Assembly (NCBI GenBank): GCA_017521805.1
Contig: JAFXDK010000051.1
Span: 52,469 to 116,468, forward strand
From: Ruminococcus sp.
GTDB lineage: Bacteria; Bacillota; Clostridia; Oscillospirales; Ruminococcaceae
DNA: 64,000 nt
Direction: 5' to 3'
Below, piece after piece: positions 1-64,000 of the stretch. How positions within the stretch are numbered: the stretch's first letter is position 1; every line of letters begins with the position of its first letter. The notes beneath the pieces are model-generated. The model ran no database searches. It saw nothing but the letters and a program-made list of their open reading frames with translations, and was not told the origin of the DNA. The translations under genes were made by a program, and so were the position numbers.

Positions 1-399
1 TATATCCATTGAATGTGCAATGTCGAGAACTATTTGCAACGGGTCATAGTCACCGTTGTTAAAAGTTCCGCAGGGGTATATTTCGGATTTGTAGTAAGCG
101 TCGCCCTCAGGATGAACATGAAAATACACTGTATTTATTTCACGGATATCTTGTTCTTCGAGAAGTTCAGTAATAGCCGCTGAAAATTCCTCTTTAGATT
201 TTCCTTGCATATATTCTGTGAATTCGACATAAGGAAGCCATGTGGCTTTCTGATATTCGTAATTCAGCGGAACATATGAGCTTTCTGTCACTGCGGAAGT
301 TGGTGCCTGAGTTTTGGGAGCAGATTGACTATTTTGTGAAATTGTACAGCCTGTCAGCAATAGAGGAATTGCCAGTAAAAAATAAATCCGTTTTTTCAT
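1..399 (-). CDS. Glycosyl-hydrolase-like lipoprotein (GHL10/DUF187 type), 3' end outside window
   Basis: The reverse strand reads 133 codons from ATG at 399 to the window edge with no stop. The start has GGAGG 5-9 nt upstream. The N-terminus is a lipoprotein signal with lipobox LLTGC, followed by a Ser/Thr/Gln-rich spacer. The body carries the family's opening pattern: ATWLPYVEF, then INTVYFHVHPEGDAYYKSE and YDPLQIVLDIAHSMDI. This matches the first strands of the glycosyl-hydrolase-like 10 (YngK/DUF187) TIM barrel, where a PEGDA-type segment and a DPL..v...H segment are conserved. It is probably an exported membrane-anchored protein acting on carbohydrate; the substrate is not known. Most of the catalytic domain lies outside the window. 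Confidence 0.8.
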   Translation of the reverse strand, partial: MKKRIYFLLAIPLLLTGCTISQNSQSAPKTQAPTSAVTESSYVPLNYEYQKATWLPYVEFTEYMQGKSKEEFSAAITELLEEQDIREINTVYFHVHPEGDAYYKSEIYPCGTFNNGDYDPLQIVLDIAHSMDI

Positions 400-535
400 A
401 TATGCCTCCATGGGATTTTTGATTTTGTATATTCTATGTGAAAAGGTTGCAGAATTATTACAATTTGAAAATGGAAAAAACGAAAAATTCCCAATAAACA
501 GCGATTTCAGCTTGTTTTGCTTTTTGCGGCAGATA

Positions 536-564
536 TTGACATAAAGCGAGTTTTAATGTATAAT
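536..564 (+). promoter_or_regulatory. Sigma-A promoter of the penicillin-binding lipoprotein
   Basis: Perfect TTGACA (536-541) and TATAAT (559-564) with a 17-nt spacer. Transcription would begin near 571, so only the ATG at 598 is usable; upstream in-frame ATGs overlap the promoter. Confidence 0.85.
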
Positions 565-597
565 TATTTTATACATACTATCAGGGGGATGATTAAT

Positions 598-2100
598 ATG
601 AAAAAATCTTCAAAACGATATATTTCGGCGACAGTTGCGGCATTATCGCTTATTTCCGCCACATCCTGCGGCACAGTAGTACAGACTGTAAGTTCTCCGT
701 CGGTACATACAGGAATGCTTTCAAAAGGCGAAACTATCAGCACAACAACAGCGGCTGAATCTATAATAACTGAAGATGTGACGGTTACAACAGCAATGGA
801 AGCCGCAACAGAAACAGGAACAAAGCCAGCTGTATCAAATAAAGTTATGCGCGGTAATCTTTACGATGCAGATGGCGATATTCTTATGTTCAGTCAGTCT
901 GACAGCAGCGGCAAAGAAGTGCGCATGACAAACGACAGCAATAAGGTTGCTTTTGCAAATGTGCTCAATGAAATGTCTGAGGGAATAGATTTAACTCTTG
1001 ATAAAACTCTGAGAACGCCAAATCCCACAGTAGTTGAGGGCGGTGAATACGGGCAGAGCGTTCAGCTTACTTTTGACGCTGATGTGCAGAATGCGATATA
1101 CGATTATATGGCAAGCCAGAATATGAATGGCTGTGCTGTTGTAATGAGAAGCGACGGTTCACTTATGGCACAGGTATCGTACCCCTCATATGACCCCGAT
1201 GTATATTATGGTGTTGAAACTGAGGAGGATTTAGCATGGGGAACATACGGAAACAAGGCATTTCAGAATTTTCCACCCGGCTCATGCTTTAAGATAATGT
1301 CGGAGGTGCTTGCGGATAAGCACGGTATATATTCGTTGTACGACGAGGGGGAATGGTTTTTTGACGGTGTATCAATCGTAAACTGGGACCACGATACAAA
1401 CGGCGGATATCCTATGCAGAGAAGCCTTTATTCTGCATTTGTAAATTCAAGCAATATATATTTTGCAAGAGCCTTTGACCAGATAGGCAAGGACGCAGTT
1501 CTTGAAGATTTAGATACCATATTCCATTTTGGTACAGATATCGAATGTGATTTCGGTGTTCTGGGAAATAATATTGAGATATACTGCAACGACGATTTGC
1601 GACGTACAGCATTTGGTCAGTCCTATGTCATGACTTGTCCGATTTATCTCGCGGCTCTTGGACGTGAAGCGGCATACGGTGATATGGTAAGACCTTTTAT
1701 CGTGAAAAATATAGTTGATACAACCGACTTCAACACTGTAGTTGAAGCAGGTTCAAAATCCAATGAAGTAATCGGAAGTATACCTGTAGAGTGCAGACAG
1801 AATCTTCTTGACGGAATGAGCGGTGTTGCAAGCGGACTTGGTATATCAGTTCCCGCAGGCTATGAATTCTACGCTAAAACTGGAACTGCTGAAACATGGG
1901 AAAATGATTTTCTTTATATTACAGGAATACTGAAAAACACAGCAGATGACGGAAACGGCGTATATACAGACTATAACGACTACAACGGTTCATACATTAT
2001 AGTAATACAGGTGAGAAATCCTGCATATTTTGGTTATAGCTATGCCAGCGAATCAGCGGCACTATATCAGGGTATAGTAAATGCTGTTGTAAACAACTGA
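598..2100 (+). CDS. Penicillin-binding transpeptidase-domain lipoprotein
   Basis: 500 aa. The start at 598 is set by the promoter just upstream and an AGGGGG Shine-Dalgarno. The N-terminus is a lipoprotein signal (lipobox near Cys24), followed by a Thr/Ala/Glu-rich linker to about residue 110. The rest is a transpeptidase domain with the three penicillin-binding motifs in order: SCFK (catalytic Ser about 229, Lys about 232), SSN (about 284-286) and KTGT (about 427). The family acylates on this Ser to cross-link peptidoglycan stems outside the membrane. There is no transglycosylase domain and no obvious long PBP-dimer domain, so it resembles short PbpA-like class B enzymes rather than FtsI. 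Anchoring by lipid instead of a transmembrane helix is less usual. A vanZ-family gene follows 19 nt downstream, probably in the same transcript. Confidence 0.85.
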   Translation: MKKSSKRYISATVAALSLISATSCGTVVQTVSSPSVHTGMLSKGETISTTTAAESIITEDVTVTTAMEAATETGTKPAVSNKVMRGNLYDADGDILMFSQSDSSGKEVRMTNDSNKVAFANVLNEMSEGIDLTLDKTLRTPNPTVVEGGEYGQSVQLTFDADVQNAIYDYMASQNMNGCAVVMRSDGSLMAQVSYPSYDPDVYYGVETEEDLAWGTYGNKAFQNFPPGSCFKIMSEVLADKHGIYSLYDEGEWFFDGVSIVNWDHDTNGGYPMQRSLYSAFVNSSNIYFARAFDQIGKDAVLEDLDTIFHFGTDIECDFGVLGNNIEIYCNDDLRRTAFGQSYVMTCPIYLAALGREAAYGDMVRPFIVKNIVDTTDFNTVVEAGSKSNEVIGSIPVECRQNLLDGMSGVASGLGISVPAGYEFYAKTGTAETWENDFLYITGILKNTADDGNGVYTDYNDYNGSYIIVIQVRNPAYFGYSYASESAALYQGIVNAVVNN

Positions 2101-2119
2101 CACAATTATCGGAGAGAAT

Positions 2120-2548
2120 ATGAGGAAAAAAACTGACAATTCAAAAGAGGAAAGACAGCCTGTTCTTATATGTGTATTGATGATATACTTTTTTGTGGTG
2201 ATGTATATTACATTATTCAACAGGGAAATCGGAGTACGTCGGTCGATGCTTGAGCCATTTTTTGAAATAAAGAGTATGATTGATACAAAGAGATATCAAT
2301 ACTGGCTTGGGCAGATATTCGGGAATTTGATAATGCTTTTTCCATTGGGAGTACTTTTGCCCATGATATCCGACTGGTTTGAAAAAACAAAAAGGACAGC
2401 ATTGGCAGGATTGACAGTTTCTCTCTTTATTGAGCTTACTCAGTTCATCACAGGCAGAGGCTTATGTGAGCTTGACGATATAGTACACAATACAATAGGA
2501 GCGATTGCTGGAATACTTGTATACAAAAAAATATCTTTGTTTCAATAA
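2120..2548 (+). CDS. VanZ-family membrane protein
   Basis: 142 aa with about four hydrophobic helices and a short charged N-terminus. The C-terminal half has the VanZ pattern: FGNLIMLFPLGVLLP, then IELTQFITGRGLCELDDIVHNTIGA. The TGRG, DD and NT.G residues are the family's conserved core. VanZ proteins are integral membrane proteins of uncertain biochemistry, first seen in teicoplanin-resistance clusters but widespread in Firmicutes. The gene starts 19 nt after the penicillin-binding lipoprotein with its own GGAGAG site, and a strong hairpin follows, so the two genes probably form a bicistronic unit. There is no van ligase context here, so a resistance role should not be assumed. Confidence 0.85.
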   Translation: MRKKTDNSKEERQPVLICVLMIYFFVVMYITLFNREIGVRRSMLEPFFEIKSMIDTKRYQYWLGQIFGNLIMLFPLGVLLPMISDWFEKTKRTALAGLTVSLFIELTQFITGRGLCELDDIVHNTIGAIAGILVYKKISLFQ

Positions 2549-2554
2549 AATAAG

Positions 2555-2598
2555 AAAAAAGGAAATACCCAGGATTGATCACGGGTATTTCCTTTTTT
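2555..2598. terminator. Bidirectional intrinsic terminator
   Basis: A perfect 10-bp stem (2561-2570 with 2583-2592) is flanked by A6 on the left and T6 on the right. It serves the convergent vanZ-like and TraB-family genes. Confidence 0.9.
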
Positions 2599-2601
2599 GT
2601 T

Positions 2602-3723
2602 TTATGAAACCTTTTCTACAGTGTAACCCATACCTTCAAGAAGGTTATCTACACCATTTTCGCCTGAATAATGTGCAGCACCAACCATGTAGAAACAGTT
2701 TTTGCCCTCTTTAAGATACTGAGAAGCCTTTTCAGCCATATTCTGATTGCGGTCGTCCAGCATGAGCTTAACATAAGCCTCATGGTCATCCTTGATATCT
2801 TCAGGGAGCTTATCAACATCAACATCGGAATCAAAATCAAGTTCACCGTCGCCTACAGCCCAGCCGTTGTAAAGCTCAGCATAGGATTCAGCGAATTCGT
2901 CAATATCGTCCATGCTGTCGATAACTTCGCTGATAGTGTAATCTGCATAATCATCAGAGTAAGCATTAAGAGCACCTGTCTGAGTAGCAAGGTCTTCGAT
3001 GTTGATAATCTCTTTGCCGTCCTCCTGCGCGAGGCCGATGAAGTATGCATCAGTACCTGAAAGCTGCATATTCTCAAGGCGGAGGAGCATTACTGATGTA
3101 AGCTGATTAATCCAATAACCTGTTGTATACTGGTCGAGCATTTCGCTGTATGCGCCGATGCTCTCAAAATAAGCCTTAGCCTTTTCATAAGTTTCAGCGG
3201 AGATATGTTCCTTAACAGTAGAACCGTCGCTATAAATCATGCCGTTTACGTATTCAAGCTGAGCGTTTGCGTCTGTTGTAATCGCTGTGATATCGTATTC
3301 TACAGCAATAGAATCAGCATTGTTGTAAATCTCCATGATATCAGCAGGATATTCTGTGATACTTGCAGGGAGCATATGAATAGTACCTAAGAGATGAATA
3401 GTATTGCCTGTTGCAGGGTCTGTAACTTTCCAGAGAGGAGGGTTAATATCTGTTGTAGTGATAAACTCGTTGATATCAGCAGTTGCACCGAACAGAGCTT
3501 CAATATCTACTTCACCCTCAGCTACAGTTGCCTCTTCAGCAGCCTCAGTTGTTTCGACAGATTCTGTTACAGTTGTAGTTTCAGCAGCTTCTGTTACAGC
3601 TGTAGTTTCAGCAGTTTTATCAGAAGTGTTGTTTTCATTTGCAGTGTCTTTCTTTTCGCAGGAAACGAAAGAGAGTGTCATTGCCACAGCCATAACAGCA
3701 GCTGTAATTTTTCTTGTTTTCAT
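2602..3723 (-). CDS. TraB/GumN-family lipoprotein
   Basis: 373 aa. A lipoprotein signal ends at lipobox SFVSC (Cys22). A low-complexity Thr/Ala/Glu/Val linker runs to about residue 70. The remainder is a TraB/GumN domain: PPLWKVTD at the start, LLGTIHMLP (GTIH about 113-116), and a C-terminal GAAHYSGENGVDNLLEGMGY block. The GxxH motifs at both ends are the family hallmark and relate it to the TIKI/EreA-type fold, for which metalloprotease activity has been shown in some members. The substrate here is unknown. It is transcribed alone and converges on the vanZ-like gene. Confidence 0.85.
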   Translation of the reverse strand: MKTRKITAAVMAVAMTLSFVSCEKKDTANENNTSDKTAETTAVTEAAETTTVTESVETTEAAEEATVAEGEVDIEALFGATADINEFITTTDINPPLWKVTDPATGNTIHLLGTIHMLPASITEYPADIMEIYNNADSIAVEYDITAITTDANAQLEYVNGMIYSDGSTVKEHISAETYEKAKAYFESIGAYSEMLDQYTTGYWINQLTSVMLLRLENMQLSGTDAYFIGLAQEDGKEIINIEDLATQTGALNAYSDDYADYTISEVIDSMDDIDEFAESYAELYNGWAVGDGELDFDSDVDVDKLPEDIKDDHEAYVKLMLDDRNQNMAEKASQYLKEGKNCFYMVGAAHYSGENGVDNLLEGMGYTVEKVS

Positions 3724-3778
3724 AAAAAATAATCCCTTTCTGTGAGATATATCATTGAGAATTTTTTCACAATCTCAC

Positions 3779-3807
3779 AATATATATTTTAGCATGTTAA
3801 TAGACAA
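3779..3807 (-). promoter_or_regulatory. Probable promoter of the TraB-family gene
   Basis: On the reverse strand TTGTCT (3802-3807) and TATATT (3779-3784) are separated by 17 nt, about 55 nt upstream of the start. Confidence 0.5.
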
Positions 3808-3912
3808 AAATCAATATGAGTGGTTGAATTTTCACAGTTCTATCAAAATATTTGTATGTATAACTAAATTGATTAAACTTTCAACTATACTTTTTAAAAA
3901 CCAAAAATTATT

Positions 3913-3941
3913 TTGACATTTTATGATGAAAGTGGTATAAT
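3913..3941 (+). promoter_or_regulatory. Sigma-A promoter of the unknown membrane protein
   Basis: Perfect TTGACA (3913-3918) and TATAAT (3936-3941), 17-nt spacer, with a GAGGGAG site and ATG just downstream. Confidence 0.85.
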
Positions 3942-3970
3942 ATATATATTACATATGAGGGAGAAAATCA

Positions 3971-5722
3971 ATGAAATTATTTTCAATAATTTTTCTGATA
4001 TTCAGTATTATACTTGAAGTTTTGGCGTTTGTGTTATTTGTACTTGTATTTATTGCAGATGTAGTGGAGAATAGTGCTTCAGACTGGATTTTGTTTCTGG
4101 CGATAGCCCTTATACCACTGTTATGGACACTTATTTCCGCTGTAACTCTGAAAAGAGTAATAAACGGCAGAGTTAAGGTAATACCTGCGGCAATACTTAT
4201 GAAGCTTACAGTACTCTTGTTGCTGAGTGCAGCAGCATTTCTTTCATTAGAAGACGGAATATATGCGGCGAGCCTTTTCGCCATTACAGGTTTATTTTGC
4301 GGATTCAGTGCATTTGCAGCCACAAGACTGCGCAATATAACATCTGCACCGGGAATTCCTGAAAGATATCAGTTCAAGGGATATAACGCAGGAAATCATT
4401 GGTATTTCGCCGCTGTGGAGTATCTTCATAAAAACAACAGGAATATTTCAGAGCTTGCGTATATGATACGTAATGCCGCAATGAGAAATACTCAAAATGA
4501 TGAAAGTCAATCAGGCGGACTTACTTTTGATGAGAAAAACAAAATTACAGAATACGCTTGTATGCCCTTTGTGTATCTTCTGCAATGGCTTATAGAAAAT
4601 AATCACATGAGCGAATTTTTTATGAAGAAATTCAAAGCTGATGATATAGCGAATGTGAAAAGTGGTTTTATACCTACAATGTATTTTTTCAAAAATGCCA
4701 TGCAGTGCAGAATTGACAGGTGGGATATCAGCGAGAAAATACATAATTTTCTTATCTGGTATTATGAGCCATTTACAAATGCAGGCTGTTATCGCCGTAT
4801 AAATGAAGCGTATCTGTTTGATTATTGCAGCATAATCCAGAGCAAAGGCGCTGATTTGTATTGCTGTGATTACCATTATGATATCTACAGAGAGCTTAAA
4901 GAAAAATTCGACAGAAAATATGAGGAATACCTTGAATTTGTTGAAAGGGACAGGAAATTTGTCTCAGAGTATAACAAAACAGGTGCAACGCTGAATTGGA
5001 TGCTTTTTGATAAGAACCTTGAAATATATGCAAATCATGAACTTACGCCAGAGGAAATTGAAAATTGTGAATACGCCCTGAACGGTTTATATGACAGGCA
5101 GATAAAACAGCTTGAACGCATGATAGTCAGAAAAATGACATTGAGTACACCTGTTGATTTTCGAAGTGATATTATACCTGAATCCGTACATATTCATAAA
5201 GCCGAAAATAATGATGTTTATTTCTCCGTAGGCTGCGGTATATCAATTGACGAATACAAGATTATCGGATTTACTGTAAAAAATGGTGTTATTGTAAATA
5301 TGACATACGATTATGAATTTGATATGCCATACTGCAATTATGAAAATGAACGATATGAACTCGGAAACAATGATATAGATTTCCTGTCTCTTACCAATCA
5401 GAGCACTGTCGATGAATTATGTGAGCGCGGAGAACTGGAAATTGTGGAAATAAAAATCGAGGGTATGCAGATGAACAACGACAATGGACGCGGAAATATA
5501 ATATATCTGACTCCTGCCGCTGCAAAAATTTTCAATGAGAATATTCGCAGATTAAATATTCTCAATAAAGCTCATTTAATAAATGATGTAAATATTTCGT
5601 GCAGCAGATGTGAAAACAGCATAGTTCCGCAGGCAATATATTTTGCAGGAATTATAAAAAACACTGAAAATCCGCAGGAAAAAGAAACCTACAGATACAG
5701 CGACTTGCTTGTTGTGTGGTAA
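3971..5722 (+). CDS. Unknown protein: four N-terminal membrane helices plus large soluble domain
   Basis: 583 aa; I do not recognise the family. Residues 1-120 hold four hydrophobic segments (about 5-30, 38-57, 70-92 and 95-112). A cytosolic-looking domain of about 460 residues follows. It is rich in Tyr, Asn and charged residues; the part around 125-330 looks helical and includes paired Cys near 302-303. A later part (about 400-500) looks beta-rich, with FSVGCGISIDEYKIIGF and VNMTYDYEFDMPYCNY. There is a CSRCEN Cys pair near residue 543. It has its own consensus promoter and appears monocistronic. No neighbour suggests a role. Confidence refers to this being a real gene. Confidence 0.8.
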   Translation: MKLFSIIFLIFSIILEVLAFVLFVLVFIADVVENSASDWILFLAIALIPLLWTLISAVTLKRVINGRVKVIPAAILMKLTVLLLLSAAAFLSLEDGIYAASLFAITGLFCGFSAFAATRLRNITSAPGIPERYQFKGYNAGNHWYFAAVEYLHKNNRNISELAYMIRNAAMRNTQNDESQSGGLTFDEKNKITEYACMPFVYLLQWLIENNHMSEFFMKKFKADDIANVKSGFIPTMYFFKNAMQCRIDRWDISEKIHNFLIWYYEPFTNAGCYRRINEAYLFDYCSIIQSKGADLYCCDYHYDIYRELKEKFDRKYEEYLEFVERDRKFVSEYNKTGATLNWMLFDKNLEIYANHELTPEEIENCEYALNGLYDRQIKQLERMIVRKMTLSTPVDFRSDIIPESVHIHKAENNDVYFSVGCGISIDEYKIIGFTVKNGVIVNMTYDYEFDMPYCNYENERYELGNNDIDFLSLTNQSTVDELCERGELEIVEIKIEGMQMNNDNGRGNIIYLTPAAAKIFNENIRRLNILNKAHLINDVNISCSRCENSIVPQAIYFAGIIKNTENPQEKETYRYSDLLVVW

Positions 5723-5890
5723 TAATATTGCTCCCCCAACTAAACCTTGCCGTCAAATATTCAGCATAAAGAAAATTTCTCTGCGTCAGAAAAACTTGAA
5801 ATGCGACAGCATTCCTGCGTTTTTCTTCCTTGATAAATTCCCTTTCTGCTTTCATCTTTTTGGCGAGGTATAATTGGTGGGGCAATAGAA

Positions 5891-5926
5891 CAGGCACTGT
5901 CCCGTTTTGAGACAGTGCCTGTATTT
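5891..5926. terminator. Intrinsic terminator hairpin between convergent genes
   Basis: An 11-bp perfect stem (5891-5901 with 5911-5921) is followed by a T-rich run on the plus strand. It sits just past the stop of the minus-strand esterase. Confidence 0.75.
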
Positions 5927-7813
5927 TTATTCAATAAGTCCGAATCCCCAGATTGTAAAGCTGCCGCTTCCCGAGATAGAAACGTTAAGCTCTCCGGAGG
6001 TTTCCTGATAGTAGCCCAGTTCTGCGTCGGGACCGCCCCAGCAGTACTGCTTGTTTCCGCTGATTTTTGTTGTCTTGCCGTTTACGGTTACATCTATGCT
6101 GCCCATTCCCGAGCTGTTAGCCTTGAATACCACAATAAAGCCCTTGCCGCTAGCAGTAAATGTCATAGGACTTCCGCCATTGAGGTTGTAGGAGTAGGGG
6201 AGTGCTGAGCCGCCATAGCCGCTGCCTGCTGTCCATGAGCCTGCGTTGAAGTTTGTGAGAGTTTTTGGGTCAACATTTTTGCAGGTTTGATATTCTGTAC
6301 CGTATACTGTAGAAGTCGGAACAGTATATGATTCAGAACGATTTTCTGTTTTCATAGCCTTGCGGAAGAAGTAACCGAGACAATCTGCAATAAGCTGACC
6401 GCCATTATCGTGAGGGTGATATTCATCGGAGAAGTAATCTCCCTTGCCGAGGAATCCGCTGTTGAACGCCTTTGTAAGAGCGTTATCCATGCTGATTATC
6501 GGGATATCGAAATTTTCTCCTACAGGTATCATCTGCTTCTGGCTTGAGAAGCCGCCCTGAGCACGATTTATGAGTATCACAACAGCTGGCTCATTGGGTA
6601 AATCGAGGAATTTCTTGATAACACTTTCAAAGCATTTCTTGTACATGATATCCTCGTGGTCGTTTACGGAAAATTCAATGAATACGATATCGGGATTCTT
6701 TTCAACGATATTGCTTTCACTTCTTACAAGTCCGACAACGGAGGAAGTTCCCGAAAGACCAGCATTAACCTCTGTGAATCCGCCTGTTGCAAATGTCGAT
6801 TTAACATAATTTGAAAACGGAGTTGAATACTTCTTACCCTCAGTAATAGAACCGCCGAGATAAGCCATTGTAAGCTTTTCGCCGTTTTCCGCAGCTTCAA
6901 GCTTCTTTGTAAGGCGGTATGTATTGCCCATGCTGTAAATTGAACTTTCGTAGAAGTCAATCCACTGAGAAGTCGCTGTTTCTGTATAATCGTCCCATTT
7001 ATTGTCGGGCTTAGGGGGTTCGTTGAAAGTAAATTCGGAAATTTTACCCAAGAGGTACTGTTCAAGCTGAACTGCGTCTGCAATTTCAATAGTGCCGTTT
7101 TTGTCAACATCGGCAGATTTTTCATAGAATTTATTATCAAGTCCCTTTGTCAGCGCCTGACGCATAAGAATCATGTCAAACACATCAATTGTACCATCAC
7201 AGTCTACATCACCGGGTGAAACAACAAGAGGCTTTGCGCCGCTGATTTCAGTGCCAGAGGGAGCCGCAACAGCCTCGTCAATATAAAAGCTTGTTTCTGT
7301 ATCTATTGTTTCAACGTATATTATAAGGTTAGATGCATCCTCGGGGATTGTATAGGCTTTATTTGTAAGCTGTACCCACTGTCCTGACGAAACTTTTGCT
7401 GTGGCAATTTCGCCGTAAGCAGTTGTGCTTTCGGGGGTTGTGTACTGCAATGTAAGCTTGAATTCTTCGGTAGATGCACCTCTTTCGTACATAGCGTTTA
7501 CACTGAAACTATAAGTTTCCCCTGCCTTAAAAACGGTGGAATCAAGCTCTTTGGAAACGCCGTTCCATGAAGCTGTTCTTCCGCTGCAATAAAGGGATGC
7601 TCTACCCTCGTAGGCGGCAAGTTGATTTTTTTCAGCGGCCGCTTCACCTCTACCTGTCCAGCCGTTTGTGTCGGATTCAAAGTTGTCGTTGAAGTAATAG
7701 TGGTTTTCTGCGGCAGAAATACTGAGGATATCTGCTGTCAGCATTGGTACGGAAGCTGACATAGTGAGGACTACGGCGGTTCCGACGCTTGTGAGTCTTT
7801 TTCTCAGAAACAT
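5927..7813 (-). CDS. Secreted SGNH/GDSL carbohydrate esterase with CBM22-like module and type I dockerin
   Basis: 628 aa. A signal peptide (about 1-34) is followed by a beta-sandwich module (about 37-190). Its NFESDTNGWTGRG opening and ASWNGVSKELD block resemble CBM22 xylan-binding modules. Residues about 199-260 are a type I dockerin with two calcium-loop repeats, GDVDCDGTIDVFD and ADVDKNGTIEIAD. The SGNH hydrolase (about 313-480) has GGSIT (nucleophile about Ser322), FSVND (Asn384) and DEYHP (Asp463, His466). A C-terminal beta-rich region of about 130 residues is not assigned. The order implies cell export, docking on a cohesin scaffoldin, and deacylation of a polysaccharide, with xylan the best guess from the CBM. 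The dockerin lies between the binding and catalytic modules rather than at an end. ATG has a GGAGG site. Confidence 0.85.
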   Translation of the reverse strand: MFLRKRLTSVGTAVVLTMSASVPMLTADILSISAAENHYYFNDNFESDTNGWTGRGEAAAEKNQLAAYEGRASLYCSGRTASWNGVSKELDSTVFKAGETYSFSVNAMYERGASTEEFKLTLQYTTPESTTAYGEIATAKVSSGQWVQLTNKAYTIPEDASNLIIYVETIDTETSFYIDEAVAAPSGTEISGAKPLVVSPGDVDCDGTIDVFDMILMRQALTKGLDNKFYEKSADVDKNGTIEIADAVQLEQYLLGKISEFTFNEPPKPDNKWDDYTETATSQWIDFYESSIYSMGNTYRLTKKLEAAENGEKLTMAYLGGSITEGKKYSTPFSNYVKSTFATGGFTEVNAGLSGTSSVVGLVRSESNIVEKNPDIVFIEFSVNDHEDIMYKKCFESVIKKFLDLPNEPAVVILINRAQGGFSSQKQMIPVGENFDIPIISMDNALTKAFNSGFLGKGDYFSDEYHPHDNGGQLIADCLGYFFRKAMKTENRSESYTVPTSTVYGTEYQTCKNVDPKTLTNFNAGSWTAGSGYGGSALPYSYNLNGGSPMTFTASGKGFIVVFKANSSGMGSIDVTVNGKTTKISGNKQYCWGGPDAELGYYQETSGELNVSISGSGSFTIWGFGLIE

Positions 7814-8015
7814 AATTTTTCCTCCTTAAATATATTTTTTCAGCTAAATTGTATTAATTTCGATTATACTATATATTAAATATACTACAATTTTTAAGGA
7901 TTGTAAATGTGATGTTGTTCGAATCGCAATATATGATTGAATAATAGCAATAAATGATAAGTTTTGGCGATATAATATCTGTGTTACTTAAATGATAATT
8001 TGCAGAAAGTTAATT

Positions 8016-8063
8016 AAACAGCGTTTATTAAACCATCACAAACAGTGTTTATTAAATCATCAC
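8016..8063 (+). repeat. Two tandem 24-bp repeats immediately upstream of a promoter
   Basis: Units 8016-8039 and 8040-8063 differ at 2 of 24 positions and share a GTTTATTAAA core. The second ends 7 bp before the -35 box at 8071, a position suited to an activator or UP-type element. Confidence 0.8.
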
Positions 8064-8070
8064 AAATACC

Positions 8071-8099
8071 TTGACAAAATGAAAAAAATAATGTATAAT
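8071..8099 (+). promoter_or_regulatory. Sigma-A promoter of the PAS-GAF-GGDEF gene
   Basis: Perfect TTGACA (8071-8076) and TATAAT (8094-8099) with a 17-nt spacer. It excludes the long open-frame extension back to 7992. Confidence 0.88.
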
Positions 8100-8129
8100 C
8101 TATATATAAACTGTACTGGGGGTGTGATA

Positions 8130-9464
8130 ATGAAAAAAATATGGAATTTTTTTAACACATTGAATGAGTTTGTCTATATATGTGATTTGGAAACGGACGA
8201 GCTTATTTACATGAACGACAGAACTCTTAAAACATACGGTCTTAATTCCCGAGAGGAAATGCAGGGAAAAAAATGTTACGAGATACTTCATAATAGTTCA
8301 ACAAGGTGTAAGAACTGTATTAATAATAAGCTTACAAAAGGTGAATTTGTGGAGAGTAAGTTTTATAATCCACGTGTGAAAAAGCATCTGCTTACAAAGG
8401 ATACAATTGTTGAGTATAAGGATAAGCTTTATCGCCTTAATATTTCAATTGATGTCAGTGAGCAGGAAAAATACAATCAGGCTGTAAGAAAGTATGAAAA
8501 TCTTGAAGCAACTGTGAATGAGGCAATTCGGACGGCTATGCAGGCACATAATCCTGATAAGGCTATAGATATTGTTCTTGAATATCTTGGCAAGACTCTT
8601 GATGGTGAAAGAACATATGTATTTGAAAAAAATGAAATGAATTGCGACAACAATACATATGAGTGGGTTGCAAAGGGTGTAAAGCCCTCTATTGATATGC
8701 TACAGAATGTGCCTCCCGAAGTATGTGAGGACTGGTACAACTCTTTTGATAACGGTAAGCCCATTGTAATTGAGGATATCGAGGAAATAAAGGAGAAAAA
8801 TTTTCAGCAGTATGAAACGCTGAAAATACAGAATATAAATTCCATTGTTGTTGTTCCGTTGATACACGAGGATAAGGTAATAGGATTCTATGGCGTTGAT
8901 AATCCTCCTATTCACGATATGAATTACGTGGAAAATATGTTGAAAATTACAGGATATTTTATAGTGTCCCAGATTAAGACCCGCAATCTTATACATGAGC
9001 TTCATGATATGAGTTATCGTGACCAGCTTACAAAAATTGGCAATAGACACGCTATGAGAAAGTATGTTAAGGATATGAACAAATCCAGAAGTATCGGCGT
9101 AGTTTACTGCGATATCACAGGTTTGAAGCGCGTCAACGACAATGAGGGACACGCCGCAGGAGATGCTCTGATAAAAATGTGCTGTTCATTTGTAGATGAG
9201 TTTTATAATGACTATGGCGTTTTCCGTATCGGCGGAGATGAAATTCTTGCCCTTTGTTCCTGTATCAGCAGAGAGGAATTCAAGGCGCGTGAAAAGCATT
9301 TCAAAGATGCTATAGCAGAGCGGAATATCCCTCTTGCTGTTGGATTTTCATGGCAGAAAACAAGTGATGAAAGCATCGGAGAAATTCTGCACGAGGCTGA
9401 AATGGCGATGTATGCGGATAAAGCGGCATTTTACAAGGCTTCAGGTATTGAGAGAAGAAGATGA
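8130..9464 (+). CDS. PAS-GAF-GGDEF diguanylate cyclase
   Basis: 444 aa from the ATG at 8130, chosen because the consensus promoter lies at 8071-8099 and a GGGGGTG site precedes it. Residues about 5-105 look like a PAS sensor domain (YICDLETDELIYMNDRTLKTYG), with two paired Cys motifs, KKCYE and CKNC. Residues about 120-275 look like GAF (ERTYVFEKNE, SIVVVPLIHEDKVIGFYGVDNP). The C-terminal GGDEF domain starts at YRDQLTKIGNRHAM and has DITGLKRVNDNEGHAAGDAL and a GGDEI signature at about 368-372. The Asp and Glu needed for GTP and metal are present, so cyclic di-GMP synthesis is likely. The usual RxxD inhibitory site before the signature is not visible. It has no membrane segment and is probably cytosolic. 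Confidence 0.88.
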   Translation: MKKIWNFFNTLNEFVYICDLETDELIYMNDRTLKTYGLNSREEMQGKKCYEILHNSSTRCKNCINNKLTKGEFVESKFYNPRVKKHLLTKDTIVEYKDKLYRLNISIDVSEQEKYNQAVRKYENLEATVNEAIRTAMQAHNPDKAIDIVLEYLGKTLDGERTYVFEKNEMNCDNNTYEWVAKGVKPSIDMLQNVPPEVCEDWYNSFDNGKPIVIEDIEEIKEKNFQQYETLKIQNINSIVVVPLIHEDKVIGFYGVDNPPIHDMNYVENMLKITGYFIVSQIKTRNLIHELHDMSYRDQLTKIGNRHAMRKYVKDMNKSRSIGVVYCDITGLKRVNDNEGHAAGDALIKMCCSFVDEFYNDYGVFRIGGDEILALCSCISREEFKAREKHFKDAIAERNIPLAVGFSWQKTSDESIGEILHEAEMAMYADKAAFYKASGIERRR

Positions 9465-9510
9465 ATTTTTCAGCCGTCTCTCATATGTTTTGAAAATATA
9501 GGGAACATCT

Positions 9511-9553
9511 AAAAAAGCTGTCAGTTGCCTTTTCGGCTGCTGACAGCTTTTTT
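9511..9553. terminator. Bidirectional intrinsic terminator
   Basis: A 14-bp stem (9511-9524 with 9540-9553) has A- and T-rich edges and lies between the convergent cyclase and pfl genes. Its outer flanks resemble the ends of the terminal-inverted-repeat element found elsewhere in the window. Confidence 0.85.
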
Positions 9554-9564
9554 TAGAGGTTTAC

Positions 9565-9804
9565 TTATAATTTATTATGGAATGTACGGGAAATTACATC
9601 GTCCTGCTGTTCCTTTGTAAGCTTTACAAAGTTTACAGCATAACCCGATACTCTTACAGTAAGCTGAGGATATTTCTCAGGATGTGCCTGAGCGTCAAGG
9701 AGCGTTTCCTTTGTAAATACGTTTACATTGAGGTGATGTCCGCCTTTTTCAACGTATCCGTCCAGTAATTCGATGAGATTATCAATCTGATTCTGATTTT
9801 CCAT
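9565..9804 (-). CDS. Stand-alone glycyl-radical domain of pyruvate formate-lyase
   Basis: 79 aa. It corresponds to the C-terminal domain of pyruvate formate-lyase, including [18 protein letters not shown], the HPEKYPQLT strand and the radical loop RVSGYAV, with the radical-bearing Gly about residue 54. It ends with [10 protein letters not shown] as in PflB. The upstream large subunit stops where this domain would normally begin, so this protein would have to insert its loop in trans to make an active enzyme. The Shine-Dalgarno (AGGAGG) lies inside the end of the preceding small gene and the start is 2 nt past that gene's stop, implying translational coupling. It resembles free-standing GrcA/YfiD, but here it looks obligatory rather than a repair part. 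No activating enzyme gene is in the window. Confidence 0.88.
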
Positions 9805-9806
9805 AC

Positions 9807-10004
9807 TTATTCCTCCTGTTCGTCATCAATAGCGTTTTCGGTTGGCTGACAACAAGCGCCTTTTCCACAATATTCGGCACTTTTTATCACATTAACGGTC
9901 ATATCATCTTCGGAATTTACAATAACATTTACATGACCGCTGCCCTCTGACATAAGGGAATCTATGAGCTCTGCAAGCTCCTGTGGGTTCTGAGGGTTAT
10001 TCAT
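9807..10004 (-). CDS. Small Cys-rich protein between the two pfl parts
   Basis: 65 aa from ATG 10004, the codon with correct spacing to GAGGA; the large subunit's TGA (10006-10008) is just upstream, so the two are coupled. Its middle, [21 protein letters not shown], looks like the start of the glycyl-radical protein ([22 protein letters not shown]), although the radical loop RVSGY is absent. The C-terminal half contains EYCGKGACC and an acidic tail. I know of no described function. A degenerate paralogue, assembly or protection factor of the split enzyme is inferred only from position and this similarity. Confidence 0.75.
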
Positions 10005-10005
10005 A

Positions 10006-12075
10006 TCATTCCTCATTTCTCAGTTTGTCAAGGTCGATATCGCCGACAAATAGCTGCATATCCTTACCCAATGCGTCGGGGATAATTGAAAATGTGTTGG
10101 AAATACCGTCCTGAGCCTGTCGGAATGGGAGCTTTGCAACTGAGGCAAGGGAAGCTGCTGCACCGTGAGTATCTCTGCCATGCATAGGATTTGCGCCGGG
10201 AGCAAGGGGGATACCCATTTTTCTGCCGTCAGGAGTGTTGCCTGTTTTCTTGCCGTACACAACGTTGGAAGTGATTGTAAGGATTGACATTGTAGGTACG
10301 CCGTCACGGTAGGTATGGTGCTTTCTTATGCAGTCCATAAACTTGCGGACAATGGAAACGGCAATTTCATCAACGCGGTCATCGTTGTTGCCGTATTTGG
10401 GGAAATCACCCTCAACCTCGTAATCGGTAACAATGCCGTCATCATCTCGGATAACCTTAACTTTTGCATATTTTATAGCGGAAAGGGAATCTGCAACAAC
10501 TGAAAGACCTGCGATACCTGTAGCGAAATAACGCTTTACATCTCTGTCGTGGAGTGCCATTTGAAGCCTTTCATAGCTGTATTTATCGTGCATGAAGTGG
10601 ATTACATTAAGTGTATTTACATAAAGTCCTGCAAGCCATTCCATCATGGCTTCATACTTGTCCATTACATCATCATAGTCGAGGTAGTCACCCTCAACTG
10701 CACGGAATTTAGGACCAACCTGAACTTTCATTCTTTCATCAATTCCGCCGTTTATAGCGTAAAGGAGACATTTTGCAAGGTTTGCTCTTGCGCCGAAGAA
10801 TTGCATTTCCTTGCCTACTCTCATAGAGGATACACAGCAGGCAATAGCGTAGTCGTCACCGTGAATAACACGCATCATATCGTCATTTTCGTACTGTATT
10901 GACGATGTTCTGATAGACATTTTAGCACAGTATTCCTTGAAATTTCTGGGCAGCTTCTTTGACCAGAGAACTGTCATGTTAGGCTCGGGTGCTGTTCCCA
11001 GATTATCGAGAGTGTGGAGATAACGGAAGCTTGTCTTTGTTACAAGGTGATGACCGTCAACGTCAACGCCGCCGATGGATTCTGTAATCCATGTGGGATC
11101 GCCTGAGAAAAGCTCGTTATATTCGGGGGTACGGGCAAATTTTACAATACGTAGCTTCATAATGAAGTGGTCGATAAGCTCCTGTGCCTGTTCTTCCGTA
11201 AGAATTCCTTTGTTGATATCACGCTGGAAATATATATCAAGGAATGTGGAGGTACGTCCCAGAGACATTGCCGCACCGTTCTGCTCCTTTACAGCGGCAA
11301 GATAACCGAAGTAAAGCCATTGTACAGCCTCTTTTGCTGTAGCGGCAGGGCGGGAAATATCGAATCCATAGATTCTGCCAAGCTCTTTCAGTTCTTCAAG
11401 GGCGCGCACCTGTTCTGCAAGTTCTTCGCGGAGACGGATATTCTTTGAAGTCATACGAACAAGTGAGGTATCAATCTGGTGCTTCTTATCGTTGATAAGC
11501 ATATCAATACCATAGAGGGCAACACGTCTGTAATCGCCGATAATACGTCCTCTGCCATAAGCGTCAGGGAGACCTGTAATAATTGCGGATTTTCTTGCAA
11601 GTCTCATTTCGGGAGTATATGCGTCAAATACTCCCTGATTATGTGTTTTCCTGTATTTTGTGAATATTTTTACTATTTCAGGGTTTACTTCATAACCATA
11701 CTGTGAGCAGGCATTCTGAGCCATGCGTATGCCGCCGAAAGGCTGAAGTGAACGTTTGAAAGGCTTGTCTGTCTGAAGTCCGACAATCTGTTCAAGATCT
11801 TTGTTGAGATAACCTGCATCGTGAGATGTGATAGTGGAAACAATATCTGTATCCATATCGAGAACTCCGCCGTTTTCACGCTCCATACGTGTAAGCTCCA
11901 TAATTTGTTCCCAGAGCTGTTTTGTAGCGACAGTAGGGGGAGCAAGGAAGCTTTCATCGCCGTCATAGGCGGTATAATTCTTCTTTATAAAATCACGGAC
12001 ATTTACAGTTGAAGACCAGCGTCCCTGATTGAATCCATCCCATTCCTTTGGGTATTCGTTAATTAAATGAAGCAT
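10006..12075 (-). CDS. pflB: Pyruvate formate-lyase large subunit lacking its glycyl-radical domain
   Basis: 689 aa. It follows PflB from the N-terminus ([12 protein letters not shown]) through the active-site pair IACCVS, with Cys413-Cys414 matching Cys418-Cys419 of E. coli, to [13 protein letters not shown]. It then ends 20 residues later instead of continuing about 70 residues into the radical domain. That domain is encoded two genes downstream. The family converts pyruvate and CoA to acetyl-CoA and formate in anaerobic fermentation, after a radical-SAM activase installs the glycyl radical. The ending is a clean stop with downstream Shine-Dalgarno sites and coupled starts, so it looks like a stable split rather than a recent frameshift. 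A consensus promoter lies 55-83 nt upstream. Confidence 0.93.
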
Positions 12076-12129
12076 AGCATCAGTTCTCCTTTTTATATTA
12101 TTAAGGCTTAATTACCTGATAACAATTAA

Positions 12130-12158
12130 ATTATAACATATTGTTCTGTGTATGTCAA
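12130..12158 (-). promoter_or_regulatory. Sigma-A promoter of the split pfl operon
   Basis: Reverse strand: TTGACA (12153-12158) and TATAAT (12130-12135), 17-nt spacer. A loose TTGTTA...TAATTA dyad just downstream could be a redox operator, but it does not match the Rex consensus well. Confidence 0.85.
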
Positions 12159-12203
12159 TCTGAAAAAATATAAATATATATCGTATTATTTTGTGAACTT
12201 GTT

Positions 12204-12232
12204 AAAAAAAGATGCAGGAGAGTGCTCCTGCA
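12204..12232 (-). terminator. Terminator of the AI-2E-family gene
   Basis: An 8-bp perfect stem (12213-12220 with 12225-12232) is followed on the reverse strand by seven T residues. Confidence 0.88.
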
Positions 12233-12238
12233 TAAGTT

Positions 12239-13513
12239 TTATTTTTTAGAATTTTTTGTTTTTTCGCCTGATTTGCTATTCTTAGTATTTTTCTCAGTAT
12301 CTTTTTTCGTTTTAAAATTTAAAATTTTCTTCTGCTGATTGGTTTCAGCTTTTTCCTCAATCTGTTTTATGCCGCGACTGATTTCCTTTTTTTCAAGATG
12401 TTCAAATAAAAGCTTATATGCTGTTGCAGCGCAGGGAACACCAATGAGCATGCCCATGATTCCACCTAATCCACCGCCGACGGTTACTGCGGCAAGTACC
12501 CATATTCCCGGTAATCCAATGGAATCGCCCACAACTTTCGGGTATACTATATTTCCCTCAAGCTGCTGGAGTATAACGAGGAATATAATAAAAATCAGTG
12601 CCTGCATTGGATTTTCGGTACAGATTATGAATGCGCTTATACCTGCACCAAGAAATGCTCCTACAATTGGAATAAGTGCGGTAACACCAACAAGAACACC
12701 ACTCATTGCCGCATATGGCAGTTGTAGTATTTTCATACCAATGAAGCAGAAACAGCCGAGAAGTATCGCTTCAAAAAACTGACCGATGAAAAAGCTTTTG
12801 AATGTATCGTTTGCTGTTTTGCATACTTTATTAACCTTATGATTGGTAGATTCCTTGAAAAGGATAGTCTGAAAACGGTTTGTATCCGAAAGCAGCTTAT
12901 CCTTTCTTGCAAGGAGATATATAGCGAATATTATTGCAATAACTATATTTGTTATTGTGCCTGTAAGAGATCCGACTATACCAACTGCAGAGGATATAAT
13001 TCCCATAACTCCTGTTTTAAGGAGTCCTGCGGCTTTTTCTGTAATACTTGCCCAATCCAGCGATTTTACATCGAATTCATTATAAAGTGCCATCGCTTCT
13101 TTTTGAATATCCGGATATTCTTCAAGCATTTTGAAAGCGTAGTTGCTTAACTTGTCGATAAGAGGCGGTATTTCCTCAAATATCAGCTTGAATGCGCTGA
13201 TTAGCTCAGGAATTACGATTTTCAGTATGAGTGAAATCATTGCAAATACAATCAGAAATGAAAGTACTATACAGACAGGCCGTCGCACTTTCTTTATTCC
13301 CTTTGATGTAGTGTTGGGAAAGTAGCGCTTTTCAAGTCCGCTTAGAATGATATTGAAGATGTATGCAATAACAGCTCCAAGCAGCAGGGGATATACTGCG
13401 GCAAAGAGCACCCCGAGAAGCTTTGCGAAAAGCCCGAAATTCTTGATTACAAGGCAAACCGCAATTACGAGGAAGGCTATTATTATATAGCGTTTCAATT
13501 CCTTTTTTTCCAT
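12239..13513 (-). CDS. AI-2E family transporter (PerM/YdbI type)
   Basis: 424 aa with about eight membrane helices. The N-terminal helices, an amphipathic middle region and the closing set with LVGVTALIPIVGAFLGA, VYPKVVGDSIGLPGIWVLAAVTVGGGLGGIMGMLIGVP are typical of the PF01594 family. The last 50 residues are a Lys-rich cytosolic tail with repeated KNSK. The family name comes from one member tied to autoinducer-2 export; most members have no proven substrate and some act as ion/H+ exchangers, so function is open. It is transcribed alone with a GGAGG site and its own terminator. Confidence 0.88.
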   Translation of the reverse strand: MEKKELKRYIIIAFLVIAVCLVIKNFGLFAKLLGVLFAAVYPLLLGAVIAYIFNIILSGLEKRYFPNTTSKGIKKVRRPVCIVLSFLIVFAMISLILKIVIPELISAFKLIFEEIPPLIDKLSNYAFKMLEEYPDIQKEAMALYNEFDVKSLDWASITEKAAGLLKTGVMGIISSAVGIVGSLTGTITNIVIAIIFAIYLLARKDKLLSDTNRFQTILFKESTNHKVNKVCKTANDTFKSFFIGQFFEAILLGCFCFIGMKILQLPYAAMSGVLVGVTALIPIVGAFLGAGISAFIICTENPMQALIFIIFLVILQQLEGNIVYPKVVGDSIGLPGIWVLAAVTVGGGLGGIMGMLIGVPCAATAYKLLFEHLEKKEISRGIKQIEEKAETNQQKKILNFKTKKDTEKNTKNSKSGEKTKNSKK

Positions 13514-13641
13514 AAAAATCCTCCAATAAAAAATCTATACACAAATATTATACAATTTATATGTGTATTTAAAGTGTTGGAAGTGTAAATATATTAATAA
13601 CAAGATAAATAATTTATATTATTCCGAAGATTCACACAATA

Positions 13642-13670
13642 TTGACGAAAATTAGTTTTAATGGTATAAT
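13642..13670 (+). promoter_or_regulatory. Sigma-A promoter of the degenerate GGDEF gene
   Basis: TTGACG (13642-13647), 17-nt spacer, TATAAT (13665-13670), followed by an AAAGGAGG site and ATG 13701. Confidence 0.82.
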
Positions 13671-13700
13671 AAAAGCACGAAAACCGAAAGGAGGCAGTAT

Positions 13701-15467
13701 ATGGACAATGCAATTTACAGGATAGGCAGGGTTATAGTTGACAAAAGTCTCCACACCCAAAGCGGAAATGAGCTTTTTTTCAGCTACTTCGGAAACGATG
13801 TTACTTATTCTATCCGCCGTACTATTGATGATGAGGATTATCCAAGACTTGCTGAATGTATGGAAAAGGCAGAAGTGGGAGTTCCACAGCACACTGTTAT
13901 CCGTATGAAAGGCATAAACGGTCAGCTTCGCTGGATTCTTGCAGCAGTGCGTGTGCTGGAAAACAGTACAGAGCCTATGTATATCATTGATTTCAGCGAT
14001 GTTTTTTCCCTCAACCGTATTTCAGCGGAAAAAGAGCAGCTTATTTCGGAATACCGCTATATTATGAGCCTTTCCTCTGATATTGCCTTTGAATACAGCT
14101 TTGAAACCAGACGAATACGGATATATATGCAGGATTGCTGCCGAGAAAATATTCTTGTTGACGAGGAGCTCGAAAAATGGCGTGTCAGTTCTATTGAATC
14201 GGGTTGGATATTGTCTCGTTATATCGACACTTTCAACAGTCTTTGCCGCGATATAAAAAACGGAGTTTACCGCTTTGACTATGAGCTTGAATCCTCTATA
14301 CTCACACAGGGCAAAACGAGGGAAATGTGTCTTTTTCGCGGAATTACACGATTCAACGATCCGAAAACCCGTAAAGTCAGCGGTCTTATATCTGTTGTGA
14401 GTTCACGACAAAAATCAAAGGATATAAATCTTGCCATTGAAGCGAACAGGGATTCGCTTTCGGGACTTCTCAGCAAGCGCGCTGTAACCTCATATGCTAT
14501 GGAGCTTCTTGCGGAAAATCCGCGATGCAATGTGAACTTTGTAATACTTGATATTGACAATTTTACAGATATAAATGCCAATTACGGTCATCTTTTCGGT
14601 GACGAGGTGGTTTATACCGTTGCGGGAATTGTAAAAAACGAGCTTGGTACACGGGGAATTGCAGGACGAATCAGCGGAGGCGGCTTCCTTATAGTTATTG
14701 AAAATACCCGCGATGAAGAAGATTTACGAGGTATTCTTAGGGCTATCCGAACTAATACGGAGCTTTCGTTCAACGACCGTTTTGAAAATTTTCGTCTGAC
14801 TTGTTCAATGGGAATTTCCACATATCCCAAAGACAGCAAGGATTACGATGAGCTGTTCATGCAGGCGGATAAAGCGCTGTATATCGCACAGCAAAAAGGA
14901 CAGAACAGATACGTTATATACGACATAGAAAAACATGGTAAAGTTGAACGTGATATTGAAAATAAGATTGCGTATCTCAGCGGAAACAAGGATTCCAACG
15001 ATAAGCTTACATTTGCCGCAAATCTTTCGGAAAGTCTGGTATACGGAAGAATCCCCGATATATCTGTACTTCTGGAGCAGATACGCTCCGCATTTGATAT
15101 TGATGATATATGCGTATTTGCAGGAAATGACATGAGCCTTATACTCAGCTGCGGTAATGCCTCCAGCAGAAATGCGGCATATCTTCTTGAAAACAGCTAT
15201 ACGGAGCGTTTTTCTGGGGACGGTTTGTTTGCCATTGACAATGTAAACGAGCTGGAGGGGCGCGACGACAGGGCGTTTGAACAGCTTACTTCGGAGAATG
15301 TCGGTGGTGCGGTGCAGTATCTGATGACCGATGAAAGCATGATTAAGGGTGTGATTTCTTTCTGTTATATCGGCAGATTCAAAAAATGGGCGGTATCAGA
15401 TATGAATTATTTTGCGATTCTTGGCAGGGTTATAACCTCTATACTTAAAAAGCAGGCGTTTATATAA
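13701..15467 (+). CDS. PAS-GGDEF protein with degenerate catalytic signature
   Basis: 588 aa. Residues about 20-110 and about 115-230 look like two PAS-type folds. A GGDEF domain (about 255-410) starts at NRDSLSGLLSKRAVTSYAMELL and keeps DIDNFTDINANYGHLFGDEVV and a MGISTYPKDSKDYDELFMQADKALY tail. The signature itself reads SGGGF (about 325-329) instead of GGDEF, so the metal-binding Asp and catalytic Glu are both gone. The C-terminal 170 residues look GAF-like. From family knowledge this domain should not make cyclic di-GMP; it may bind GTP or serve as a scaffold or receptor. No membrane segment is seen. Its promoter and AAAGGAGG site support the start. Confidence 0.85.
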   Translation: MDNAIYRIGRVIVDKSLHTQSGNELFFSYFGNDVTYSIRRTIDDEDYPRLAECMEKAEVGVPQHTVIRMKGINGQLRWILAAVRVLENSTEPMYIIDFSDVFSLNRISAEKEQLISEYRYIMSLSSDIAFEYSFETRRIRIYMQDCCRENILVDEELEKWRVSSIESGWILSRYIDTFNSLCRDIKNGVYRFDYELESSILTQGKTREMCLFRGITRFNDPKTRKVSGLISVVSSRQKSKDINLAIEANRDSLSGLLSKRAVTSYAMELLAENPRCNVNFVILDIDNFTDINANYGHLFGDEVVYTVAGIVKNELGTRGIAGRISGGGFLIVIENTRDEEDLRGILRAIRTNTELSFNDRFENFRLTCSMGISTYPKDSKDYDELFMQADKALYIAQQKGQNRYVIYDIEKHGKVERDIENKIAYLSGNKDSNDKLTFAANLSESLVYGRIPDISVLLEQIRSAFDIDDICVFAGNDMSLILSCGNASSRNAAYLLENSYTERFSGDGLFAIDNVNELEGRDDRAFEQLTSENVGGAVQYLMTDESMIKGVISFCYIGRFKKWAVSDMNYFAILGRVITSILKKQAFI

Positions 15468-15482
15468 GGGTACCATAATAAA

Positions 15483-15520
15483 ATCCCCACAGCGATAAAA
15501 AATCGTTGTGGGGATAGTTT
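15483..15520. terminator. Bidirectional intrinsic terminator
   Basis: A 14-bp stem with one G-T pair (15483-15496 with 15502-15515) is followed by T-rich sequence. It separates convergent genes. Confidence 0.85.
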
Positions 15521-16039
15521 TTATCCGAACATTTTAGCAAATACCTCAGGGAAGCCGTAGCAGAGAGTGCACATAATAGCAGCTGCAAGGCAAAGACCAA
15601 GAAATATAGCAGGTACAGCCTTTTTTAGAGGGATCTTACGGAGTGAAGCTATAAGTGAGCCTGTCCATGCACCTGTTCCGGGAAGTGGAATACCTACAAA
15701 GAGAAGTAGGAAGATGAATTCGCCCTTTTCCATTGAGGAACTTTTGTTCATTGCCTTATCTTCAAGGTAAATGATGATTTTTGAAAGCAGGGGAACTTTA
15801 TGCTTTTTAAGAAAATCAAAGATTTTATCAATAAACAGCAGAATAAATGGGATTGGCAGGATATTTCCAAGCATACACACCCATATAGCCTGAATCAGCT
15901 CCATATCGAGAACACGTGCGGCAATAATACCGCCTCTAAGCTCAATGATAGGCAGTATGGACACAAGAAAAGGGATAAGCCAGTCCGGAATTCCGTGCTC
16001 TGCCAGCCATGATGTCATTGTTTCGGTTATTCCACTCAT
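15521..16039 (-). CDS. Small multi-drug export family protein (COG2426)
   Basis: 172 aa with four to five membrane helices. The pattern PIIELRGGIIAARVL near the N-terminus, LPIPFILLFIDKIFDFLKK in the middle and FVGIPLPGTGAWTGSLIASL match the PF06695/COG2426 family. The family name rests on weak evidence for drug export, and its true substrate is unknown. The gene stands alone, with its own AAAGGA site, between a terminator and ftsH. Length is normal for the family. Confidence 0.82.
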   Translation of the reverse strand: MSGITETMTSWLAEHGIPDWLIPFLVSILPIIELRGGIIAARVLDMELIQAIWVCMLGNILPIPFILLFIDKIFDFLKKHKVPLLSKIIIYLEDKAMNKSSSMEKGEFIFLLLFVGIPLPGTGAWTGSLIASLRKIPLKKAVPAIFLGLCLAAAIMCTLCYGFPEVFAKMFG

Positions 16040-16148
16040 TTTAAGTAATCCTTTCGGTAATAAATATTATCATCATTATTGCATATTTCAAGACAATAGT
16101 CAAGGATTTTCAGGAAATTTTCAGAATGTTTGATTTTTAGTACGAATT

Positions 16149-17975
16149 TTATAAATTGTCGGCGTTATCTTTGTTGAGAATATCCATAAATTCTTCCCCT
16201 GTGATTGTTTCTTTTTCAAGGAGAAATGCGGCGAGTTCGTGGAGTTTGTCGATATTGTCTTTGAGTATCTGAATGGCTTTCTGATGAGCTTTTCTTACGA
16301 TATCATTAACCTCCGCATCGATTTTTGCGGCAGTTTCGGGAGAGCAGGCAAGGGCAGTATCGCCGCCCAGATACTGATTTGTAACGGTTTCAAGGGCAAT
16401 CATATCAAATGTGTTGCTCATGCCGAAGCGTGTAACCATTGCTCTTGCGATTTTCGTTGCCTGTTCGATATCGTTGGAAGCACCGCTGGTACAGCTGTTG
16501 AAAACGAGCTCCTCTGCGGAACGTCCGCCTGCAAATGTGGCAATTCGCGCGAGGGCTTCTTCCTTTGTGAGCAGGAATTTTTCGTCCTCGTCAACCTGCA
16601 TTGTATAGCCTAATGCGCCGCTGGTACGGGGGATTATAGTAATCTTGTGTACAGGAGCGGAGGATTTCTGCATAGCCGCAACAAGAGCGTGACCGATTTC
16701 GTGATATGCGATAATTTCCTTTTCTTTTTGGGAAATAACGGCGTTTTTACGCTGATATCCCGCAATTACAACCTCTACGCTTTCTTCAAGGTCGGATTGG
16801 CTTACAAGCTTTCTGCCGTCTCTTACAGCACGGAGAGCCGCCTCGTTGATGATATTGGCAAGCTCCGCACCTGATGCGCCTGCAGTAGCACGGGCAATAG
16901 CGTTATAGTCAATATTTTCCTCTGTCTTAACCTTTTTAGCGTGAACATTGAGTATAGCTTCTCTGCCTTTAAGGTCGGGCAGTTCTGCAGGAATACGTCT
17001 GTCAAAGCGTCCCGGACGCAGAAGCGCAGGGTCAAGGGATTCGGGGCGGTTTGTTGCCGCGAGGATTACAACACCCTTTTTGCCGTCGAAGCCGTCCATT
17101 TCAGTAAGCAGCTGATTAAGTGTCTGCTCACGCTCATCGTTGCCGCTGAAGTTGCCGTCACGCTTTTTACCGATAGTATCAACCTCGTCGATAAATACGA
17201 TACAGGGAGCTTTTTCAGCCGCCTGTTTGAACAGGTCACGAACCTTAGCTGCACCCATACCGACGAACATCTCAACGAATTCCGAGCCGGAAATGGAGAA
17301 GAAAGGCACTTCTGCCTCACCTGCAACAGCCTGTGCAAGCAGGGTTTTACCAGTTCCGGGAGGTCCTACAAGAAGCGCGCCTTTTGGCAGATTTGCACCG
17401 ATTTCAGCATATTTTTCAGGATTGTGCAGAAAATCTACAATTTCCACCAGTGCTTCTTTGGCTTCGTCCTGACCTGCAACATCGGCAAAGGTTTTGCCCG
17501 TCTGAGCCTTGACGTATATCTTGGCATTGCTTCTGCCGAAAGACATGGCATTTCCGCCCATACGCTTGCTCATGCCTTTCATCAGAATATTCCATACAAC
17601 AATAAAGAATATTATAGGCAGAACCCAGCCGACGAGGAATTCAAGGAGTATATTCGTTTCCTCAAAGTTTTCAGTAAATACCACGTTTTCGTCCTTGTGG
17701 AGACGTTCTACAAGATTCGGGTCGTACATTCTTCCTGTTGAGTATACCTGCTTTTTTTCGTCGTTTTCTACTTTGAAACGGATTTCGTTATCCTCAACCT
17801 GAACGAGAGTGATTTCTCCCTCTTCAAGCTTATCAAGGAAGAAACTGTAATTAGTCTCCTCAATCTTAGGTTTTGTGAAAAAAGGCATAACCACCATATT
17901 CAGAAGCAGCGTCAGAACGATGCTTGAAATGATGAAAATGGTAATTTGCTTTGAAAAATTATTTTCGTTTTTCAT
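16149..17975 (-). CDS. ftsH: ATP-dependent zinc metalloprotease FtsH
   Basis: 608 aa. The ATG at 17975 is preferred because AAAGGAG lies 9 nt before it; an upstream ATG at 17996 would contain that site. Two membrane helices (about 13-34 and 108-133) flank a periplasm-side domain of about 75 residues. The AAA+ module has Walker A GPPGTGKT (about 204-211), Walker B FIDEVD and the second region of homology [19 protein letters not shown]. The M41 protease has HEIGH (about 425-429). FtsH degrades misfolded membrane proteins and short-lived regulators. The helix-loop-helix tail is short. It is not next to hpt/tilS, its usual Firmicute neighbours. Confidence 0.95.
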
Positions 17976-18090
17976 TTTATGTATCTCCTTTATCATGGGT
18001 TGATAAAATTATAACATACTTTTGCGGAAATTTCAACAGGGAAATTGTGATATTTATGTCAGACAGGTGAAAAGTTTTAGAGGTTCCCAA

Positions 18091-18121
18091 AAATAAAATG
18101 CTCCCGAGAGTGATCGGGAGC
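18091..18121 (-). terminator. Terminator of the SleB-like hydrolase gene
   Basis: An 8-bp perfect stem (18100-18107 with 18114-18121) is followed on the reverse strand by ATTTTATTTTT. A half copy of the element terminus (GGGAACCTCTAAAA, reverse strand) abuts it at about 18073-18086. Confidence 0.85.
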
Positions 18122-18175
18122 AAGTAACATTCTAACAGATTAATTATTAATTAATGATTTGAGTAAAAATCAGGA

Positions 18176-19171
18176 TTAATAAAAATAGTTGCGTACACCG
18201 TCACCATAGAAGCCGAAATATCCATGTCCGAATGATTCAGTTTCTGTGAAGTAAAGTGTAACAGCGTCTTTGACATCCTGAGTTACATAACCGGAATAAT
18301 TTCCGAGATAAACATAGTTTGAAGAACCTGTAAACTGGTAAGGCTGTGTGAGAACGCCCAGAATTGTATTTGGATAAAGTGGGCTTTCAACGCGGTTCAT
18401 AATAACCTCGACTACAAGAGCCTTGTCGTATGTACTAATCCAATTACAGCCTGCCTCATGAGCAACTGCATTACATAAAATGATGAACTCCTCGTCAGTG
18501 ATTGGAAGTTCTACAGTTTCATCGGGGAGAACAGGAGTAACTGTCTCAACAGATTCTGTAGTTGTTTCTGGGGGAGCTTCTGTAGGGGCTTCAGTAACGG
18601 GCTCTGTATATGTAGGCGCCTGTGTGGGAGCCTCTGTAGGAGCTTCCGTAACAATAATTTCTGTTACAACAGCAGTGGTTGCTGATGTTGTAACAACTGT
18701 TGTGGTTGTGGTGGTAGTTGTGGAAGTGGTAGTTGAGGTTGTCTTTGTTGTTGTGGGTGCAGTTGATACTGTCGTAACTTTAGCAGTTGTAACTGCCTGA
18801 GTAGGTGTCTGAACATCCTGCTCATTTTTATTATCCTTATTATTTGGTTTTGCCAGGGCATTTGCTGAGTTCAGTGTTAAAGCAGGGAGCTCAGTGCGCA
18901 TCTGGAAAACGGTCTTTGCAGAAGTAGTTGTGGTACCGATAGATACCTCATAAGTGTTTTTGCTCGTTGTGGTTATGGGTGTTGTTCTGATAGAAGTTAC
19001 TGCAGCTACATTTGCCAATTCTTCGCTTTGGACTTCATAAATGTTTTGAACATCATTATTCGGAGCAACGGATTTAACGATCGGTGATGTAGCAACTACA
19101 CCGAAAACGCCGCCGAAGATACAAGTAGAAACTCCTCCGATAATAAGCGCTGCAACTTTAGCTTTTCTCAT
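18176..19171 (-). CDS. SleB-like cell wall hydrolase with Thr-rich linker
   Basis: 331 aa. The ATG at 19171 follows AAAGGATGAG at suitable spacing. An N-terminal membrane or signal segment (about 8-30) is followed by about 180 residues of low-complexity Thr/Ala/Pro/Glu linker, including a run of more than ten Thr. The C-terminal domain (about 225-331) starts ITDEEFIILCNAVAHEAG and includes VVEVIMNRVESPLYPNTILGVLTQPYQF, the hydrolase_2/SleB lytic-transglycosylase-like fold with the catalytic Glu in AHEAG. It ends FYGDGVRNYFY. Family members cut peptidoglycan; spore-cortex use is not implied outside a germination context. The long linker suggests it reaches into or spans the wall. Confidence 0.82.
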   Translation of the reverse strand: MRKAKVAALIIGGVSTCIFGGVFGVVATSPIVKSVAPNNDVQNIYEVQSEELANVAAVTSIRTTPITTTSKNTYEVSIGTTTTSAKTVFQMRTELPALTLNSANALAKPNNKDNKNEQDVQTPTQAVTTAKVTTVSTAPTTTKTTSTTTSTTTTTTTTVVTTSATTAVVTEIIVTEAPTEAPTQAPTYTEPVTEAPTEAPPETTTESVETVTPVLPDETVELPITDEEFIILCNAVAHEAGCNWISTYDKALVVEVIMNRVESPLYPNTILGVLTQPYQFTGSSNYVYLGNYSGYVTQDVKDAVTLYFTETESFGHGYFGFYGDGVRNYFY

Positions 19172-19704
19172 CAACTCATCCTTTCCTCGAAAAGCATTCG
19201 TAATTATTTATACGGTCCGCGTGGGACTGTATCATTGACAGACGGGGGATATAACCCTCGCAATCAACTGTGATAATACTACCACATTTGGCTCAAGAAA
19301 GCAACAGTTTTAAAACTTTTTCCATTTTACAACCAAATAAAACCGACGGAAAATTTTTGAATTTGGTTAAAATGCTCATAAATTCTGTGAATATAAAATG
19401 AACACGGAATATAAATTAACACAAATTCGCCTATTTACCGAATGAAAGTGTTACGAATTGGTTACAATATTTTTCGGAAATATAATACGAACGGTATAAT
19501 ATAAATTCCGAATTGTATTATATAATTTCTATATACACGAATATTCGTGTAATCTGTAATATTACTACTATTTGTTGAATACCGAAAGTAATAAATATAA
19601 TTTTCGATTTGTAATCACTTTGTTACAATTCGAACTCTCGAATAATTGGAAATTTGATTTTTTATTGGTCAATTTTCATAAATGGCAAATTTCCCGTCAT
19701 TTTA
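19172..19704. other. 533-bp gene-free, very AT-rich region with structured parts
   Basis: The first 120 bp would be the 5' leader of the SleB-like gene. On the reverse strand it contains a hairpin near 19209-19230 (ATACAGTCC paired with GGACCGTAT, one mismatch) and a GGG...CCC stem-loop near 19244-19260. I could not match it to a named riboswitch. Positions 19310-19650 are strongly AT-rich with repeated CGAATT/AATTCG words and a perfect 16-bp palindrome at 19535-19550. No open reading frame, DnaA-box cluster or RNA gene is recognisable. Confidence 0.5.
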
Positions 19705-19739
19705 TGAAAAAACTGCTGTGAAATATCTTCACAGCAGTC
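19705..19739 (-). terminator. Terminator of the DnaI/DnaD-like pair
   Basis: An 11-bp perfect stem (19712-19722 with 19728-19738) is followed on the reverse strand by T6. Confidence 0.88.
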
Positions 19740-19779
19740 GATTTTGCAGTTAAACATTTTAAAAATATCCCTCTCGAAA

Positions 19780-20763
19780 TCAGATTCCCGGATTTTGATT
19801 CTGCTGATTTTTGTACTTTTTCTGCAGTCGTACATCGTCGCCTTTGAACTCGAGACAGGTGTACATGGTGATAATACGGGAGGCAACCTTGCCGCCGTAA
19901 CGGGCGGAAAGGGCTGAGAAATCAAGATTTGTGCTGATAATTGTGGGCTTTTCCTTGACAAGTCGGCTGTTTATTATGTTGTAAACGGCAGAATTATAGA
20001 ATTTCGATTCAAACTCTGTGCCTAAATCGTCGAGAATAAGCAAGTCCGTATCGGTTACAAGGTCAAGCATTTCCGTAGATTTTTCGTGGCTGAAATGTTC
20101 TTTTTCGATATCTCTCAGGATATTCATTGTGGAATCGTAAATTACGCTGTAGCCCTTCTGGAGCACCTCGTTGGCTATAGCAAGGGAAATATGAGTTTTT
20201 CCAAGACCTGTATTGCCGAAAATCAGTATGCTTTCGGAGTTTCTGCTGAACTGTGCAGCGTAATTTCGGGAATACTTCAATATTTTTTCCATAGCCTCAT
20301 AATCACTTCCCTTGTAATAGCTGAGACTGAACGTGCTGAAATTTGAAAGGGTAAGCTGTGCTTTTTCGTTGAGCTTTGAAGTTGTAAGCTTTGCAAAAAG
20401 TTCGCTGAGACAAAAGCAGATGTTTCCTCCGATATAGCCTGTATCACTGCATTCAGAACAGGTATAGTGCATATCCAGATAATCCTCAGGATAGCCGTTT
20501 GCTGCAAGAAGCTGTTTGGCGACTTGCTGTGCGCCCAGATTATTCTGCTTTATCTGTTCGATTTTTCCGCTGATATCTCTGCCCTTAGCTTCGGTAATAA
20601 TGCGGATAAGCTCCTTGCCGGTGTTGTAAAGAGCGTCGTTTATTTCCTTGATTTCAGGGATTTTTCCATTGATTTCGCGGATTCGCATATCATTTTCAGC
20701 CGTTGCCTTTGCTCTCCGCTGAGAGAGTATGGCATGGGCTCTGTCGAAAATTTCGCTGTCCAA
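19780..20763 (-). CDS. DnaC/DnaI-like helicase loader ATPase
   Basis: 327 aa with a TTG start at 20763, required by an AAGGTGGTGA site. The N-terminal half is helical and includes a zinc-finger-like CSECSDTGYIGGNICFC (about 100-116). The AAA+ half has Walker A FGNTGLGKTH (about 183-192), Walker B LLILDDLG, a sensor at ISTNLD and a distal Arg. This layout is that of DnaI/DnaC loaders, which place DnaB helicase at forks and at restart sites; IstB-like transposition helpers share the ATPase but have no such zinc part. It starts 12 nt after the DnaD-domain gene, the same functional pairing found in Firmicute primosomes. There is no transposase nearby, so loader is preferred over IstB. Confidence 0.85.
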   Translation of the reverse strand: MDSEIFDRAHAILSQRRAKATAENDMRIREINGKIPEIKEINDALYNTGKELIRIITEAKGRDISGKIEQIKQNNLGAQQVAKQLLAANGYPEDYLDMHYTCSECSDTGYIGGNICFCLSELFAKLTTSKLNEKAQLTLSNFSTFSLSYYKGSDYEAMEKILKYSRNYAAQFSRNSESILIFGNTGLGKTHISLAIANEVLQKGYSVIYDSTMNILRDIEKEHFSHEKSTEMLDLVTDTDLLILDDLGTEFESKFYNSAVYNIINSRLVKEKPTIISTNLDFSALSARYGGKVASRIITMYTCLEFKGDDVRLQKKYKNQQNQNPGI

Positions 20764-20775
20764 AAACTCACCACC

Positions 20776-21801
20776 TTATATATTATTGATAAATATTTTA
20801 TATTTATCGGCATTAAAGCCGTCGGAAGCGGCAGGGGAATCGTTACGTTTCTTTTTCTTGTATTCTTCCTCCGCATTTTTTACATCTTCGGGAGATTTAA
20901 AGCCGCTTTCTTTCCATGAAATAAGAATCTTGTTAATATACTCAAAAGAGACTTTGTTAATCTGCTCCACAGTTTTTTCATATGCACAGCGTAAAAGCTC
21001 TGTTGAAAAGCCTGCGGTCTGCCACTGGGAAATAAATTTCTGCTGATTCGTTGTAGGATTCTGACGCAGTTCAAAAATTCTCTTTATCTCGTTTGTATAA
21101 GTATGTGCGGAATTTAGTTTTTCGACCTCAGCGGTAGCGGTTTCAAGGGAATTTATCTCATTTTCTGCCCAGCCTGCCGCAATTCTTTCGATATAAGAAG
21201 CATTTGTTTTGTTTTTGTCAACGCAGTATCCTATTAATATAAGTATAACCTCTTTTTTCAGCCCGAGATAGTTATGCATCCAGATAAGTGAATTCTGCAT
21301 AGAGGGATTCAATGTGCCAAGAAGTGTTTCTGCAATTGTGAAAAGCTCTGCAATATTATTATCGCTCTGGATTATAGCTGATATTTCTGACGGGTTTATA
21401 TACGGTTTTTTTGTGTTTGGGGAAGTATTTGCAGAAGCTGCATTTGCCGCCGCAGTGCTTGCTGAATCAGTACTCTTTTCCGATACAGTTTCTACTGTTT
21501 TTTCAACAGGTTCAGGAGCTATCAGAATCTGCGGCTGTACAGGGGATATGCTTGCGATTTCAGATTCCTGAGAAATTACATTAACTTGTTTCCAGAACAT
21601 AACAGCGTCAGTTACCTGAGATACGGGAACGCCTGTATTTACGGAAATTTCTTCGGATGTAACGGATTTTCCGCTGAATCTTAAAAGATACAGAAGTACC
21701 TTTATCTGAGCTTCGTCAGCAAGTTTGAGAAAATTATCCGCAACAATGCAAGGTACTCCAAACATAGTACCCCATATGCCGCTGTTGGCTTTGAAATCCA
21801 A
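20776..21801 (-). CDS. DnaD-domain replication initiation protein
   Basis: 341 aa from a TTG codon at 21801. The GGAGGG site is 6 nt before it, and it would be coding if the upstream GTG at 21819 were used. The N-terminal winged-helix region (about 15-75) has NFLKLADEAQIKVLLYLLRFSGKSVTSEEIS. A low-complexity Ala/Ser/Pro linker follows. Two DnaD-type domains (about 140-220 and 240-310) include LIWMHNYLGLKKEVILILIGYC and YINKILISWKESGFKSPEDVKNAEEEY, the latter matching the DnaD and phage-associated YxxxIxxxW motif. DnaD acts with DnaB/DnaI proteins in primosome assembly. It is co-transcribed with the loader from a promoter at 21849-21877. Confidence 0.85.
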   Translation of the reverse strand: MDFKANSGIWGTMFGVPCIVADNFLKLADEAQIKVLLYLLRFSGKSVTSEEISVNTGVPVSQVTDAVMFWKQVNVISQESEIASISPVQPQILIAPEPVEKTVETVSEKSTDSASTAAANAASANTSPNTKKPYINPSEISAIIQSDNNIAELFTIAETLLGTLNPSMQNSLIWMHNYLGLKKEVILILIGYCVDKNKTNASYIERIAAGWAENEINSLETATAEVEKLNSAHTYTNEIKRIFELRQNPTTNQQKFISQWQTAGFSTELLRCAYEKTVEQINKVSFEYINKILISWKESGFKSPEDVKNAEEEYKKKKRNDSPAASDGFNADKYKIFINNI

Positions 21802-21848
21802 AACAGTCCCTCCGTTCACAGTAAATTCAAAAATTAAGTCCAGAATTA

Positions 21849-21877
21849 ATTATATCACATTTTAGAAAGTTTGTCAC
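21849..21877 (-). promoter_or_regulatory. Promoter of the DnaD/loader pair
   Basis: Reverse strand: GTGACA (21872-21877), 17-nt spacer, TATAAT (21849-21854). Confidence 0.7.
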
Positions 21878-21967
21878 TATGTCATTTTAGACAATCAATG
21901 ATATGTAATTTTGTCTATTTTTGAAAAGAAACAGCACCGCCGAAAAGCAATGCTGTAACTATACATA

Positions 21968-22942
21968 TTAATATGTTTCCTCGTGAGCAATAATCTGCTC
22001 ATAAGCTGATGTTGTATCAAGATAATTGAAAAGATAATTGAGCATAGCCGAATATGCTGAACCATTTAAATGAAGTCCGTCTCCGCCTGCATAATCCCAG
22101 CCAAGAGCCCCAGTGTTCAGGTCGCATAAAACGTCGTGAGTGCTGAAATACATAACCTGTGAGGACTGCATGTCATTAATCACCCATTCAAGAGAGCTGT
22201 TATACTCTCTGATTCTGTCGTTGGTAGTATAATAATTTCCGTCAGAAACGGGAGTTATACTTCCCACCACAATAGTAGCTGTGGGAACTCTTGCAAGGAT
22301 TTCTTCTGCAATCCAGCGGACATTCCATGCATAATCATCAGCAGTGTAGGTGTAAATATCGTTCATGCCTACAGATATATAATAAAGAGGGGAGTAAACA
22401 TATCCTGCGGCATCGTAAACGCCCATAGCGCCTCCGCCTAAATCAAAGGTGTAATTATTCATATTCCACACAGCAAGGGATTCGGCGGCAATATTGTGCT
22501 GATAGGGGATATAGCCGTATGCATTGAATCCGTAGGCTATGGAATCGCCGATAATAACAAGTCTGTCCTGATAGAAGGTGCTGTTGGGGGATTCTCCTGC
22601 GGAAATATAGCTATAGGAGGATGTTGTATACTCCGTATCGTTGTCTTGATTTTCAGCTTCTGTTGTAGTGGTAGTTGTTTCTGTTGTAGTCGTGACCGTA
22701 GTTGTTACGGTTGTGGTTGTAACAGTTGTTGTGGTAGTAGTTGTAGTCGTAGTAGTTGTTGTAGTTGATGCCGCATACCGCAAAGCCGTAATTTTATGAG
22801 ATACGACAGGTTCACTTTTTTCGGGCTGTACAAGGGAATCGGCTGTCAGAAATACAATGAAGATTGCAGACAATATGGCAAAGGTCGGAAATACAGGATT
22901 TCCGAAGAATTGCGTTATAAAATTTTTCAGATATCGCAGCAT
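21968..22942 (-). CDS. Membrane-anchored SGNH/GDSL hydrolase
   Basis: 324 aa. One N-terminal membrane helix (about 18-36) is followed by a Thr/Val-rich linker (about 60-100) with a run of more than ten Thr. The extracytoplasmic SGNH domain (about 125-310) has IIGDSIAYGF (nucleophile Ser of GDS), the glycine-rich LGGGAMG block, SVGMNDIY (block III Asn) and DGLHLN (block V Asp and His). All four SGNH residues appear present. The family contains esterases and acyl-modifying enzymes of sugars and peptidoglycan; the substrate is not predictable here. The Thr linker resembles that in the SleB-like protein. A tRNA gene lies immediately upstream. Confidence 0.85.
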   Translation of the reverse strand: MLRYLKNFITQFFGNPVFPTFAILSAIFIVFLTADSLVQPEKSEPVVSHKITALRYAASTTTTTTTTTTTTTTVTTTTVTTTVTTTTETTTTTTEAENQDNDTEYTTSSYSYISAGESPNSTFYQDRLVIIGDSIAYGFNAYGYIPYQHNIAAESLAVWNMNNYTFDLGGGAMGVYDAAGYVYSPLYYISVGMNDIYTYTADDYAWNVRWIAEEILARVPTATIVVGSITPVSDGNYYTTNDRIREYNSSLEWVINDMQSSQVMYFSTHDVLCDLNTGALGWDYAGGDGLHLNGSAYSAMLNYLFNYLDTTSAYEQIIAHEETY

Positions 22943-22960
22943 TAAAATCCCTTTCTTTCT

Positions 22961-22995
22961 AAAAAAAATCCCGCAGATTAAAAATCAAGCGGGAT
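22961..22995 (-). terminator. Terminator of tRNA-Thr
   Basis: A 7-bp perfect stem (22969-22975 with 22989-22995) is followed on the reverse strand by eight T, directly after the tRNA CCA end. Confidence 0.88.
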
Positions 22996-23071
22996 TGGAG
23001 CTGATGATCGGACTTGAACCGACGACCTACGCCTTACCAAGGCGTTGCGCTACCGACTGTGCCACATCAGC
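22996..23071 (-). tRNA. tRNA-Thr, anticodon GGT
   Basis: 76 nt on the reverse strand. The acceptor pairs GCTGATG with CATCAGC, then discriminator T and an encoded CCA. The anticodon stem ACGCC/GGCGT encloses the loop TTGGTAA, giving anticodon GGT, which reads ACC/ACU threonine codons. The T arm contains GGTTCAAGTCC. Confidence 0.96.
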
Positions 23072-23153
23072 ATCAACATTAAATATTATACAACATCTGT
23101 AATTAATTGTCAATAGGGAGGTATATATTTTTATGATTTAATTAAAAAATCCC

Positions 23154-23182
23154 TTGACATTTTTTGTGGGATATGTTATCAT
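23154..23182 (+). promoter_or_regulatory. Promoter of the T-box leader
   Basis: TTGACA (23154-23159), 17-nt spacer, TATCAT (23177-23182). Confidence 0.82.
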
Positions 23183-23189
23183 ATAGAAA

Positions 23190-23418
23190 ACGGTGAACGA
23201 ATAAAACCTGTGGAAATATGCCTGTTCAGAGAGCTTTCGGTAGGTGTGAGAAAGACGGTATCACAGAGAATTACATTCGGGAGTTTCCCTGTTGAAACAA
23301 AGTAGGCAGGGGCGGTTGGGCGCGTTATAGCCTTTGAGGTCGGGAGTTTTCCCGATAAACCGAGGTGGTACCACGAGTAATTTCGTCCTCGTACAGTTTT
23401 TGCTGTACGGGGATTTTT
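23190..23418 (+). promoter_or_regulatory. T-box riboswitch, tyrosine (UAC) specifier
   Basis: Leader of about 230 nt. Stem I shows the AGAGAG and GGTGTGAGAAAG loop motifs near 23229-23255. The specifier segment GAATTACATTC (about 23262-23272) lines up with the tyrosine T-box form GAAUACAUCC and displays TAC. The antiterminator contains GGTGGTACCACG (23364-23375). A terminator follows: 11-bp stem 23386-23396 with 23403-23413, then T5. Uncharged tRNA-Tyr should favour read-through. The nearest downstream gene is a radical-SAM protein, while tyrS is the sixth gene. Confidence 0.88.
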
Positions 23419-23444
23419 GTTTGTTTAGGATAAGCGGTGAATAT

Positions 23445-24332
23445 ATGAAAACAGTACCTGCAAAAACTATTCTTCAAAAGAATAAAACATCGGAATGGTT
23501 CGGCAATGACTATAATATGAATCTCTATCGCGGCTGTTGTCACGGCTGTATTTACTGCGACAGCCGTTCCGAGTGCTATCATGTTGAGGATTTTGATACA
23601 GTCCACGCAAAAGAAAACGCACTGGAAATTTTACGCGATGAACTGCGGCGAAAAATCAGATCGGGAATTATCGGTACGGGAGCAATGAGCGACCCGTATA
23701 ATCCTTTTGAAAAGACAGAACTGCTTACACGTCACTCATTGGAGTTGATTTCTGCTTACGGTTTCGGTTTAACGGTAATCACCAAAAGCGACCTTATAAC
23801 ACGGGATATTGATGTGTATAAGGAAATTGCGGAAAATTCCCCTGTGCTGTGCAAAATGACAATTACTACTGCTGACGATGATTTGTGCAGGATAATTGAG
23901 CCGAATGTTTCTGTTGCATCGGAGCGATTTGAGGCTCTGGCGAAAATGTCTGACAGCGGACTTTTCACGGGAATAACTCTTATGCCTGTTTTGCCCTTTA
24001 TTGAGGACAGCGTGGAAAACATCAGAAATATTGTCCGTACTGCATATCAATGTGGAGTTCGGTGTATATACCCCTTTTTCGGGGTAACTCTGCGGACAAA
24101 TCAGCGTGAGCATTTTCTCAATGAACTGGACAAGCGGTTCCCCGACAGCAATCTCCGACAGCAGTATATAAGCTATTACGGAAATAGATACGAATGTGCA
24201 AGTCCGAATATGAAAAAGCTGTGGAAAGTATTTACCGAGGACTGCGACAGATACGGGATAATCTACAATATGAAAAGCATTATTTCCGCCTATAAAATGG
24301 GATATGGAGATAATCAGCTTTCGTTTTTCTGA
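23445..24332 (+). CDS. Radical SAM protein of the SplB/Rv2578c family
   Basis: 295 aa from ATG 23445, just past the T-box terminator. The frame stays open into the leader, but those upstream codons are riboswitch. The cluster motif CX3CX2C is at residues about 30-37 (YRGCCHGCIYCDSRS). Further blocks GTGAMSDPYNPFEK, LTVITKSDLITRD and LMPVLPFIEDSVENI match the COG1533 spore-photolyase-like family. The family uses a 4Fe-4S cluster and S-adenosylmethionine; only true SplB repairs spore photoproduct, and this shorter group has unknown substrates. It is the first gene of a collinear run of six that ends with tyrS, the next gene lying 11 nt away. Confidence 0.85.
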   Translation: MKTVPAKTILQKNKTSEWFGNDYNMNLYRGCCHGCIYCDSRSECYHVEDFDTVHAKENALEILRDELRRKIRSGIIGTGAMSDPYNPFEKTELLTRHSLELISAYGFGLTVITKSDLITRDIDVYKEIAENSPVLCKMTITTADDDLCRIIEPNVSVASERFEALAKMSDSGLFTGITLMPVLPFIEDSVENIRNIVRTAYQCGVRCIYPFFGVTLRTNQREHFLNELDKRFPDSNLRQQYISYYGNRYECASPNMKKLWKVFTEDCDRYGIIYNMKSIISAYKMGYGDNQLSFF

Positions 24333-24343
24333 GAGGTGATAAC

Positions 24344-25225
24344 ATGAACTCAAAACCCACGATGATAGCGGTTTTTATCGGTCTTATTATCTTTGCACCA
24401 TTAATGTTCTATCTCAAAGATATTCCTATAATTTATGCTTTTATACTTACAGCCATTGTTGGTTTATTCTTTATATTTGCATCTATAAAAGAAAAAAAGG
24501 ATGACAAAAAAGCTCAATTACTCAAGAACCGCATTATAGATGAAAGCTATTTTAATAGTGCAGAATGGCGTGAGAAGTATTTAAGCCATGTTACAGAAGA
24601 TTTTTTTGAAATGCCAAATAAAAAAGGTATGAAAGCAGATTTAACAAAGCGTTATCACAAAATGGTATCAATTCCCTTTATGCTTTTGGGAATTTTAATG
24701 ATAGTTGGTTCCTGTTGTGTTTTCTTTGTTGAATTTGAATTTACAAATATTTTTTACTTTATCTTCGGCTTGCTGATTGGTTTATTTCTTCTGTATTCAT
24801 TTGGAATAAAATATATTATTACCGTTCCATTGAGAAACTTCTATAAAAATAACCCTGATTGCAGTGATATTGAATTTTCCTATGTATCGGGAAAAATCCT
24901 TTCAAATAAAGATTACCGCAATGGAAAGGGAATAAATATTGGCGGAAAATATACTGTTATTTACAACAAAGATGCAGTATATGCAATTGATAATAATCAG
25001 ATAACAAATGTTTCAAGAACTGTCATAAGATTAAAAAATTACATGGACAGTATTTATGCAGGAGAGCAATACAAGTTCAAGCTGAATATAACAGCTGATA
25101 TGGCATACTCAGTTGAACTTGACTCATATCAGGTTGAAGCGGCACTTTCCGAATTAAGAGCATTGGCAGGAAATGCCGACAAAACAGCGTACAAGGAAAA
25201 AATTGAAAATGAGATAGTAGTTTGA
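24344..25225 (+). CDS. Unknown membrane protein with four helices
   Basis: 293 aa; family not recognised. Two helices near the N-terminus (about 6-24 and 29-47) and two in the middle (about 108-130 and 135-158) flank charged cytosolic segments. The C-terminal 130 residues look like a beta-rich domain (GKYTVIYNKDAVYAIDNNQITNV, YKFKLNITADMAYSVELDSYQVEAALSELRAL), similar in style to PH-like cytosolic domains seen in small Firmicute membrane proteins. It has a GAGGTGAT site and sits 11 nt after the radical-SAM gene and 12 nt before the epimerase, so it is probably co-transcribed under the T-box. Confidence 0.75.
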   Translation: MNSKPTMIAVFIGLIIFAPLMFYLKDIPIIYAFILTAIVGLFFIFASIKEKKDDKKAQLLKNRIIDESYFNSAEWREKYLSHVTEDFFEMPNKKGMKADLTKRYHKMVSIPFMLLGILMIVGSCCVFFVEFEFTNIFYFIFGLLIGLFLLYSFGIKYIITVPLRNFYKNNPDCSDIEFSYVSGKILSNKDYRNGKGINIGGKYTVIYNKDAVYAIDNNQITNVSRTVIRLKNYMDSIYAGEQYKFKLNITADMAYSVELDSYQVEAALSELRALAGNADKTAYKEKIENEIVV

Positions 25226-25237
25226 GGAGCTGATACT

Positions 25238-26134
25238 ATGAAAATTCTTGTAACAGGCGGAACAGTATTTGTAAGCCGATACACAGCGGAATATTTTGTG
25301 CAAAAAGGACACGAGGTGTATGTTCTCAACAGAAACAGCCGTCCTCAATCCAAGGGTGTGCATCTTATTGAAGCTGACCGTCACCAACTGGGCGATAAGC
25401 TGAAAAATATCCCCTTTGACCTTGTTGTTGATGTTACTTCATATAATAAGGACGATGTAAGGGATTTATTAAACGCTCTTGGTGATTTCGGCGAATATAT
25501 TATGATTAGTTCAAGTGCGGTTTACCCCGAAACTCTCCCACAGCCATTCAAAGAAGATATGAAAACAGGCTATAACATTCATTGGGAGGCTTACGGCACA
25601 AATAAAATTGAAGCGGAAGAATATCTCCTTGAAAATCTGCCGAAAGCTTACATAATCCGTCCCCCATATCTCTACGGCAAAATGAATAATCTTTACCGTG
25701 AGGCATTTGTTTTTGAGTGTGCAGAAAAAAATCTCCCCTTTTATATGCCAAAAGACGGCTCACTTAAACTCCAATTTTTTGATGTTGAGGATTTGTGCAG
25801 GCTTATTGAGGCTATTGTAGAAAAAAAGCCCGATTATCACGTTATAAATTCGGGTAATGTACAGGCGACAGATGCGGCTGAATGGGTAAAGCTTTGTTAT
25901 GGTATACTGGGAAAAACTGCGGATATACGCTATGTTTCGGCTGAATACGAACAGCGGCAGTATTTCCCTTTCAGAGATTATGAATATTATCTTGATGTTA
26001 CAAGACAAACAGAATTACTCACCGATTTGAAGCCCCTTGAAATCGGCTTGAAAGAATCATATGAGTGGTTTAAAAACAATAGTGAACTGATAGTCCGCAA
26101 GGATTATTTCAGATATATTGAGGAAAATTTTTAA
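25238..26134 (+). CDS. NAD-dependent epimerase/dehydratase (extended SDR)
   Basis: 298 aa. The Rossmann N-terminus is MKILVTGGTVFVSRYTAEYF, with the last Gly of TGGxxFxG replaced by Ser. Further motifs are VVDVTSY, MISSSAVYPE and the catalytic YGTNK (Tyr and Lys). A C-terminal substrate part includes IIRPPYLYGKMNN. The closest type is the NAD-dependent nucleotide-sugar epimerase/reductase group, including chloroplast-stem-loop-binding-like proteins common in Firmicutes. Substrate is unknown. It is the third gene of the T-box-headed run; 101 nt separate it from the acetyltransferase. Confidence 0.85.
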   Translation: MKILVTGGTVFVSRYTAEYFVQKGHEVYVLNRNSRPQSKGVHLIEADRHQLGDKLKNIPFDLVVDVTSYNKDDVRDLLNALGDFGEYIMISSSAVYPETLPQPFKEDMKTGYNIHWEAYGTNKIEAEEYLLENLPKAYIIRPPYLYGKMNNLYREAFVFECAEKNLPFYMPKDGSLKLQFFDVEDLCRLIEAIVEKKPDYHVINSGNVQATDAAEWVKLCYGILGKTADIRYVSAEYEQRQYFPFRDYEYYLDVTRQTELLTDLKPLEIGLKESYEWFKNNSELIVRKDYFRYIEENF

Positions 26135-26235
26135 TGAGAATTTTTGAAAGGCGGTGATATCCGTGAAATCTGCAATAGATTTCATCGCATATGTTTCACT
26201 TTTGTAAGATTATTTATGAAAGTGAGGTAATTTAA

Positions 26236-26700
26236 ATGATTAGAAAAGCAAAAATGTCCGATATTCCACAGCTTGCTGAAATTCACAGACAACTGCATAG
26301 TATTCATTGTGAAATCAGAAGTGATTACTATAAAATGCCTGATATTGATTTCTTTGAAAAGCAAATGAAAAAATTTATGGAAAATGAAGAACTGACGGTT
26401 TTTGTCTATGATAATAATTCCGAAATTATGGGATACGCAATTATCCTTTATGTAGAAATGACTGAACCTCTTAATTGTCCTTTCAGAAAATGCCTTATAG
26501 AGCAGTTTGCTGTCAATGAAAAATTCAGGCGAAAAGGCATTGGCAAAAAGCTTATGAATTACGTTAAAAAGCTTGCCGCTGAAAATAATTGTCAGTCGGT
26601 TGAGCTTGGAGTGTGGTGCGAAAACTATAACGCAGTTGAATTTTACTCAGAAATGGGATTTGTTCCACGCACATATAAAATGGAAATGAAAATAATGTAA
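26236..26700 (+). CDS. GNAT family N-acetyltransferase
   Basis: 154 aa. It has the GNAT order: MIRKAKMSDIPQLAEIHRQLH at the N-terminus, a VFVYDNNSEIMGYAII strand pair, and the acetyl-CoA loop QFAVNEKFRRKGIGKKLM (motif A, R-R-K-G-I-G). It closes with VELGVWCENYNAVEFYSEMGFV, typical of RimI-like members. The acceptor is unknown. The 101-nt gap upstream holds a short hairpin (TGAAATCT/AGATTTCA) without a T run; no convincing promoter is visible, so co-transcription remains likely. Confidence 0.86.
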   Translation: MIRKAKMSDIPQLAEIHRQLHSIHCEIRSDYYKMPDIDFFEKQMKKFMENEELTVFVYDNNSEIMGYAIILYVEMTEPLNCPFRKCLIEQFAVNEKFRRKGIGKKLMNYVKKLAAENNCQSVELGVWCENYNAVEFYSEMGFVPRTYKMEMKIM

Positions 26701-26713
26701 AAGGAGGATAACA

Positions 26714-27193
26714 ATGACATTTGACGCTTTAAATGATTTGCTTATATCTTATGAGCAAACTAAAATTGAGATGTTATTTGATTTTGACATATATTTCAAC
26801 GAGCTTTTTCATAGCTATTTTAATGAATATGATATTGAGAATATACCAATGTATGTTCTTGGATTTATGGAAATAGATAATTGGCAGGGAATGGCACAAA
26901 GATGTGGAGTATGGCAATACTATGAAAGCCGTTCTTATGAACCGAAAAAGCTTGAAGCGGTTATTAATCTGCTTGAAAATCAAGGTGAAGAAGAATTTGT
27001 AAATGTATTTGCAAGCGGAATACATGATTATGCTAATTCGGAATATGAAGAAAATTTCAATTACCCTGTTGAATGGTTAGAGCAATCAAATTCTATAGAT
27101 AATTGGATATATGAAAATGAAAGAAAAATCTATCAACTGAAACGTAAGCTTATCATTTCTAATAAGGATGAAATATTAAAGCTTTCTGAATAA
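26714..27193 (+). CDS. Unknown acidic cytosolic protein
   Basis: 159 aa; not recognised. No signal or membrane segment. It is rich in Glu, Asn and Tyr and contains EIDNWQGMAQRCGVWQYYESRSYEPKKL-type residues around 53-80, in which the tryptophans look conserved. The second half is helical. It has an AAAGGAGG site 13 nt after the acetyltransferase and is followed by tyrS after 23 nt, so it belongs to the same collinear run. No function can be supported. Confidence 0.7.
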   Translation: MTFDALNDLLISYEQTKIEMLFDFDIYFNELFHSYFNEYDIENIPMYVLGFMEIDNWQGMAQRCGVWQYYESRSYEPKKLEAVINLLENQGEEEFVNVFASGIHDYANSEYEENFNYPVEWLEQSNSIDNWIYENERKIYQLKRKLIISNKDEILKLSE

Positions 27194-27216
27194 ATTTTTA
27201 AAGGAGAATAAAAATT

Positions 27217-28434
27217 ATGACTACTTTTGAAGAACTCAGACGCAGAGGTCTGCTTGCACAGCTGACCGACGAAAAGGAAATCGAGGAGCTTGTAAACGCA
27301 GGAAAGGCAACTTTCTACATTGGCTTCGATCCCACAGCAGATTCCCTCCACGTAGGTCACTTCATGGCACTTTGCCTTATGAAGCGTCTGCAAATGGCAG
27401 GCAATAAGCCTATCGTTCTTATCGGCGGCGGTACAGCTATGATTGGCGACCCCTCAGGCAAGACAGATATGAGAAAGATGATGACACCCGAAACAATTCA
27501 GCACAATGTTGACTGTTTCAAGAAGCAGATGAGCCGTTTTATCGACTTTTCCGAGGATAAGGCAATTGTCGTAAATAACGCTGACTGGCTTATGAATCTC
27601 AATTACGTTGAACTTCTCCGTGATGTTGGCGCACATTTCAGCGTAAACCGTATGCTCTCCCACGAGTGCTACAAGCAGAGAATGGAGAGAGGTCTTACTT
27701 TCCTTGAATTCAACTATATGATTATGCAGAGTTACGACTTTATGGAGCTCTTCCAGAAGTACGGCTGTAATATGCAGTTCGGCGGCGATGACCAGTGGGC
27801 AAATATGCTTGGCGGTACAGAGCTTATCCGCCGTAAGCTTGGCAAGGACGCATACGCTATGACAATCACACTTCTCCTCAACTCCGAGGGCAAGAAAATG
27901 GGTAAGACAGAAAAGGGTGCAGTATGGCTTGACCCTGAAAAGACAACACCTTACGAGTTCTTCCAGTACTGGAGAAATGTTGCTGACGCTGACGTTATCA
28001 AGTGCCTCAAGATGCTTACATTTGTTCCCGTTGAGGAAATCGAGGAAATGGAAAAGACAATGGAGGGCGCACAGTTCAATGCTGCAAAGGAACTCCTTGC
28101 ATACGAACTTACAAAGCTTGTACACGGCGAGGAAGAGGCTGAAAAGGCTAAGGCAGCAGCAAAGGCACTTTTCGGCGGCGGCGGAAATGATGAGAATATG
28201 CCCACAGTTGAGATAGATTCCGCAGAGCTTACAGAGGGCGCAATGGGACTTCTCACACTTGTTGTAAAGGCTGGACTTGCTCCCTCAATTTCAGAGGCAA
28301 GACGACTTGTACAGCAGGGCGGAATCACAGTAAACGACGAAAAGATGACTGACGGAAAGGCACAGATTAAGCTTGAGGGCGATGTAATAATCCGTAAGGG
28401 TAAAAAGGCATTCAAGAAGATAGTTGTAAAATAA
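27217..28434 (+). CDS. tyrS: Tyrosyl-tRNA synthetase
   Basis: 405 aa. Class I synthetase with HVGH (residues 45-48) in place of HIGH and KMGKT (about 227-231) as the KMSKS loop. The Rossmann core has [16 protein letters not shown] and [15 protein letters not shown]-terminal S4 RNA-binding domain (about 345-405) has [24 protein letters not shown]. This is the TyrS-beta/TyrZ-like bacterial length. Codon use is noticeably more biased (AAG, GGC, CTT/CTC) than in the five preceding genes, as expected for a highly expressed gene. It has an AAAGGAG site and no leader of its own. The nearest T-box, with a tyrosine specifier, is 3.8 kb upstream at the head of the run. Confidence 0.95.
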
Positions 28435-28465
28435 ATTGTTATTTGAGCCATTAGCTATAAAAGTT

Positions 28466-28539
28466 GGGATTCTAAAGGGCGAAGCCCTTTAGCAGAGTCC
28501 AGAGACAGCGTCTCTGGCAGGGTGTGGGACAGCGTCCCA
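28466..28539 (+). repeat. Triple-hairpin dispersed repeat, copy 1
   Basis: Three consecutive short palindromes: CTAAAGGGC/GCCCTTTAG, CCAGAGAC/GTCTCTGG and GTGGGAC/GTCCCAC, the last two with an AGC loop. A second copy lies in opposite orientation at 44463-44538, and a collapsed remnant at 32707-32725. No coding potential. Confidence 0.82.
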
Positions 28540-28614
28540 CATAGTGTTCAAGCGCTCTGCAAGAGAGAGCGTCCCCTTAAAAATTATCTTATTGTAACTT
28601 TTTCGATAGACTGG

Positions 28615-28642
28615 GGCGGTCATTAATCTGACCGCCTTTTTT
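28615..28642 (+). terminator. Terminator of the tyrS run
   Basis: An 8-bp perfect stem GGCGGTCA/TGACCGCC (28615-28622 with 28629-28636) is followed by T6. The same stem occurs twice at 32833-33018. Confidence 0.85.
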
Positions 28643-28655
28643 CTTGTAAAATATA

Positions 28656-29393
28656 TTACACAATGATATAATCCGAGCTCGCATAGCCTATAATATTATT
28701 ATAAGATATAACATACCAGCCGGGCAGACTTCCTGTAATCAGAACAGCAGCATTGTCAGGAATTTTACCGATAATTGCACCGTCAAGAGAGGGATAACTG
28801 CGGATATTCAGATTGCTTCCGTTGGTGTTCACCATACCGTAAAAGACAGGCACAGGATGAATAAAAGGGATTCCGAAATAATCGCAGAGAGAACGGACAA
28901 GATTTTCCGCTATGGCTTCAAGATTATTTTTCAGCCACGCTTCATCGGCGAAATTATCATGATATCCCAGTTCGCAAAGGACAGCTACAGCCTTTGTACG
29001 TAGAACCTCACCCAAGCTGTTTGTGGGGACAGCCCGTGATTTTTCGGGCAGGGGATATATGGCTTTCAGATTATTGGCGATAATATTTGCAAGTCTTTCG
29101 CTGTCGGCGCTTTGCGGCGCAAAGTATATGTCGATTCCCCTTATACGTCCCGAGAGGCTTTCGGGAGCTGCATTTGAATGTAAGGCAAGATGAACATCAT
29201 AATAATTTGCATTGGAATCTGAAATTGCTCCCTGAACGTTTCTGTCGGGGTCATTCCGCACGAATCCGATACCGCTTGAACGGAGATAAGGCTCCATTCT
29301 GTCAGCAAGCAGATTCATGTAAAGTTCTTCATTTCCCTCTGTAGCGTACTTATTCCACTCCTGCGTAGAGGGACTTAAGAATATTTTAGGCAT
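28656..29393 (-). CDS. N-acetylmuramoyl-L-alanine amidase (Amidase_3) with SH3-like domain
   Basis: 245 aa. The amidase part (about 1-170) has IFLSPSTQ..N.Y..GNEE at the N-terminus, the DVHLALHSNA zinc strand and VLCELGYHDN with the catalytic Glu. The first zinc His of classical Amidase_3 enzymes is not obvious at the IFLSPSTQ position, where Ser replaces it. The C-terminal part (about 182-245) is an SH3b domain (GSNLNIRSYPSLDGAIIGKIP, GWYVISYNNIIGYASSDYI). No signal peptide is seen, which is common for phage-type or prophage-derived lysins, but no other phage genes are nearby. It should cut the lactyl-peptide bond of peptidoglycan if active. Confidence 0.82.
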   Translation of the reverse strand: MPKIFLSPSTQEWNKYATEGNEELYMNLLADRMEPYLRSSGIGFVRNDPDRNVQGAISDSNANYYDVHLALHSNAAPESLSGRIRGIDIYFAPQSADSERLANIIANNLKAIYPLPEKSRAVPTNSLGEVLRTKAVAVLCELGYHDNFADEAWLKNNLEAIAENLVRSLCDYFGIPFIHPVPVFYGMVNTNGSNLNIRSYPSLDGAIIGKIPDNAAVLITGSLPGWYVISYNNIIGYASSDYIIV

Positions 29394-29440
29394 AATTCTT
29401 CTCCTTTGAAATTTATTTCTTTATTATTATATGCAAAAGA

Positions 29441-29488
29441 TGAGGAATTTGTTTATTTATAACATGAGGAATTTGTTTATTTATAACA
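29441..29488 (+). repeat. Perfect 24-bp tandem duplication upstream of a promoter
   Basis: 29441-29464 and 29465-29488 are identical and end 4 bp before the -35 box. The unit contains GTTTATTTATAA, similar in style to the tandem unit at 8016-8063. Confidence 0.88.
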
Positions 29489-29492
29489 CTGC

Positions 29493-29521
29493 TTGACTTC
29501 CAAAAGCTTATATGTTATAAT
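29493..29521 (+). promoter_or_regulatory. Sigma-A promoter of the small membrane protein
   Basis: TTGACT (29493-29498), 17-nt spacer, TATAAT (29516-29521). Confidence 0.82.
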
Positions 29522-29554
29522 ATGTAATAATGATAATTAATAAGGAGAATAATT

Positions 29555-29941
29555 ATGGATGCAGGAAATATTTATCAATTGGAAATACTTCGCGGAAGAA
29601 TTACGTCTATAATTGGCAGAGGAGTTGCTGCTGTTCTGTTGGGATTACTTATGAAAGCAACACATCCGCTGATATTTATGGTATTTTACATTCTGGTTTC
29701 ATGGGTCTGGATATTTGTTAAAGCAACAAGAAACTGGATTATTGGAATAGTTGCTGCAGTTGTTGCAATTTATGTTATAAGCGGCTATATTTCTGAACAA
29801 CCTGAAACTAAGGGGACAATCCTTGCAATTATATTTCTTTTTGGTCTGATTATTTATGATATTATCAATATAATACGGTATATATCTTTAAAGGGAAGAA
29901 TGACAAAAGAGGAAATTGAAGCACGTCGTATGTCTAAGTAA
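29555..29941 (+). CDS. Small membrane protein, unknown
   Basis: 128 aa with four predicted membrane helices (about 14-30, 34-54, 58-76 and 83-105) and a charged C-terminal tail (RMTKEEIEARRMSK). Not assigned to a family. It has an AAGGAG site, its own promoter with an upstream 24-bp duplication, and a terminator just after it, so it is a single-gene unit. Confidence 0.75.
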   Translation: MDAGNIYQLEILRGRITSIIGRGVAAVLLGLLMKATHPLIFMVFYILVSWVWIFVKATRNWIIGIVAAVVAIYVISGYISEQPETKGTILAIIFLFGLIIYDIINIIRYISLKGRMTKEEIEARRMSK

Positions 29942-29975
29942 ATACATTGGGGAATTTATGAACAACAATAAGGGT

Positions 29976-30015
29976 AAAAAAATCGGCACGGAAAAATATT
30001 CCGCGCCGATTTTTT
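29976..30015. terminator. Bidirectional intrinsic terminator
   Basis: The stem AATCGGCACGGAA/TTCCGCGCCGATT (one mismatch) has A-rich and T6 edges. It separates the small membrane protein and the Cys-rich peptide gene. Confidence 0.85.
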
Positions 30016-30030
30016 GCTTATAGGCAGTAA

Positions 30031-30177
30031 TTAGCAGCCACAGCCGCAGCCGCAATCGCTGTTGTTGTTAGCACAACCGCAGCTGTTGTTGTTATTACCG
30101 CATCCGCAGAAAATAACGAAGATGAGGATGAGAAGGATGATCATGCAGCTGTTGCCGCCAAAACAAGAATTACACAT
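30031..30177 (-). CDS. Cys/Gly/Asn-rich 48-residue membrane peptide
   Basis: 48 aa on the reverse strand from ATG 30177, with GGAG 8-9 nt upstream and a TAA stop. It starts MCNSCFGG, has one hydrophobic helix (SCMIILLILIFVIFCG), and ends in a low-complexity CGC-Asn repeat closing with alternating Cys and Gly. Eleven of 48 residues are Cys. It has the look of the short Gly/Cys-rich membrane peptides found in sporulating and gut Firmicutes, such as the YjcZ-like group, but the match is by composition only. It stands alone with a terminator directly downstream. Confidence 0.78.
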   Translation of the reverse strand: MCNSCFGGNSCMIILLILIFVIFCGCGNNNNSCGCANNNSDCGCGCGC

Positions 30178-30364
30178 AATAAATATCTCCTTTGGAAGAT
30201 GTATTTGAACCGCTTTGTTTGCGTTTCATAGTACATAATATGCCACAGCGAAAAATGTGTTACAGATTTTGAGAAAACTTTTTCGGTAATTTTTTATTTC
30301 GACTGTTATCGCGCGGTATTCGTGGCATAATATAGTAACAGAAAAAAGTAACGGAGGAGACAAT

Positions 30365-32701
30365 ATGATAAACACAGATAATTTTACATCTAAATCGGCT
30401 GATATTATTGACGGAGCAGTTGAAGTAGCATCAGAGCTTGGGCACACCTATGTAGGCAGTGAGCACATTGTACTTTCAATCACAGGAGACGGCACAACAA
30501 CAGCCGCACAGATTCTCATGGACGGCGGCATAGCCTACGATGACCTGCGCCGTGAGGTAATAGCACTGGTGGGGCAGGGAACACCGTCAGTCCTCAGTCA
30601 GCGCTACTTTACAACTGCCGCAAGACGTATTCTTGAAAATGCCTATAATATTGCACTCAGTGACAAGAAAAAGCAGGCAGCTCCTGAGCATATCCTTGCG
30701 GCAATTGTCAGCGAATCCTCATGCAGTGCCTGCACCGTTATAAAAAAGGCAGGAGGAAGCATGACAGATATATGTGCAGGACTTGAAATAATATCTTCCG
30801 CCAAAACAAGAGGGGAACTCTACGAAGCTATAAAGCCAAAGGTATCACATCTGCCGAATCTTTTCCGCTATGGCAGGAATCTTACAGATATTTCACTTAT
30901 AAAAAAACATGACCCACTTATAGGCAGAATCAAAGAGGTAGAGCGAGTATTGCAGGTGCTTTCAAGGCGAGTGAAAAATAATCCATGTCTTATTGGTGAG
31001 GCAGGAGTAGGCAAAACGGCAATAGTTGAGGGAGTTGCAGAGCTTTTTGTACGGAATCTTGTACCTGATTCCCTGAAAAACAAATTTATATTCTCTCTGG
31101 ATTTCATATCACTGCTGTCGGGAGCGAAATATCGCGGCGATTTTGAGGAGCGCGTAAAGGCTTGTATCGACGAGGCTGTAAATGCAGGGAACATTATTCT
31201 GTTTATTGATGAGCTCCACACAATTGTGGGCGCAGGAGCGGCAGAGGGAGCTATCGACGCGGCAAATATAATGAAACCAATGCTTGCACGTGGCGAATTG
31301 CAGATAATCGGAGCAACAACATTTGAGGAATACAGCAAATCCATTGAAAAGGATTCAGCCTTAGAACGCCGCTTCCAGCCTGTACAGGTAAATGAACCTG
31401 CGGCTGAGGAGTGCATTGAGATGATTCGGGGCTTGAAAAATCGATATGAAAGCTATCACGGAGTTGAGATACCCGATGATATGATTGAGCTGTCGGTGAA
31501 TATGGCAATACGTTATGTAAGCGACAGATTTCTTCCCGATAAGGCTATTGACGTAATTGACGAAGCCTGTGCCTGCGCAAAAATACGCTGTAATTCCGGG
31601 ATAAGACGGACGGATTCGGAGTATATCGACATGAGAGGAAAAGAATGTAGTCTTAACAATATCGGCAGACTTTTAGGCAATGACGAAGAAAAAATTCTTT
31701 GTGCTGAGGATATTTTATCGGTGATATCAATGAAAACAGGAATCCCCCTTAATAAGATAACAGCTGAGGAGGGTGCACAGCTTGGATTTCTCGAAAAAAC
31801 TCTATCGGAGCGTGTTATAGGTCATAATTATGCCGTAAAAAAGGTTACAAATGCGGTATGCCGTTCACGGTCAGGGCTTGGAGAGGGCGGAAAGCCTGCG
31901 GCATCATTTCTTTTTGCAGGGCCGTCGGGAGTGGGAAAAACGGAGCTTGCAAGAGCATTGGCAGACTGTCTTTTCGGCTCAGAGAAAAATCTCATACGAA
32001 TTGATATGTCGGAATATATGGAAAAACATTCCGTATCAAAACTTATCGGCGCGCCTCCCGGATATGCGGGATATGACGACAAAAACGGAAGTCTCTGCGA
32101 TAGGATAAGGCGGAATCCCTATTCCCTTGTGCTTTTTGACGAGATTGAAAAAGCCGACCCTGATGTGCTTAATATAATGCTCCAGATTCTTGATTATGGC
32201 ACACTTACGGATTCCACAATGCGAAAGGTAAGCTTCCGCAACTGCCTTATAATAATGACATCAAACGTAGGCGCGGAGTTTTCGGGGAAAAGCGGTCTTG
32301 GCTTCGGAGCAGACAGCGGCGAGAGGGAGAATCGCGTGCTTGAAGCTGTAAAATCGCGGTTTACACCCGAATTTACGGGACGAATTGACGAAATAATCGT
32401 GTTCAGAAGTCTTGAACGTGACGATTTGATGAAGATAAGCGAAAAGGCGCTGGACAATTTACGGATACGTGCGGAGGCTCTTGGAATTGGCATAAGCTAT
32501 GGCAGTGATGTAGTTGAAGCAGTGGCGGCGGCAAAGGAAACGGACAAATACGGAGCGCGGCCGATAAAGCGCAGAGTGACGGATTTAATTGAGAATGAGC
32601 TGGCTAAAATGATAATCGGCTCTGCGGTACAACGCGGAGAAAATGTAAAAATTGAAGCGCAGAACGGCAATATAAGAATAACAAAAAGCGTAGTAGTGTA
32701 A
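30365..32701 (+). CDS. clpC: ClpC/ClpA-type AAA+ unfoldase
   Basis: 778 aa. The N-terminal double Clp_N repeat (about 4-140) begins DNFTSKSADIIDGAVEVASELGHTYVGSEHI. The first AAA+ domain has GEAGVGKT (about 211-218) and the pore loop KYRGDFEER. The second has GPSGVGKT (about 519-526), DMSEYMEKHSVSKLIGAPPGY and a GLGFG loop matching the LGF-type ClpP contact of ClpC. The segment between AAA+ domains is shorter than in ClpC and shows no clear UVR-like middle domain, and there are no ctsR, mcsA or mcsB genes beside it. It is therefore a Clp unfoldase of the ClpC/ClpA group feeding ClpP, possibly a divergent or second copy. A GGAGGAG site precedes ATG. Confidence 0.9.
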   Translation: MINTDNFTSKSADIIDGAVEVASELGHTYVGSEHIVLSITGDGTTTAAQILMDGGIAYDDLRREVIALVGQGTPSVLSQRYFTTAARRILENAYNIALSDKKKQAAPEHILAAIVSESSCSACTVIKKAGGSMTDICAGLEIISSAKTRGELYEAIKPKVSHLPNLFRYGRNLTDISLIKKHDPLIGRIKEVERVLQVLSRRVKNNPCLIGEAGVGKTAIVEGVAELFVRNLVPDSLKNKFIFSLDFISLLSGAKYRGDFEERVKACIDEAVNAGNIILFIDELHTIVGAGAAEGAIDAANIMKPMLARGELQIIGATTFEEYSKSIEKDSALERRFQPVQVNEPAAEECIEMIRGLKNRYESYHGVEIPDDMIELSVNMAIRYVSDRFLPDKAIDVIDEACACAKIRCNSGIRRTDSEYIDMRGKECSLNNIGRLLGNDEEKILCAEDILSVISMKTGIPLNKITAEEGAQLGFLEKTLSERVIGHNYAVKKVTNAVCRSRSGLGEGGKPAASFLFAGPSGVGKTELARALADCLFGSEKNLIRIDMSEYMEKHSVSKLIGAPPGYAGYDDKNGSLCDRIRRNPYSLVLFDEIEKADPDVLNIMLQILDYGTLTDSTMRKVSFRNCLIIMTSNVGAEFSGKSGLGFGADSGERENRVLEAVKSRFTPEFTGRIDEIIVFRSLERDDLMKISEKALDNLRIRAEALGIGISYGSDVVEAVAAAKETDKYGARPIKRRVTDLIENELAKMIIGSAVQRGENVKIEAQNGNIRITKSVVV

Positions 32702-33025
32702 TATATGGGATTCTAAATTTAGCAGCAGTTCGACGAAAAAGTATGACGTAGGGGTCGATGCCTACATCGACCCAGGCTGATGTAGGGGCTGCCTTTGGCA
32801 GTCCGCAAACCGATTTATAAATAACGAAAAAAGGCGGTCAGAAAATTGACCGCCAGAGTGTGTTGAAAAACTTGAATTTCGTTCCGAAATTTCGGGCGGA
32901 TAATATCCGCCCCTACGCAGAATAACGTAAAATAGCCGTTTTGTAGGGACACGGCGTGCCGTGTCCATTATGCAATACACCTTTTCTACAGACTGAGGCG
33001 GTCAGAAAATTGACCGCCCAGTATA
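32702..33025. repeat. Cluster of short dispersed palindromes (324 bp, no gene)
   Basis: In order: a collapsed remnant of the triple-hairpin repeat (32707-32725); a GTAGGGG-led palindrome with TCGATG/CATCGA arms (32748-32773); a second with GGCTGCC/GGCAGTC (32781-32806); a 22-bp GGCGGTCA hairpin (32833-32854); a reverse-oriented GTAGGGGCGGATATTATCCGCCC unit (32894-32916); a GTAGGGACACGG palindrome (32942-32966); and a second identical 22-bp hairpin (32997-33018). The four GTAGGG units share the same lead-in and differ in the arms. They resemble small mobile palindromes widespread in clostridial intergenic DNA. Confidence 0.8.
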
Positions 33026-33874
33026 TCACATATTCATAAACTTCAAAATCTCATCAAGATGTTCCCGAGCCGTATTTCTGCCGATTCTGTAAACCTCCAG
33101 AAGCTTATCCTGATTATGCTCAACATGGCCTACAGGCAGAGTAACAGGGGGAGCAATAACAAAAGCCTTTCCCTGTTTTTCGGACTTGCAAATATGTCTC
33201 AGCTGTTCGTTGTACATTTTAGGGCGATTGACGTATGTTCCCACAAGATTGGGATATTTCTTGTACATCTTTTTAACAAGGGATACGCTCCTGCTTGCAG
33301 TTTTCTCATAGTCACGGGGCTGTGTAAGTATAACAATATTTTTGTCGTAGCCGTTATTCTCCATAAATCTAAGTGGAATAGAATCTGAAATACCGCCGTC
33401 AAGGAATTTTCTGCCGTCGATTTCCACAATTTTAGCGGCAAGAGGCATAGAAGCGGAAGCGCGAATCCATTCAAGTCCCTCTGAATTTATGGTATTTAGC
33501 CGTTTGTATACAGGTCTGCCGGATTCCACATCAGTGCAGACTGCATAAAATTCCATTGGATTGCTGTTGTAAGCGTCATAGTCGAATATATCAAGCTTAT
33601 CGGGGAGTGTATGGTAGCAGAATTCACCGCCGAACATATCACCGGTTTTAATAAGTGAACGAACGCTGCAATACCGCTTATCCCTGCAAAAGCGCAGATT
33701 ATAGCGGATAGCCCTGCCGCGCTGTCGTGATTTGTAATTGCAGCCGAAACAAGCGCCGGCGGAAACACCCACAGCACCGTCAAATTCTATACCGTTTTCC
33801 ATTAGTACATCGGTAACGCCGGCGGTAAAAAGCCCGCGCATAGCGCCGCCCTCCATAACAAGACCGTATTTCAT
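33026..33874 (-). CDS. Patatin-like phospholipase
   Basis: 282 aa from ATG 33874, with GGAGG 9 nt upstream; an ATG at 33892 would include that site. Patatin hallmarks: GLVMEGGAMRGLFTAGV (oxyanion Gly-rich loop), the nucleophile elbow GVSAGA (Ser about 39), and the dyad Asp in DGGISDSIPL. It is cytosolic in appearance, without signal or membrane helix. The C-terminal region has KMYKKYPNLVGTYVNRPKMYNEQLRHI, as in the YjjU/RssA-like bacterial group. The family hydrolyses acyl esters of lipids; physiological substrate is not known. It stands alone and converges on the clp gene across the palindrome cluster. Confidence 0.88.
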   Translation of the reverse strand: MKYGLVMEGGAMRGLFTAGVTDVLMENGIEFDGAVGVSAGACFGCNYKSRQRGRAIRYNLRFCRDKRYCSVRSLIKTGDMFGGEFCYHTLPDKLDIFDYDAYNSNPMEFYAVCTDVESGRPVYKRLNTINSEGLEWIRASASMPLAAKIVEIDGRKFLDGGISDSIPLRFMENNGYDKNIVILTQPRDYEKTASRSVSLVKKMYKKYPNLVGTYVNRPKMYNEQLRHICKSEKQGKAFVIAPPVTLPVGHVEHNQDKLLEVYRIGRNTAREHLDEILKFMNM

Positions 33875-34177
33875 ATACATATTCCTCCACAATTGATATC
33901 ATAATTATAATACTTTTTCAAAAAAATGTCAAGGATTCTGTATTTCAGATGATTTGTAAAAAATAAATTATCATAGATTTTCAACAAACAAAAATGTTTA
34001 TAACTATGCGCGTGTTGTATGAAAAACACTGTTGATAAATGTGCATATATCCAAACTTTTCAAAAATTTTTCAAAATGCAACGTTTTTCCGTTGCAAAAA
34101 GGCTCATTTGAGACTATTTATGGGAGGGGTTTTATATTTCAGAAGCTTCAATGTAATGAAAATTAATAAAATTACAC
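33875..34177. other. Gene-free AT-rich stretch upstream of the importer promoter
   Basis: 303 bp. It contains a TGCAACG/CGTTGCA hairpin at about 34077-34097, with a T-rich run on the reverse side, which may end antisense transcription. Nothing else is recognisable. Confidence 0.45.
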
Positions 34178-34206
34178 TTGATTTTATGGGCGAATCAGGT
34201 TATAAT
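34178..34206 (+). promoter_or_regulatory. Promoter of the sugar importer/GH105 operon
   Basis: TTGATT (34178-34183), 17-nt spacer, TATAAT (34201-34206). It lies 200 nt before the first start codon because the repeat element 34225-34390 occupies the leader. Confidence 0.72.
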
Positions 34207-34224
34207 TAAGTTATCATTATATTT

Positions 34225-34390
34225 AGGGAACCTCTAAAAATCTCCCTCACGGCTGAATTTCTATGACAAAAATCATTTGCTGCGTTGCCAAACCTTGTAA
34301 TACATCAAGTATTACTGCGGCTTGTCGCCTTGGAGCTGATATTTGTCATGTACGAAATTCCGCGCGTGTTCCGGTTTTTAGAGAACCCCT
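34225..34390 (+). mobile_element. MITE-like element, full-length copy A (166 bp)
   Basis: Ends AGGGAACCTCTAAAAATC and, inverted, AGGGGTTCTCTAAAAACC match at 14 of 18 positions. The inside continues as an imperfect palindrome: ATGACAAAAATCA pairs with TGATATTTGTCAT, and the centre is GTAATAC/GTATTAC with a 5-nt loop. There is no coding capacity. It shares most of its length with 63861-64000 and both ends with 60145-60213. A non-autonomous transposable element mobilised in trans is inferred. Confidence 0.82.
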
Positions 34391-34405
34391 TTAAGGATTG
34401 AGAGT

Positions 34406-35713
34406 ATGAAAAAAATAATTTTATTAACAGCAGCGGCAGGCTGTCTGACCTCTCTATCTGCCTGCGGAGGAAAGACCTCTCAGGTAACTGCTCCCGACGG
34501 TACTCTCGATAAGTGTACCCTGCGGTTTTCGTGGTGGGGAGGAGATGACCGCCACGAAGCTACCCTTGATGCAATTGAGCTGTGGAATAAACGGAATCCC
34601 GATATCACTATTGAAGCGGAATACGGCGGCTGGGACGGCTGGACGGAAAAAGTCACAACTCAGCTAAGCGGCGGCACAGAGCCCGATATCATGCAGATTA
34701 ACTATGATTGGCTCGTCTCTTTTTCTCAGGACGGCAAAGGCTTTTATGACCTCTCTCAGCTTGGGGAGCGTATCGACCTCAGCCAATATGACAGAGAAAT
34801 TCTACAATTCGGCGAGGTGAACGGAATTCTCAACGGTATCACAGTATCCGTCAGCGGCAGAGGACTTTTCTACAATTCCGATACATATAAGCAAATCGGC
34901 GCGGAATATCCGCATACATGGTCGGATTTACTTGCACTTGGAGAAAAATTCGGAAGTGAGGGTTTTTATCCTCTTGACCTTGATGCGCAGTCAGGCGGCA
35001 CAGCGTGGTATCTGGCAGTTGTATATATCCAGCAGCAAACGGGCAGGCAGTTCATCACCCTTGACGGAGAACTTGGCTTCACAGAGGTGGATATCAAGGC
35101 GGCACTGGACTTCTACAAAGAACTGGAGGACAACCATGTAATTCGTACCGTAGATACACGAACAGACGAGGACGGAACAGCGGCGCTTTATCAGTCTCCC
35201 GAATTTATCAACGGACGTATCGCAGGAGTTCTGGAGTGGGGCAGTTCAGTTGGCAAATACGAAATGTCTCTTTCAGAGGGAAAGCTTGAAGCAGGACCGT
35301 TATTATCCGATGACAGCGGAAATAATACAGGCTGGATGATTAAGCCCTCTCTGCTTTACGCTATATCGGCGAATACTCAATATCCTGATGAAGCTGCGGA
35401 ATTTATGAATTTTATGCTCAGTGACGGGGAAGCGGCAAAGCTGCTGGGAACTTCAAGAGGAATCCCTGCATCTAAAACTGCTGAAAAAAGCCTTGAAGAA
35501 AGTGGACTTCTCACAGGTCTTGCTCAAGAAAACGATGAGCTTCTTGAACAGCTTGACACCATGACTATAAGTCCATATATGGAGCTTGCACAGATGAAAG
35601 GCTTTTATAATACGGCAATTGAAAAAATTTCCTATAATGCAGTCGATACAGCAGATGCCGCCCACGAGATGTATGTCTCGATTATTGATTATCTGGAGAG
35701 AATAAAAAAATGA
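34406..35713 (+). CDS. Sugar ABC transporter substrate-binding lipoprotein
   Basis: 435 aa. Signal with lipobox LSACG (Cys about 20). The mature part is a family 1 extracellular solute-binding protein: LRFSWWGGDDRHEATLDAIELWNKRNPDITIEAEYGGWDGW near the start, GGTEPDIMQINYDWL, and TWSDLLALGEKFG mid-protein. It should bind an oligosaccharide outside the membrane and hand it to the two permeases that follow with 4-bp ATGA overlaps. The GH105 enzyme at the operon end points to unsaturated rhamnogalacturonan or related pectin oligosaccharides as cargo. No ATPase gene is in the operon, so a shared MsmK/UgpC-type ATPase is presumably used. Confidence 0.92.
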   Translation: MKKIILLTAAAGCLTSLSACGGKTSQVTAPDGTLDKCTLRFSWWGGDDRHEATLDAIELWNKRNPDITIEAEYGGWDGWTEKVTTQLSGGTEPDIMQINYDWLVSFSQDGKGFYDLSQLGERIDLSQYDREILQFGEVNGILNGITVSVSGRGLFYNSDTYKQIGAEYPHTWSDLLALGEKFGSEGFYPLDLDAQSGGTAWYLAVVYIQQQTGRQFITLDGELGFTEVDIKAALDFYKELEDNHVIRTVDTRTDEDGTAALYQSPEFINGRIAGVLEWGSSVGKYEMSLSEGKLEAGPLLSDDSGNNTGWMIKPSLLYAISANTQYPDEAAEFMNFMLSDGEAAKLLGTSRGIPASKTAEKSLEESGLLTGLAQENDELLEQLDTMTISPYMELAQMKGFYNTAIEKISYNAVDTADAAHEMYVSIIDYLERIKK

Positions 35714-36597
35714 AGAAAAATTACCGCAATCCCATAGGAGTAAAAAAATACACGGGATTACTGCTGATAATGCCCTTTATTATCGGATTTATAGTATTTA
35801 CGGCATATCCCTTTATATCCTCGTTTCTATTGGGATTGACGGACTATAACGGTATAAGGCAGATGAATTTCATCGGTGCTGAGAATTATACACGTATGCT
35901 TACCGACAGCGGATTCCATAACGCCGCATTGGTAACGCTGAAATACACAGTAATACTTGTACCGCTGAAACTGCTTTTTTCACTGCTGACAGCTCTGATA
36001 ATGAATCTGGAGATACGCGGAATTGGCATATATCGCACAATTTTCTACATACCCTCCATACTCGGCTCAAATCTTGCGATTGTTATTATGTGGCAGTTTC
36101 TGTTCACCTCAGAGGGACTGGCAAATCAGCTTTTGGAAGCTGTCGGACTTGCCCCTGTAGGCTGGTACGGCGATTCTGCGGCATCTATGGGGATAATTAT
36201 CCTGCTGAGATTGTGGGAATTCGGCTCTACCATGATAATTTTTCTAAATGCTCTCCGTGATATCCCAAAGGAGTATTACGAGGCGGCAAAAGTTGACGGC
36301 TGCGGTAGGATAAGAGGATTTTTCGCAATCACCCTGCCCTTGCTGAAAAATGTCATTTTCCTTAACCTTGTATTGCAGATTATTGCCGCAATGCAGGAGT
36401 TCAACGCGCCCTATATGATAACAGCAGGCGGACCGCTGAAAAGCACCTACACACTGGGCATGCTCATATACGACGAAATGTTCAAATATCACAATGTAGG
36501 CTATGCCAATGGGCTTTCGTGGGTAATGTTTATGATGATAGCTGTTATTGTCGGGATTATGTCAAAGCTCACAGGACGATTCAGGGAGGAAGCATGA
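35710..36597 (+). CDS. Sugar ABC transporter permease, MalF/LacF type
   Basis: 295 aa with six membrane helices. The ATPase-coupling EAA loop is EYYEAAKVDGCGRIRGFFAITLPLL (about 190-215), as in the binding-protein-dependent transport family. The N-terminus KYTGLLLIMPFIIGFIVFTAYPF is typical of the UgpA/LacF partner. Its ATG overlaps the end of the binding-protein gene by 4 bp, and its own end overlaps the second permease. Confidence 0.93.
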   Translation: MKKNYRNPIGVKKYTGLLLIMPFIIGFIVFTAYPFISSFLLGLTDYNGIRQMNFIGAENYTRMLTDSGFHNAALVTLKYTVILVPLKLLFSLLTALIMNLEIRGIGIYRTIFYIPSILGSNLAIVIMWQFLFTSEGLANQLLEAVGLAPVGWYGDSAASMGIIILLRLWEFGSTMIIFLNALRDIPKEYYEAAKVDGCGRIRGFFAITLPLLKNVIFLNLVLQIIAAMQEFNAPYMITAGGPLKSTYTLGMLIYDEMFKYHNVGYANGLSWVMFMMIAVIVGIMSKLTGRFREEA

Positions 36598-37421
36598 AGA
36601 AAACGTGTATTTATATCCTCCTGACAATTGGCGGTATAATTATGATTTATCCGCTTTTGTGGCTTGTGGGAGCAAGCTTCAAATCAAACGATGAAATTTT
36701 CACATCATGGTGGTTTATTCCCGAAAGCCTCGATTTTTCAGTATACAAAAGGGCATGGCAAACGGTTACTGATTACAGCATGGGACATTATTTTTTCAAT
36801 ACTTTTGCAATAATAATCCCCAAAACGTTTTTTGCCGTCGTATCCTCTGTGCTTACGGCATATGGCTTTGCAAGGTTTGATTTTCCACTGAAAAAGCTAT
36901 TTTATATGCTTTTTATGGGCTCTATGTTCATGCCTGCAATTGTGACAATAATGCCTATGTATCTCATGTGGAGCAGGCTGGGAGCTCTTGATACCTACAT
37001 ACCACTGACAATTCCTGCATTATTTGCTGTTGAGGGAAGCTTTGTATTCATGCTGATTCAATTTTTCAAGGGAATACCAAAGGAATATGACGAGGCGGCA
37101 AGAATCGACGGGTGCAATTCAATACAGATACTTGTGCATATCCTTATGCCATGTATACAGCCTGTTATTGTGTCTATTTCTGTATTCACGTTTTTGTGGA
37201 CGATGAACGATTTCCTGACTCCGCTGATTATGATAAGCTCCATTGAGAAATATCCCTTATCGCTGATACTTCGGTTATCTGCGGACAGCACAGGAAACGG
37301 CTATGAACAGTGCAAGATTCTGGCTATGTCTGTAATCGGACTTATACCCTCTATAACAGTTTTTGCACTGGCACAGAAAAAATTTATAAGCGGTATTACC
37401 GCAGGAGGTTTGTCGGGATGA
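36594..37421 (+). CDS. Sugar ABC transporter permease, MalG/LacG type
   Basis: 275 aa. The start at 36594 overlaps the previous stop (ATGA) and is served by AGGGAGG; a longer reading back to 36519 lies inside the first permease. Six helices. The EAA loop is EYDEAARIDGCNSIQILVHILMPCIQP (about 165-190), and the N-terminal YPLLWLVGASFKSNDEIF block is characteristic of LacG/UgpE partners. It pairs with the upstream permease to form the channel of the oligosaccharide importer and overlaps the GH105 gene by 4 bp. Confidence 0.93.
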   Translation: MKKTCIYILLTIGGIIMIYPLLWLVGASFKSNDEIFTSWWFIPESLDFSVYKRAWQTVTDYSMGHYFFNTFAIIIPKTFFAVVSSVLTAYGFARFDFPLKKLFYMLFMGSMFMPAIVTIMPMYLMWSRLGALDTYIPLTIPALFAVEGSFVFMLIQFFKGIPKEYDEAARIDGCNSIQILVHILMPCIQPVIVSISVFTFLWTMNDFLTPLIMISSIEKYPLSLILRLSADSTGNGYEQCKILAMSVIGLIPSITVFALAQKKFISGITAGGLSG

Positions 37422-38548
37422 CGGACAAAACCCTTATTGAGCAGACGGCTCGGAAATATATAGAAAAGCTTGTGCTGACATCCAAGCCAATGCGCCCGAA
37501 ATGGAACAGGGAGAATTATATATTCCGCAAGCAGTCTAAATGGAATTATATGGATAGCTGCATGATTCGTGCATTGCTTATGTTCGGTAATGAGAATTAT
37601 AATAAATACGCTGTTGAATTTACAGACAGCTATGTTGAGGAGGACGGCAGAATTCCAACGATGAACGTCCTTGACTATAATCTTGACAACGTCTGCGGCG
37701 GTGTCAATTTAATAAAGCTTTATGAACTGACAGGAAATGAGCGATATCGCCTTGCCTATGAGCGAATTTACAACGAACAGCTGATGAATCATCCTCGCCT
37801 GAAATGCGGAAGTTTCTGGCACAAGGCGATATATCCAAATCAGATGTGGCTTGACGGGGCATACATGGTTTTGCCGTTTATGGCGATGTACGGCAGAATA
37901 AAAAATGACAAGAGTATAATATGCGATGCTATAAACCAAGCGATGAATATACGTAATATTATGCATGACAACCAAACAGGACTATATTATCATGGCTATG
38001 ACGAAACCAAAAACATGTTTTGGGCTGATAAGGAAACGGGATTATCTTCGCAGTTCTGGCTTCGCTCTAACGGCTGGCTTTGCGCAGGTCTGGCTGATTT
38101 GTACGAGATTACGGAAGATAAAAAAGTGGGCGCAATGCTGAGGGAGCATATAAATTCTCTCAGCCGATATCTCACTGAGGAGGGAATGTTGTTACAGCTT
38201 CCTGCAAGAAGTGAGCTTGCAGGAAATTATCCCGAAACAAGCGGAACTCTCCTTTATGCCTACAGTACGATGAAAGGCTATAGCCTTGGTGCTGTTGATG
38301 AATCCGCTGCTGAAAACGGCGAAAGAGCGTTATTGACAGTAACAGAAAAATATATTGACAGAAGCGGAGATGTCCCTGTATTGCGAAATATCTGCCTTAT
38401 GGGCGGACTTGGGGGAGCGAATAGCCGCGACGGATCTGCGGAATATTACCTCAGTGAAAGAGTTGTTGAAAACGAGGCAAAAGGTATTGCACCGTATCTT
38501 ATGGCAACAGCGGAGTTAATTGAAACTTACTGGGGAAAACCTTTCTGA
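37418..38548 (+). CDS. GH105 unsaturated rhamnogalacturonyl hydrolase
   Basis: 376 aa from ATG 37418, overlapping the permease stop (ATGA) with a GGAGG site. An alpha6/alpha6-barrel enzyme. The two active-site Asp of GH105 fall at YNLDNVCGG (Asp90) and MWLDGAYM (Asp146), close to Asp88 and Asp143 of YteR. Further blocks YHGYDETKNMFWADKETGLSSQFWLRSNGWLCAGLADLYE fit the family. It removes the terminal 4,5-unsaturated galacturonosyl left by lyases. No signal peptide, so it acts in the cytosol on imported fragments; some GH105 members use other unsaturated uronides. The last codons run into a hairpin-rich repeat block. Confidence 0.88.
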   Translation: MTDKTLIEQTARKYIEKLVLTSKPMRPKWNRENYIFRKQSKWNYMDSCMIRALLMFGNENYNKYAVEFTDSYVEEDGRIPTMNVLDYNLDNVCGGVNLIKLYELTGNERYRLAYERIYNEQLMNHPRLKCGSFWHKAIYPNQMWLDGAYMVLPFMAMYGRIKNDKSIICDAINQAMNIRNIMHDNQTGLYYHGYDETKNMFWADKETGLSSQFWLRSNGWLCAGLADLYEITEDKKVGAMLREHINSLSRYLTEEGMLLQLPARSELAGNYPETSGTLLYAYSTMKGYSLGAVDESAAENGERALLTVTEKYIDRSGDVPVLRNICLMGGLGGANSRDGSAEYYLSERVVENEAKGIAPYLMATAELIETYWGKPF

Positions 38549-38695
38549 AGAAAGGTTCTTCCCCAGACCCCTTTCCAAAGACTTTCGATTATAAATTTTC
38601 TCAACAGGAATTTATCCCTGTTGAGAAAATTAAGATGAAAGTTTTAGGGAGGGAGTTTGAGGGAGGACCCTTTTTCAAAAGGGTCTCCCTCAATA
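38536..38695 (+). repeat. Three-hairpin block at the 3' end of the GH105 gene
   Basis: Three strong inverted repeats follow each other: CTGGGGAAaACCTTTC region at 38529-38565, a 13-bp perfect stem TTTTCTCAACAGG/CCTGTTGAGAAAA (38597-38629), and GAGGGAGgACCCTTTT paired at 38658-38690. The first begins within the last GH105 codons. This looks like a dispersed non-coding repeat of the genome. Confidence 0.65.
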
Positions 38696-38703
38696 AATTA
38701 ACA

Positions 38704-38731
38704 AAACCGAGGCTCTTAAACCTCGGTTTTT
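38704..38731. terminator. Bidirectional terminator between GH105 and the SPFH gene
   Basis: A 9-bp perfect stem AAACCGAGG/CCTCGGTTT (38704-38712 with 38721-38729) with a T run on the plus side. Confidence 0.82.
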
Positions 38732-38750
38732 GTATTTGTAGGGATATGAT

Positions 38751-39725
38751 TTATTTTGCTGAATCGCTTTCCATTACGCCTTTAAGACCCGATGCAAGAC
38801 CTGCAAGGCCCTGAATTTCACTTGGAATAATAATCTTTGTGGATTTGCCGTCAGCTGCCTTTGCAAAGGCTTCAAGAGATTTAAGCTGAATAACCTTTTC
38901 AGAAGGATTTGCCTCTGAAAGCTTTACAAGGCTGTCTGCAAGAGCCTGCTGTACAAGCTCGATAGCCTGCGCTTCACCGGTAGCTTCCAGAACTTTCTGC
39001 TCGCGTACAGCGTCAGCGCGGAGAATCATAGCCTGCTTTTCAGCCTCAGCTTCAAGAATCTGGGATTCCTTCTTAGCCTGTGCACGAAGAATCTGGGATT
39101 CCTTTTCACCTTCTGCAACGAGAATCTGAGATTTCTTATCACCCTCAGCCTGAAGAATCTTTTCACGTCTTTCACGCTCAGCCTTCATCTGCTTTTCCAT
39201 GGCGTCCTGAATCTCACGGGGAGGAAGAATGTTTTTCAGCTCCACACGGTTTACCTTAATACCCCAGCGGTCAGTTGCCTGGTCGAGAATTGCTGTAATC
39301 TTTGTGTTGATTACGTCACGGGATGTAAGAGTTGCATCAAGTTCCATTTCACCAATGATGTTACGGAGAGTTGTAGCTGAAAGATTCTCAATAGCTGCAA
39401 GAGGACGCTCAACACCGTAGATGTACTGCTTGGCATCAGTAACCTGATAGAATACAACCGTATCAATCTGCATTGTTACGTTATCCTTTGTGATAACAGG
39501 CTGAGGCTTGAAGTCAACGACTTTTTCCTTAAGTGAAACCTTACCTGCAATTCTGTAAAAGAATGGCCATAAAATGTGAAGTCCTGTCTGCCACTCTGCT
39601 TTGAATGAACCGAGACACTCAATAACATATACATGAGCCTGAGGAACGATTCTGAAGCTTCTGATTGCAATTATTACAAGGAATGCAATAACAGCAAGAA
39701 GAATAATTGTACCTAAATTTTCCAT
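38751..39725 (-). CDS. SPFH/Band 7 membrane scaffold (stomatin/QmcA type)
   Basis: 324 aa. One N-terminal membrane helix (about 5-22) is followed by an SPFH domain (SFRIVPQAHVYVIECLGSFKAEWQTGLHILWPF, VQIDTVVFYQVTDAKQYIYGVERP-type core). A long Ala/Glu/Lys coiled-coil (about 185-260) contains repeats of QILxAEAEKxSQIL. The C-terminus is Gly/Leu-rich. The stomatin group organises membrane microdomains. The neighbouring nfeD gene, 19 nt upstream, is the usual partner of this family, and the two are read from a shared promoter. Confidence 0.92.
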   Translation of the reverse strand: MENLGTIILLAVIAFLVIIAIRSFRIVPQAHVYVIECLGSFKAEWQTGLHILWPFFYRIAGKVSLKEKVVDFKPQPVITKDNVTMQIDTVVFYQVTDAKQYIYGVERPLAAIENLSATTLRNIIGEMELDATLTSRDVINTKITAILDQATDRWGIKVNRVELKNILPPREIQDAMEKQMKAERERREKILQAEGDKKSQILVAEGEKESQILRAQAKKESQILEAEAEKQAMILRADAVREQKVLEATGEAQAIELVQQALADSLVKLSEANPSEKVIQLKSLEAFAKAADGKSTKIIIPSEIQGLAGLASGLKGVMESDSAK

Positions 39726-39744
39726 AATAATAATCTCCTATACA

Positions 39745-40179
39745 TTAGTTTTTTGTTTCGACAATGAGTTTTGTGCCTTTGATTTCCGTCACGGTGACGA
39801 TACTGTTTTTCGGAATAATCATTCCCTTTGCAGAAACGGCTCTCCAGTCTACCCCATTAAGAGTAACACGTCCTGAATTTGTATCGGGATTGATTTCCTC
39901 GATGACTGTGGCAGATTTGCCGATTTCCAGTTCGGAATTTGTGGCAATATGCTTTTTGTTCAGTCGTTTCTTGATAAGCGGCAGGGTAGCCGTTACAAGA
40001 ACTACAGAGGTCAGCACAAATATTGCTGTCTGACCAAGCAATGTGAGATTATCAAAAATCAGTGTGCATATCAGCGTTATCAGCGATGAAACTGCAAGCC
40101 ATATTGATACAAGCTGTAACGTCGATAGCTCTACGATTATGAAAATCACCACAAGAGCTGCCCATAGGATTATGTTCAT
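39745..40179 (-). CDS. NfeD-like membrane protein
   Basis: 144 aa. Three membrane helices (about 3-20, 25-45 and 50-70) then a soluble OB-fold (about 85-144) with GKSATVIEEINPDTNSGRVTLNGVDWRAVSAKG and VTVTEIKGTKLIVE, the NfeD C-terminal signature. This is the short NfeD1b form without the ClpP-class protease domain. It is believed to cooperate with its SPFH partner in membrane organisation. AAAGGGGG site before ATG. Confidence 0.9.
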   Translation of the reverse strand: MNIILWAALVVIFIIVELSTLQLVSIWLAVSSLITLICTLIFDNLTLLGQTAIFVLTSVVLVTATLPLIKKRLNKKHIATNSELEIGKSATVIEEINPDTNSGRVTLNGVDWRAVSAKGMIIPKNSIVTVTEIKGTKLIVETKN

Positions 40180-40201
40180 AGTATACCCCCTTTTGAAATT
40201 T

Positions 40202-40220
40202 GCATACTAAATTTGTATGC
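40202..40220. promoter_or_regulatory. Inverted repeat in the nfeD leader
   Basis: GCATAC (40202-40207) and GTATGC (40215-40220) with a 7-nt AT spacer, just downstream of the predicted transcription start. It could be an operator or a small leader hairpin. Confidence 0.4.
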
Positions 40221-40249
40221 ATGGTAAAGTGTTAAATCCCTACAACTAT

Positions 40250-40278
40250 ATTTTATCACATTTCGACATAAAATGCAA
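40250..40278 (-). promoter_or_regulatory. Promoter of nfeD-SPFH
   Basis: Reverse strand TTGCAT (40273-40278), 17-nt spacer, TAAAAT (40250-40255). Confidence 0.68.
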
Positions 40279-40302
40279 TAGTTTCTGTGTAAAATTTTTG
40301 TT

Positions 40303-40333
40303 AAAAAAATATCCCCGAAGTATTTTTCGGGGA
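40303..40333 (-). terminator. Terminator of ychF
   Basis: An 8-bp perfect stem (40312-40319 with 40326-40333) is followed on the reverse strand by a T-rich run. Confidence 0.88.
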
Positions 40334-40347
40334 AATTTATACGTTTT

Positions 40348-41442
40348 TTATACATTAAATCTGAAAAGAACAATATCACCGTCGTTCATTACGTATTCCT
40401 TACCCTCAAGGCGAACAAGTCCTTTTTCCTTTGCAGCCGCCATTGTGCCACATTCCATAAGGTCATCGAATGCGATAACTTCCGCACGGATAAAGCCTTT
40501 TTCAAAGTCTGTGTGGATTTTTCCTGCTGCCTGCGGTGCTTTTGTACCCTGCTTGATTGTCCATGCGCGGACTTCTGGCTTGCCTGCTGTGAGATAGGAA
40601 ATAAGACCAAGAAGCGCATATCCCTCCTTGATAATACGGTTAAGTCCCGATACTTCAAGTCCCAGTTCAGCAAGGAACATTGCCTTATCTTCCTCGTCCA
40701 TTTCAGCGATTTCAGCCTCTGTCTGTGCACAGATTGGAAGTACAGCGGAGTTTTCTTCCTCTGCAAGCTTGCGCACCTTGCAGAAATTCTCGTTATTCTC
40801 AATATTTCCTGCGAAATCAGCCTCGCAGAGATTTGCGGCATAGATTACAGGCTTTGCGGAAAGCAGGGGAGTGGACTTTATCAGCTCACGTTCATCATCG
40901 GTGAAATCAAAGCCTCTTGCGGATTTTCCGCTTTCAAGATGCTCTTTAAGTCTTTCAAGGAAGTCAATTTCCACAAGATATTTCTTATCGCCCTTTGCCG
41001 CCTTTTTAGCGCGGTCAATGCGGCGGTCAATCATTTCGATATCTGAGAAAATAAGTTCAAGATTGATAGTTTCAATGTCACGGAGGGGATTGATATTTCC
41101 GTCAACGTGAACGATATTGTCATCCTCAAAGCAGCGAACAACGTGAACGATAGCGTCTACCTCACGAATATCAGCAAGGAATTTGTTACCAAGTCCCTCG
41201 CCCTTTGATGCGCCCTTTACAAGACCAGCAATATCCACAAATTCCAGAGTTGCGGGTGTGAATTTGTCAGGCTCATACATTTCTGCAAGCTTATCAAGTC
41301 TTTCATCGGGAACAGAAACGATACCGATATTTTTCTCAATAGTGCAGAAAGGATAGTTTGCAGATTCGGCACCTGCATTTGTAAGAGCGTTAAAAAGTGT
41401 ACTTTTGCCAACGTTTGGCAGACCAACCATTCCAAGTTTCAT
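40348..41442 (-). CDS. ychF: YchF/OLA1-family P-loop NTPase
   Basis: 364 aa. Obg-related GTPase fold with G1 GLPNVGKSTLFNAL (about 7-20), the YPFCTIEKNIGIV switch, the G3 region DIAGLVKGASKGEGLGNKFL, and NLCEA at the G4 position instead of NKxD. That change explains the ATP preference of the family. The C-terminal TGS domain is present (TAGKPEVRAWTIKQGTKAPQAAGKIHTDFEKGFIRAEV). It associates with ribosomes in translation and stress control. It lies 32 nt after the EAL gene but has its own AAGGAAGG site and terminator. Confidence 0.95.
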   Translation of the reverse strand: MKLGMVGLPNVGKSTLFNALTNAGAESANYPFCTIEKNIGIVSVPDERLDKLAEMYEPDKFTPATLEFVDIAGLVKGASKGEGLGNKFLADIREVDAIVHVVRCFEDDNIVHVDGNINPLRDIETINLELIFSDIEMIDRRIDRAKKAAKGDKKYLVEIDFLERLKEHLESGKSARGFDFTDDERELIKSTPLLSAKPVIYAANLCEADFAGNIENNENFCKVRKLAEEENSAVLPICAQTEAEIAEMDEEDKAMFLAELGLEVSGLNRIIKEGYALLGLISYLTAGKPEVRAWTIKQGTKAPQAAGKIHTDFEKGFIRAEVIAFDDLMECGTMAAAKEKGLVRLEGKEYVMNDGDIVLFRFNV

Positions 41443-41474
41443 ATAATAATTTACCTTCCTTTATATATTGCGCA

Positions 41475-44210
41475 TCAGTTGCTGTTATGCTCGATGCGTT
41501 TATTATTAACAAGTGAATTGATAGTGGAGTTCTGAATCTGAACATCACCGCTTCCTGAGCAGATATCTCTCGGATTTCCGCAGGACATTTTCAGATTTAT
41601 TGAGGAATCCATGATAAACACATTTCCGCTTCCATCGCTGTCACCAATGCCAACAGCATAGTCGCCCTCGGATTCAATATTGATTTCTGCATTCATAATC
41701 TTAGTATTTACACTTCCGCCGATAGCACCGATACAGGTCTGATTTGCAGAGTTCATCTTTGCGGTTATCTTACCCTTGCGGATGTGGATACTTCCCTCGC
41801 CGTCCTCGATAATGCCGATACCTACAGCCTCAGCAGAACTGCATGACATAGCGATATCAGCGGAGCTTGCAATTGTAGCGATTCCTCGAAAGCTTCCGAT
41901 ACCTGCAACCCGTTTTCCTGCCATTGTGATATCAAGATTGCATCCCTCTGATATTTCAATATCGGCATCGCCGTTAAAGCTTCCGATAGCAATACCGTTG
42001 TGGGTGTGGACATCGGCTTTGATATTGCCCGAAATGAGCCTTATTTCAGAATCATCATCGTTATATCCGCCGCCGATGCAGACAGTGTCTGTACCGTTGC
42101 AGATAATCTCCAGATTGCCCTCCATATCAATAGTGATATCGCCGTAGCTGTGTTCGAAGTCGTTGCCGATACCAATACCGTATGTAGCGTAGCAGTCAAG
42201 GGTGAGTGTGCCCTTGCCCTTAAGTTCAAACTGTGAGCCCATAGGCACGTAAACGCCTGCATATCCCAGTTTATTTGTTTTGGAAACATTAAGAGACAGC
42301 CTTGCATATTCGCCGATAGAAATAGTAGGTCTGCTGTTTCCGCTGACGATATTGACGTTTTTCAGCGTAAGGTCACAGCTGTGATTATCCATAATCGTGA
42401 TATTCATCTTCACAGTCTTTTCAGGATCACTAACAATAGTCAGCTTGCTCTGGTATATGTGGATATCAGTGTATTTTTCAAGAGCAAGTTTAATCAGGTC
42501 AATTTCTGTATCATTCTGAGCCGCATAAACCTTTTTGGAGCCGTTGGGACGGGTTTCAAGATTTGTCTTGATGATTTCATCCTTGATGTCCTTGGAAATG
42601 CTGTCAAGGAAAACAGGCTTAGGCTTCGAGGTGTAGTAGCCCTGAATAAGGTCAATTCCAAGGCGGATAACAGTTTTCATTTCCTGTGCAGTTTCAACGC
42701 CCTCAGCAAGGGTTTGCAGCTGATTGTCACGGCAGAAGTCAATAATCTGTGTAACAAGCTGCTGTTTCTTCATATCGTTGTGAATATCTGAAATAAGTGA
42801 ACGGTCAATTTTAACGTAATCAGGGCGATATTTAAGGAGATTTGTGCTGTTTGAGTAACCTGTTCCGTAATCGTCAATGGCAAGCTGTGTATGGGCAAAT
42901 GCAAGTCGCTTTTTGATAGTATCAATAGTCTCAGGAGTAGCAGTGCTGTCTTCCACTATTTCAATAACGCATTTTTCAAGAAGTTCACCATAGGTCAGAT
43001 ACAGCTCGTTGAAATCCTCTTCGGTAAGAGTGTATTCGCACATGGAGTTGATAAACAGCTTTCTGTTTTCGAAAACGCTCTGATTTTCGCTGAGAAGCTT
43101 CAGAGTATTGTAGAATGTCAGCTTTTCAACGGCATAAAGGGAATTCTGACTTGCGGCAATGGAAAGAATCTGTCTCGGTTCCATTTTAACATCGCCGTTG
43201 CATCTCATAAGAGCCTCATATGCCACGATATTTCCCGTAGTAGTCTCAACAATAGGCTGAACGTGATACGTAAGCTGATTTTCAGTAATAATTTTATTCA
43301 GAAGCTGTGCATTCTTGTATGCGTCTTTTTCGCGGATATAGTTTCCTTCTGAGAACCAGTTAATAACGTGACGACGGTCAGTACGGGCTTCATAGAGGGC
43401 AAATTCCGAGTAATTCACAAGCATATTGAAATCTGTAGCCTCATTGGGATATGAGGAACAGCCGATATACAGACTTAGCTTGCTCTTGTCAGAAATATCA
43501 ATGATTTCGCCGAAATCGTCAGTGAGAATACAGTTCTGGACAGCCTCGTCCATACTGTTGAGGATATTATAGATGAACATTCTGTCACAATCCTTGAAGA
43601 ATGCGAGCATTTCATATCCCGACTTTGTACCGATGAGGACGTTTTCTCCTGCAAAGCTTTTCAGCACTTCCGCAACGGAGGCAATACAGCTGTTTGTACT
43701 GTCAACGGTAAGGAATGAACCAAGTTTTTCAATTCCGCTTATGTACAGTGTGGCAAGGCAGCAATTCTGTACATCGGGGAGAAGTTTTTTTATCTGCTGT
43801 GAAAAATAAGGATAAGAGGGAAGCTTGGTAACGGGATCATACTCAGCAAAAGCGGTATCCTGACTTTGGGAAATCTGACGGGTGAAATCCTGCACGAATC
43901 CCAGCCATTCGTCGCTGGATTCATAAATATTCATTTTGATAAATTTTGTTTTATTGTTGTTAGTAAACCGATATATGTGCTTTTGTCCCTCAACAGGCAT
44001 TTTTGATATTTTTTCAAGGAGATTAAAAAATTCAAATTCATTTAATTTATTGCCAGAACATGAAAGCATACGGCATGCAACGTCATCGAGATAGGCTGTT
44101 TTGCTTTTGGCTATATATGTAAATGCGCCGATGTTGCCGATAAACTGCTGGAAAACTTTCCAGTCACGGCTCAGTTCCGGAGGCTCTTTTGTCAGATTGA
44201 ATATACTCAT
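41475..44210 (-). CDS. Cyclic di-GMP phosphodiesterase (EAL) fused to a beta-solenoid
   Basis: 911 aa from ATG 44210 (AAGGAG 5 nt upstream); an upstream in-frame ATG at 44276 has no such site. The N-terminus (about 1-115) is PAS-like. A degenerate GGDEF domain (about 125-280) carries KSGYE in place of GGDEF. The EAL domain (about 300-555) is intact: YEALMRC (Glu about 332), LFINSM, VIEIVED, LAIDDYGTGYS (Asp-Asp about 446-447), YVKIDRS, LAEGVET and IQGYY. After a linker, residues about 600-911 form eight repeats of about 29 residues, each with a GIG-like turn (YGIGIGN, CIGGG, GIAIGS, VAGIGS, AVGIGI, TCIGAIG, AVGIGDS), consistent with a right-handed beta-helix. There is no signal peptide or membrane helix, so the solenoid is presumably cytosolic. 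It resembles carbohydrate-binding Cthe_2159-like solenoids in style only. Confidence 0.85.
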   Translation of the reverse strand: MSIFNLTKEPPELSRDWKVFQQFIGNIGAFTYIAKSKTAYLDDVACRMLSCSGNKLNEFEFFNLLEKISKMPVEGQKHIYRFTNNNKTKFIKMNIYESSDEWLGFVQDFTRQISQSQDTAFAEYDPVTKLPSYPYFSQQIKKLLPDVQNCCLATLYISGIEKLGSFLTVDSTNSCIASVAEVLKSFAGENVLIGTKSGYEMLAFFKDCDRMFIYNILNSMDEAVQNCILTDDFGEIIDISDKSKLSLYIGCSSYPNEATDFNMLVNYSEFALYEARTDRRHVINWFSEGNYIREKDAYKNAQLLNKIITENQLTYHVQPIVETTTGNIVAYEALMRCNGDVKMEPRQILSIAASQNSLYAVEKLTFYNTLKLLSENQSVFENRKLFINSMCEYTLTEEDFNELYLTYGELLEKCVIEIVEDSTATPETIDTIKKRLAFAHTQLAIDDYGTGYSNSTNLLKYRPDYVKIDRSLISDIHNDMKKQQLVTQIIDFCRDNQLQTLAEGVETAQEMKTVIRLGIDLIQGYYTSKPKPVFLDSISKDIKDEIIKTNLETRPNGSKKVYAAQNDTEIDLIKLALEKYTDIHIYQSKLTIVSDPEKTVKMNITIMDNHSCDLTLKNVNIVSGNSRPTISIGEYARLSLNVSKTNKLGYAGVYVPMGSQFELKGKGTLTLDCYATYGIGIGNDFEHSYGDITIDMEGNLEIICNGTDTVCIGGGYNDDDSEIRLISGNIKADVHTHNGIAIGSFNGDADIEISEGCNLDITMAGKRVAGIGSFRGIATIASSADIAMSCSSAEAVGIGIIEDGEGSIHIRKGKITAKMNSANQTCIGAIGGSVNTKIMNAEINIESEGDYAVGIGDSDGSGNVFIMDSSINLKMSCGNPRDICSGSGDVQIQNSTINSLVNNKRIEHNSN

Positions 44211-44324
44211 ATCAGCTCCTTTTTTCCGCTGTTGAACAGCCGACAAGCATACAGGCTGTCTTTTCGGGGCGTTCATTTGCGGTACTGTCTTAATGGTGAC
44301 AGCTAACCATAATACATCATGTTA

Positions 44325-44353
44325 ATTATACAATATATCCAAAATAAAGTCAA
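44325..44353 (-). promoter_or_regulatory. Sigma-A promoter of the EAL-solenoid gene
   Basis: Reverse strand TTGACT (44348-44353), 17-nt spacer, TATAAT (44325-44330). The transcript would have a leader of about 108 nt. Confidence 0.8.
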
Positions 44354-44462
44354 TATAATATTTGTTATTAAATTAGAAAAAATAATTTTTAGCTATTAGC
44401 AAAAGGGCAGACCATTAAAACTTGTTACAGTATGTTAAAGAGGGTAACTTAGTGTATAAATC

Positions 44463-44538
44463 AAGGGGACGCTGTCCCATACCCTGCAAGAGACTCCGTC
44501 TCTTGACTCTGCTAAAGGGTTTCACCCTTTAGAATCCC
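44463..44538 (-). repeat. Triple-hairpin dispersed repeat, copy 2
   Basis: Reverse complement of the 28466-28539 repeat with the same three palindromes in order (CTAAAGGG, AAGAGAC, GGGAC arms). Base changes are mostly compensating within stems: AGAGACAGCGTCTCT in copy 1 reads AGAGACGGAGTCTCT here. Confidence 0.82.
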
Positions 44539-44616
44539 GTTTTGGTTTGCTATTGGTTAATAACAAGCTGGGCAGACCATTAAAGCCTGCCCGAATCTGC
44601 TATGTAATGCCGCAAA

Positions 44617-45702
44617 TCATTCATCAAGGAAATCCTTGACTTTTTTACTGCGGCTGGGGTGACGAAGTTTACGGAGTGCCTTTGCCTCAATCTGACGGAT
44701 TCGCTCACGTGTAACATCAAAACGCTGTCCCACTTCTTCAAGTGTACGTGCCTTGCCGTCCTCAAGACCAAAACGGAGCTTGAGCACCTTTGCCTCTCTG
44801 TCCGTGAGAGTATTGAGAACCTCGTTAAGCTGCTCTTTAAGAAGTGTATGGGAGGCAGCCTCAGCAGGTGCGGGAGCGTCGTCGTCGGGGATAAAGTCGC
44901 CAAGGTGGCTGTCCTCCTCCTCGCCGATAGGAGTTTCAAGAGATACGGGATCCTGAGCCACACGCATGATTTCGCGTACCTTATCAACAGGCATATTTAG
45001 CTTTTCAGCGATTTCCTCAGGGCTGGGGTCGTGTCCGTTTTCGTGGAGAAGCTGAGATGAAACCTTTTTCACCTTTGTAATAGTTTCAACCATATGAACA
45101 GGGATACGGATTGTTCTTGCCTGGTCTGCAATGGCTCTTGTTATAGCCTGACGAATCCACCATGTAGCATATGTGGAGAACTTGAATCCCTTTGTATAGT
45201 CGAATTTTTCAACAGCCTTGATAAGTCCGAGATTTCCCTCTTGAATAAGGTCAAGGAACTGCATACCTCTGCCCACGTACTTCTTGGCAATACTTACAAC
45301 AAGACGGAGATTTGCTTCACAAAGGCGCTTTTTAGCGTATCTATCGCCTTTTGCCATGCGCTGTGCAAGCTCGATTTCCTCCTCTGTAGCAAGGAGGGGG
45401 ACCCGTCCGATTTCTTTCAGGTACACTTTAACAGGATCGTCAATAGCGATACCCTCAGTTGAGAGAGCCATTTCAAGATCGTCTGTCATAGCGGAATCAA
45501 GGCCGATTTTTAAATCGGTATCAAGGCTCATATCCTCAACAATTTCAATGTTGAGAGCATCACAGCGGTCGTAGAAAGTATTGAGCTGTTCAACGTCAAA
45601 GTCCATTTCCTCAAGGGCATCAGTAATTTCCTTTGTAGTCAGCTTACCATTAGCCTGTCCCAGTTCAATAAGGGAATCGATAGTATTTTTCTTTGAATCC
45701 AT
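44617..45702 (-). CDS. rpoD: Primary sigma factor RpoD (SigA)
   Basis: 361 aa. Region 1.1 (about 1-75), then region 1.2-2 with [29 protein letters not shown], the core-binding [62 protein letters not shown], region 3 and region 4.2 [20 protein letters not shown]. This is the complete housekeeping sigma-70 layout and explains the consensus promoters in this window. It follows dnaG by 61 nt in the conserved dnaG-rpoD order. Confidence 0.97.
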
Positions 45703-45763
45703 AGTAATTCCTCCTGTTTATCCTTCGTTTTATACTTGTGTATGTATTAAGATACCATAGGTA

Positions 45764-47509
45764 TCAGTGTCTTTTTTTAGAAAAAGCATTCAGTACATCC
45801 TCATCTGTCAATTCCTCAGCTGATTTAACAGGATGATGATTTTTCAGTACATCCGCACAGGCGGATATTGAGGCGGCATTGATTGTTATATCAAGATTTT
45901 TTGCCCGTATACCGTGTATTTTACCCACTTCTTCAGGAGAAAATACTTCACTAAGGAAAACGAGGGAAAAATTATCGGTATTTTCAGCATTGCTGAGAAT
46001 TGCCTCATATACTCTTTTGTAGAAATCTGTAACGAATATCTCTGGCGGTGCTGTTTCTCTGATTTTTACAGCGTCCTCAGGGTGACGCAGAAGCTGACAG
46101 ATTATAGTTTCCTCAGCCTTAGCCTCTTTTTTGTGCTTTACAGCTTCGGGATTTACTTTATCCTGAGGCATAGCAGTCTGAATCTTAATTTGATTCCACT
46201 CGTTCTTTTTGTCGCTGTTGCTGTTTTTTTTCATCATGCTGTCGATGTGCGCTTTCAGCACATCAACAGGAAAATCGTATTTTTTAGCTGTTCTTGATAT
46301 ATACACCTCTCGTTCAAGGGCGGAGGGAATATCAGCAAGAACTTTTGATACGCGTTTCAGCAGTTCAACCTTTCCTGCCTCAGTTTCAATATCAAGCTCG
46401 TTTTCACAGCGGTCAATGAGAAAATTATTAGCGTCGTTGGATTTGTCAATCAGCATACGGAAACGCTGAACACCAAATTTTTTTATATATTCATCAGGGT
46501 CTTTTGCACCGTCCATGTGAAGAATACGGGTTCGCAGTCCCACATCTGAAAAGTGGGAAATTGCCTTTCTCGTAGCTGCCTGACCTGCGCCGTCGCTGTC
46601 GTAGGCGATTATGACTTCCTCAGCATATCGGCTGAGAAGTCGTGCCTGGTCGGGAGTTATAGCAGTTCCGAGAGTGGCAACGGCATTGTCAAAACCTGCC
46701 TGATTTACAGCAATAACGTCCATATATCCCTCGCAGAGAATAATGTGCTTGCTGTCGGAATCCTTGGCAAAGTTCATGGCAAAAAGATTTGAGCCTTTAT
46801 CAAAAACAAGGGTTTTGCTTGTGTTCAGATACTTTGGCTTTGAATCGTCAAGAACTCGTCCGCCGAAGCCGATAACGTTTCCGCGCATATCGACAATGGG
46901 GAACATCACACGTTTGCGGAACATATCGAATATCCTGCCGTTTTTCTGGGAGCGTCCGCCCAGCCATGCGTCAAGGATTTCGTTTTCGGAATATCCCTTT
47001 GATGTGAGCAGTGTGCAAAGCTCATCCCATGAATCCGAGGCATAGCCCAGACCGAATTTTTTTATAGTCTGTGCGCTCAACTGACGCTGTTTGAAATAAT
47101 CCAGACCTGTTTTATCCCTGCCGCTTACAAGATTTTTATAAAAGAAATTGGCAGTGATACGGTTCATTTCGTAAATCCTCGTTCTTCTGTGGCTGTTGTC
47201 GGGAGCATTACTGTTCCTTTCAGGAAGCGCCATGCCGCTTCTTTCAGCAAGGAGACGGACAGCTTCAATGAAATCCAGATTTTCTGCTTTCATTGTAAAA
47301 GTTATAACATCTCCGCCTGCACCACAGCCGAAGCAGTAAAAGCTTTGTGTATCGGGATATACAGTAAAAGACGGCGTTTTTTCGGAGTGGAAAGGGCAGT
47401 TGCACACAAGAGTGCGTCCGCGCTTTTTCAGCTGGACATAGGAGCTGATAACGCTGTCAATGGGATTGGCGTTTCTCAGTTCAAGGGTAAATTCTTCATA
47501 TCCTGCCAT
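45764..47509 (-). CDS. dnaG: DNA primase DnaG
   Basis: 581 aa. N-terminal zinc domain CPFHSEKTPSFTVYPDTQSFYCFGCGAGGDVI (CxxH...CxxC). The RNA-polymerase domain contains FGGRVLDDSKPKYLNTSKT, the Toprim Glu in LCEGYMDVI and the AYDSDGAGQAA Asp cluster. The C-terminal helicase-binding part is short and divergent. It lies 15 nt after dgt and upstream of rpoD, the Firmicute arrangement of the macromolecular-synthesis operon. Confidence 0.96.
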   Translation of the reverse strand: MAGYEEFTLELRNANPIDSVISSYVQLKKRGRTLVCNCPFHSEKTPSFTVYPDTQSFYCFGCGAGGDVITFTMKAENLDFIEAVRLLAERSGMALPERNSNAPDNSHRRTRIYEMNRITANFFYKNLVSGRDKTGLDYFKQRQLSAQTIKKFGLGYASDSWDELCTLLTSKGYSENEILDAWLGGRSQKNGRIFDMFRKRVMFPIVDMRGNVIGFGGRVLDDSKPKYLNTSKTLVFDKGSNLFAMNFAKDSDSKHIILCEGYMDVIAVNQAGFDNAVATLGTAITPDQARLLSRYAEEVIIAYDSDGAGQAATRKAISHFSDVGLRTRILHMDGAKDPDEYIKKFGVQRFRMLIDKSNDANNFLIDRCENELDIETEAGKVELLKRVSKVLADIPSALEREVYISRTAKKYDFPVDVLKAHIDSMMKKNSNSDKKNEWNQIKIQTAMPQDKVNPEAVKHKKEAKAEETIICQLLRHPEDAVKIRETAPPEIFVTDFYKRVYEAILSNAENTDNFSLVFLSEVFSPEEVGKIHGIRAKNLDITINAASISACADVLKNHHPVKSAEELTDEDVLNAFSKKRH

Positions 47510-47524
47510 TTCTCACACCTCCGT

Positions 47525-48526
47525 TTATTTCCAGAATTTCGGAACAAAAAGCTCCGTATAGAGATCAACTGCGTATTCGTCGCTCATACCTGATATGTAG
47601 TCGCAGACAGCGCGGTCAATATCCGATTCTTCGGCAATATCAAGATAAAGACGGGGGAGCAGAGACGAATTTTCCTTGAAATAGCTGTACAGCTTGCGGA
47701 TTAGCAGTTCAGCCTTGCCCTCCTCCTGTTTTGCGGCAGGATTTGTATAAACCGTTCTGAACATAAAGCTTCGTAAATCGTCGTGAGCCTTGCGAATCTC
47801 TGGCTCAAAATCAATGGTTTCGCTTCCGTGAGCAATTACAGAAGCAATAAGGGAAGTGATACGCTTTGTTTTTGTATCACCGAGAATTTCAACACAGTCC
47901 GCAGGAAGCTGTTCAGCATTGAGAACGCCTGCGCGGATTGAATCCTCGATGTCGTGATTTATGTATGCAATAGTGTCCGCAAGCCGTACCACACAGCCCT
48001 CACGAGTAGCGGCAGTCATATTGGTATGACATTCAATACCGTTTCGGACAGCCCATGTGAGATTAAGTCCCTGCCCCTCTTTTTCAAGCCTCTCAACAAC
48101 TCTCACGCTCTGGAGATAGTGCTTGAAGCCATGTGGACATATCTCATTGAGAACAGCTTCTCCGCAGTGACCGAAAGGGGAATGTCCTAAATCGTGACCG
48201 AGAGCAATAGCCTCTGTCAGAGCCTCGTTGAGATTCATACATCGGGAAATAGTTCGTGCGATTTGTGACACTTCAAGGGTATGTGTCAATCTTGTTCGGT
48301 AGTGATCACCGACAGGAGAGAGAAAAACCTGAGTTTTACGTTTCAGCCGTCGGAATGAGTTGCAGTGGAGAATTCTGTCGCGGTCACGCTGGAAGTCGGT
48401 GCGGTATGCGCATTTTTCCTCGTCTCGTTCACGCTTTGTCATTTCGGAATCGGTGCTTGAACAGGCATATTTGCTATGAACCATAGCTTCTGCAAGTTCA
48501 ATTTTTTCACGTATGCTCTTTTCCAT
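47525..48526 (-). CDS. dgt: Deoxyguanosinetriphosphate triphosphohydrolase-like HD protein
   Basis: 333 aa. HD-domain enzyme with RDRILHCNSFRRLKRKTQVFLSPVGDHYRTRLTHTLEVSQIARTI, the metal-binding HDLGHSPFGHCGE and NHDIEDSIRAGVL. Length and motifs fit the dGTPase-like group that precedes dnaG in many Firmicutes. It removes triphosphate from dNTPs. AAAGGAG site before ATG; dnaG follows after 15 nt. Confidence 0.92.
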   Translation of the reverse strand: MEKSIREKIELAEAMVHSKYACSSTDSEMTKRERDEEKCAYRTDFQRDRDRILHCNSFRRLKRKTQVFLSPVGDHYRTRLTHTLEVSQIARTISRCMNLNEALTEAIALGHDLGHSPFGHCGEAVLNEICPHGFKHYLQSVRVVERLEKEGQGLNLTWAVRNGIECHTNMTAATREGCVVRLADTIAYINHDIEDSIRAGVLNAEQLPADCVEILGDTKTKRITSLIASVIAHGSETIDFEPEIRKAHDDLRSFMFRTVYTNPAAKQEEGKAELLIRKLYSYFKENSSLLPRLYLDIAEESDIDRAVCDYISGMSDEYAVDLYTELFVPKFWK

Positions 48527-48620
48527 AATGAACTCCTTTCCTGCGATGAGATATAATTTGTGCCTCTATAATACTTATACTGTCGAAAACGTAAATATCC
48601 TTTATTTTTTTGAGGAAAAA

Positions 48621-49259
48621 TCAAAAGTTTGTCATAACTGACGAAAAATCTTCGTATAATTCACCAAAATCTGTAACTTCTGCTGAATCATTAGTAATCT
48701 CCGTAAGCTCTTTGCGGAGAGCTTCGAGTTTTTCTGACATAACAAGGATTTCAAGGGTTACAGCATCAGCAAAATCAGAGTTTACAATGATAACGTTGAA
48801 ATTTGGTAGGATATAATTAATTTTGCCGTATAAATTGTAATCTGTTTTTATGGTAAGGCGATGACATAGCCGCATATCCATAATATGCGCGGCATCGCAG
48901 GCAATAGAAGCCGCGTGAGAGTAGGCGCGGAGCAGACCGCCGCCTCCTAAGAGTATACCGCCGAAATAGCGTGTAACAACAACGCATACATCTGTAAGTC
49001 TGCGCTTTTGCAGGACTTCCAGAACGGGCACACCAGCAGTGCCCTGTGGTTCACCGTCGTCGGAATATCGGGAAATATTGTCCTCGCGGAGAATATAAGC
49101 GTAAACGTTATGCCGTGCCTTGCGGTGCATTGCCTTTATCTGATTAATAAAAGCGACAGCCTCATCGTTTGTTTTTACGGGAGCGATATATCCGATAAAT
49201 TCAGATTTTTTCTCGATGAAGGAGTCGCTGGCAGGCTTTGAAATTGTGAAATAGTTCAT
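48621..49259 (-). CDS. YigZ/IMPACT family protein
   Basis: 212 aa. The N-terminal UPF0029 (Impact) domain has KKSEFIGYIAPVKTNDEAVAFINQIKAMHRKARHNVYAY, DDGEPQGTAGVPVLEVL and VVTRYFGGILLGGGGLLRAYSHAA. The last 75 residues are the DUF1949 ferredoxin-like domain. The family is linked to translation regulation through the yeast Impact homologue, but its bacterial role is not settled. The site GAGG precedes ATG. It lies 94 nt upstream of dgt. Confidence 0.9.
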   Translation of the reverse strand: MNYFTISKPASDSFIEKKSEFIGYIAPVKTNDEAVAFINQIKAMHRKARHNVYAYILREDNISRYSDDGEPQGTAGVPVLEVLQKRRLTDVCVVVTRYFGGILLGGGGLLRAYSHAASIACDAAHIMDMRLCHRLTIKTDYNLYGKINYILPNFNVIIVNSDFADAVTLEILVMSEKLEALRKELTEITNDSAEVTDFGELYEDFSSVMTNF

Positions 49260-49282
49260 AAAAAATCCTCAGAGTAGTACAA

Positions 49283-49309
49283 ATAAGCCGCTCTGAATGA
49301 GCGGCTTAT
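49283..49309 (-). terminator. Probable terminator of rpmE
   Basis: An 11-bp perfect stem (49283-49293 with 49299-49309), followed on the reverse strand by only a short T tract. Confidence 0.65.
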
Positions 49310-49317
49310 TAACGATT

Positions 49318-49521
49318 TTACTTATCGAGATTGAAACGCTTCTTGAATCTGTCAACACGTCCGCCTGTATCAACAAGCTTCTGCTTGCCAGTATAGAAAG
49401 GATGGCACTTTGAGCAGATTTCAACCTTGATGTTCTCCTTTGTAGACATTGTCTCGATTACGTTACCGCAGTGGCAAGTAATAGTTGTCTTTACAAAGTT
49501 AGGATGGATTCCCTCTTTCAC
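49318..49521 (-). CDS. rpmE: Ribosomal protein bL31 (zinc form)
   Basis: 67 aa from the GTG at 49521, chosen because GAGGTG lies 6 nt upstream and because it gives the usual N-terminus MKEGIHPNF; a GTG at 49530 sits inside that site. The zinc ligands are Cys in TCHCGN and [21 protein letters not shown], the C+ form of L31 used when zinc is sufficient. It is monocistronic with its own promoter and a leader of about 110 nt. Confidence 0.95.
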
Positions 49522-49636
49522 GATTTTCACCTCATTTTATTAAATTTTCTGTAAATCGTGCAGCCCATCATCAATATCAACCGTTTTCACGGCGGATATG
49601 CCCTTAGACAGTAGTGCAAGCATACATTAGATATTC

Positions 49637-49665
49637 ATTATAGCATAGCTTGACTTATTTGTCAA
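49637..49665 (-). promoter_or_regulatory. Sigma-A promoter of rpmE with a long leader
   Basis: Reverse strand TTGACA (49660-49665), 17-nt spacer, TATAAT (49637-49642). The leader of about 110 nt includes a CCG/CGG-type hairpin near 49580-49600 and may be an L31 autoregulatory leader. Confidence 0.85.
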
Positions 49666-49702
49666 GGGGATTTGGAAATATTTTTATATTTTAATTTAAA
49701 AA

Positions 49703-50053
49703 TTAAAGATATTCTTTCATAAATTTACCCTGTATATATTCAGCTGCGGCTTTTATGCTTGAAAATTCTTTGTATTTAGGATATCCCTCAGAATTGTTTG
49801 CGGAATAGGTAAGATGATAAATTCGCCATATATTGCCATTCAGTACATATAAAACATCATCATTGGATTCGCATTTTGCTATAGCGCAGACTGAATTATG
49901 AAACAGCGGATTGTCTATCCCAAGTTCTTTTTTTAATTCTGTTAAATAATAACTATTTGTTTTGGGAATCAAACTCCAGTTGAAATCCTCGCTGTATTCT
50001 TCGGCTAAAGCAGTAATTATTTCTTCCATAGTCATATCACTACTTATTTTCAT
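49703..50053 (-). CDS. Unknown small cytosolic protein
   Basis: 116 aa; not recognised. Helical N-terminus (MTMEEIITALAEEYSEDFNW), then a beta-rich middle with NDDVLYVLNGNIWRIYHLTYSANN, and a C-terminal helix SSIKAAAEYIQGKFMKEYL. No signal or membrane segment. It is 12 nt downstream of the next entry with its own AGGAG site, so the two are probably co-transcribed. The small acidic alpha/beta make-up is like that of many toxin-immunity proteins, but there is no toxin gene here. Confidence 0.65.
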   Translation of the reverse strand: MKISSDMTMEEIITALAEEYSEDFNWSLIPKTNSYYLTELKKELGIDNPLFHNSVCAIAKCESNDDVLYVLNGNIWRIYHLTYSANNSEGYPKYKEFSSIKAAAEYIQGKFMKEYL

Positions 50054-50065
50054 GTTTTTCTCCTG

Positions 50066-50533
50066 TTAATCCTCGTCATCTATCTGCATTATCAAGGCTT
50101 TTAATTCCTCTGTACCGCAATCCGGTTTGACTTTCTTCTGAAACAGGAATCTCCACCATAAGTCACCTATAAAGAAATTTTTATAGTTTTCAAGCATTTT
50201 CACTTTTCCGTTGTACAAATCCCACTGGAAGTCCAGCCATGCAGGGTTACTGCCGCTAATATGGGGAACATCGGGATTTATAGACAATTCGCTTAATTTA
50301 CGACCTGTGAAATTTTCAACCGCTTTTATTAATTCATCTAAAGAATCGAAAATAAAAGTTGCTCTGAAATCTCCCTCAGAATCTGAATTTATATTGTCAG
50401 TAAAATCAAGAAAAATTTTGTTATTTTTTGTTAATTGCAGCATACACCATATTCCGTTATATTTTTCCTCGCAATATATAAGAACAGGTAATTTGCCGAT
50501 TTCAATGTGTTTATGTAACTCTTTTATTTTCAA
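50066..50533 (-). CDS. Unknown protein with a Trp-rich C-terminus
   Basis: 155 aa from TTG 50533, favoured by AGGAGG 9 nt upstream; the GTG at 50542 sits directly on that site. Not recognised. The middle strand region (IYCEEKYNGIWCMLQLTKNNKIFLDFTDN) and the aromatic patch NPAWLDFQWDLYNG ... FIGDLWWRFLF are the notable parts. No membrane or signal segment. It precedes the 116-residue protein by 12 nt and follows the phosphohexomutase across a hairpin. Confidence 0.62.
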   Translation of the reverse strand: MKIKELHKHIEIGKLPVLIYCEEKYNGIWCMLQLTKNNKIFLDFTDNINSDSEGDFRATFIFDSLDELIKAVENFTGRKLSELSINPDVPHISGSNPAWLDFQWDLYNGKVKMLENYKNFFIGDLWWRFLFQKKVKPDCGTEELKALIMQIDDED

Positions 50534-50552
50534 TTTGTTCACCCTCCTAAAA

Positions 50553-50580
50553 CATAAGGCGAACCGAAGTCCGCCTTATA
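50553..50580 (-). terminator. Hairpin after the phosphohexomutase gene
   Basis: ATAAGGCG/CGCCTTAT stem (about 50554-50561 with 50572-50579) with little T run, so an incomplete terminator or an attenuator into the next gene. Confidence 0.4.
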
Positions 50581-50589
50581 GATTATATT

Positions 50590-52302
50590 TTACTGAAAAT
50601 TCTTTGAAAATTCGTCGTGAAGCTTCTTTTCAAGCACCTCAGCTTCAGCTCTTGTAGGCTGTTTAGCTGTGAGATATGTCTTGATTTTAGGCTCAGTACC
50701 GGAGGGGCGTACAATTACCTTTGAACCGCCCTCAAGGAAGAATGCAAGTACATTTGACTTAGGCAGAGTAAGCTCAGTTACTGCTCCGCTTGAGATGTCC
50801 TTAGATGTGCTTGCCTTGTAGTCGTCAAACTTGACAACGGGAACACCTGCAATAGCTGTAGGAGGATTATTTCTGAGAGTTGTCATAATCTCATCCATTT
50901 TGTTCATACCGCTTTCACCCTCAAATGTGAAGCTGTAAAGTGTCTGGTAGAACATACCGTACTTCTTATACATATTTTCTCTTGCTTCAAGGAGAGAAAT
51001 TCCCTGTGTGCGATAGTATGCAGCCATTTCACAGATAAGCATTGAAGCATTTACAGCGTCCTTGTCGCGTACATATGCGCCTGAAAGGTAGCCGTAGCTC
51101 TCTTCAAATCCGAAGATATAGCGGTTTTCTTCGCCCTTTTCTTCAAGGAAGCCAATCTGCTCACCGATAAACTTGAAGCCTGTGAGAACGTCGATAATCT
51201 CAACGCCGTATTCCTTACCGATAGAATTAACAATATCAGTAGTTACAATTGTTTTTACAGCAATTGGATTTTCGGGCATAATGCCTGTCTTGATGCTTTG
51301 GTCAGCGATATATTCAAGGAGCATTGCGCCAACTTCATTTCCGCTGAAAAGAGCGTAGCCGTCGCCGTCGGGAACAGCAATACCAACTCTGTCACAGTCA
51401 GGGTCAGTAGCAAGAAGCAGGTCGGGCTTTACTTCGTTGCAGTAACGGAGACCAACTTCAAGTGCCTCACGGATTTCAGGGTTCGGATAAGGACATGTTG
51501 TGAAGTTTCCGTCGGGATTCTCCTGTTCCTTAACGATAGTAACGTCAGTGATGCCGATACGCTTTAAAATCTCACGAACAGGCTTGTTACCTGTACCATT
51601 GAGGGGAGTGTATACAACTTTAAGACCGCTGGAAGCACAGAGGTCAGGGTTTATAGCCTCAGCAAGAACCTTTTCATAGTAAGCCTCAATAACATCGTTT
51701 CCGATGTACTGGATATTGCCCTTAGCAACCTCTTCGTTGAAATCAGCGGACTTTACATCGTTGAATATATCAAGGGAGTTGATTTTGTCAAGGATAATTT
51801 CAGCGCCGCGGAGAGTAATCTGACAGCCGTCATCGCCGTATACCTTATATCCGTTGTATTTAGCAGGGTTGTGGCTTGCAGTAACCATAATACCACCCTG
51901 ACAATTCAGCTGACGTACAGCAAAAGAAAGGCAGGGAGTAGGCATAAGCTCAGTGTAGATATGTACCTTGATACCGTTTGCGGCAAGAACCTCAGCAGCA
52001 GCCTTTGAGAAAACATCGCTCTTTATACGGCTATCGTAAGAAACAGCAACAGCGGGATTCTTGTATTCCTGATTGAGATAGTCAGCAAAGCCCTGAGTAG
52101 CTCGTCTTACCGTATAGATATTCATACGGTTTGTACCTGCGCCGATAACGCCGCGAAGTCCGCCTGTACCGAATTCAAGGTCGCGGTAGAATCTGTCGTT
52201 TATAGCCTCGTCGTCATTTTTTATGCTTTCAAGCTCTGTAATAAGGTCAGCGTCAGCCTTAGCATTTTCGCACCAGAGTGAATAAAGTTCCTTTTCGTTC
52301 AT
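50590..52302 (-). CDS. Phosphohexomutase (phosphoglucomutase/phosphomannomutase)
   Basis: 570 aa. Alpha-D-phosphohexomutase with the four usual domains: RYDSRIKSD-like start, the phosphoserine loop GGIMVTASHNPAKYNGYKVYG, the metal loop LATDPDCDRVGIAV (DxDxD), the sugar loop FGFEESYGYLSG and the phosphate loop IIVRPSGTEPKIKTY-type. The length of about 570 and the GFEESYG loop fit the PGM2-type phosphoglucomutase of Firmicutes. It interconverts glucose-1- and glucose-6-phosphate, feeding both glycolysis from phosphorolysis products and envelope sugars. GGAGG site before ATG. Confidence 0.93.
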   Translation of the reverse strand: MNEKELYSLWCENAKADADLITELESIKNDDEAINDRFYRDLEFGTGGLRGVIGAGTNRMNIYTVRRATQGFADYLNQEYKNPAVAVSYDSRIKSDVFSKAAAEVLAANGIKVHIYTELMPTPCLSFAVRQLNCQGGIMVTASHNPAKYNGYKVYGDDGCQITLRGAEIILDKINSLDIFNDVKSADFNEEVAKGNIQYIGNDVIEAYYEKVLAEAINPDLCASSGLKVVYTPLNGTGNKPVREILKRIGITDVTIVKEQENPDGNFTTCPYPNPEIREALEVGLRYCNEVKPDLLLATDPDCDRVGIAVPDGDGYALFSGNEVGAMLLEYIADQSIKTGIMPENPIAVKTIVTTDIVNSIGKEYGVEIIDVLTGFKFIGEQIGFLEEKGEENRYIFGFEESYGYLSGAYVRDKDAVNASMLICEMAAYYRTQGISLLEARENMYKKYGMFYQTLYSFTFEGESGMNKMDEIMTTLRNNPPTAIAGVPVVKFDDYKASTSKDISSGAVTELTLPKSNVLAFFLEGGSKVIVRPSGTEPKIKTYLTAKQPTRAEAEVLEKKLHDEFSKNFQ

Positions 52303-52467
52303 TATAAAATACCTCCAGAAAGATATATTGCATTTGCATAATTTCCTAAACCAATAAACAATTATCCCTTAAGACACAAATACACTTTATATTATACCAT
52401 ATTTTTTCAGATTTGAAAATATCTAAACTTATATGTATTTGATATCTGTTCTATAATGTAAATATAT

Positions 52468-52494
52468 AAAGGCGGTGCATGACACACCGCCTTT
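52468..52494 (-). terminator. Terminator of the S41 protease gene
   Basis: A 10-bp perfect stem (52468-52477 with 52485-52494), directly after the stop codon. Confidence 0.75.
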
Positions 52495-52497
52495 CAG

Positions 52498-53667
52498 CTA
52501 TTCAATCATCATTTGTTGTACTATTTCAACTGCTTTGTTGTACTGCATATCAATTCCGTCATCTCCGTTTTCTACAGGAAAATCGGGAGTTATACCAATT
52601 CCGTCATAACATTCGGAATATGCAGTCCTGTATTCCGCAACTGTAAGAATCAGCGCGCCGCCGTCCTCCAGCTCTGTGATATCCTGCATAACACCTTTAC
52701 CATATGTCTGCTCGCCAACAATTGCAGCCTTTCCGAAATCGCGGAGAGAGGCGGCAAAAAGCTCTGCAGCACTCGCTGTCTGTCTGTCAACTATAACTGA
52801 CATGGGAAGTTTCAGCTCTGAGGAATCGGAATAAATCAATGTTTCTGTGTGACCGTCCTTATATTCCGATGTTGCAATGATTCCCTCTGGAAGCAGTGGG
52901 TCAAGACATTCTTCAAGAGCAGAAACAAGTCCGCCGCCGTTTCCTCTTAAATCAAATATTATTGCTCTTGCGCCGTTTGCTGTAAGTCTTTCAAGGGCTT
53001 CGATAAACTGCTCAGGAGTATTCTCCTTGAAACTGTTTATCTTGATAAAGCCAATGAGATTTCCAAGCATTTCCGCTTCAACGGTAGTTACCACAATTGA
53101 GCGTCGTGTAAAGGTATATTCCGTATCTTTACCGTCGCGGCGGACAGTTAGAGTAACTGTAGAGCCCTCTGTACCTTTCATAGCGTCGGCAGCTTCGGAG
53201 AATCCCACTTCCTTTACGTCAATGCCGTCAATGGTGGTGATAAGGTCGTCTTTGAGAAGTCCTGAATCTGCGGCAGGGGAGCTGCTGATAATCTCAGAAA
53301 TGCGGATATATCCGCTTTCGTCCTCCGTAATTGTCAGTCCAAGACCGACAAGAGTACCTGAATTTTCGTTGAGTTCTGTCAGATATTCCTCTTCCGTAAG
53401 ATAGCGGGAGTACTTATCATCAAGTCCTTGAACATAGCCTTTCAGAATCCCGTCCTCCAGTGTCTGCTCGTTTATATCGCCGAAATATGATTCACGGACA
53501 ACAGTATCAAGGGATTGCAGGGCTTCATATTTCTTACCCTTTTCATTAACGTCCATAACCTTTGTATTGAAGCTCTGGAGAGAGAAAAAAGAAGTGAGGA
53601 TAAATGTCACTGCAATTGATACAGCAATAAGACTGAGAGCCAGTCCAAGACTTATTTTTTTGTTCAT
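52498..53667 (-). CDS. S41 carboxyl-terminal processing protease (CtpA/CtpB)
   Basis: 389 aa from ATG 53667 (AAGGAG 7 nt upstream). An N-terminal membrane helix (about 5-27) leads to an extracytoplasmic PDZ domain (about 95-175: LVGLGLTITEDESGYIRISEIISSSPAADSGL) and the S41 core. The core has FDLRGNGGGLVSALEECLDPLL, the nucleophile in TASAAELFA (Ser) and the general-base Lys in TYGKGVMQ. The family trims or degrades exported proteins. It lies 74 nt downstream of the M23 hydrolase, the common ftsEX-envC-ctp arrangement, and may activate or degrade that hydrolase. Confidence 0.93.
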   Translation of the reverse strand: MNKKISLGLALSLIAVSIAVTFILTSFFSLQSFNTKVMDVNEKGKKYEALQSLDTVVRESYFGDINEQTLEDGILKGYVQGLDDKYSRYLTEEEYLTELNENSGTLVGLGLTITEDESGYIRISEIISSSPAADSGLLKDDLITTIDGIDVKEVGFSEAADAMKGTEGSTVTLTVRRDGKDTEYTFTRRSIVVTTVEAEMLGNLIGFIKINSFKENTPEQFIEALERLTANGARAIIFDLRGNGGGLVSALEECLDPLLPEGIIATSEYKDGHTETLIYSDSSELKLPMSVIVDRQTASAAELFAASLRDFGKAAIVGEQTYGKGVMQDITELEDGGALILTVAEYRTAYSECYDGIGITPDFPVENGDDGIDMQYNKAVEIVQQMMIE

Positions 53668-53699
53668 ACACATTCTCCTTGATAATTATAAGCAAGCAA

Positions 53700-53729
53700 A
53701 CACCGCACAGAAAACTCCTTGTGCGGTGT
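53700..53729 (-). terminator. Terminator-like hairpin after the M23 gene
   Basis: A 10-bp perfect stem ACACCGCACA/TGTGCGGTGT (53700-53709 with 53720-53729) with a moderate T content after it on the reverse strand. Confidence 0.6.
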
Positions 53730-53741
53730 CAATATAACTTT

Positions 53742-55121
53742 TTATGGACCTACATAGTTAAGGGGATTCTGAGCAACTCCGTTTACACGTATTTCAAAGT
53801 GGAGATGTGCTCCTGTTGAATGACCTGTACAGCCGATAGAACCAATTGTATCTCCCTGTTTGACATAGTCGCCTACAGATACCCATGCAGATGTCATATG
53901 AGCGTAAATTGTGGAATATGTACCGTCATGGGAGATAAGCACATAGTTTCCGTAGCCGCCGCCGCATCCGCAGCTGTAATTTTTAGCAAAGTTGTGAGTA
54001 CAGCTGTTTACAACGGCTATAACTGTTCCTGACTGAGATGCTACACAAGCACCGCCCATAATTCCGCCGTCGCCAACGTCAACACCGTTGTGATTTGTGC
54101 CCCAGCGAGGACCAAAATAGCTTGTAATGTAACTGAATCCAGGTGCAGGCCATGCAAATCCGCTCTGTGAGGGAGTTACAGGAATATATGTTGGATGTGA
54201 AGGTGCAGATACACTTCCGCCGCCTGTGTTGTTATTCTGCTGTTGCTGCTGCTGGAGTCGCTTCTGTTCCTCCTCCCAAAGTCTCTGGGCTTCCTGTTTC
54301 TGACGCTCAATTTCAGCATACCAAGCGTCTTCCTCAGCCTTTAACTGAGCCTGTTCAGCTTCAACTTCTGCCTTATCACGTTCAAGTTCAGACTGTTCAC
54401 GTGCAATACGGTCAATTTCGTACTGGGTATACTGCATTTTTTCATAAAGAACAGCGATTTCAGCGGCTTTTTCTTCCTTGCGCTTATTCTGCTCTTCAAG
54501 CTTCATTGAAAGATTAAGTTTTTCTCTTTCCAAGTCCTTTTTGGACTGTTCAAGGCTTTCAATCTTATTAACAATGTCGTCAATTAACTTATCATCATAT
54601 TCTGCAATACGGTTAATCATATGAACTCTTGACATCATATCATAAAAGCTTGAAGAACCAAGCACTATTGAAGCGGAAGTGTCATTTCCGCTCATGTACA
54701 TCATACAGAGACGCTGTTTGAAAAGCTCGATATTCTCGTCAATTGCAGTCTGCTGATTTACAATATCAGCGTCAAGATTGGCAATATTTGTTTCTGTAGC
54801 AGATATATCCGCCTTTATAGCTTCAAGTTCTGCATTGAGCAGATTGATATTTTCTTGTATAATATCAATTTGCTCTTCAAGATAAGCAGCCTGCTGCTTT
54901 TCCTGATTCTTATCGCCTTCAAGGTCGGATATCTGAGATTCAAGAGCCGCAATTTTCTCGGCATTAGCCTTTCTCTGCTCCTGAATTTCCGCAATAGTTC
55001 TTGCAGCTTCAACAGTGCTTCCTTCATTTGTTAATTTCGGATAGCAGGCAATTATGCCAAGTGATAAAGCTGAACAAGTCATAAAAGCAAGAACCTTTCG
55101 GGCATATTTTAACTTGTACAT
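53742..55121 (-). CDS. EnvC-like M23 peptidoglycan hydrolase with coiled-coil
   Basis: 459 aa. A signal peptide (about 1-30) is followed by two long coiled-coil stretches (about 40-135 and 170-285) interrupted by an IVLGSSSFYDMMSRVHMI segment. A Gln/Asn/Gly linker then leads to the LytM/M23 domain (about 320-459): GVDVG near the metal site, a Cys-rich insertion THNFAKNYSCGCGGGYGNY, YSTIYAHM and HLHFEIRVNG. The HxH and upstream His/Asp of M23 are present. By homology with EnvC/PcsB it is positioned at division sites by FtsEX, whose genes are directly upstream (39 nt), and either cuts peptidoglycan itself or activates another hydrolase. Confidence 0.9.
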   Translation of the reverse strand: MYKLKYARKVLAFMTCSALSLGIIACYPKLTNEGSTVEAARTIAEIQEQRKANAEKIAALESQISDLEGDKNQEKQQAAYLEEQIDIIQENINLLNAELEAIKADISATETNIANLDADIVNQQTAIDENIELFKQRLCMMYMSGNDTSASIVLGSSSFYDMMSRVHMINRIAEYDDKLIDDIVNKIESLEQSKKDLEREKLNLSMKLEEQNKRKEEKAAEIAVLYEKMQYTQYEIDRIAREQSELERDKAEVEAEQAQLKAEEDAWYAEIERQKQEAQRLWEEEQKRLQQQQQQNNNTGGGSVSAPSHPTYIPVTPSQSGFAWPAPGFSYITSYFGPRWGTNHNGVDVGDGGIMGGACVASQSGTVIAVVNSCTHNFAKNYSCGCGGGYGNYVLISHDGTYSTIYAHMTSAWVSVGDYVKQGDTIGSIGCTGHSTGAHLHFEIRVNGVAQNPLNYVGP

Positions 55122-55160
55122 CGGTAAAATGCTCCTTTCGTGAGAGGTAACGCATAAATT

Positions 55161-56066
55161 TTATACGTCAAGATGTTTACGTGTGCTTACAACGCTTCCG
55201 AAAGCTCCTACAAGAGAGCCGACAAAAAGATAAGCAAGTCCACAGGGAACACGTATATCGGCAAAGGGAATGATGCTTCCTGCACCAAAAGCGTTTATAA
55301 GCATACCTTGTGCCACGATTATGTTATAAACTGAGCGATAAATTGCCCACGTTATAAAGAATGCGCCTGCCCCTGAAAAAAATCCCGTAACAAGTCCCTC
55401 TACAAAGAAAGGGGTTCTGATAAATGCGTTTGTTGCGCCTACGTATTTCATAATCTGAATCTCCTCACGGCGAGAGAATACACTTGCCTTTGTTGTGTTG
55501 GAGATCATAATCATTGATACAGCTGCAAGAGCAACTATAGCTGCACTTGCTATAAGAGTGACAACTCTGCGGAGCTCACGGAGGAACTCGGCAACCTGTG
55601 GTGAAGAATCGGCACTCTGAATATTTTCGATTCGCGTAATGGCATCTACTGTAGCGCGGAGCTGTTCGTTATCAATAACAGTCACGCTGAATCCGTCGGG
55701 CATAAACTGGTAATCATTGATATAATCAAAAATTTCCTTGCCCTGAGAAATCTGATTCTGCATACGCTCATAGGCTTCTTTTTTTGATATATACGTTACA
55801 GTACCGACGTTTTCAATATTTCTTAGCTGTTCGCCGATTTCGTCAACACGCTCCTGAGGTGTGTCAGTTTCAACATAAACAGCAATTTCATTCTGATTTC
55901 CCAGACCGAGAATCATGGAGTTCATATTGATGTAGAAAAGTACTGAGCAGCCTACAAGAAGCAGTGAAATCAGCAGAACACAGAATGTGGCAAAAGCCAT
56001 CATTTTGTTTTTCCAGATATTTTCTATACCTTGATTTGTGAGGTATTTTATACCGCTTATTTTCAT
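55161..56066 (-). CDS. ftsX: Cell division permease-like protein FtsX
   Basis: 301 aa with four membrane helices and one large extracellular loop between the first two (about 50-160), the FtsX topology. [28 protein letters not shown] opens the protein and SVFSRREEIQIMKYVGATNAFIRTPFFVEGLVTGFFSGAGAFF marks the conserved cytosolic turn. It overlaps ftsE by ATGA. FtsX transmits ATPase motion of FtsE to the periplasmic hydrolase partner encoded next. Confidence 0.95.
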   Translation of the reverse strand: MKISGIKYLTNQGIENIWKNKMMAFATFCVLLISLLLVGCSVLFYINMNSMILGLGNQNEIAVYVETDTPQERVDEIGEQLRNIENVGTVTYISKKEAYERMQNQISQGKEIFDYINDYQFMPDGFSVTVIDNEQLRATVDAITRIENIQSADSSPQVAEFLRELRRVVTLIASAAIVALAAVSMIMISNTTKASVFSRREEIQIMKYVGATNAFIRTPFFVEGLVTGFFSGAGAFFITWAIYRSVYNIIVAQGMLINAFGAGSIIPFADIRVPCGLAYLFVGSLVGAFGSVVSTRKHLDV

Positions 56067-56911
56067 TCTTCTGCACCTCCCTGATTTGCGGCGGTGCTTG
56101 TTATAGCGGCGATAACATCGTCTACATAGGGAGTGCTGTTATCGTACATATCACTTTCTGGCATTGGATAATTGTGATTCTGACGGGCGGCATTTTCCAT
56201 AGCCTGAGCAAGTTCAACTTCGGGGAGTATTTCAGAATTTGTACCAGTTACAACCTCGTCATAAACAATTTCGCCGTTGGTGATGTTGATAATTCTGCCG
56301 CCGAAATGACGGACAAGATCATGTTCGTGGGTAACCATGAGTATTGTTGTACCTTGATCGTTGATACCTTTGAGCAATTCAACAATTTCATAGGAGAGCT
56401 CAGGGTCGATGTTACCCGTAGGCTCGTCCGCAATAATAAGCTGTGGGTCGTTTACGAGAGCTCTGGCAATTGCAACACGCTGCTTTTCGCCGCCTGAAAG
56501 CTCGTCCGGATATGAATTTGTCTTTGCGTGAAGCCCAACAAGACTTATAACATATGGAACTCTTTTTCTGATATATTTCAATGGTGCGTCCAGAACACGA
56601 AGTACGAAAGCGATATTTTCGTAAACCGTCATGGACGGAATAAGTCGGAAATCCTGAAATACAAAACCGAGAGTACGGCGGAATTCAGGGATTTTACGTT
56701 TTTTAAGCTTGCTTAAATTATAGCCGTTTACGGTAACAACACCGCTTGTCGCATCTATTTCTTTAAGCAGAAGTTTAATCATGGTACTTTTTCCCGCACC
56801 CGATGAACCTACAACGAAAGCAAAATCGCCATCGTTAATTTTGAGACTGACGTTATTCAGCGCGTCAACGCCTCCCGCATAGGTCACGGATACGTTCTGA
56901 AGCTCAACCAT
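56063..56911 (-). CDS. ftsE: Cell division ATPase FtsE
   Basis: 282 aa. ABC ATPase with Walker [10 protein letters not shown] (about 36-44), the signature [17 protein letters not shown], Walker [14 protein letters not shown] and H-loop MVTHEHD. FtsE is usually about 228 residues, so this one has about 50 extra C-terminal residues, rich in Asn/Ala and acidic. It pairs with FtsX (ATGA overlap) to form the divisome complex that controls the M23 protein downstream. Confidence 0.95.
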
Positions 56912-57020
56912 GGTGTCACCTGACCTTTCTGTTGAACAGTCCGTGAACTGAGAATAAGACTTCAGTTATGTATATCTTAGGTGAAGCCTAACAGCTCACG
57001 GAGCAATATTAATGTTATAA

Positions 57021-58106
57021 TTAGAACTTAACGGGGTTAGCGGACAGATACTTCTTAACCATGAGAGCGATCTTGAAGATGATAGCGTGGTCAAACTCAC
57101 GGAGGTCAAGACCTGTCAGCTTCTTGATTTTTTCAAGTCTGTAAACGAGAGTATTTCTGTGAACGAAAAGCTTTCTTGAAGTTTCAGAAACGTTAAGATT
57201 ATTCTCAAAGAACTTCTGAATTGTGAAAAGTGTTTCGTGATCAAGAGAATCAATGCTGCCCACCTTGAATACTTCATGGAGGAAAGTCTCACAGAGAGTT
57301 GTGGGAAGGTGGTAGATAAGACGAGCAATACCAAGGTTATCATAACTTACAATTACCTTGTCTGTATCGAATACCTTACCAACTTCAAGAGCCATCTGAG
57401 CTTCCTTAAATGAACGTGCAAGGTCTTTTACGCCGATAACTGGAGTACCGATACCAACGTTTACACGGGTATAGAACTCAGAAGAAAGAGTATCAGCGAT
57501 AGATCGTGCAAGCTTTTCAAGGTCCTTGGAATCTACAGTAGACTTAAGCTCCTTAACGAGAACGATATCGGATTCTGTGATATTGAAAACGAAGTCCTTG
57601 TTCTTATCAGGGAATAGATTCTGGATAACATCGTAAGCTGAAATATCATTAGCTGAAACAATTCTGATAAGGAATACAGCACGGCTTATTTCAGCGTTGA
57701 AGTGAAGCTCACGAGCCTTGATAACGATGTCTCCTGGGAGAACGTTGTCAAGGATAACATTTTTGATGAAGTTATTTCTGTCATACTTTTCATCGTAGTA
57801 CTGCTTGATATTTGAAAGAGTTATTGCGAGAATGCTTGCATACTTTGCAGCTGCATCGTCAACACCCTCAACAAAAACAGCGTAGTCGGGCTTTACGCGT
57901 GAGCCGAAAGGCTTGTATGTATAGCCGTCACGAATAAAGATATCGTGGGAATCGCTGAGGTCGAGAGAAACGAATTCATTTGTAGTGCCTACCTTTGACA
58001 AATCGCTGCAAGCGATAATGGTAGCAGTTTCATCAACGACACCCATAGTAGTGTCGATTGTATCTCTCATCTGGTGAACTAAACCCTGAAATAATCTGTT
58101 AGACAT
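57021..58106 (-). CDS. CdaR/PucR-type transcriptional regulator
   Basis: 361 aa. The N-terminal sensor (about 1-130) has MRDTIDTTMGVVDETATIIACSD, resembling the sugar-diacid recognition domain. A middle GGDEF-like fold typical of the family (about 140-270) has VNVGIGTPVIGVKDLARSFKEAQMALEVG. The C-terminal PucR helix-turn-helix (about 300-355) reads LFTIQKFFENNLNVSETSRKLFVHRNTLVYRLEKIKKLTGLDL. Members respond to sugar acids or nucleobases. It is encoded alone in a 217-bp promoter region containing a TGTTACAATTTGTAATA dyad, a candidate autoregulatory site. Confidence 0.88.
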   Translation of the reverse strand: MSNRLFQGLVHQMRDTIDTTMGVVDETATIIACSDLSKVGTTNEFVSLDLSDSHDIFIRDGYTYKPFGSRVKPDYAVFVEGVDDAAAKYASILAITLSNIKQYYDEKYDRNNFIKNVILDNVLPGDIVIKARELHFNAEISRAVFLIRIVSANDISAYDVIQNLFPDKNKDFVFNITESDIVLVKELKSTVDSKDLEKLARSIADTLSSEFYTRVNVGIGTPVIGVKDLARSFKEAQMALEVGKVFDTDKVIVSYDNLGIARLIYHLPTTLCETFLHEVFKVGSIDSLDHETLFTIQKFFENNLNVSETSRKLFVHRNTLVYRLEKIKKLTGLDLREFDHAIIFKIALMVKKYLSANPVKF

Positions 58107-58323
58107 AAGAAAAGATTCCTTTCATTTTAAAATTTCTAAAAATGGAACACGATTCATAATATATTACAAATTGTAACATATATTTATGAATAATTCATGA
58201 ACAAACTGTTAATTTTTCTTTGAAAACCTGATTTTTCATCAAATTTTCACTGTTGACTTTGTGATAATTTCACAAGCGGTAGTAATCTTTTGTAACCGAA
58301 TAGTAACTTTTGGAAATGCAACG

Positions 58324-60090
58324 TTACATTTTCTCGGGACGGTCAATTTTAAGCATTGTAAGAACATTTCTGAGTACCTGACGTACAGCCTTGGCAAGAA
58401 CAATTCTTGAATTCATAAGCTCAGGAGTTTCAGCATTTTTTACACTGCATCCGTCGTAGAAACGGTGGAAAAGTGTAGCTGTATCAACAGCATATTTTGT
58501 AAGCTTGGAGGGATCGTAATTCTTAGCCGCAAGCTCGACTTCTCCGGGAAGTGAAGCAAGGTGACGGATAAGCTCAATTTCTCTTGAATCGCTGAGAAGT
58601 GTAAGGTCAGCAGTTTCGGGGAGTGATATACCCTCGTTTTCGAGATTCGCCATAAGGCTGCATATTCTTGCGTGAGCGTACTGAACGTAGAATACAGGAT
58701 TCTGAGATGACTTTTCAACAGCAAGGTCAAGGTCAAACTCAAACTGTGAGTTGGCTTCACGGAGGTTGAAATAGAATCTCGCAGCGTCAATCGGTATCTC
58801 GTCGAGAAGAGTGACAAGAGTAATTGCCTTACCGCTTCTCTTGGAAAGCTTGACAGTTTCGCCCTTACGTACAAGGCGAACCATTTGCATGAGGATAACA
58901 TCAAGCTTTGAAGCGTCAACACCGAGAGCAGTCAGTGCAGCTTTGAGACGAGGGACATATCCATGGTGGTCAGCACCGAGAATATTTATAGCCTTATCGA
59001 AATTACGTGTTACAAGCTTGTCATAGTGGTATGCGATATCGGGAACGATATAAGTATAAAGACCATTTGAACGGCGGAGAACAAAGTCCTTGTCCATGCC
59101 GTAATCAGTAGCCTTGAACCATACTGCGCCGTCAAGCTCGTAAGCGTTTCCGTTGGCAAGAAGCTTGTCCACGATTTCTTTTGTTTCGTTTCTCTCGTGG
59201 ATAGTGCTTTCTCTGAACCAGTTGTCATAGATTATGCGATATTTTTTAAGGTCACGCTCAAGACCTGCCACGTTAATGGGGAGAGCATAATCAACAAGAG
59301 CCTTTCTGCGCTCCTCCTCGGAGACAGAAGCAAATTTATTTCCGTTTATATCAAAGAAATTCTTTGCGTGCTCGATAATATCCATTCCGAGATATACGTC
59401 CTCAGGCATTTCGAAATCCATACCCTCGCCGCTGAGGTCGTAGATATATTTGTAAAGCTCTTCGTTGTCAGCGCATTTTTCAGCAGCGGCAATACCCTTA
59501 TCGGAGCAAAGCTGCATATAGCGTAAATCAAGGGATTTGCCGAATTTCTCTATCTGATTTCCTGCATCGTTTACGTAGAACTCACGCTCAGAGTGATACC
59601 CTGCCCATTCCAGAACGCTTGCAAGGCAGTCGCCGATAGCGCCGCCGCGTGCATTACCGATATGCATGGGACCTGTAGGATTGGCAGAAACGAATTCAAC
59701 AAGAACTCTTTTTCCTACGCCGAAATCTGTTCTGCCGTAGCTGTCGTTTTCATCGAGAACATTCTGGACAGCATCGGCAAACCATTTTTTATTGAGGAAG
59801 AAGTTCATAAATCCCGGACCTGCAATTTCAGCGCGGTCAAAAACAGAGCCGTTGAGGTCAATTTTTTCGCATATCAGTTCAGCGATTTTTCTCGGAGACA
59901 TCTTGAATGCCTTTGCGCAAACCATAGCAGTATTTGCGGCAAAATCGCCATGGGATTTGTCCGCGGGAATCTCAACTGTAAAATTCGGGACAGGTTCTGC
60001 AGGAGCAGCTCCCTCTGAAACAAGTTTGCCCAGAGCCTCTATAATAAGTTCGCGGAGTTGGTTGGAAGCGGATTTGATAAGGTCTGACAT
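58324..60090 (-). CDS. argS: Arginyl-tRNA synthetase
   Basis: 588 aa. The N-terminal ArgRS additional domain (about 1-105) includes IPADKSHGDFAANTAM. The class I core has SANPTGPMHIGNARGG (HIGN about 143-146) and the KLSKRSGKAITL loop in place of KMSKS. The C-terminal DALR anticodon domain ends FYDGCSVKNAETPELMNSRIVLAKAVRQVLRNVLTMLKIDRPEKM. It follows the DUF1934 gene, as in other Firmicutes, but a small repeat element has inserted between them. AAAGGAA site before ATG. Confidence 0.96.
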   Translation of the reverse strand: MSDLIKSASNQLRELIIEALGKLVSEGAAPAEPVPNFTVEIPADKSHGDFAANTAMVCAKAFKMSPRKIAELICEKIDLNGSVFDRAEIAGPGFMNFFLNKKWFADAVQNVLDENDSYGRTDFGVGKRVLVEFVSANPTGPMHIGNARGGAIGDCLASVLEWAGYHSEREFYVNDAGNQIEKFGKSLDLRYMQLCSDKGIAAAEKCADNEELYKYIYDLSGEGMDFEMPEDVYLGMDIIEHAKNFFDINGNKFASVSEEERRKALVDYALPINVAGLERDLKKYRIIYDNWFRESTIHERNETKEIVDKLLANGNAYELDGAVWFKATDYGMDKDFVLRRSNGLYTYIVPDIAYHYDKLVTRNFDKAINILGADHHGYVPRLKAALTALGVDASKLDVILMQMVRLVRKGETVKLSKRSGKAITLVTLLDEIPIDAARFYFNLREANSQFEFDLDLAVEKSSQNPVFYVQYAHARICSLMANLENEGISLPETADLTLLSDSREIELIRHLASLPGEVELAAKNYDPSKLTKYAVDTATLFHRFYDGCSVKNAETPELMNSRIVLAKAVRQVLRNVLTMLKIDRPEKM

Positions 60091-60144
60091 CTTTTTATTC
60101 CTTTCTTTATATATGGTTCACAGGCGGCGGAATGAATCGCCTAT

Positions 60145-60213
60145 AGGGAAGCTCTAAAAACCTCACTCACGGCTTGAAATTTCGCTCGTGTTCCGGTTTT
60201 TAGAGAACCCCCT
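60145..60213. mobile_element. MITE-like element, internally deleted copy B (69 bp)
   Basis: It keeps both terminal arms seen in copy A (AGGGAAGCTCTAAAAACCTC and, inverted, the GGTTTTTAGAGAACCCC end) but lacks about 100 bp of the middle. It lies between the DUF1934 gene and argS. Confidence 0.8.
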
Positions 60214-60216
60214 GTA

Positions 60217-60627
60217 TTATTGTATAGTCATAATCAGCTCATTGTCTGAAAGAGGGGCAGCGTTTAAATCAAGGGAATATTTAAGATAAAGCTTGCCATT
60301 TTCAGCAATTGTGTTGTCAACATTATGGGTATATATACCAAGCTGCATACTACCGTAGGGCGTTTCGTACTGGCAGAAATGTTTTTTTCCCACTTCAAGA
60401 GAAAGCACGGAATTTGCAGTACCCTCACGGGTAATATATGCCGAAATACCATCGGTTTTGATAGTGGTTACAGAGCCCTCAAAGCCTGTAGCTTCGGTAT
60501 CTTCATAAGAGATTACATCGAATCTGCCTGATTTTGTATGTCTAGCTTGGGTGATAAGCTCAGTTTCGCATTTTTCGCCGTCCTGCCATTGAATACTGGT
60601 CAAGGAAATCATAACATTACTTTTCAA
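60217..60627 (-). CDS. DUF1934 calycin-like protein (YwiB family)
   Basis: 136 aa if the TTG at 60627 is used; this follows AAGGA and yields MKSNVMISLTSIQWQDGE, the usual family N-terminus. A longer reading starting inside the upstream ddl-like gene is possible but lacks a good site. The beta-strand run SYEDTEATGFEGSVTTIKTDGISAYITREG and the C-terminal YSLDLNAAPLSDNELIMTIQ match DUF1934/YwiB. In Bacillus the equivalent gene also neighbours argS. Function unknown; the fold is a lipocalin-like barrel. Confidence 0.8.
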   Translation of the reverse strand: MKSNVMISLTSIQWQDGEKCETELITQARHTKSGRFDVISYEDTEATGFEGSVTTIKTDGISAYITREGTANSVLSLEVGKKHFCQYETPYGSMQLGIYTHNVDNTIAENGKLYLKYSLDLNAAPLSDNELIMTIQ

Positions 60628-60655
60628 AGAAGTTTCATCCTTACTTTTTATAGAA

Positions 60656-61729
60656 TTAATAGTTTTTATCGGCATTTTCCATAGCCATTTCCAGAAGCTT
60701 GTCAACAACATCGGAAAGATTCATACCCAGCTCTTTCATAAGCTTGGGATATACGCTGTTCAGACGAAGTCCGGGGGCTGTACCGATTTTATTCAGCAGG
60801 AGCGTGCCGTCGTCGGCAAGGAAGAAATCAATTCTTGCAAGTCCCTTACATCCCATAGCCTTAAATGCCTTAACTGCTGTTTCACGGATATTTTCAGCGA
60901 TAGCGGCAGGAAGATCAGCAGGAATTACAAGATCATCACCGGAGCTTTTTCTCACCTCTGTTGGATCATATACATTATCGGTGGAAATAATCTCACCTAC
61001 ATTTGAAGCAAATGGCGAATCATAGCCGTAAACAGCGACTTCGAGTTTTCGTCCGCTGATATACTTTTCAACAACAACCTTGTTATCGTTGGAAAAAGCA
61101 ATTTTGACAGCTGTGATAAGCTCCTTTAAATCGTTGGCAGTTCCTGTACCTGCACTGCAGCCGCTGTTTGCAGGCTTGACAGCCATAGGGAATCCGGTTT
61201 TTGCGGCAATATCAGCACATTTTTCGTCAAGATCATTTAAATCTCGCTGAGTGAGAAGCTTCCATGGAGCAGTTTTTATACCATAGTCATCCATAATCAT
61301 ATGGGTATGGGATTTATCCATGCACGAAGCTGACGAAAGAAGAGTGCTTCCGACATAGGGGATTCCCGACATATTGAGAATTCCCTGAATAGTACCGTCA
61401 GCGCATTTTTTTCCCTGTAAAACGGGAAAAATAACATCAATTTTTCTGATTGAAACATCGCCGTTTTCTATAATTATTATACCCCTGTGGAGAGGGTCGG
61501 GAGAAAGGATTGCAGATGTGCAGTCGGCATTGTATTCCCAAGAGCCGTCAGCGATTTCGTCAGCATCGCCGGGGAAATAGAGCCAGCGTCCTTTGCGTGT
61601 GATACCCACAGCGATTACTTCGTAGGTATCGGTGGGGATACTGCGTATTACCTCGGCGGCAGAGGCAAGGGAAAGTTCATGTTCCTGAGATGTTCCGCCA
61701 AAAATTACAGCAGCCTTGATTTTAGCCAT
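60656..61729 (-). CDS. D-alanine--D-alanine ligase-like ATP-grasp protein with altered metal site
   Basis: 357 aa from ATG 61729 (GGAG 6 nt upstream); an in-frame TTG at 61741 would include that site. The Ddl pattern is clear: VIFGGTSQEHELSLASA at the start, GIPYVGSTLLSSASCMDKSHTHMIM, MAVKPANSGCSAG, and ARIDFFLADDGTLLL with metal Asp about 301. The last metal motif reads LNKIGTAPG where Ddl proteins have a NEINTMPG-type sequence, so the metal-binding Glu becomes Lys (about 314) and the Asn becomes Gly (about 316). Classical Ddl activity would therefore be surprising. It may be a divergent ligase or have another role. The DUF1934 gene follows 28 nt downstream. Confidence 0.85.
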   Translation of the reverse strand: MAKIKAAVIFGGTSQEHELSLASAAEVIRSIPTDTYEVIAVGITRKGRWLYFPGDADEIADGSWEYNADCTSAILSPDPLHRGIIIIENGDVSIRKIDVIFPVLQGKKCADGTIQGILNMSGIPYVGSTLLSSASCMDKSHTHMIMDDYGIKTAPWKLLTQRDLNDLDEKCADIAAKTGFPMAVKPANSGCSAGTGTANDLKELITAVKIAFSNDNKVVVEKYISGRKLEVAVYGYDSPFASNVGEIISTDNVYDPTEVRKSSGDDLVIPADLPAAIAENIRETAVKAFKAMGCKGLARIDFFLADDGTLLLNKIGTAPGLRLNSVYPKLMKELGMNLSDVVDKLLEMAMENADKNY

Positions 61730-62085
61730 ATTAATCTCCAATCTGCATAAGAATAGATGAGTAAATTGGTAAATGTTTTATTTTGAAATGTTACATAATA
61801 AACTCATCAAGGATTATCAAAGCATAACATTCGATAATACATATCATTTATATTTTATCACATTTCACAAAAAACTGCAAGCTTTTTTTGCGAAAAATCT
61901 AAAAAAACAGCAAATCAAGTTATCGTTGAACAATCGTAAACATGTTTTTTTGTGTAAAATGACGAAAAATCCCTGCCGATATGCACCGACAGGGACGAGA
62001 GGAACAGGAAAATGTCATAAATTCATTAATGTGCACAAACAAAAATGGTCTTAATTGTGCAGTATGTTTGACAGTCGGGAGAAAT
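61730..62085. other. AT-rich gene-free region
   Basis: 356 bp between the ddl-like gene and the GH130 gene, both on the reverse strand. Apart from a terminator at 61964-61995 nothing is recognisable; no convincing promoter for the ddl-like gene was found. Confidence 0.5.
61964..61995 (-). terminator. Terminator of the GH130 gene
   Basis: CCCTG..CG / CG..CAGGG stem-loop (61971-61994, one mismatch) followed on the reverse strand by T5. Confidence 0.75.
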
Positions 62086-63105
62086 TTATCTTCTTCCGAT
62101 AGAAGAATCACCCTCGAAAAGATTATCATACTTTAATATAAAGTCATATATTTCATCGACAGTTGTATAAGCAATTCCGACGTAGCTGTCAGCACAACCA
62201 TAGTACAATGCTATTCTGCCAGTCTCTGAATCATGAAGCGTACAGCATGGAAAGCATACATTGGGAACGAATCCGCGTTCCTCGTACCACTCTTCAGGAG
62301 TGAGAACATAGCGTGAACAGCGGTGAAGAACCTTTGAAGGTTCGTTGATGTCGAGTATAGCCGCACCAACGCTGTAAACGTAGCCGTTGCAGGTGTTTAC
62401 TACACCATGATAGAAAATCAGCCAGCCTTTATCTGTTTCAATGGGAGCCGCACCGCCGCCTATTTTTAGACTTTCCCACCAGTTGTCAGATTTGCCCATA
62501 ACGTGACGGTGCTTGCCCCAGTACATCATATCAGGGCTTTCACTGATGAAAATATCTCCGAATGCAGTATGTCCATTATCACAAGGACGTGAAAGCATTA
62601 CAAAATTACCATTGATTTTACGGGGGAAAAGTACAGCGTTACGGTTATAGGGGAGGAATGGATTTTCAACTCGTGTAAAAGTCTTGAAATCGGTTGTTTT
62701 AGCCATTCCGATAGCAGCTCCGTAAAAATCCTGACACCAAATAGTATAATAAGTATCTTCAACTTTAATTAATCTTGGATCATAAGCATATATTGGTTGA
62801 AACTGTTTTCCGTCTTCGTCAACGAACTTAATTTTTTCTTCCTGAAAGTTCCAATTAAGTGCATCAGAACTTGTACCAAAGTATACATGAGGCATTCCGT
62901 CCCGTTGCTCTCCGCGAAAAACACCTACAAATCCGTCTTGATAAGGGATTACAGCACTATTGAATATACGTGCTACATCGGGTATTGGGTTTCGTTTTAT
63001 AATTGGATTTTCAGGATGTCTCCACATGGGAGTTGCACATTCCGCAGGTTTTTCACACCATGGCATATTCGGCAAAGGGGGAGCAATAATTTTTATAGAA
63101 GCCAT
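62086..63105 (-). CDS. GH130 beta-1,4-mannooligosaccharide phosphorylase
   Basis: 339 aa, five-bladed propeller. GH130 blocks: NPIPDVARIFNSAVIPYQDGFVGVFRGEQRDGMPHVYFG, the proposed proton donor Asp109 in YAYDPRLIKVEDTYYTIWCQDFYG, and GGGAAPIETDKGWLIFYHGV with phosphate-binding residues. Length and sequence style fit the RaMP2-like mannooligosaccharide phosphorylases described in Ruminococcus albus, as opposed to the longer mannosylglucose phosphorylases. The reaction releases mannose-1-phosphate from imported beta-mannan oligosaccharides in the cytosol. No signal peptide. It is transcribed from its own promoter, divergent from the galactokinase-like gene. Confidence 0.88.
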   Translation of the reverse strand: MASIKIIAPPLPNMPWCEKPAECATPMWRHPENPIIKRNPIPDVARIFNSAVIPYQDGFVGVFRGEQRDGMPHVYFGTSSDALNWNFQEEKIKFVDEDGKQFQPIYAYDPRLIKVEDTYYTIWCQDFYGAAIGMAKTTDFKTFTRVENPFLPYNRNAVLFPRKINGNFVMLSRPCDNGHTAFGDIFISESPDMMYWGKHRHVMGKSDNWWESLKIGGGAAPIETDKGWLIFYHGVVNTCNGYVYSVGAAILDINEPSKVLHRCSRYVLTPEEWYEERGFVPNVCFPCCTLHDSETGRIALYYGCADSYVGIAYTTVDEIYDFILKYDNLFEGDSSIGRR

Positions 63106-63167
63106 AATACTTCCTCCTCAGTTAATTAAATATCAATTTAAGTATTGCCTAAGTCTGTTATAATTTA

Positions 63168-63196
63168 AGTATACACCATTTTTTTGCTGTTGTCAA
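63168..63196 (-). promoter_or_regulatory. Promoter of the GH130 gene
   Basis: Reverse strand TTGACA (63191-63196), 17-nt spacer, TATACT (63168-63173). Confidence 0.78.
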
Positions 63197-63364
63197 GGGA
63201 ATAGCCTCATTCTTTTTAAAATTGTTGTAATTGTACAAAATATTTCATTTTCTATTGTACAATAACCCCACAATAAAAATTGTAATGTGAAAATTCTGGG
63301 AAAACTATGGATTTTTATGCTTAAAAGGTATATAATAAAATAAAGTATAATTGGAGGCGATATA

Positions 63365-64000
63365 ATGACCATTTATGAATTATCTAATATTTTAAGTAAC
63401 GGCGGTTTGGATGAACTTTTTTTGCGGATATATCGTAAATCTGATTTGGAAAGACTGCGTCAGCGCGCGCGATATCTTAACGCTGCTGAAAATTTTTCAA
63501 AGAATTTTCCAAATCGGGAGGATATTCATATTTTTTCATCGTCCGCCAATGTAAGAATTGGTGGAAATCATGTTGCGAAACATGGTGGAAGTGAATTATC
63601 AGTTTCTGTTTCAACGGATATAATTGCTATTGTTGGTTATCATGATGATGCTGTAATCCGCATAAAAATGGATAAGTCTGAAATTATTGAGATTGATTTA
63701 TCTGACCCTGCAGATATTGATTCTGAAAATGAGATAATGGAAATTATAAGAAAAAATATAGAATCTTTGGTGGAAAATGAAAAAAACTGCTATGGATTTG
63801 ATGCCTATATATCCTCAGACATTTCGGAAAAGAATATTTTTTCTTCATCTGAAATACTAAAGGGAACCTCTAAAAACCTCCCTCACGGCAAACTTTCTAT
63901 GCCAAATATCACTTACTGCGTTGCCAAACCTTGCAATACATCAAGTATTACTGCGGTTTGTCGCCTTGTAACTGATATTTGTCATACACGAAATTTCGCT
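63365..64000 (+). pseudogene. Degenerate galactokinase-like gene interrupted by a repeat element (runs off window)
   Basis: ATG 63365 has GGAGG 7 nt upstream and a TATAAT at 63331. The frame is open for 212 codons to the window edge. Residues 1-165 follow Ruminococcus-type galactokinases: IHIFSSSANVRIGGNHVAKHGGSELSVSVSTDIIAIVGYHDDAVIRIK, and GFDAYISSDISEKNIFSSSE in place of the GFDAY.TSDV..GAGLSSSAAFE block. The PGR of the substrate motif and the Gly of the phosphate loop are missing. From 63861 the coding sequence is the MITE-like element, exactly where the GHMP Ser/Gly loop should continue. It is either a pseudogene or a short galactokinase paralogue with altered function. Confidence 0.7.
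63861..64000 (+). mobile_element. MITE-like element, copy C (left 140 bp)
   Basis: Close match to copy A from AGGGAACCTCTAAAAACCTC through the central GTATTACTGCGG region to ACGAAATTTCGCT; the right terminus lies outside the window. It sits inside the galactokinase-like frame. Confidence 0.82.

Follow-up and report, generated by a model that had tools for sequence, protein, structure and literature searches.

Pyruvate formate-lyase (PFL) is a central enzyme of anaerobic fermentation, and oxygen inactivates it at the radical glycine. PflA makes the glycyl radical at the RVSGYAV motif, from where the radical passes to the catalytic cysteine pair. A glycyl-radical domain also exists as a stand-alone protein, GrcA or YfiD, which the first-pass annotation of the DNA discussed here took to act only for damaged enzyme. 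For E. coli that restriction is too narrow, as a strain with GrcA and a PflB G734A variant that oxygen does not cleave shows intermediate formate production (PMC12338860, in the part of the article available). A further family, GrcA3, is already curated and named in NCBIfam. In addition, the PDB contains two truncated relatives, 38la and 38lb, both entered as 'Formate acetyltransferase', which are the best matches of the core protein described below (1137 and 1113 bits, respectively). With these entries in existence the split to be described is not wholly unknown, and others know at least part of it. A search for work on GrcA3, GrcA2 and split or two-component PFL surfaced no paper, preprints and most subscription journals being outside its scope. 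The first-pass view of a split enzyme was correct as to the split itself and incomplete in that the family already had a name and truncated chains were in the PDB.

The locus lies in a 64,000-nucleotide stretch of Ruminococcus sp. DNA, the whole of which is here called the window. Three genes follow one another head to tail on the minus strand in the order core, middle and radical (Table 1). They are tightly coupled, since the core stop reads TGA-T-ATG into the probable start of the middle gene at 10004, and the spacer before the radical gene, with its Shine-Dalgarno-like AGGAGG, holds the TAA of the middle gene. The ATG at 10004, just past the core TGA, is the likelier middle-gene start. The promoter-like site upstream of the core gene is the sole 12/12 match among 10 such sites, where shuffled sequences gave 7.5 +/- 3.0 sites, and is regarded as a candidate promoter on the strength of a consensus match rather than proof. 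The PFL operon and its neighbour are flanked by what we take to be two GGDEF-like regulators (7992-9464 and 13701-15467, both on the plus strand). A presumably secreted protein with an apparent dockerin repeat pair and a GDSL-type hydrolase part is encoded at 5927-7813 on the minus strand.

Table 1. Features of the split PFL locus, in positions of the window.
Feature	Position	Strand	Remarks
PFL catalytic core	10006..12075	(-)	689 aa, without glycyl-radical domain, split-type tail
Catalytic Cys pair of core	C413-C414, codons 10839-10834	(-)	IACCVSS at 411-417
Middle protein	9807..10016	(-)	69 aa as called; 65 aa if start is ATG at 10004
GrcA3, stand-alone glycyl-radical subunit	9565..9804	(-)	79 aa, RVSGYAV, no Cys
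Predicted radical Gly54 of GrcA3	codon 9645-9643	(-)	
Sigma-70-type promoter-like site upstream of core gene	12130..12158	(-)	TTGACA-17-TATAAT, TG before second hexamer

The core matches positions 1-664 of the 744 in TIGR01255 with 1123.5 bits (cut-off 994.2), and positions 665-744 are absent from its chain and encoded by a separate gene. Of the 106 positions of Pfam Gly_radical, the core covers only 2-49 and the small radical protein 50-106, the latter including the RVSGYAV loop, so the small protein does carry the missing domain, as first annotated. At 167.3 bits it clears the cut-off of NCBIfam NF038360 (GrcA3), which is 158, and so belongs to that family. When placed on E. coli PFL (1h16), the core aligns to residue 679 and GrcA3 from residue 683. 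The core had been described as ending about 70 residues early; it is indeed truncated, but the alignment puts the missing part at about 80 residues. In its own genome (112 contigs, 90.7% complete) the window core is the one PF02901 match and the two PF01228 matches are both pieces of the window locus, and no intact PFL to accompany GrcA3 was found by these searches. A pflA gene scoring above cut-off is present on another contig, unlinked to the PFL locus.

GrcA3 scored above cut-off in 36 of 60 relatives, comprising 34/36 same-genus genomes (own included) together with G046 and G055, and the core-middle-radical order is kept in the window and in all 33 same-genus stretches fetched. Among 60 same-genus genomes, 56 have a TIGR01255 match and 53 hold core, middle gene and GrcA3 together; a middle-gene profile made from 16 of 79 members finds exactly these 53. 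The TIGR01255 search gave no PFL match in four of the 60 (G011, G022, G434 and G443), and two others show just the front of the core (G428) or just the radical gene (G429), in each case near a contig end. The 115 TIGR01255 matches listed for these genomes include a single one that spans positions 1-744. It belongs to G451 (L189; 81% complete), where it is the only PFL and has a core 64% identical to that of the window; the match list shows no GrcA3 gene for this genome. The full-length PFL could be either a replacement or contamination. Two sets of genes are held by G445, and G433 (7% contamination) has a second set with the core cut at a contig end, while a third match in G028, an 842-residue frame at 96.9 bits and below cut-off, was taken as another glycyl enzyme. 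The first-pass claim that the enzyme is stably split between genes, its radical glycine being carried by another protein, is borne out by this conservation and by the lack of a full-length PflB among the matches elsewhere in the window's genome.

Split enzymes often turn out to be artefactual, and a frameshift, an assembly error or a decaying pseudogene was considered. We give these explanations practically no weight, as the identical break with its intervening gene recurs in 53 of the 60 genomes, the core may stop at TAA, TGA or TAG with the radical gene in any of the three relative frames, and both small genes are under purifying selection. Taken from pairs with dS of 0.1-1.0 out of 561 same-genus locus pairs, the middle gene has a median dN/dS of 0.178 (20 pairs, maximum 0.442) and GrcA3 one of 0.048 (56 pairs). 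Readthrough of the core stop codon was also rejected on the use of all three stops and on the relative frames (49, 38 and 34 of 121).

A wider survey took in the window, stretches L034-L078 and L163-L183, and the best 80 of 574 named loci, giving 147 in total without L079, which is a more distant glycyl enzyme; 137 unique loci remained after 10 duplicates were dropped. The records not titled as MAGs include Ruminococcus sp. YE71, Beduini massiliensis GM1 and Lachnoclostridium sp. An118. In this set, of which the best 80 of 574 form part, 14 loci encode full-length PFLs and 123 are split. The split loci, again with the best 80 of 574 included, comprise 42 with at least two cysteines in the core tail and no middle gene, 80 with a linked middle gene (79 found by script and L144 by inspection) and one, L136, whose middle gene is unlinked. 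No cysteine occurs in the core tail of the 79 script-found middle-gene loci, and the two forms together were seen in none of the 123, both counts being for the survey with the best 80 of 574. A run of N hides the core end of L144, which was counted with the middle-gene group on account of its downstream middle gene, and another breaks the core of L064. At L136 (core 1148-3196, GrcA3 3992-4240) pflA takes the place of the middle gene and there is no cysteine tail; the unlinked middle gene of this genome (L196) scores 40.6 bits, the best of 5000 shuffles reaching 10.7.

A typical core tail is that of L118, FAGDIEIDLDCSNGACSSPTLFEGLD, and the spacing Cx4C is found in 35 of the 42 tail-type cores, cysteine spacing being variable otherwise. 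A tail motif marks 121 of the 122 split cores tested, the sole miss being the N-broken L064, and is present in 0/14 full-length PFLs. In the same survey (best 80 of 574 included) GrcA3 has R[VI]SGYAV in 121 of 121 cases and no cysteine in its core in 121 of 121, which rules out a disulfide between GrcA3 and the cysteine module. The pflA gene is within the fetched stretch in 41/42 tail-type and 24/79 middle-gene loci, but also in 14/14 full-length loci.

GrcA3 could instead be a spare part that repairs oxygen-cut PFL. NCBI calls it 'autonomous glycyl radical cofactor GrcA3', which suggests as much, and so does the role of YfiD in E. coli (PMC8683613, as far as the available text goes). We hold this to be very unlikely here. 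There is no intact PFL among the matches in the own genome, the one match in 115 that covers positions 1-744 is from a genome without a listed GrcA3 of its own, and throughout the 123 split loci (best 80 of 574 included; L064 and L144 with the N runs mentioned above) GrcA3 shares its locus with a core that has no radical domain. The term 'autonomous cofactor' is misleading for GrcA3.

The gene between core and GrcA3 had been correctly placed in the first-pass annotation but mentioned as a position only, and that it is a conserved part of the system was missed. By profile comparison its product is a mosaic. One-against-one hhalign comparisons match its N-half to that of GrcA3 (29 columns, probability 91.5%, E 9e-7) and its C-half to the core tails of other split PFLs (23 columns, probability 92.5%, E 5e-7), so that a half like the start of the radical domain is joined to a half like the cysteine tail. 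In the window protein the C-half carries the module C50-x4-C55-C56 followed by QPTE. The R[VI]SGY loop is absent from the aligned middle proteins and the cysteine module is found in its place; two of them, L135 and L159, are missing the first cysteine. The core cysteine tail was rejected as a homologue of the radical domain itself, as hhalign of the tails against GrcA3 gave nothing.

Searched genome-wide, a 20-member middle profile has the N-half of GrcA3 as its best match in 17 of 17 tail-type genomes. In 13 genomes with full-length PFL it matches the radical domain of the PFL itself in three and nothing at E 0.01 in ten. The only match besides these is a frame of 386 residues in G115 (E 0.005), and the search showed no middle gene in any of these 30 genomes. 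Neither Pfam nor NCBIfam yielded a dedicated family for the middle protein: among 20 diverse members of about 80, none matched Pfam and five matched in NCBIfam, in each case NF038360 only (best 2.5e-5). For the member in the window no NCBIfam match came up at E 0.01, and its weak hits to Pfam Ground-like (E 0.011) and to spike_base of NCBIfam (E 0.11) were rejected as below cut-off. Nor did an 8-member profile give a credible PDB match, its best hits, to a designed protein at E 0.016 and to troponin C at E 0.02 with poorer ones after them, being put down to chance.

Searches of 398 genomes from the phylum and 391 from the class found 22 stand-alone GrcA3 genes outside the order of the window's organism, all inside its class. 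Three of these (L206, L207 and L211) were counted as already seen, as their contigs agree in length with those of L149, L128 and L153, and 19 new loci were left. A cysteine module is present at 15 of the 19. It takes the form of a middle gene in nine (in L205 downstream of GrcA3, and in L225 with the core off the contig) and of at least two cysteines in the core tail in six, two of which, L210 and L213, have only a CC pair. Neither a middle gene nor a cysteine tail is found at the locus in L209, L218, L219 and L224, and L205, with its middle gene, shares a genus with L218 and L219. The module is common, not universal, and its universality was rejected as a rule.

In a tree of 60 cores, all split forms except L224 fall in one clade (100/99), and six full-length PFLs (L180-L183, L226 and L227) are nested inside this clade on supported branches. 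None of the six has a cysteine insert between core and radical domain, and they are candidates for natural re-fusions. The outlying core of L224 (genome G1021, 2942-4972 on the plus strand) ends in SLGKDD, with no tail. A single clade of all split forms was rejected with 60 rows (p-AU 1e-6) and was not rejected with 48 (p-AU 0.0506), the rows having been selected by us in both cases. Most simply, a single main fission and a single re-fusion in which the module was lost would account for this, with L224 arising by a fission of its own; repeated fission is the alternative. Changes between tail and middle forms number at least four among 35 split cores, and the well-supported independent pairs are two (p 0.5).

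We consider it highly probable that the locus encodes a natural multi-subunit PFL in which GrcA3 is charged by PflA and gives its radical in trans in every unit. The 689-residue chain would supply the barrel and the Cys413-Cys414 pair, and GrcA3 the final helix and barrel strand together with the radical loop. Gly54 of GrcA3 would be charged by the PflA of the genome, and the charged protein would dock on the core and hand its radical to the cysteine pair, in every catalytic unit and not just after oxygen damage. With the radical glycine on GrcA3, each working site should need docking in trans, and it is natural to infer that every molecule delivers the radical in this way. We also infer that binding, activation and catalysis would be effected in trans by GrcA3.

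A point against this reading is that when E. coli PFL is cut at residue 695, its binding of YfiD is too weak for ITC and activation is 32-fold lower, with normal activity once activated (PMC8683613, available part). It follows that an efficient split enzyme would have to possess a docking solution of its own, and the natural core ends even earlier than the engineered one. The tail motif of the split cores may be a new docking element. Because the N-halves of the middle protein and GrcA3 resemble each other, the middle protein probably docks where GrcA3 does, bringing a cysteine pair with it. It is a third part, inherited together with the other two, and in other lineages the same cysteine tail sits on the core.

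The function of the cysteine module is more speculative. The favoured reading, by analogy, is that its cysteines keep the exposed active-site cysteine pair reduced or capped while GrcA3 is absent. Class I ribonucleotide reductase (RNR) has a C-terminal cysteine pair, Cys754/Cys759, which re-reduces an active-site disulfide (PMC11143221, in its available portion); C50 and C55 of the window middle protein likewise stand four residues apart, in a Cx4C arrangement. Homology to the RNR tail was neither shown nor found, and a redox role for the module is a guess from this likeness. A fuller version, which we put forward tentatively and think rather unlikely as a whole, has two exchangeable cartridges for one groove. 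GrcA3 would bring the radical, and the middle protein, sharing its docking half, would carry a redox-active cysteine pair where GrcA3 has the radical loop, much like the mobile RNR tail. This dithiol cartridge would cap the site and keep the catalytic cysteines reduced when the oxygen-sensitive radical cartridge is lost or recharging, the same arm being on the core elsewhere.

It is also conceivable that the module binds a metal or an Fe-S cluster, or serves as an adaptor for PflA. The conserved cysteine pair, with Gly-Ala usually before the second cysteine, is in keeping with this, but most chains have two conserved cysteines, whose spacing ranges between 1 and 7, the first is lost from the two middle proteins noted above, and pflA is unlinked in the window's genome, and we regard such a role as unlikely. 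Thirdly, the middle protein might cap the second protomer of a PFL dimer and leave one protomer to take GrcA3, enforcing half-site use. The resemblance of its N-half to the docking part of GrcA3 would fit, as would the half-site behaviour reported for PFL in vitro; for E. coli, the in vivo evidence speaks against it (both points from the accessible part of PMC12338860), and tail-type systems do without a separate cap, which makes this explanation quite improbable. Retention of a reduced or capped active site is the reading that we continue to favour.

The lineage appears always to supply its radical as a small replaceable subunit, which would be a different answer to the oxygen problem of PFL. 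A natural two-part glycyl radical enzyme should allow biochemists to separate radical charging, docking and catalysis from one another. The co-inherited cysteine module, whether on the core or on a protein of its own, is a third part of which we found no description, and offers a concrete lead.

The truncated chain 38la ends in SLGKED, which the SLGKDD end of the L224 core resembles, and 38lb extends about 40 further, unaligned residues; these ends may be natural or may come from constructs. Neither chain is among the PDB matches of GrcA3 at E 0.001, and accordingly a radical domain is not seen in either. GrcA3 is like GrcA/YfiD (6owr) in being a stand-alone glycyl-radical domain with RVSGYAV, but it is shorter (79 against 127 residues) and shares its operon with a domain-less core, with no intact PFL found for it to repair. 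The window enzyme is like PflB (TIGR01255; E. coli 1h16) in its core sequence, its catalytic cysteine pair and the presence of PflA in the genome, and differs in a chain that stops at about residue 679 of 1h16, has no radical domain and bears the tail motif of the split cores.
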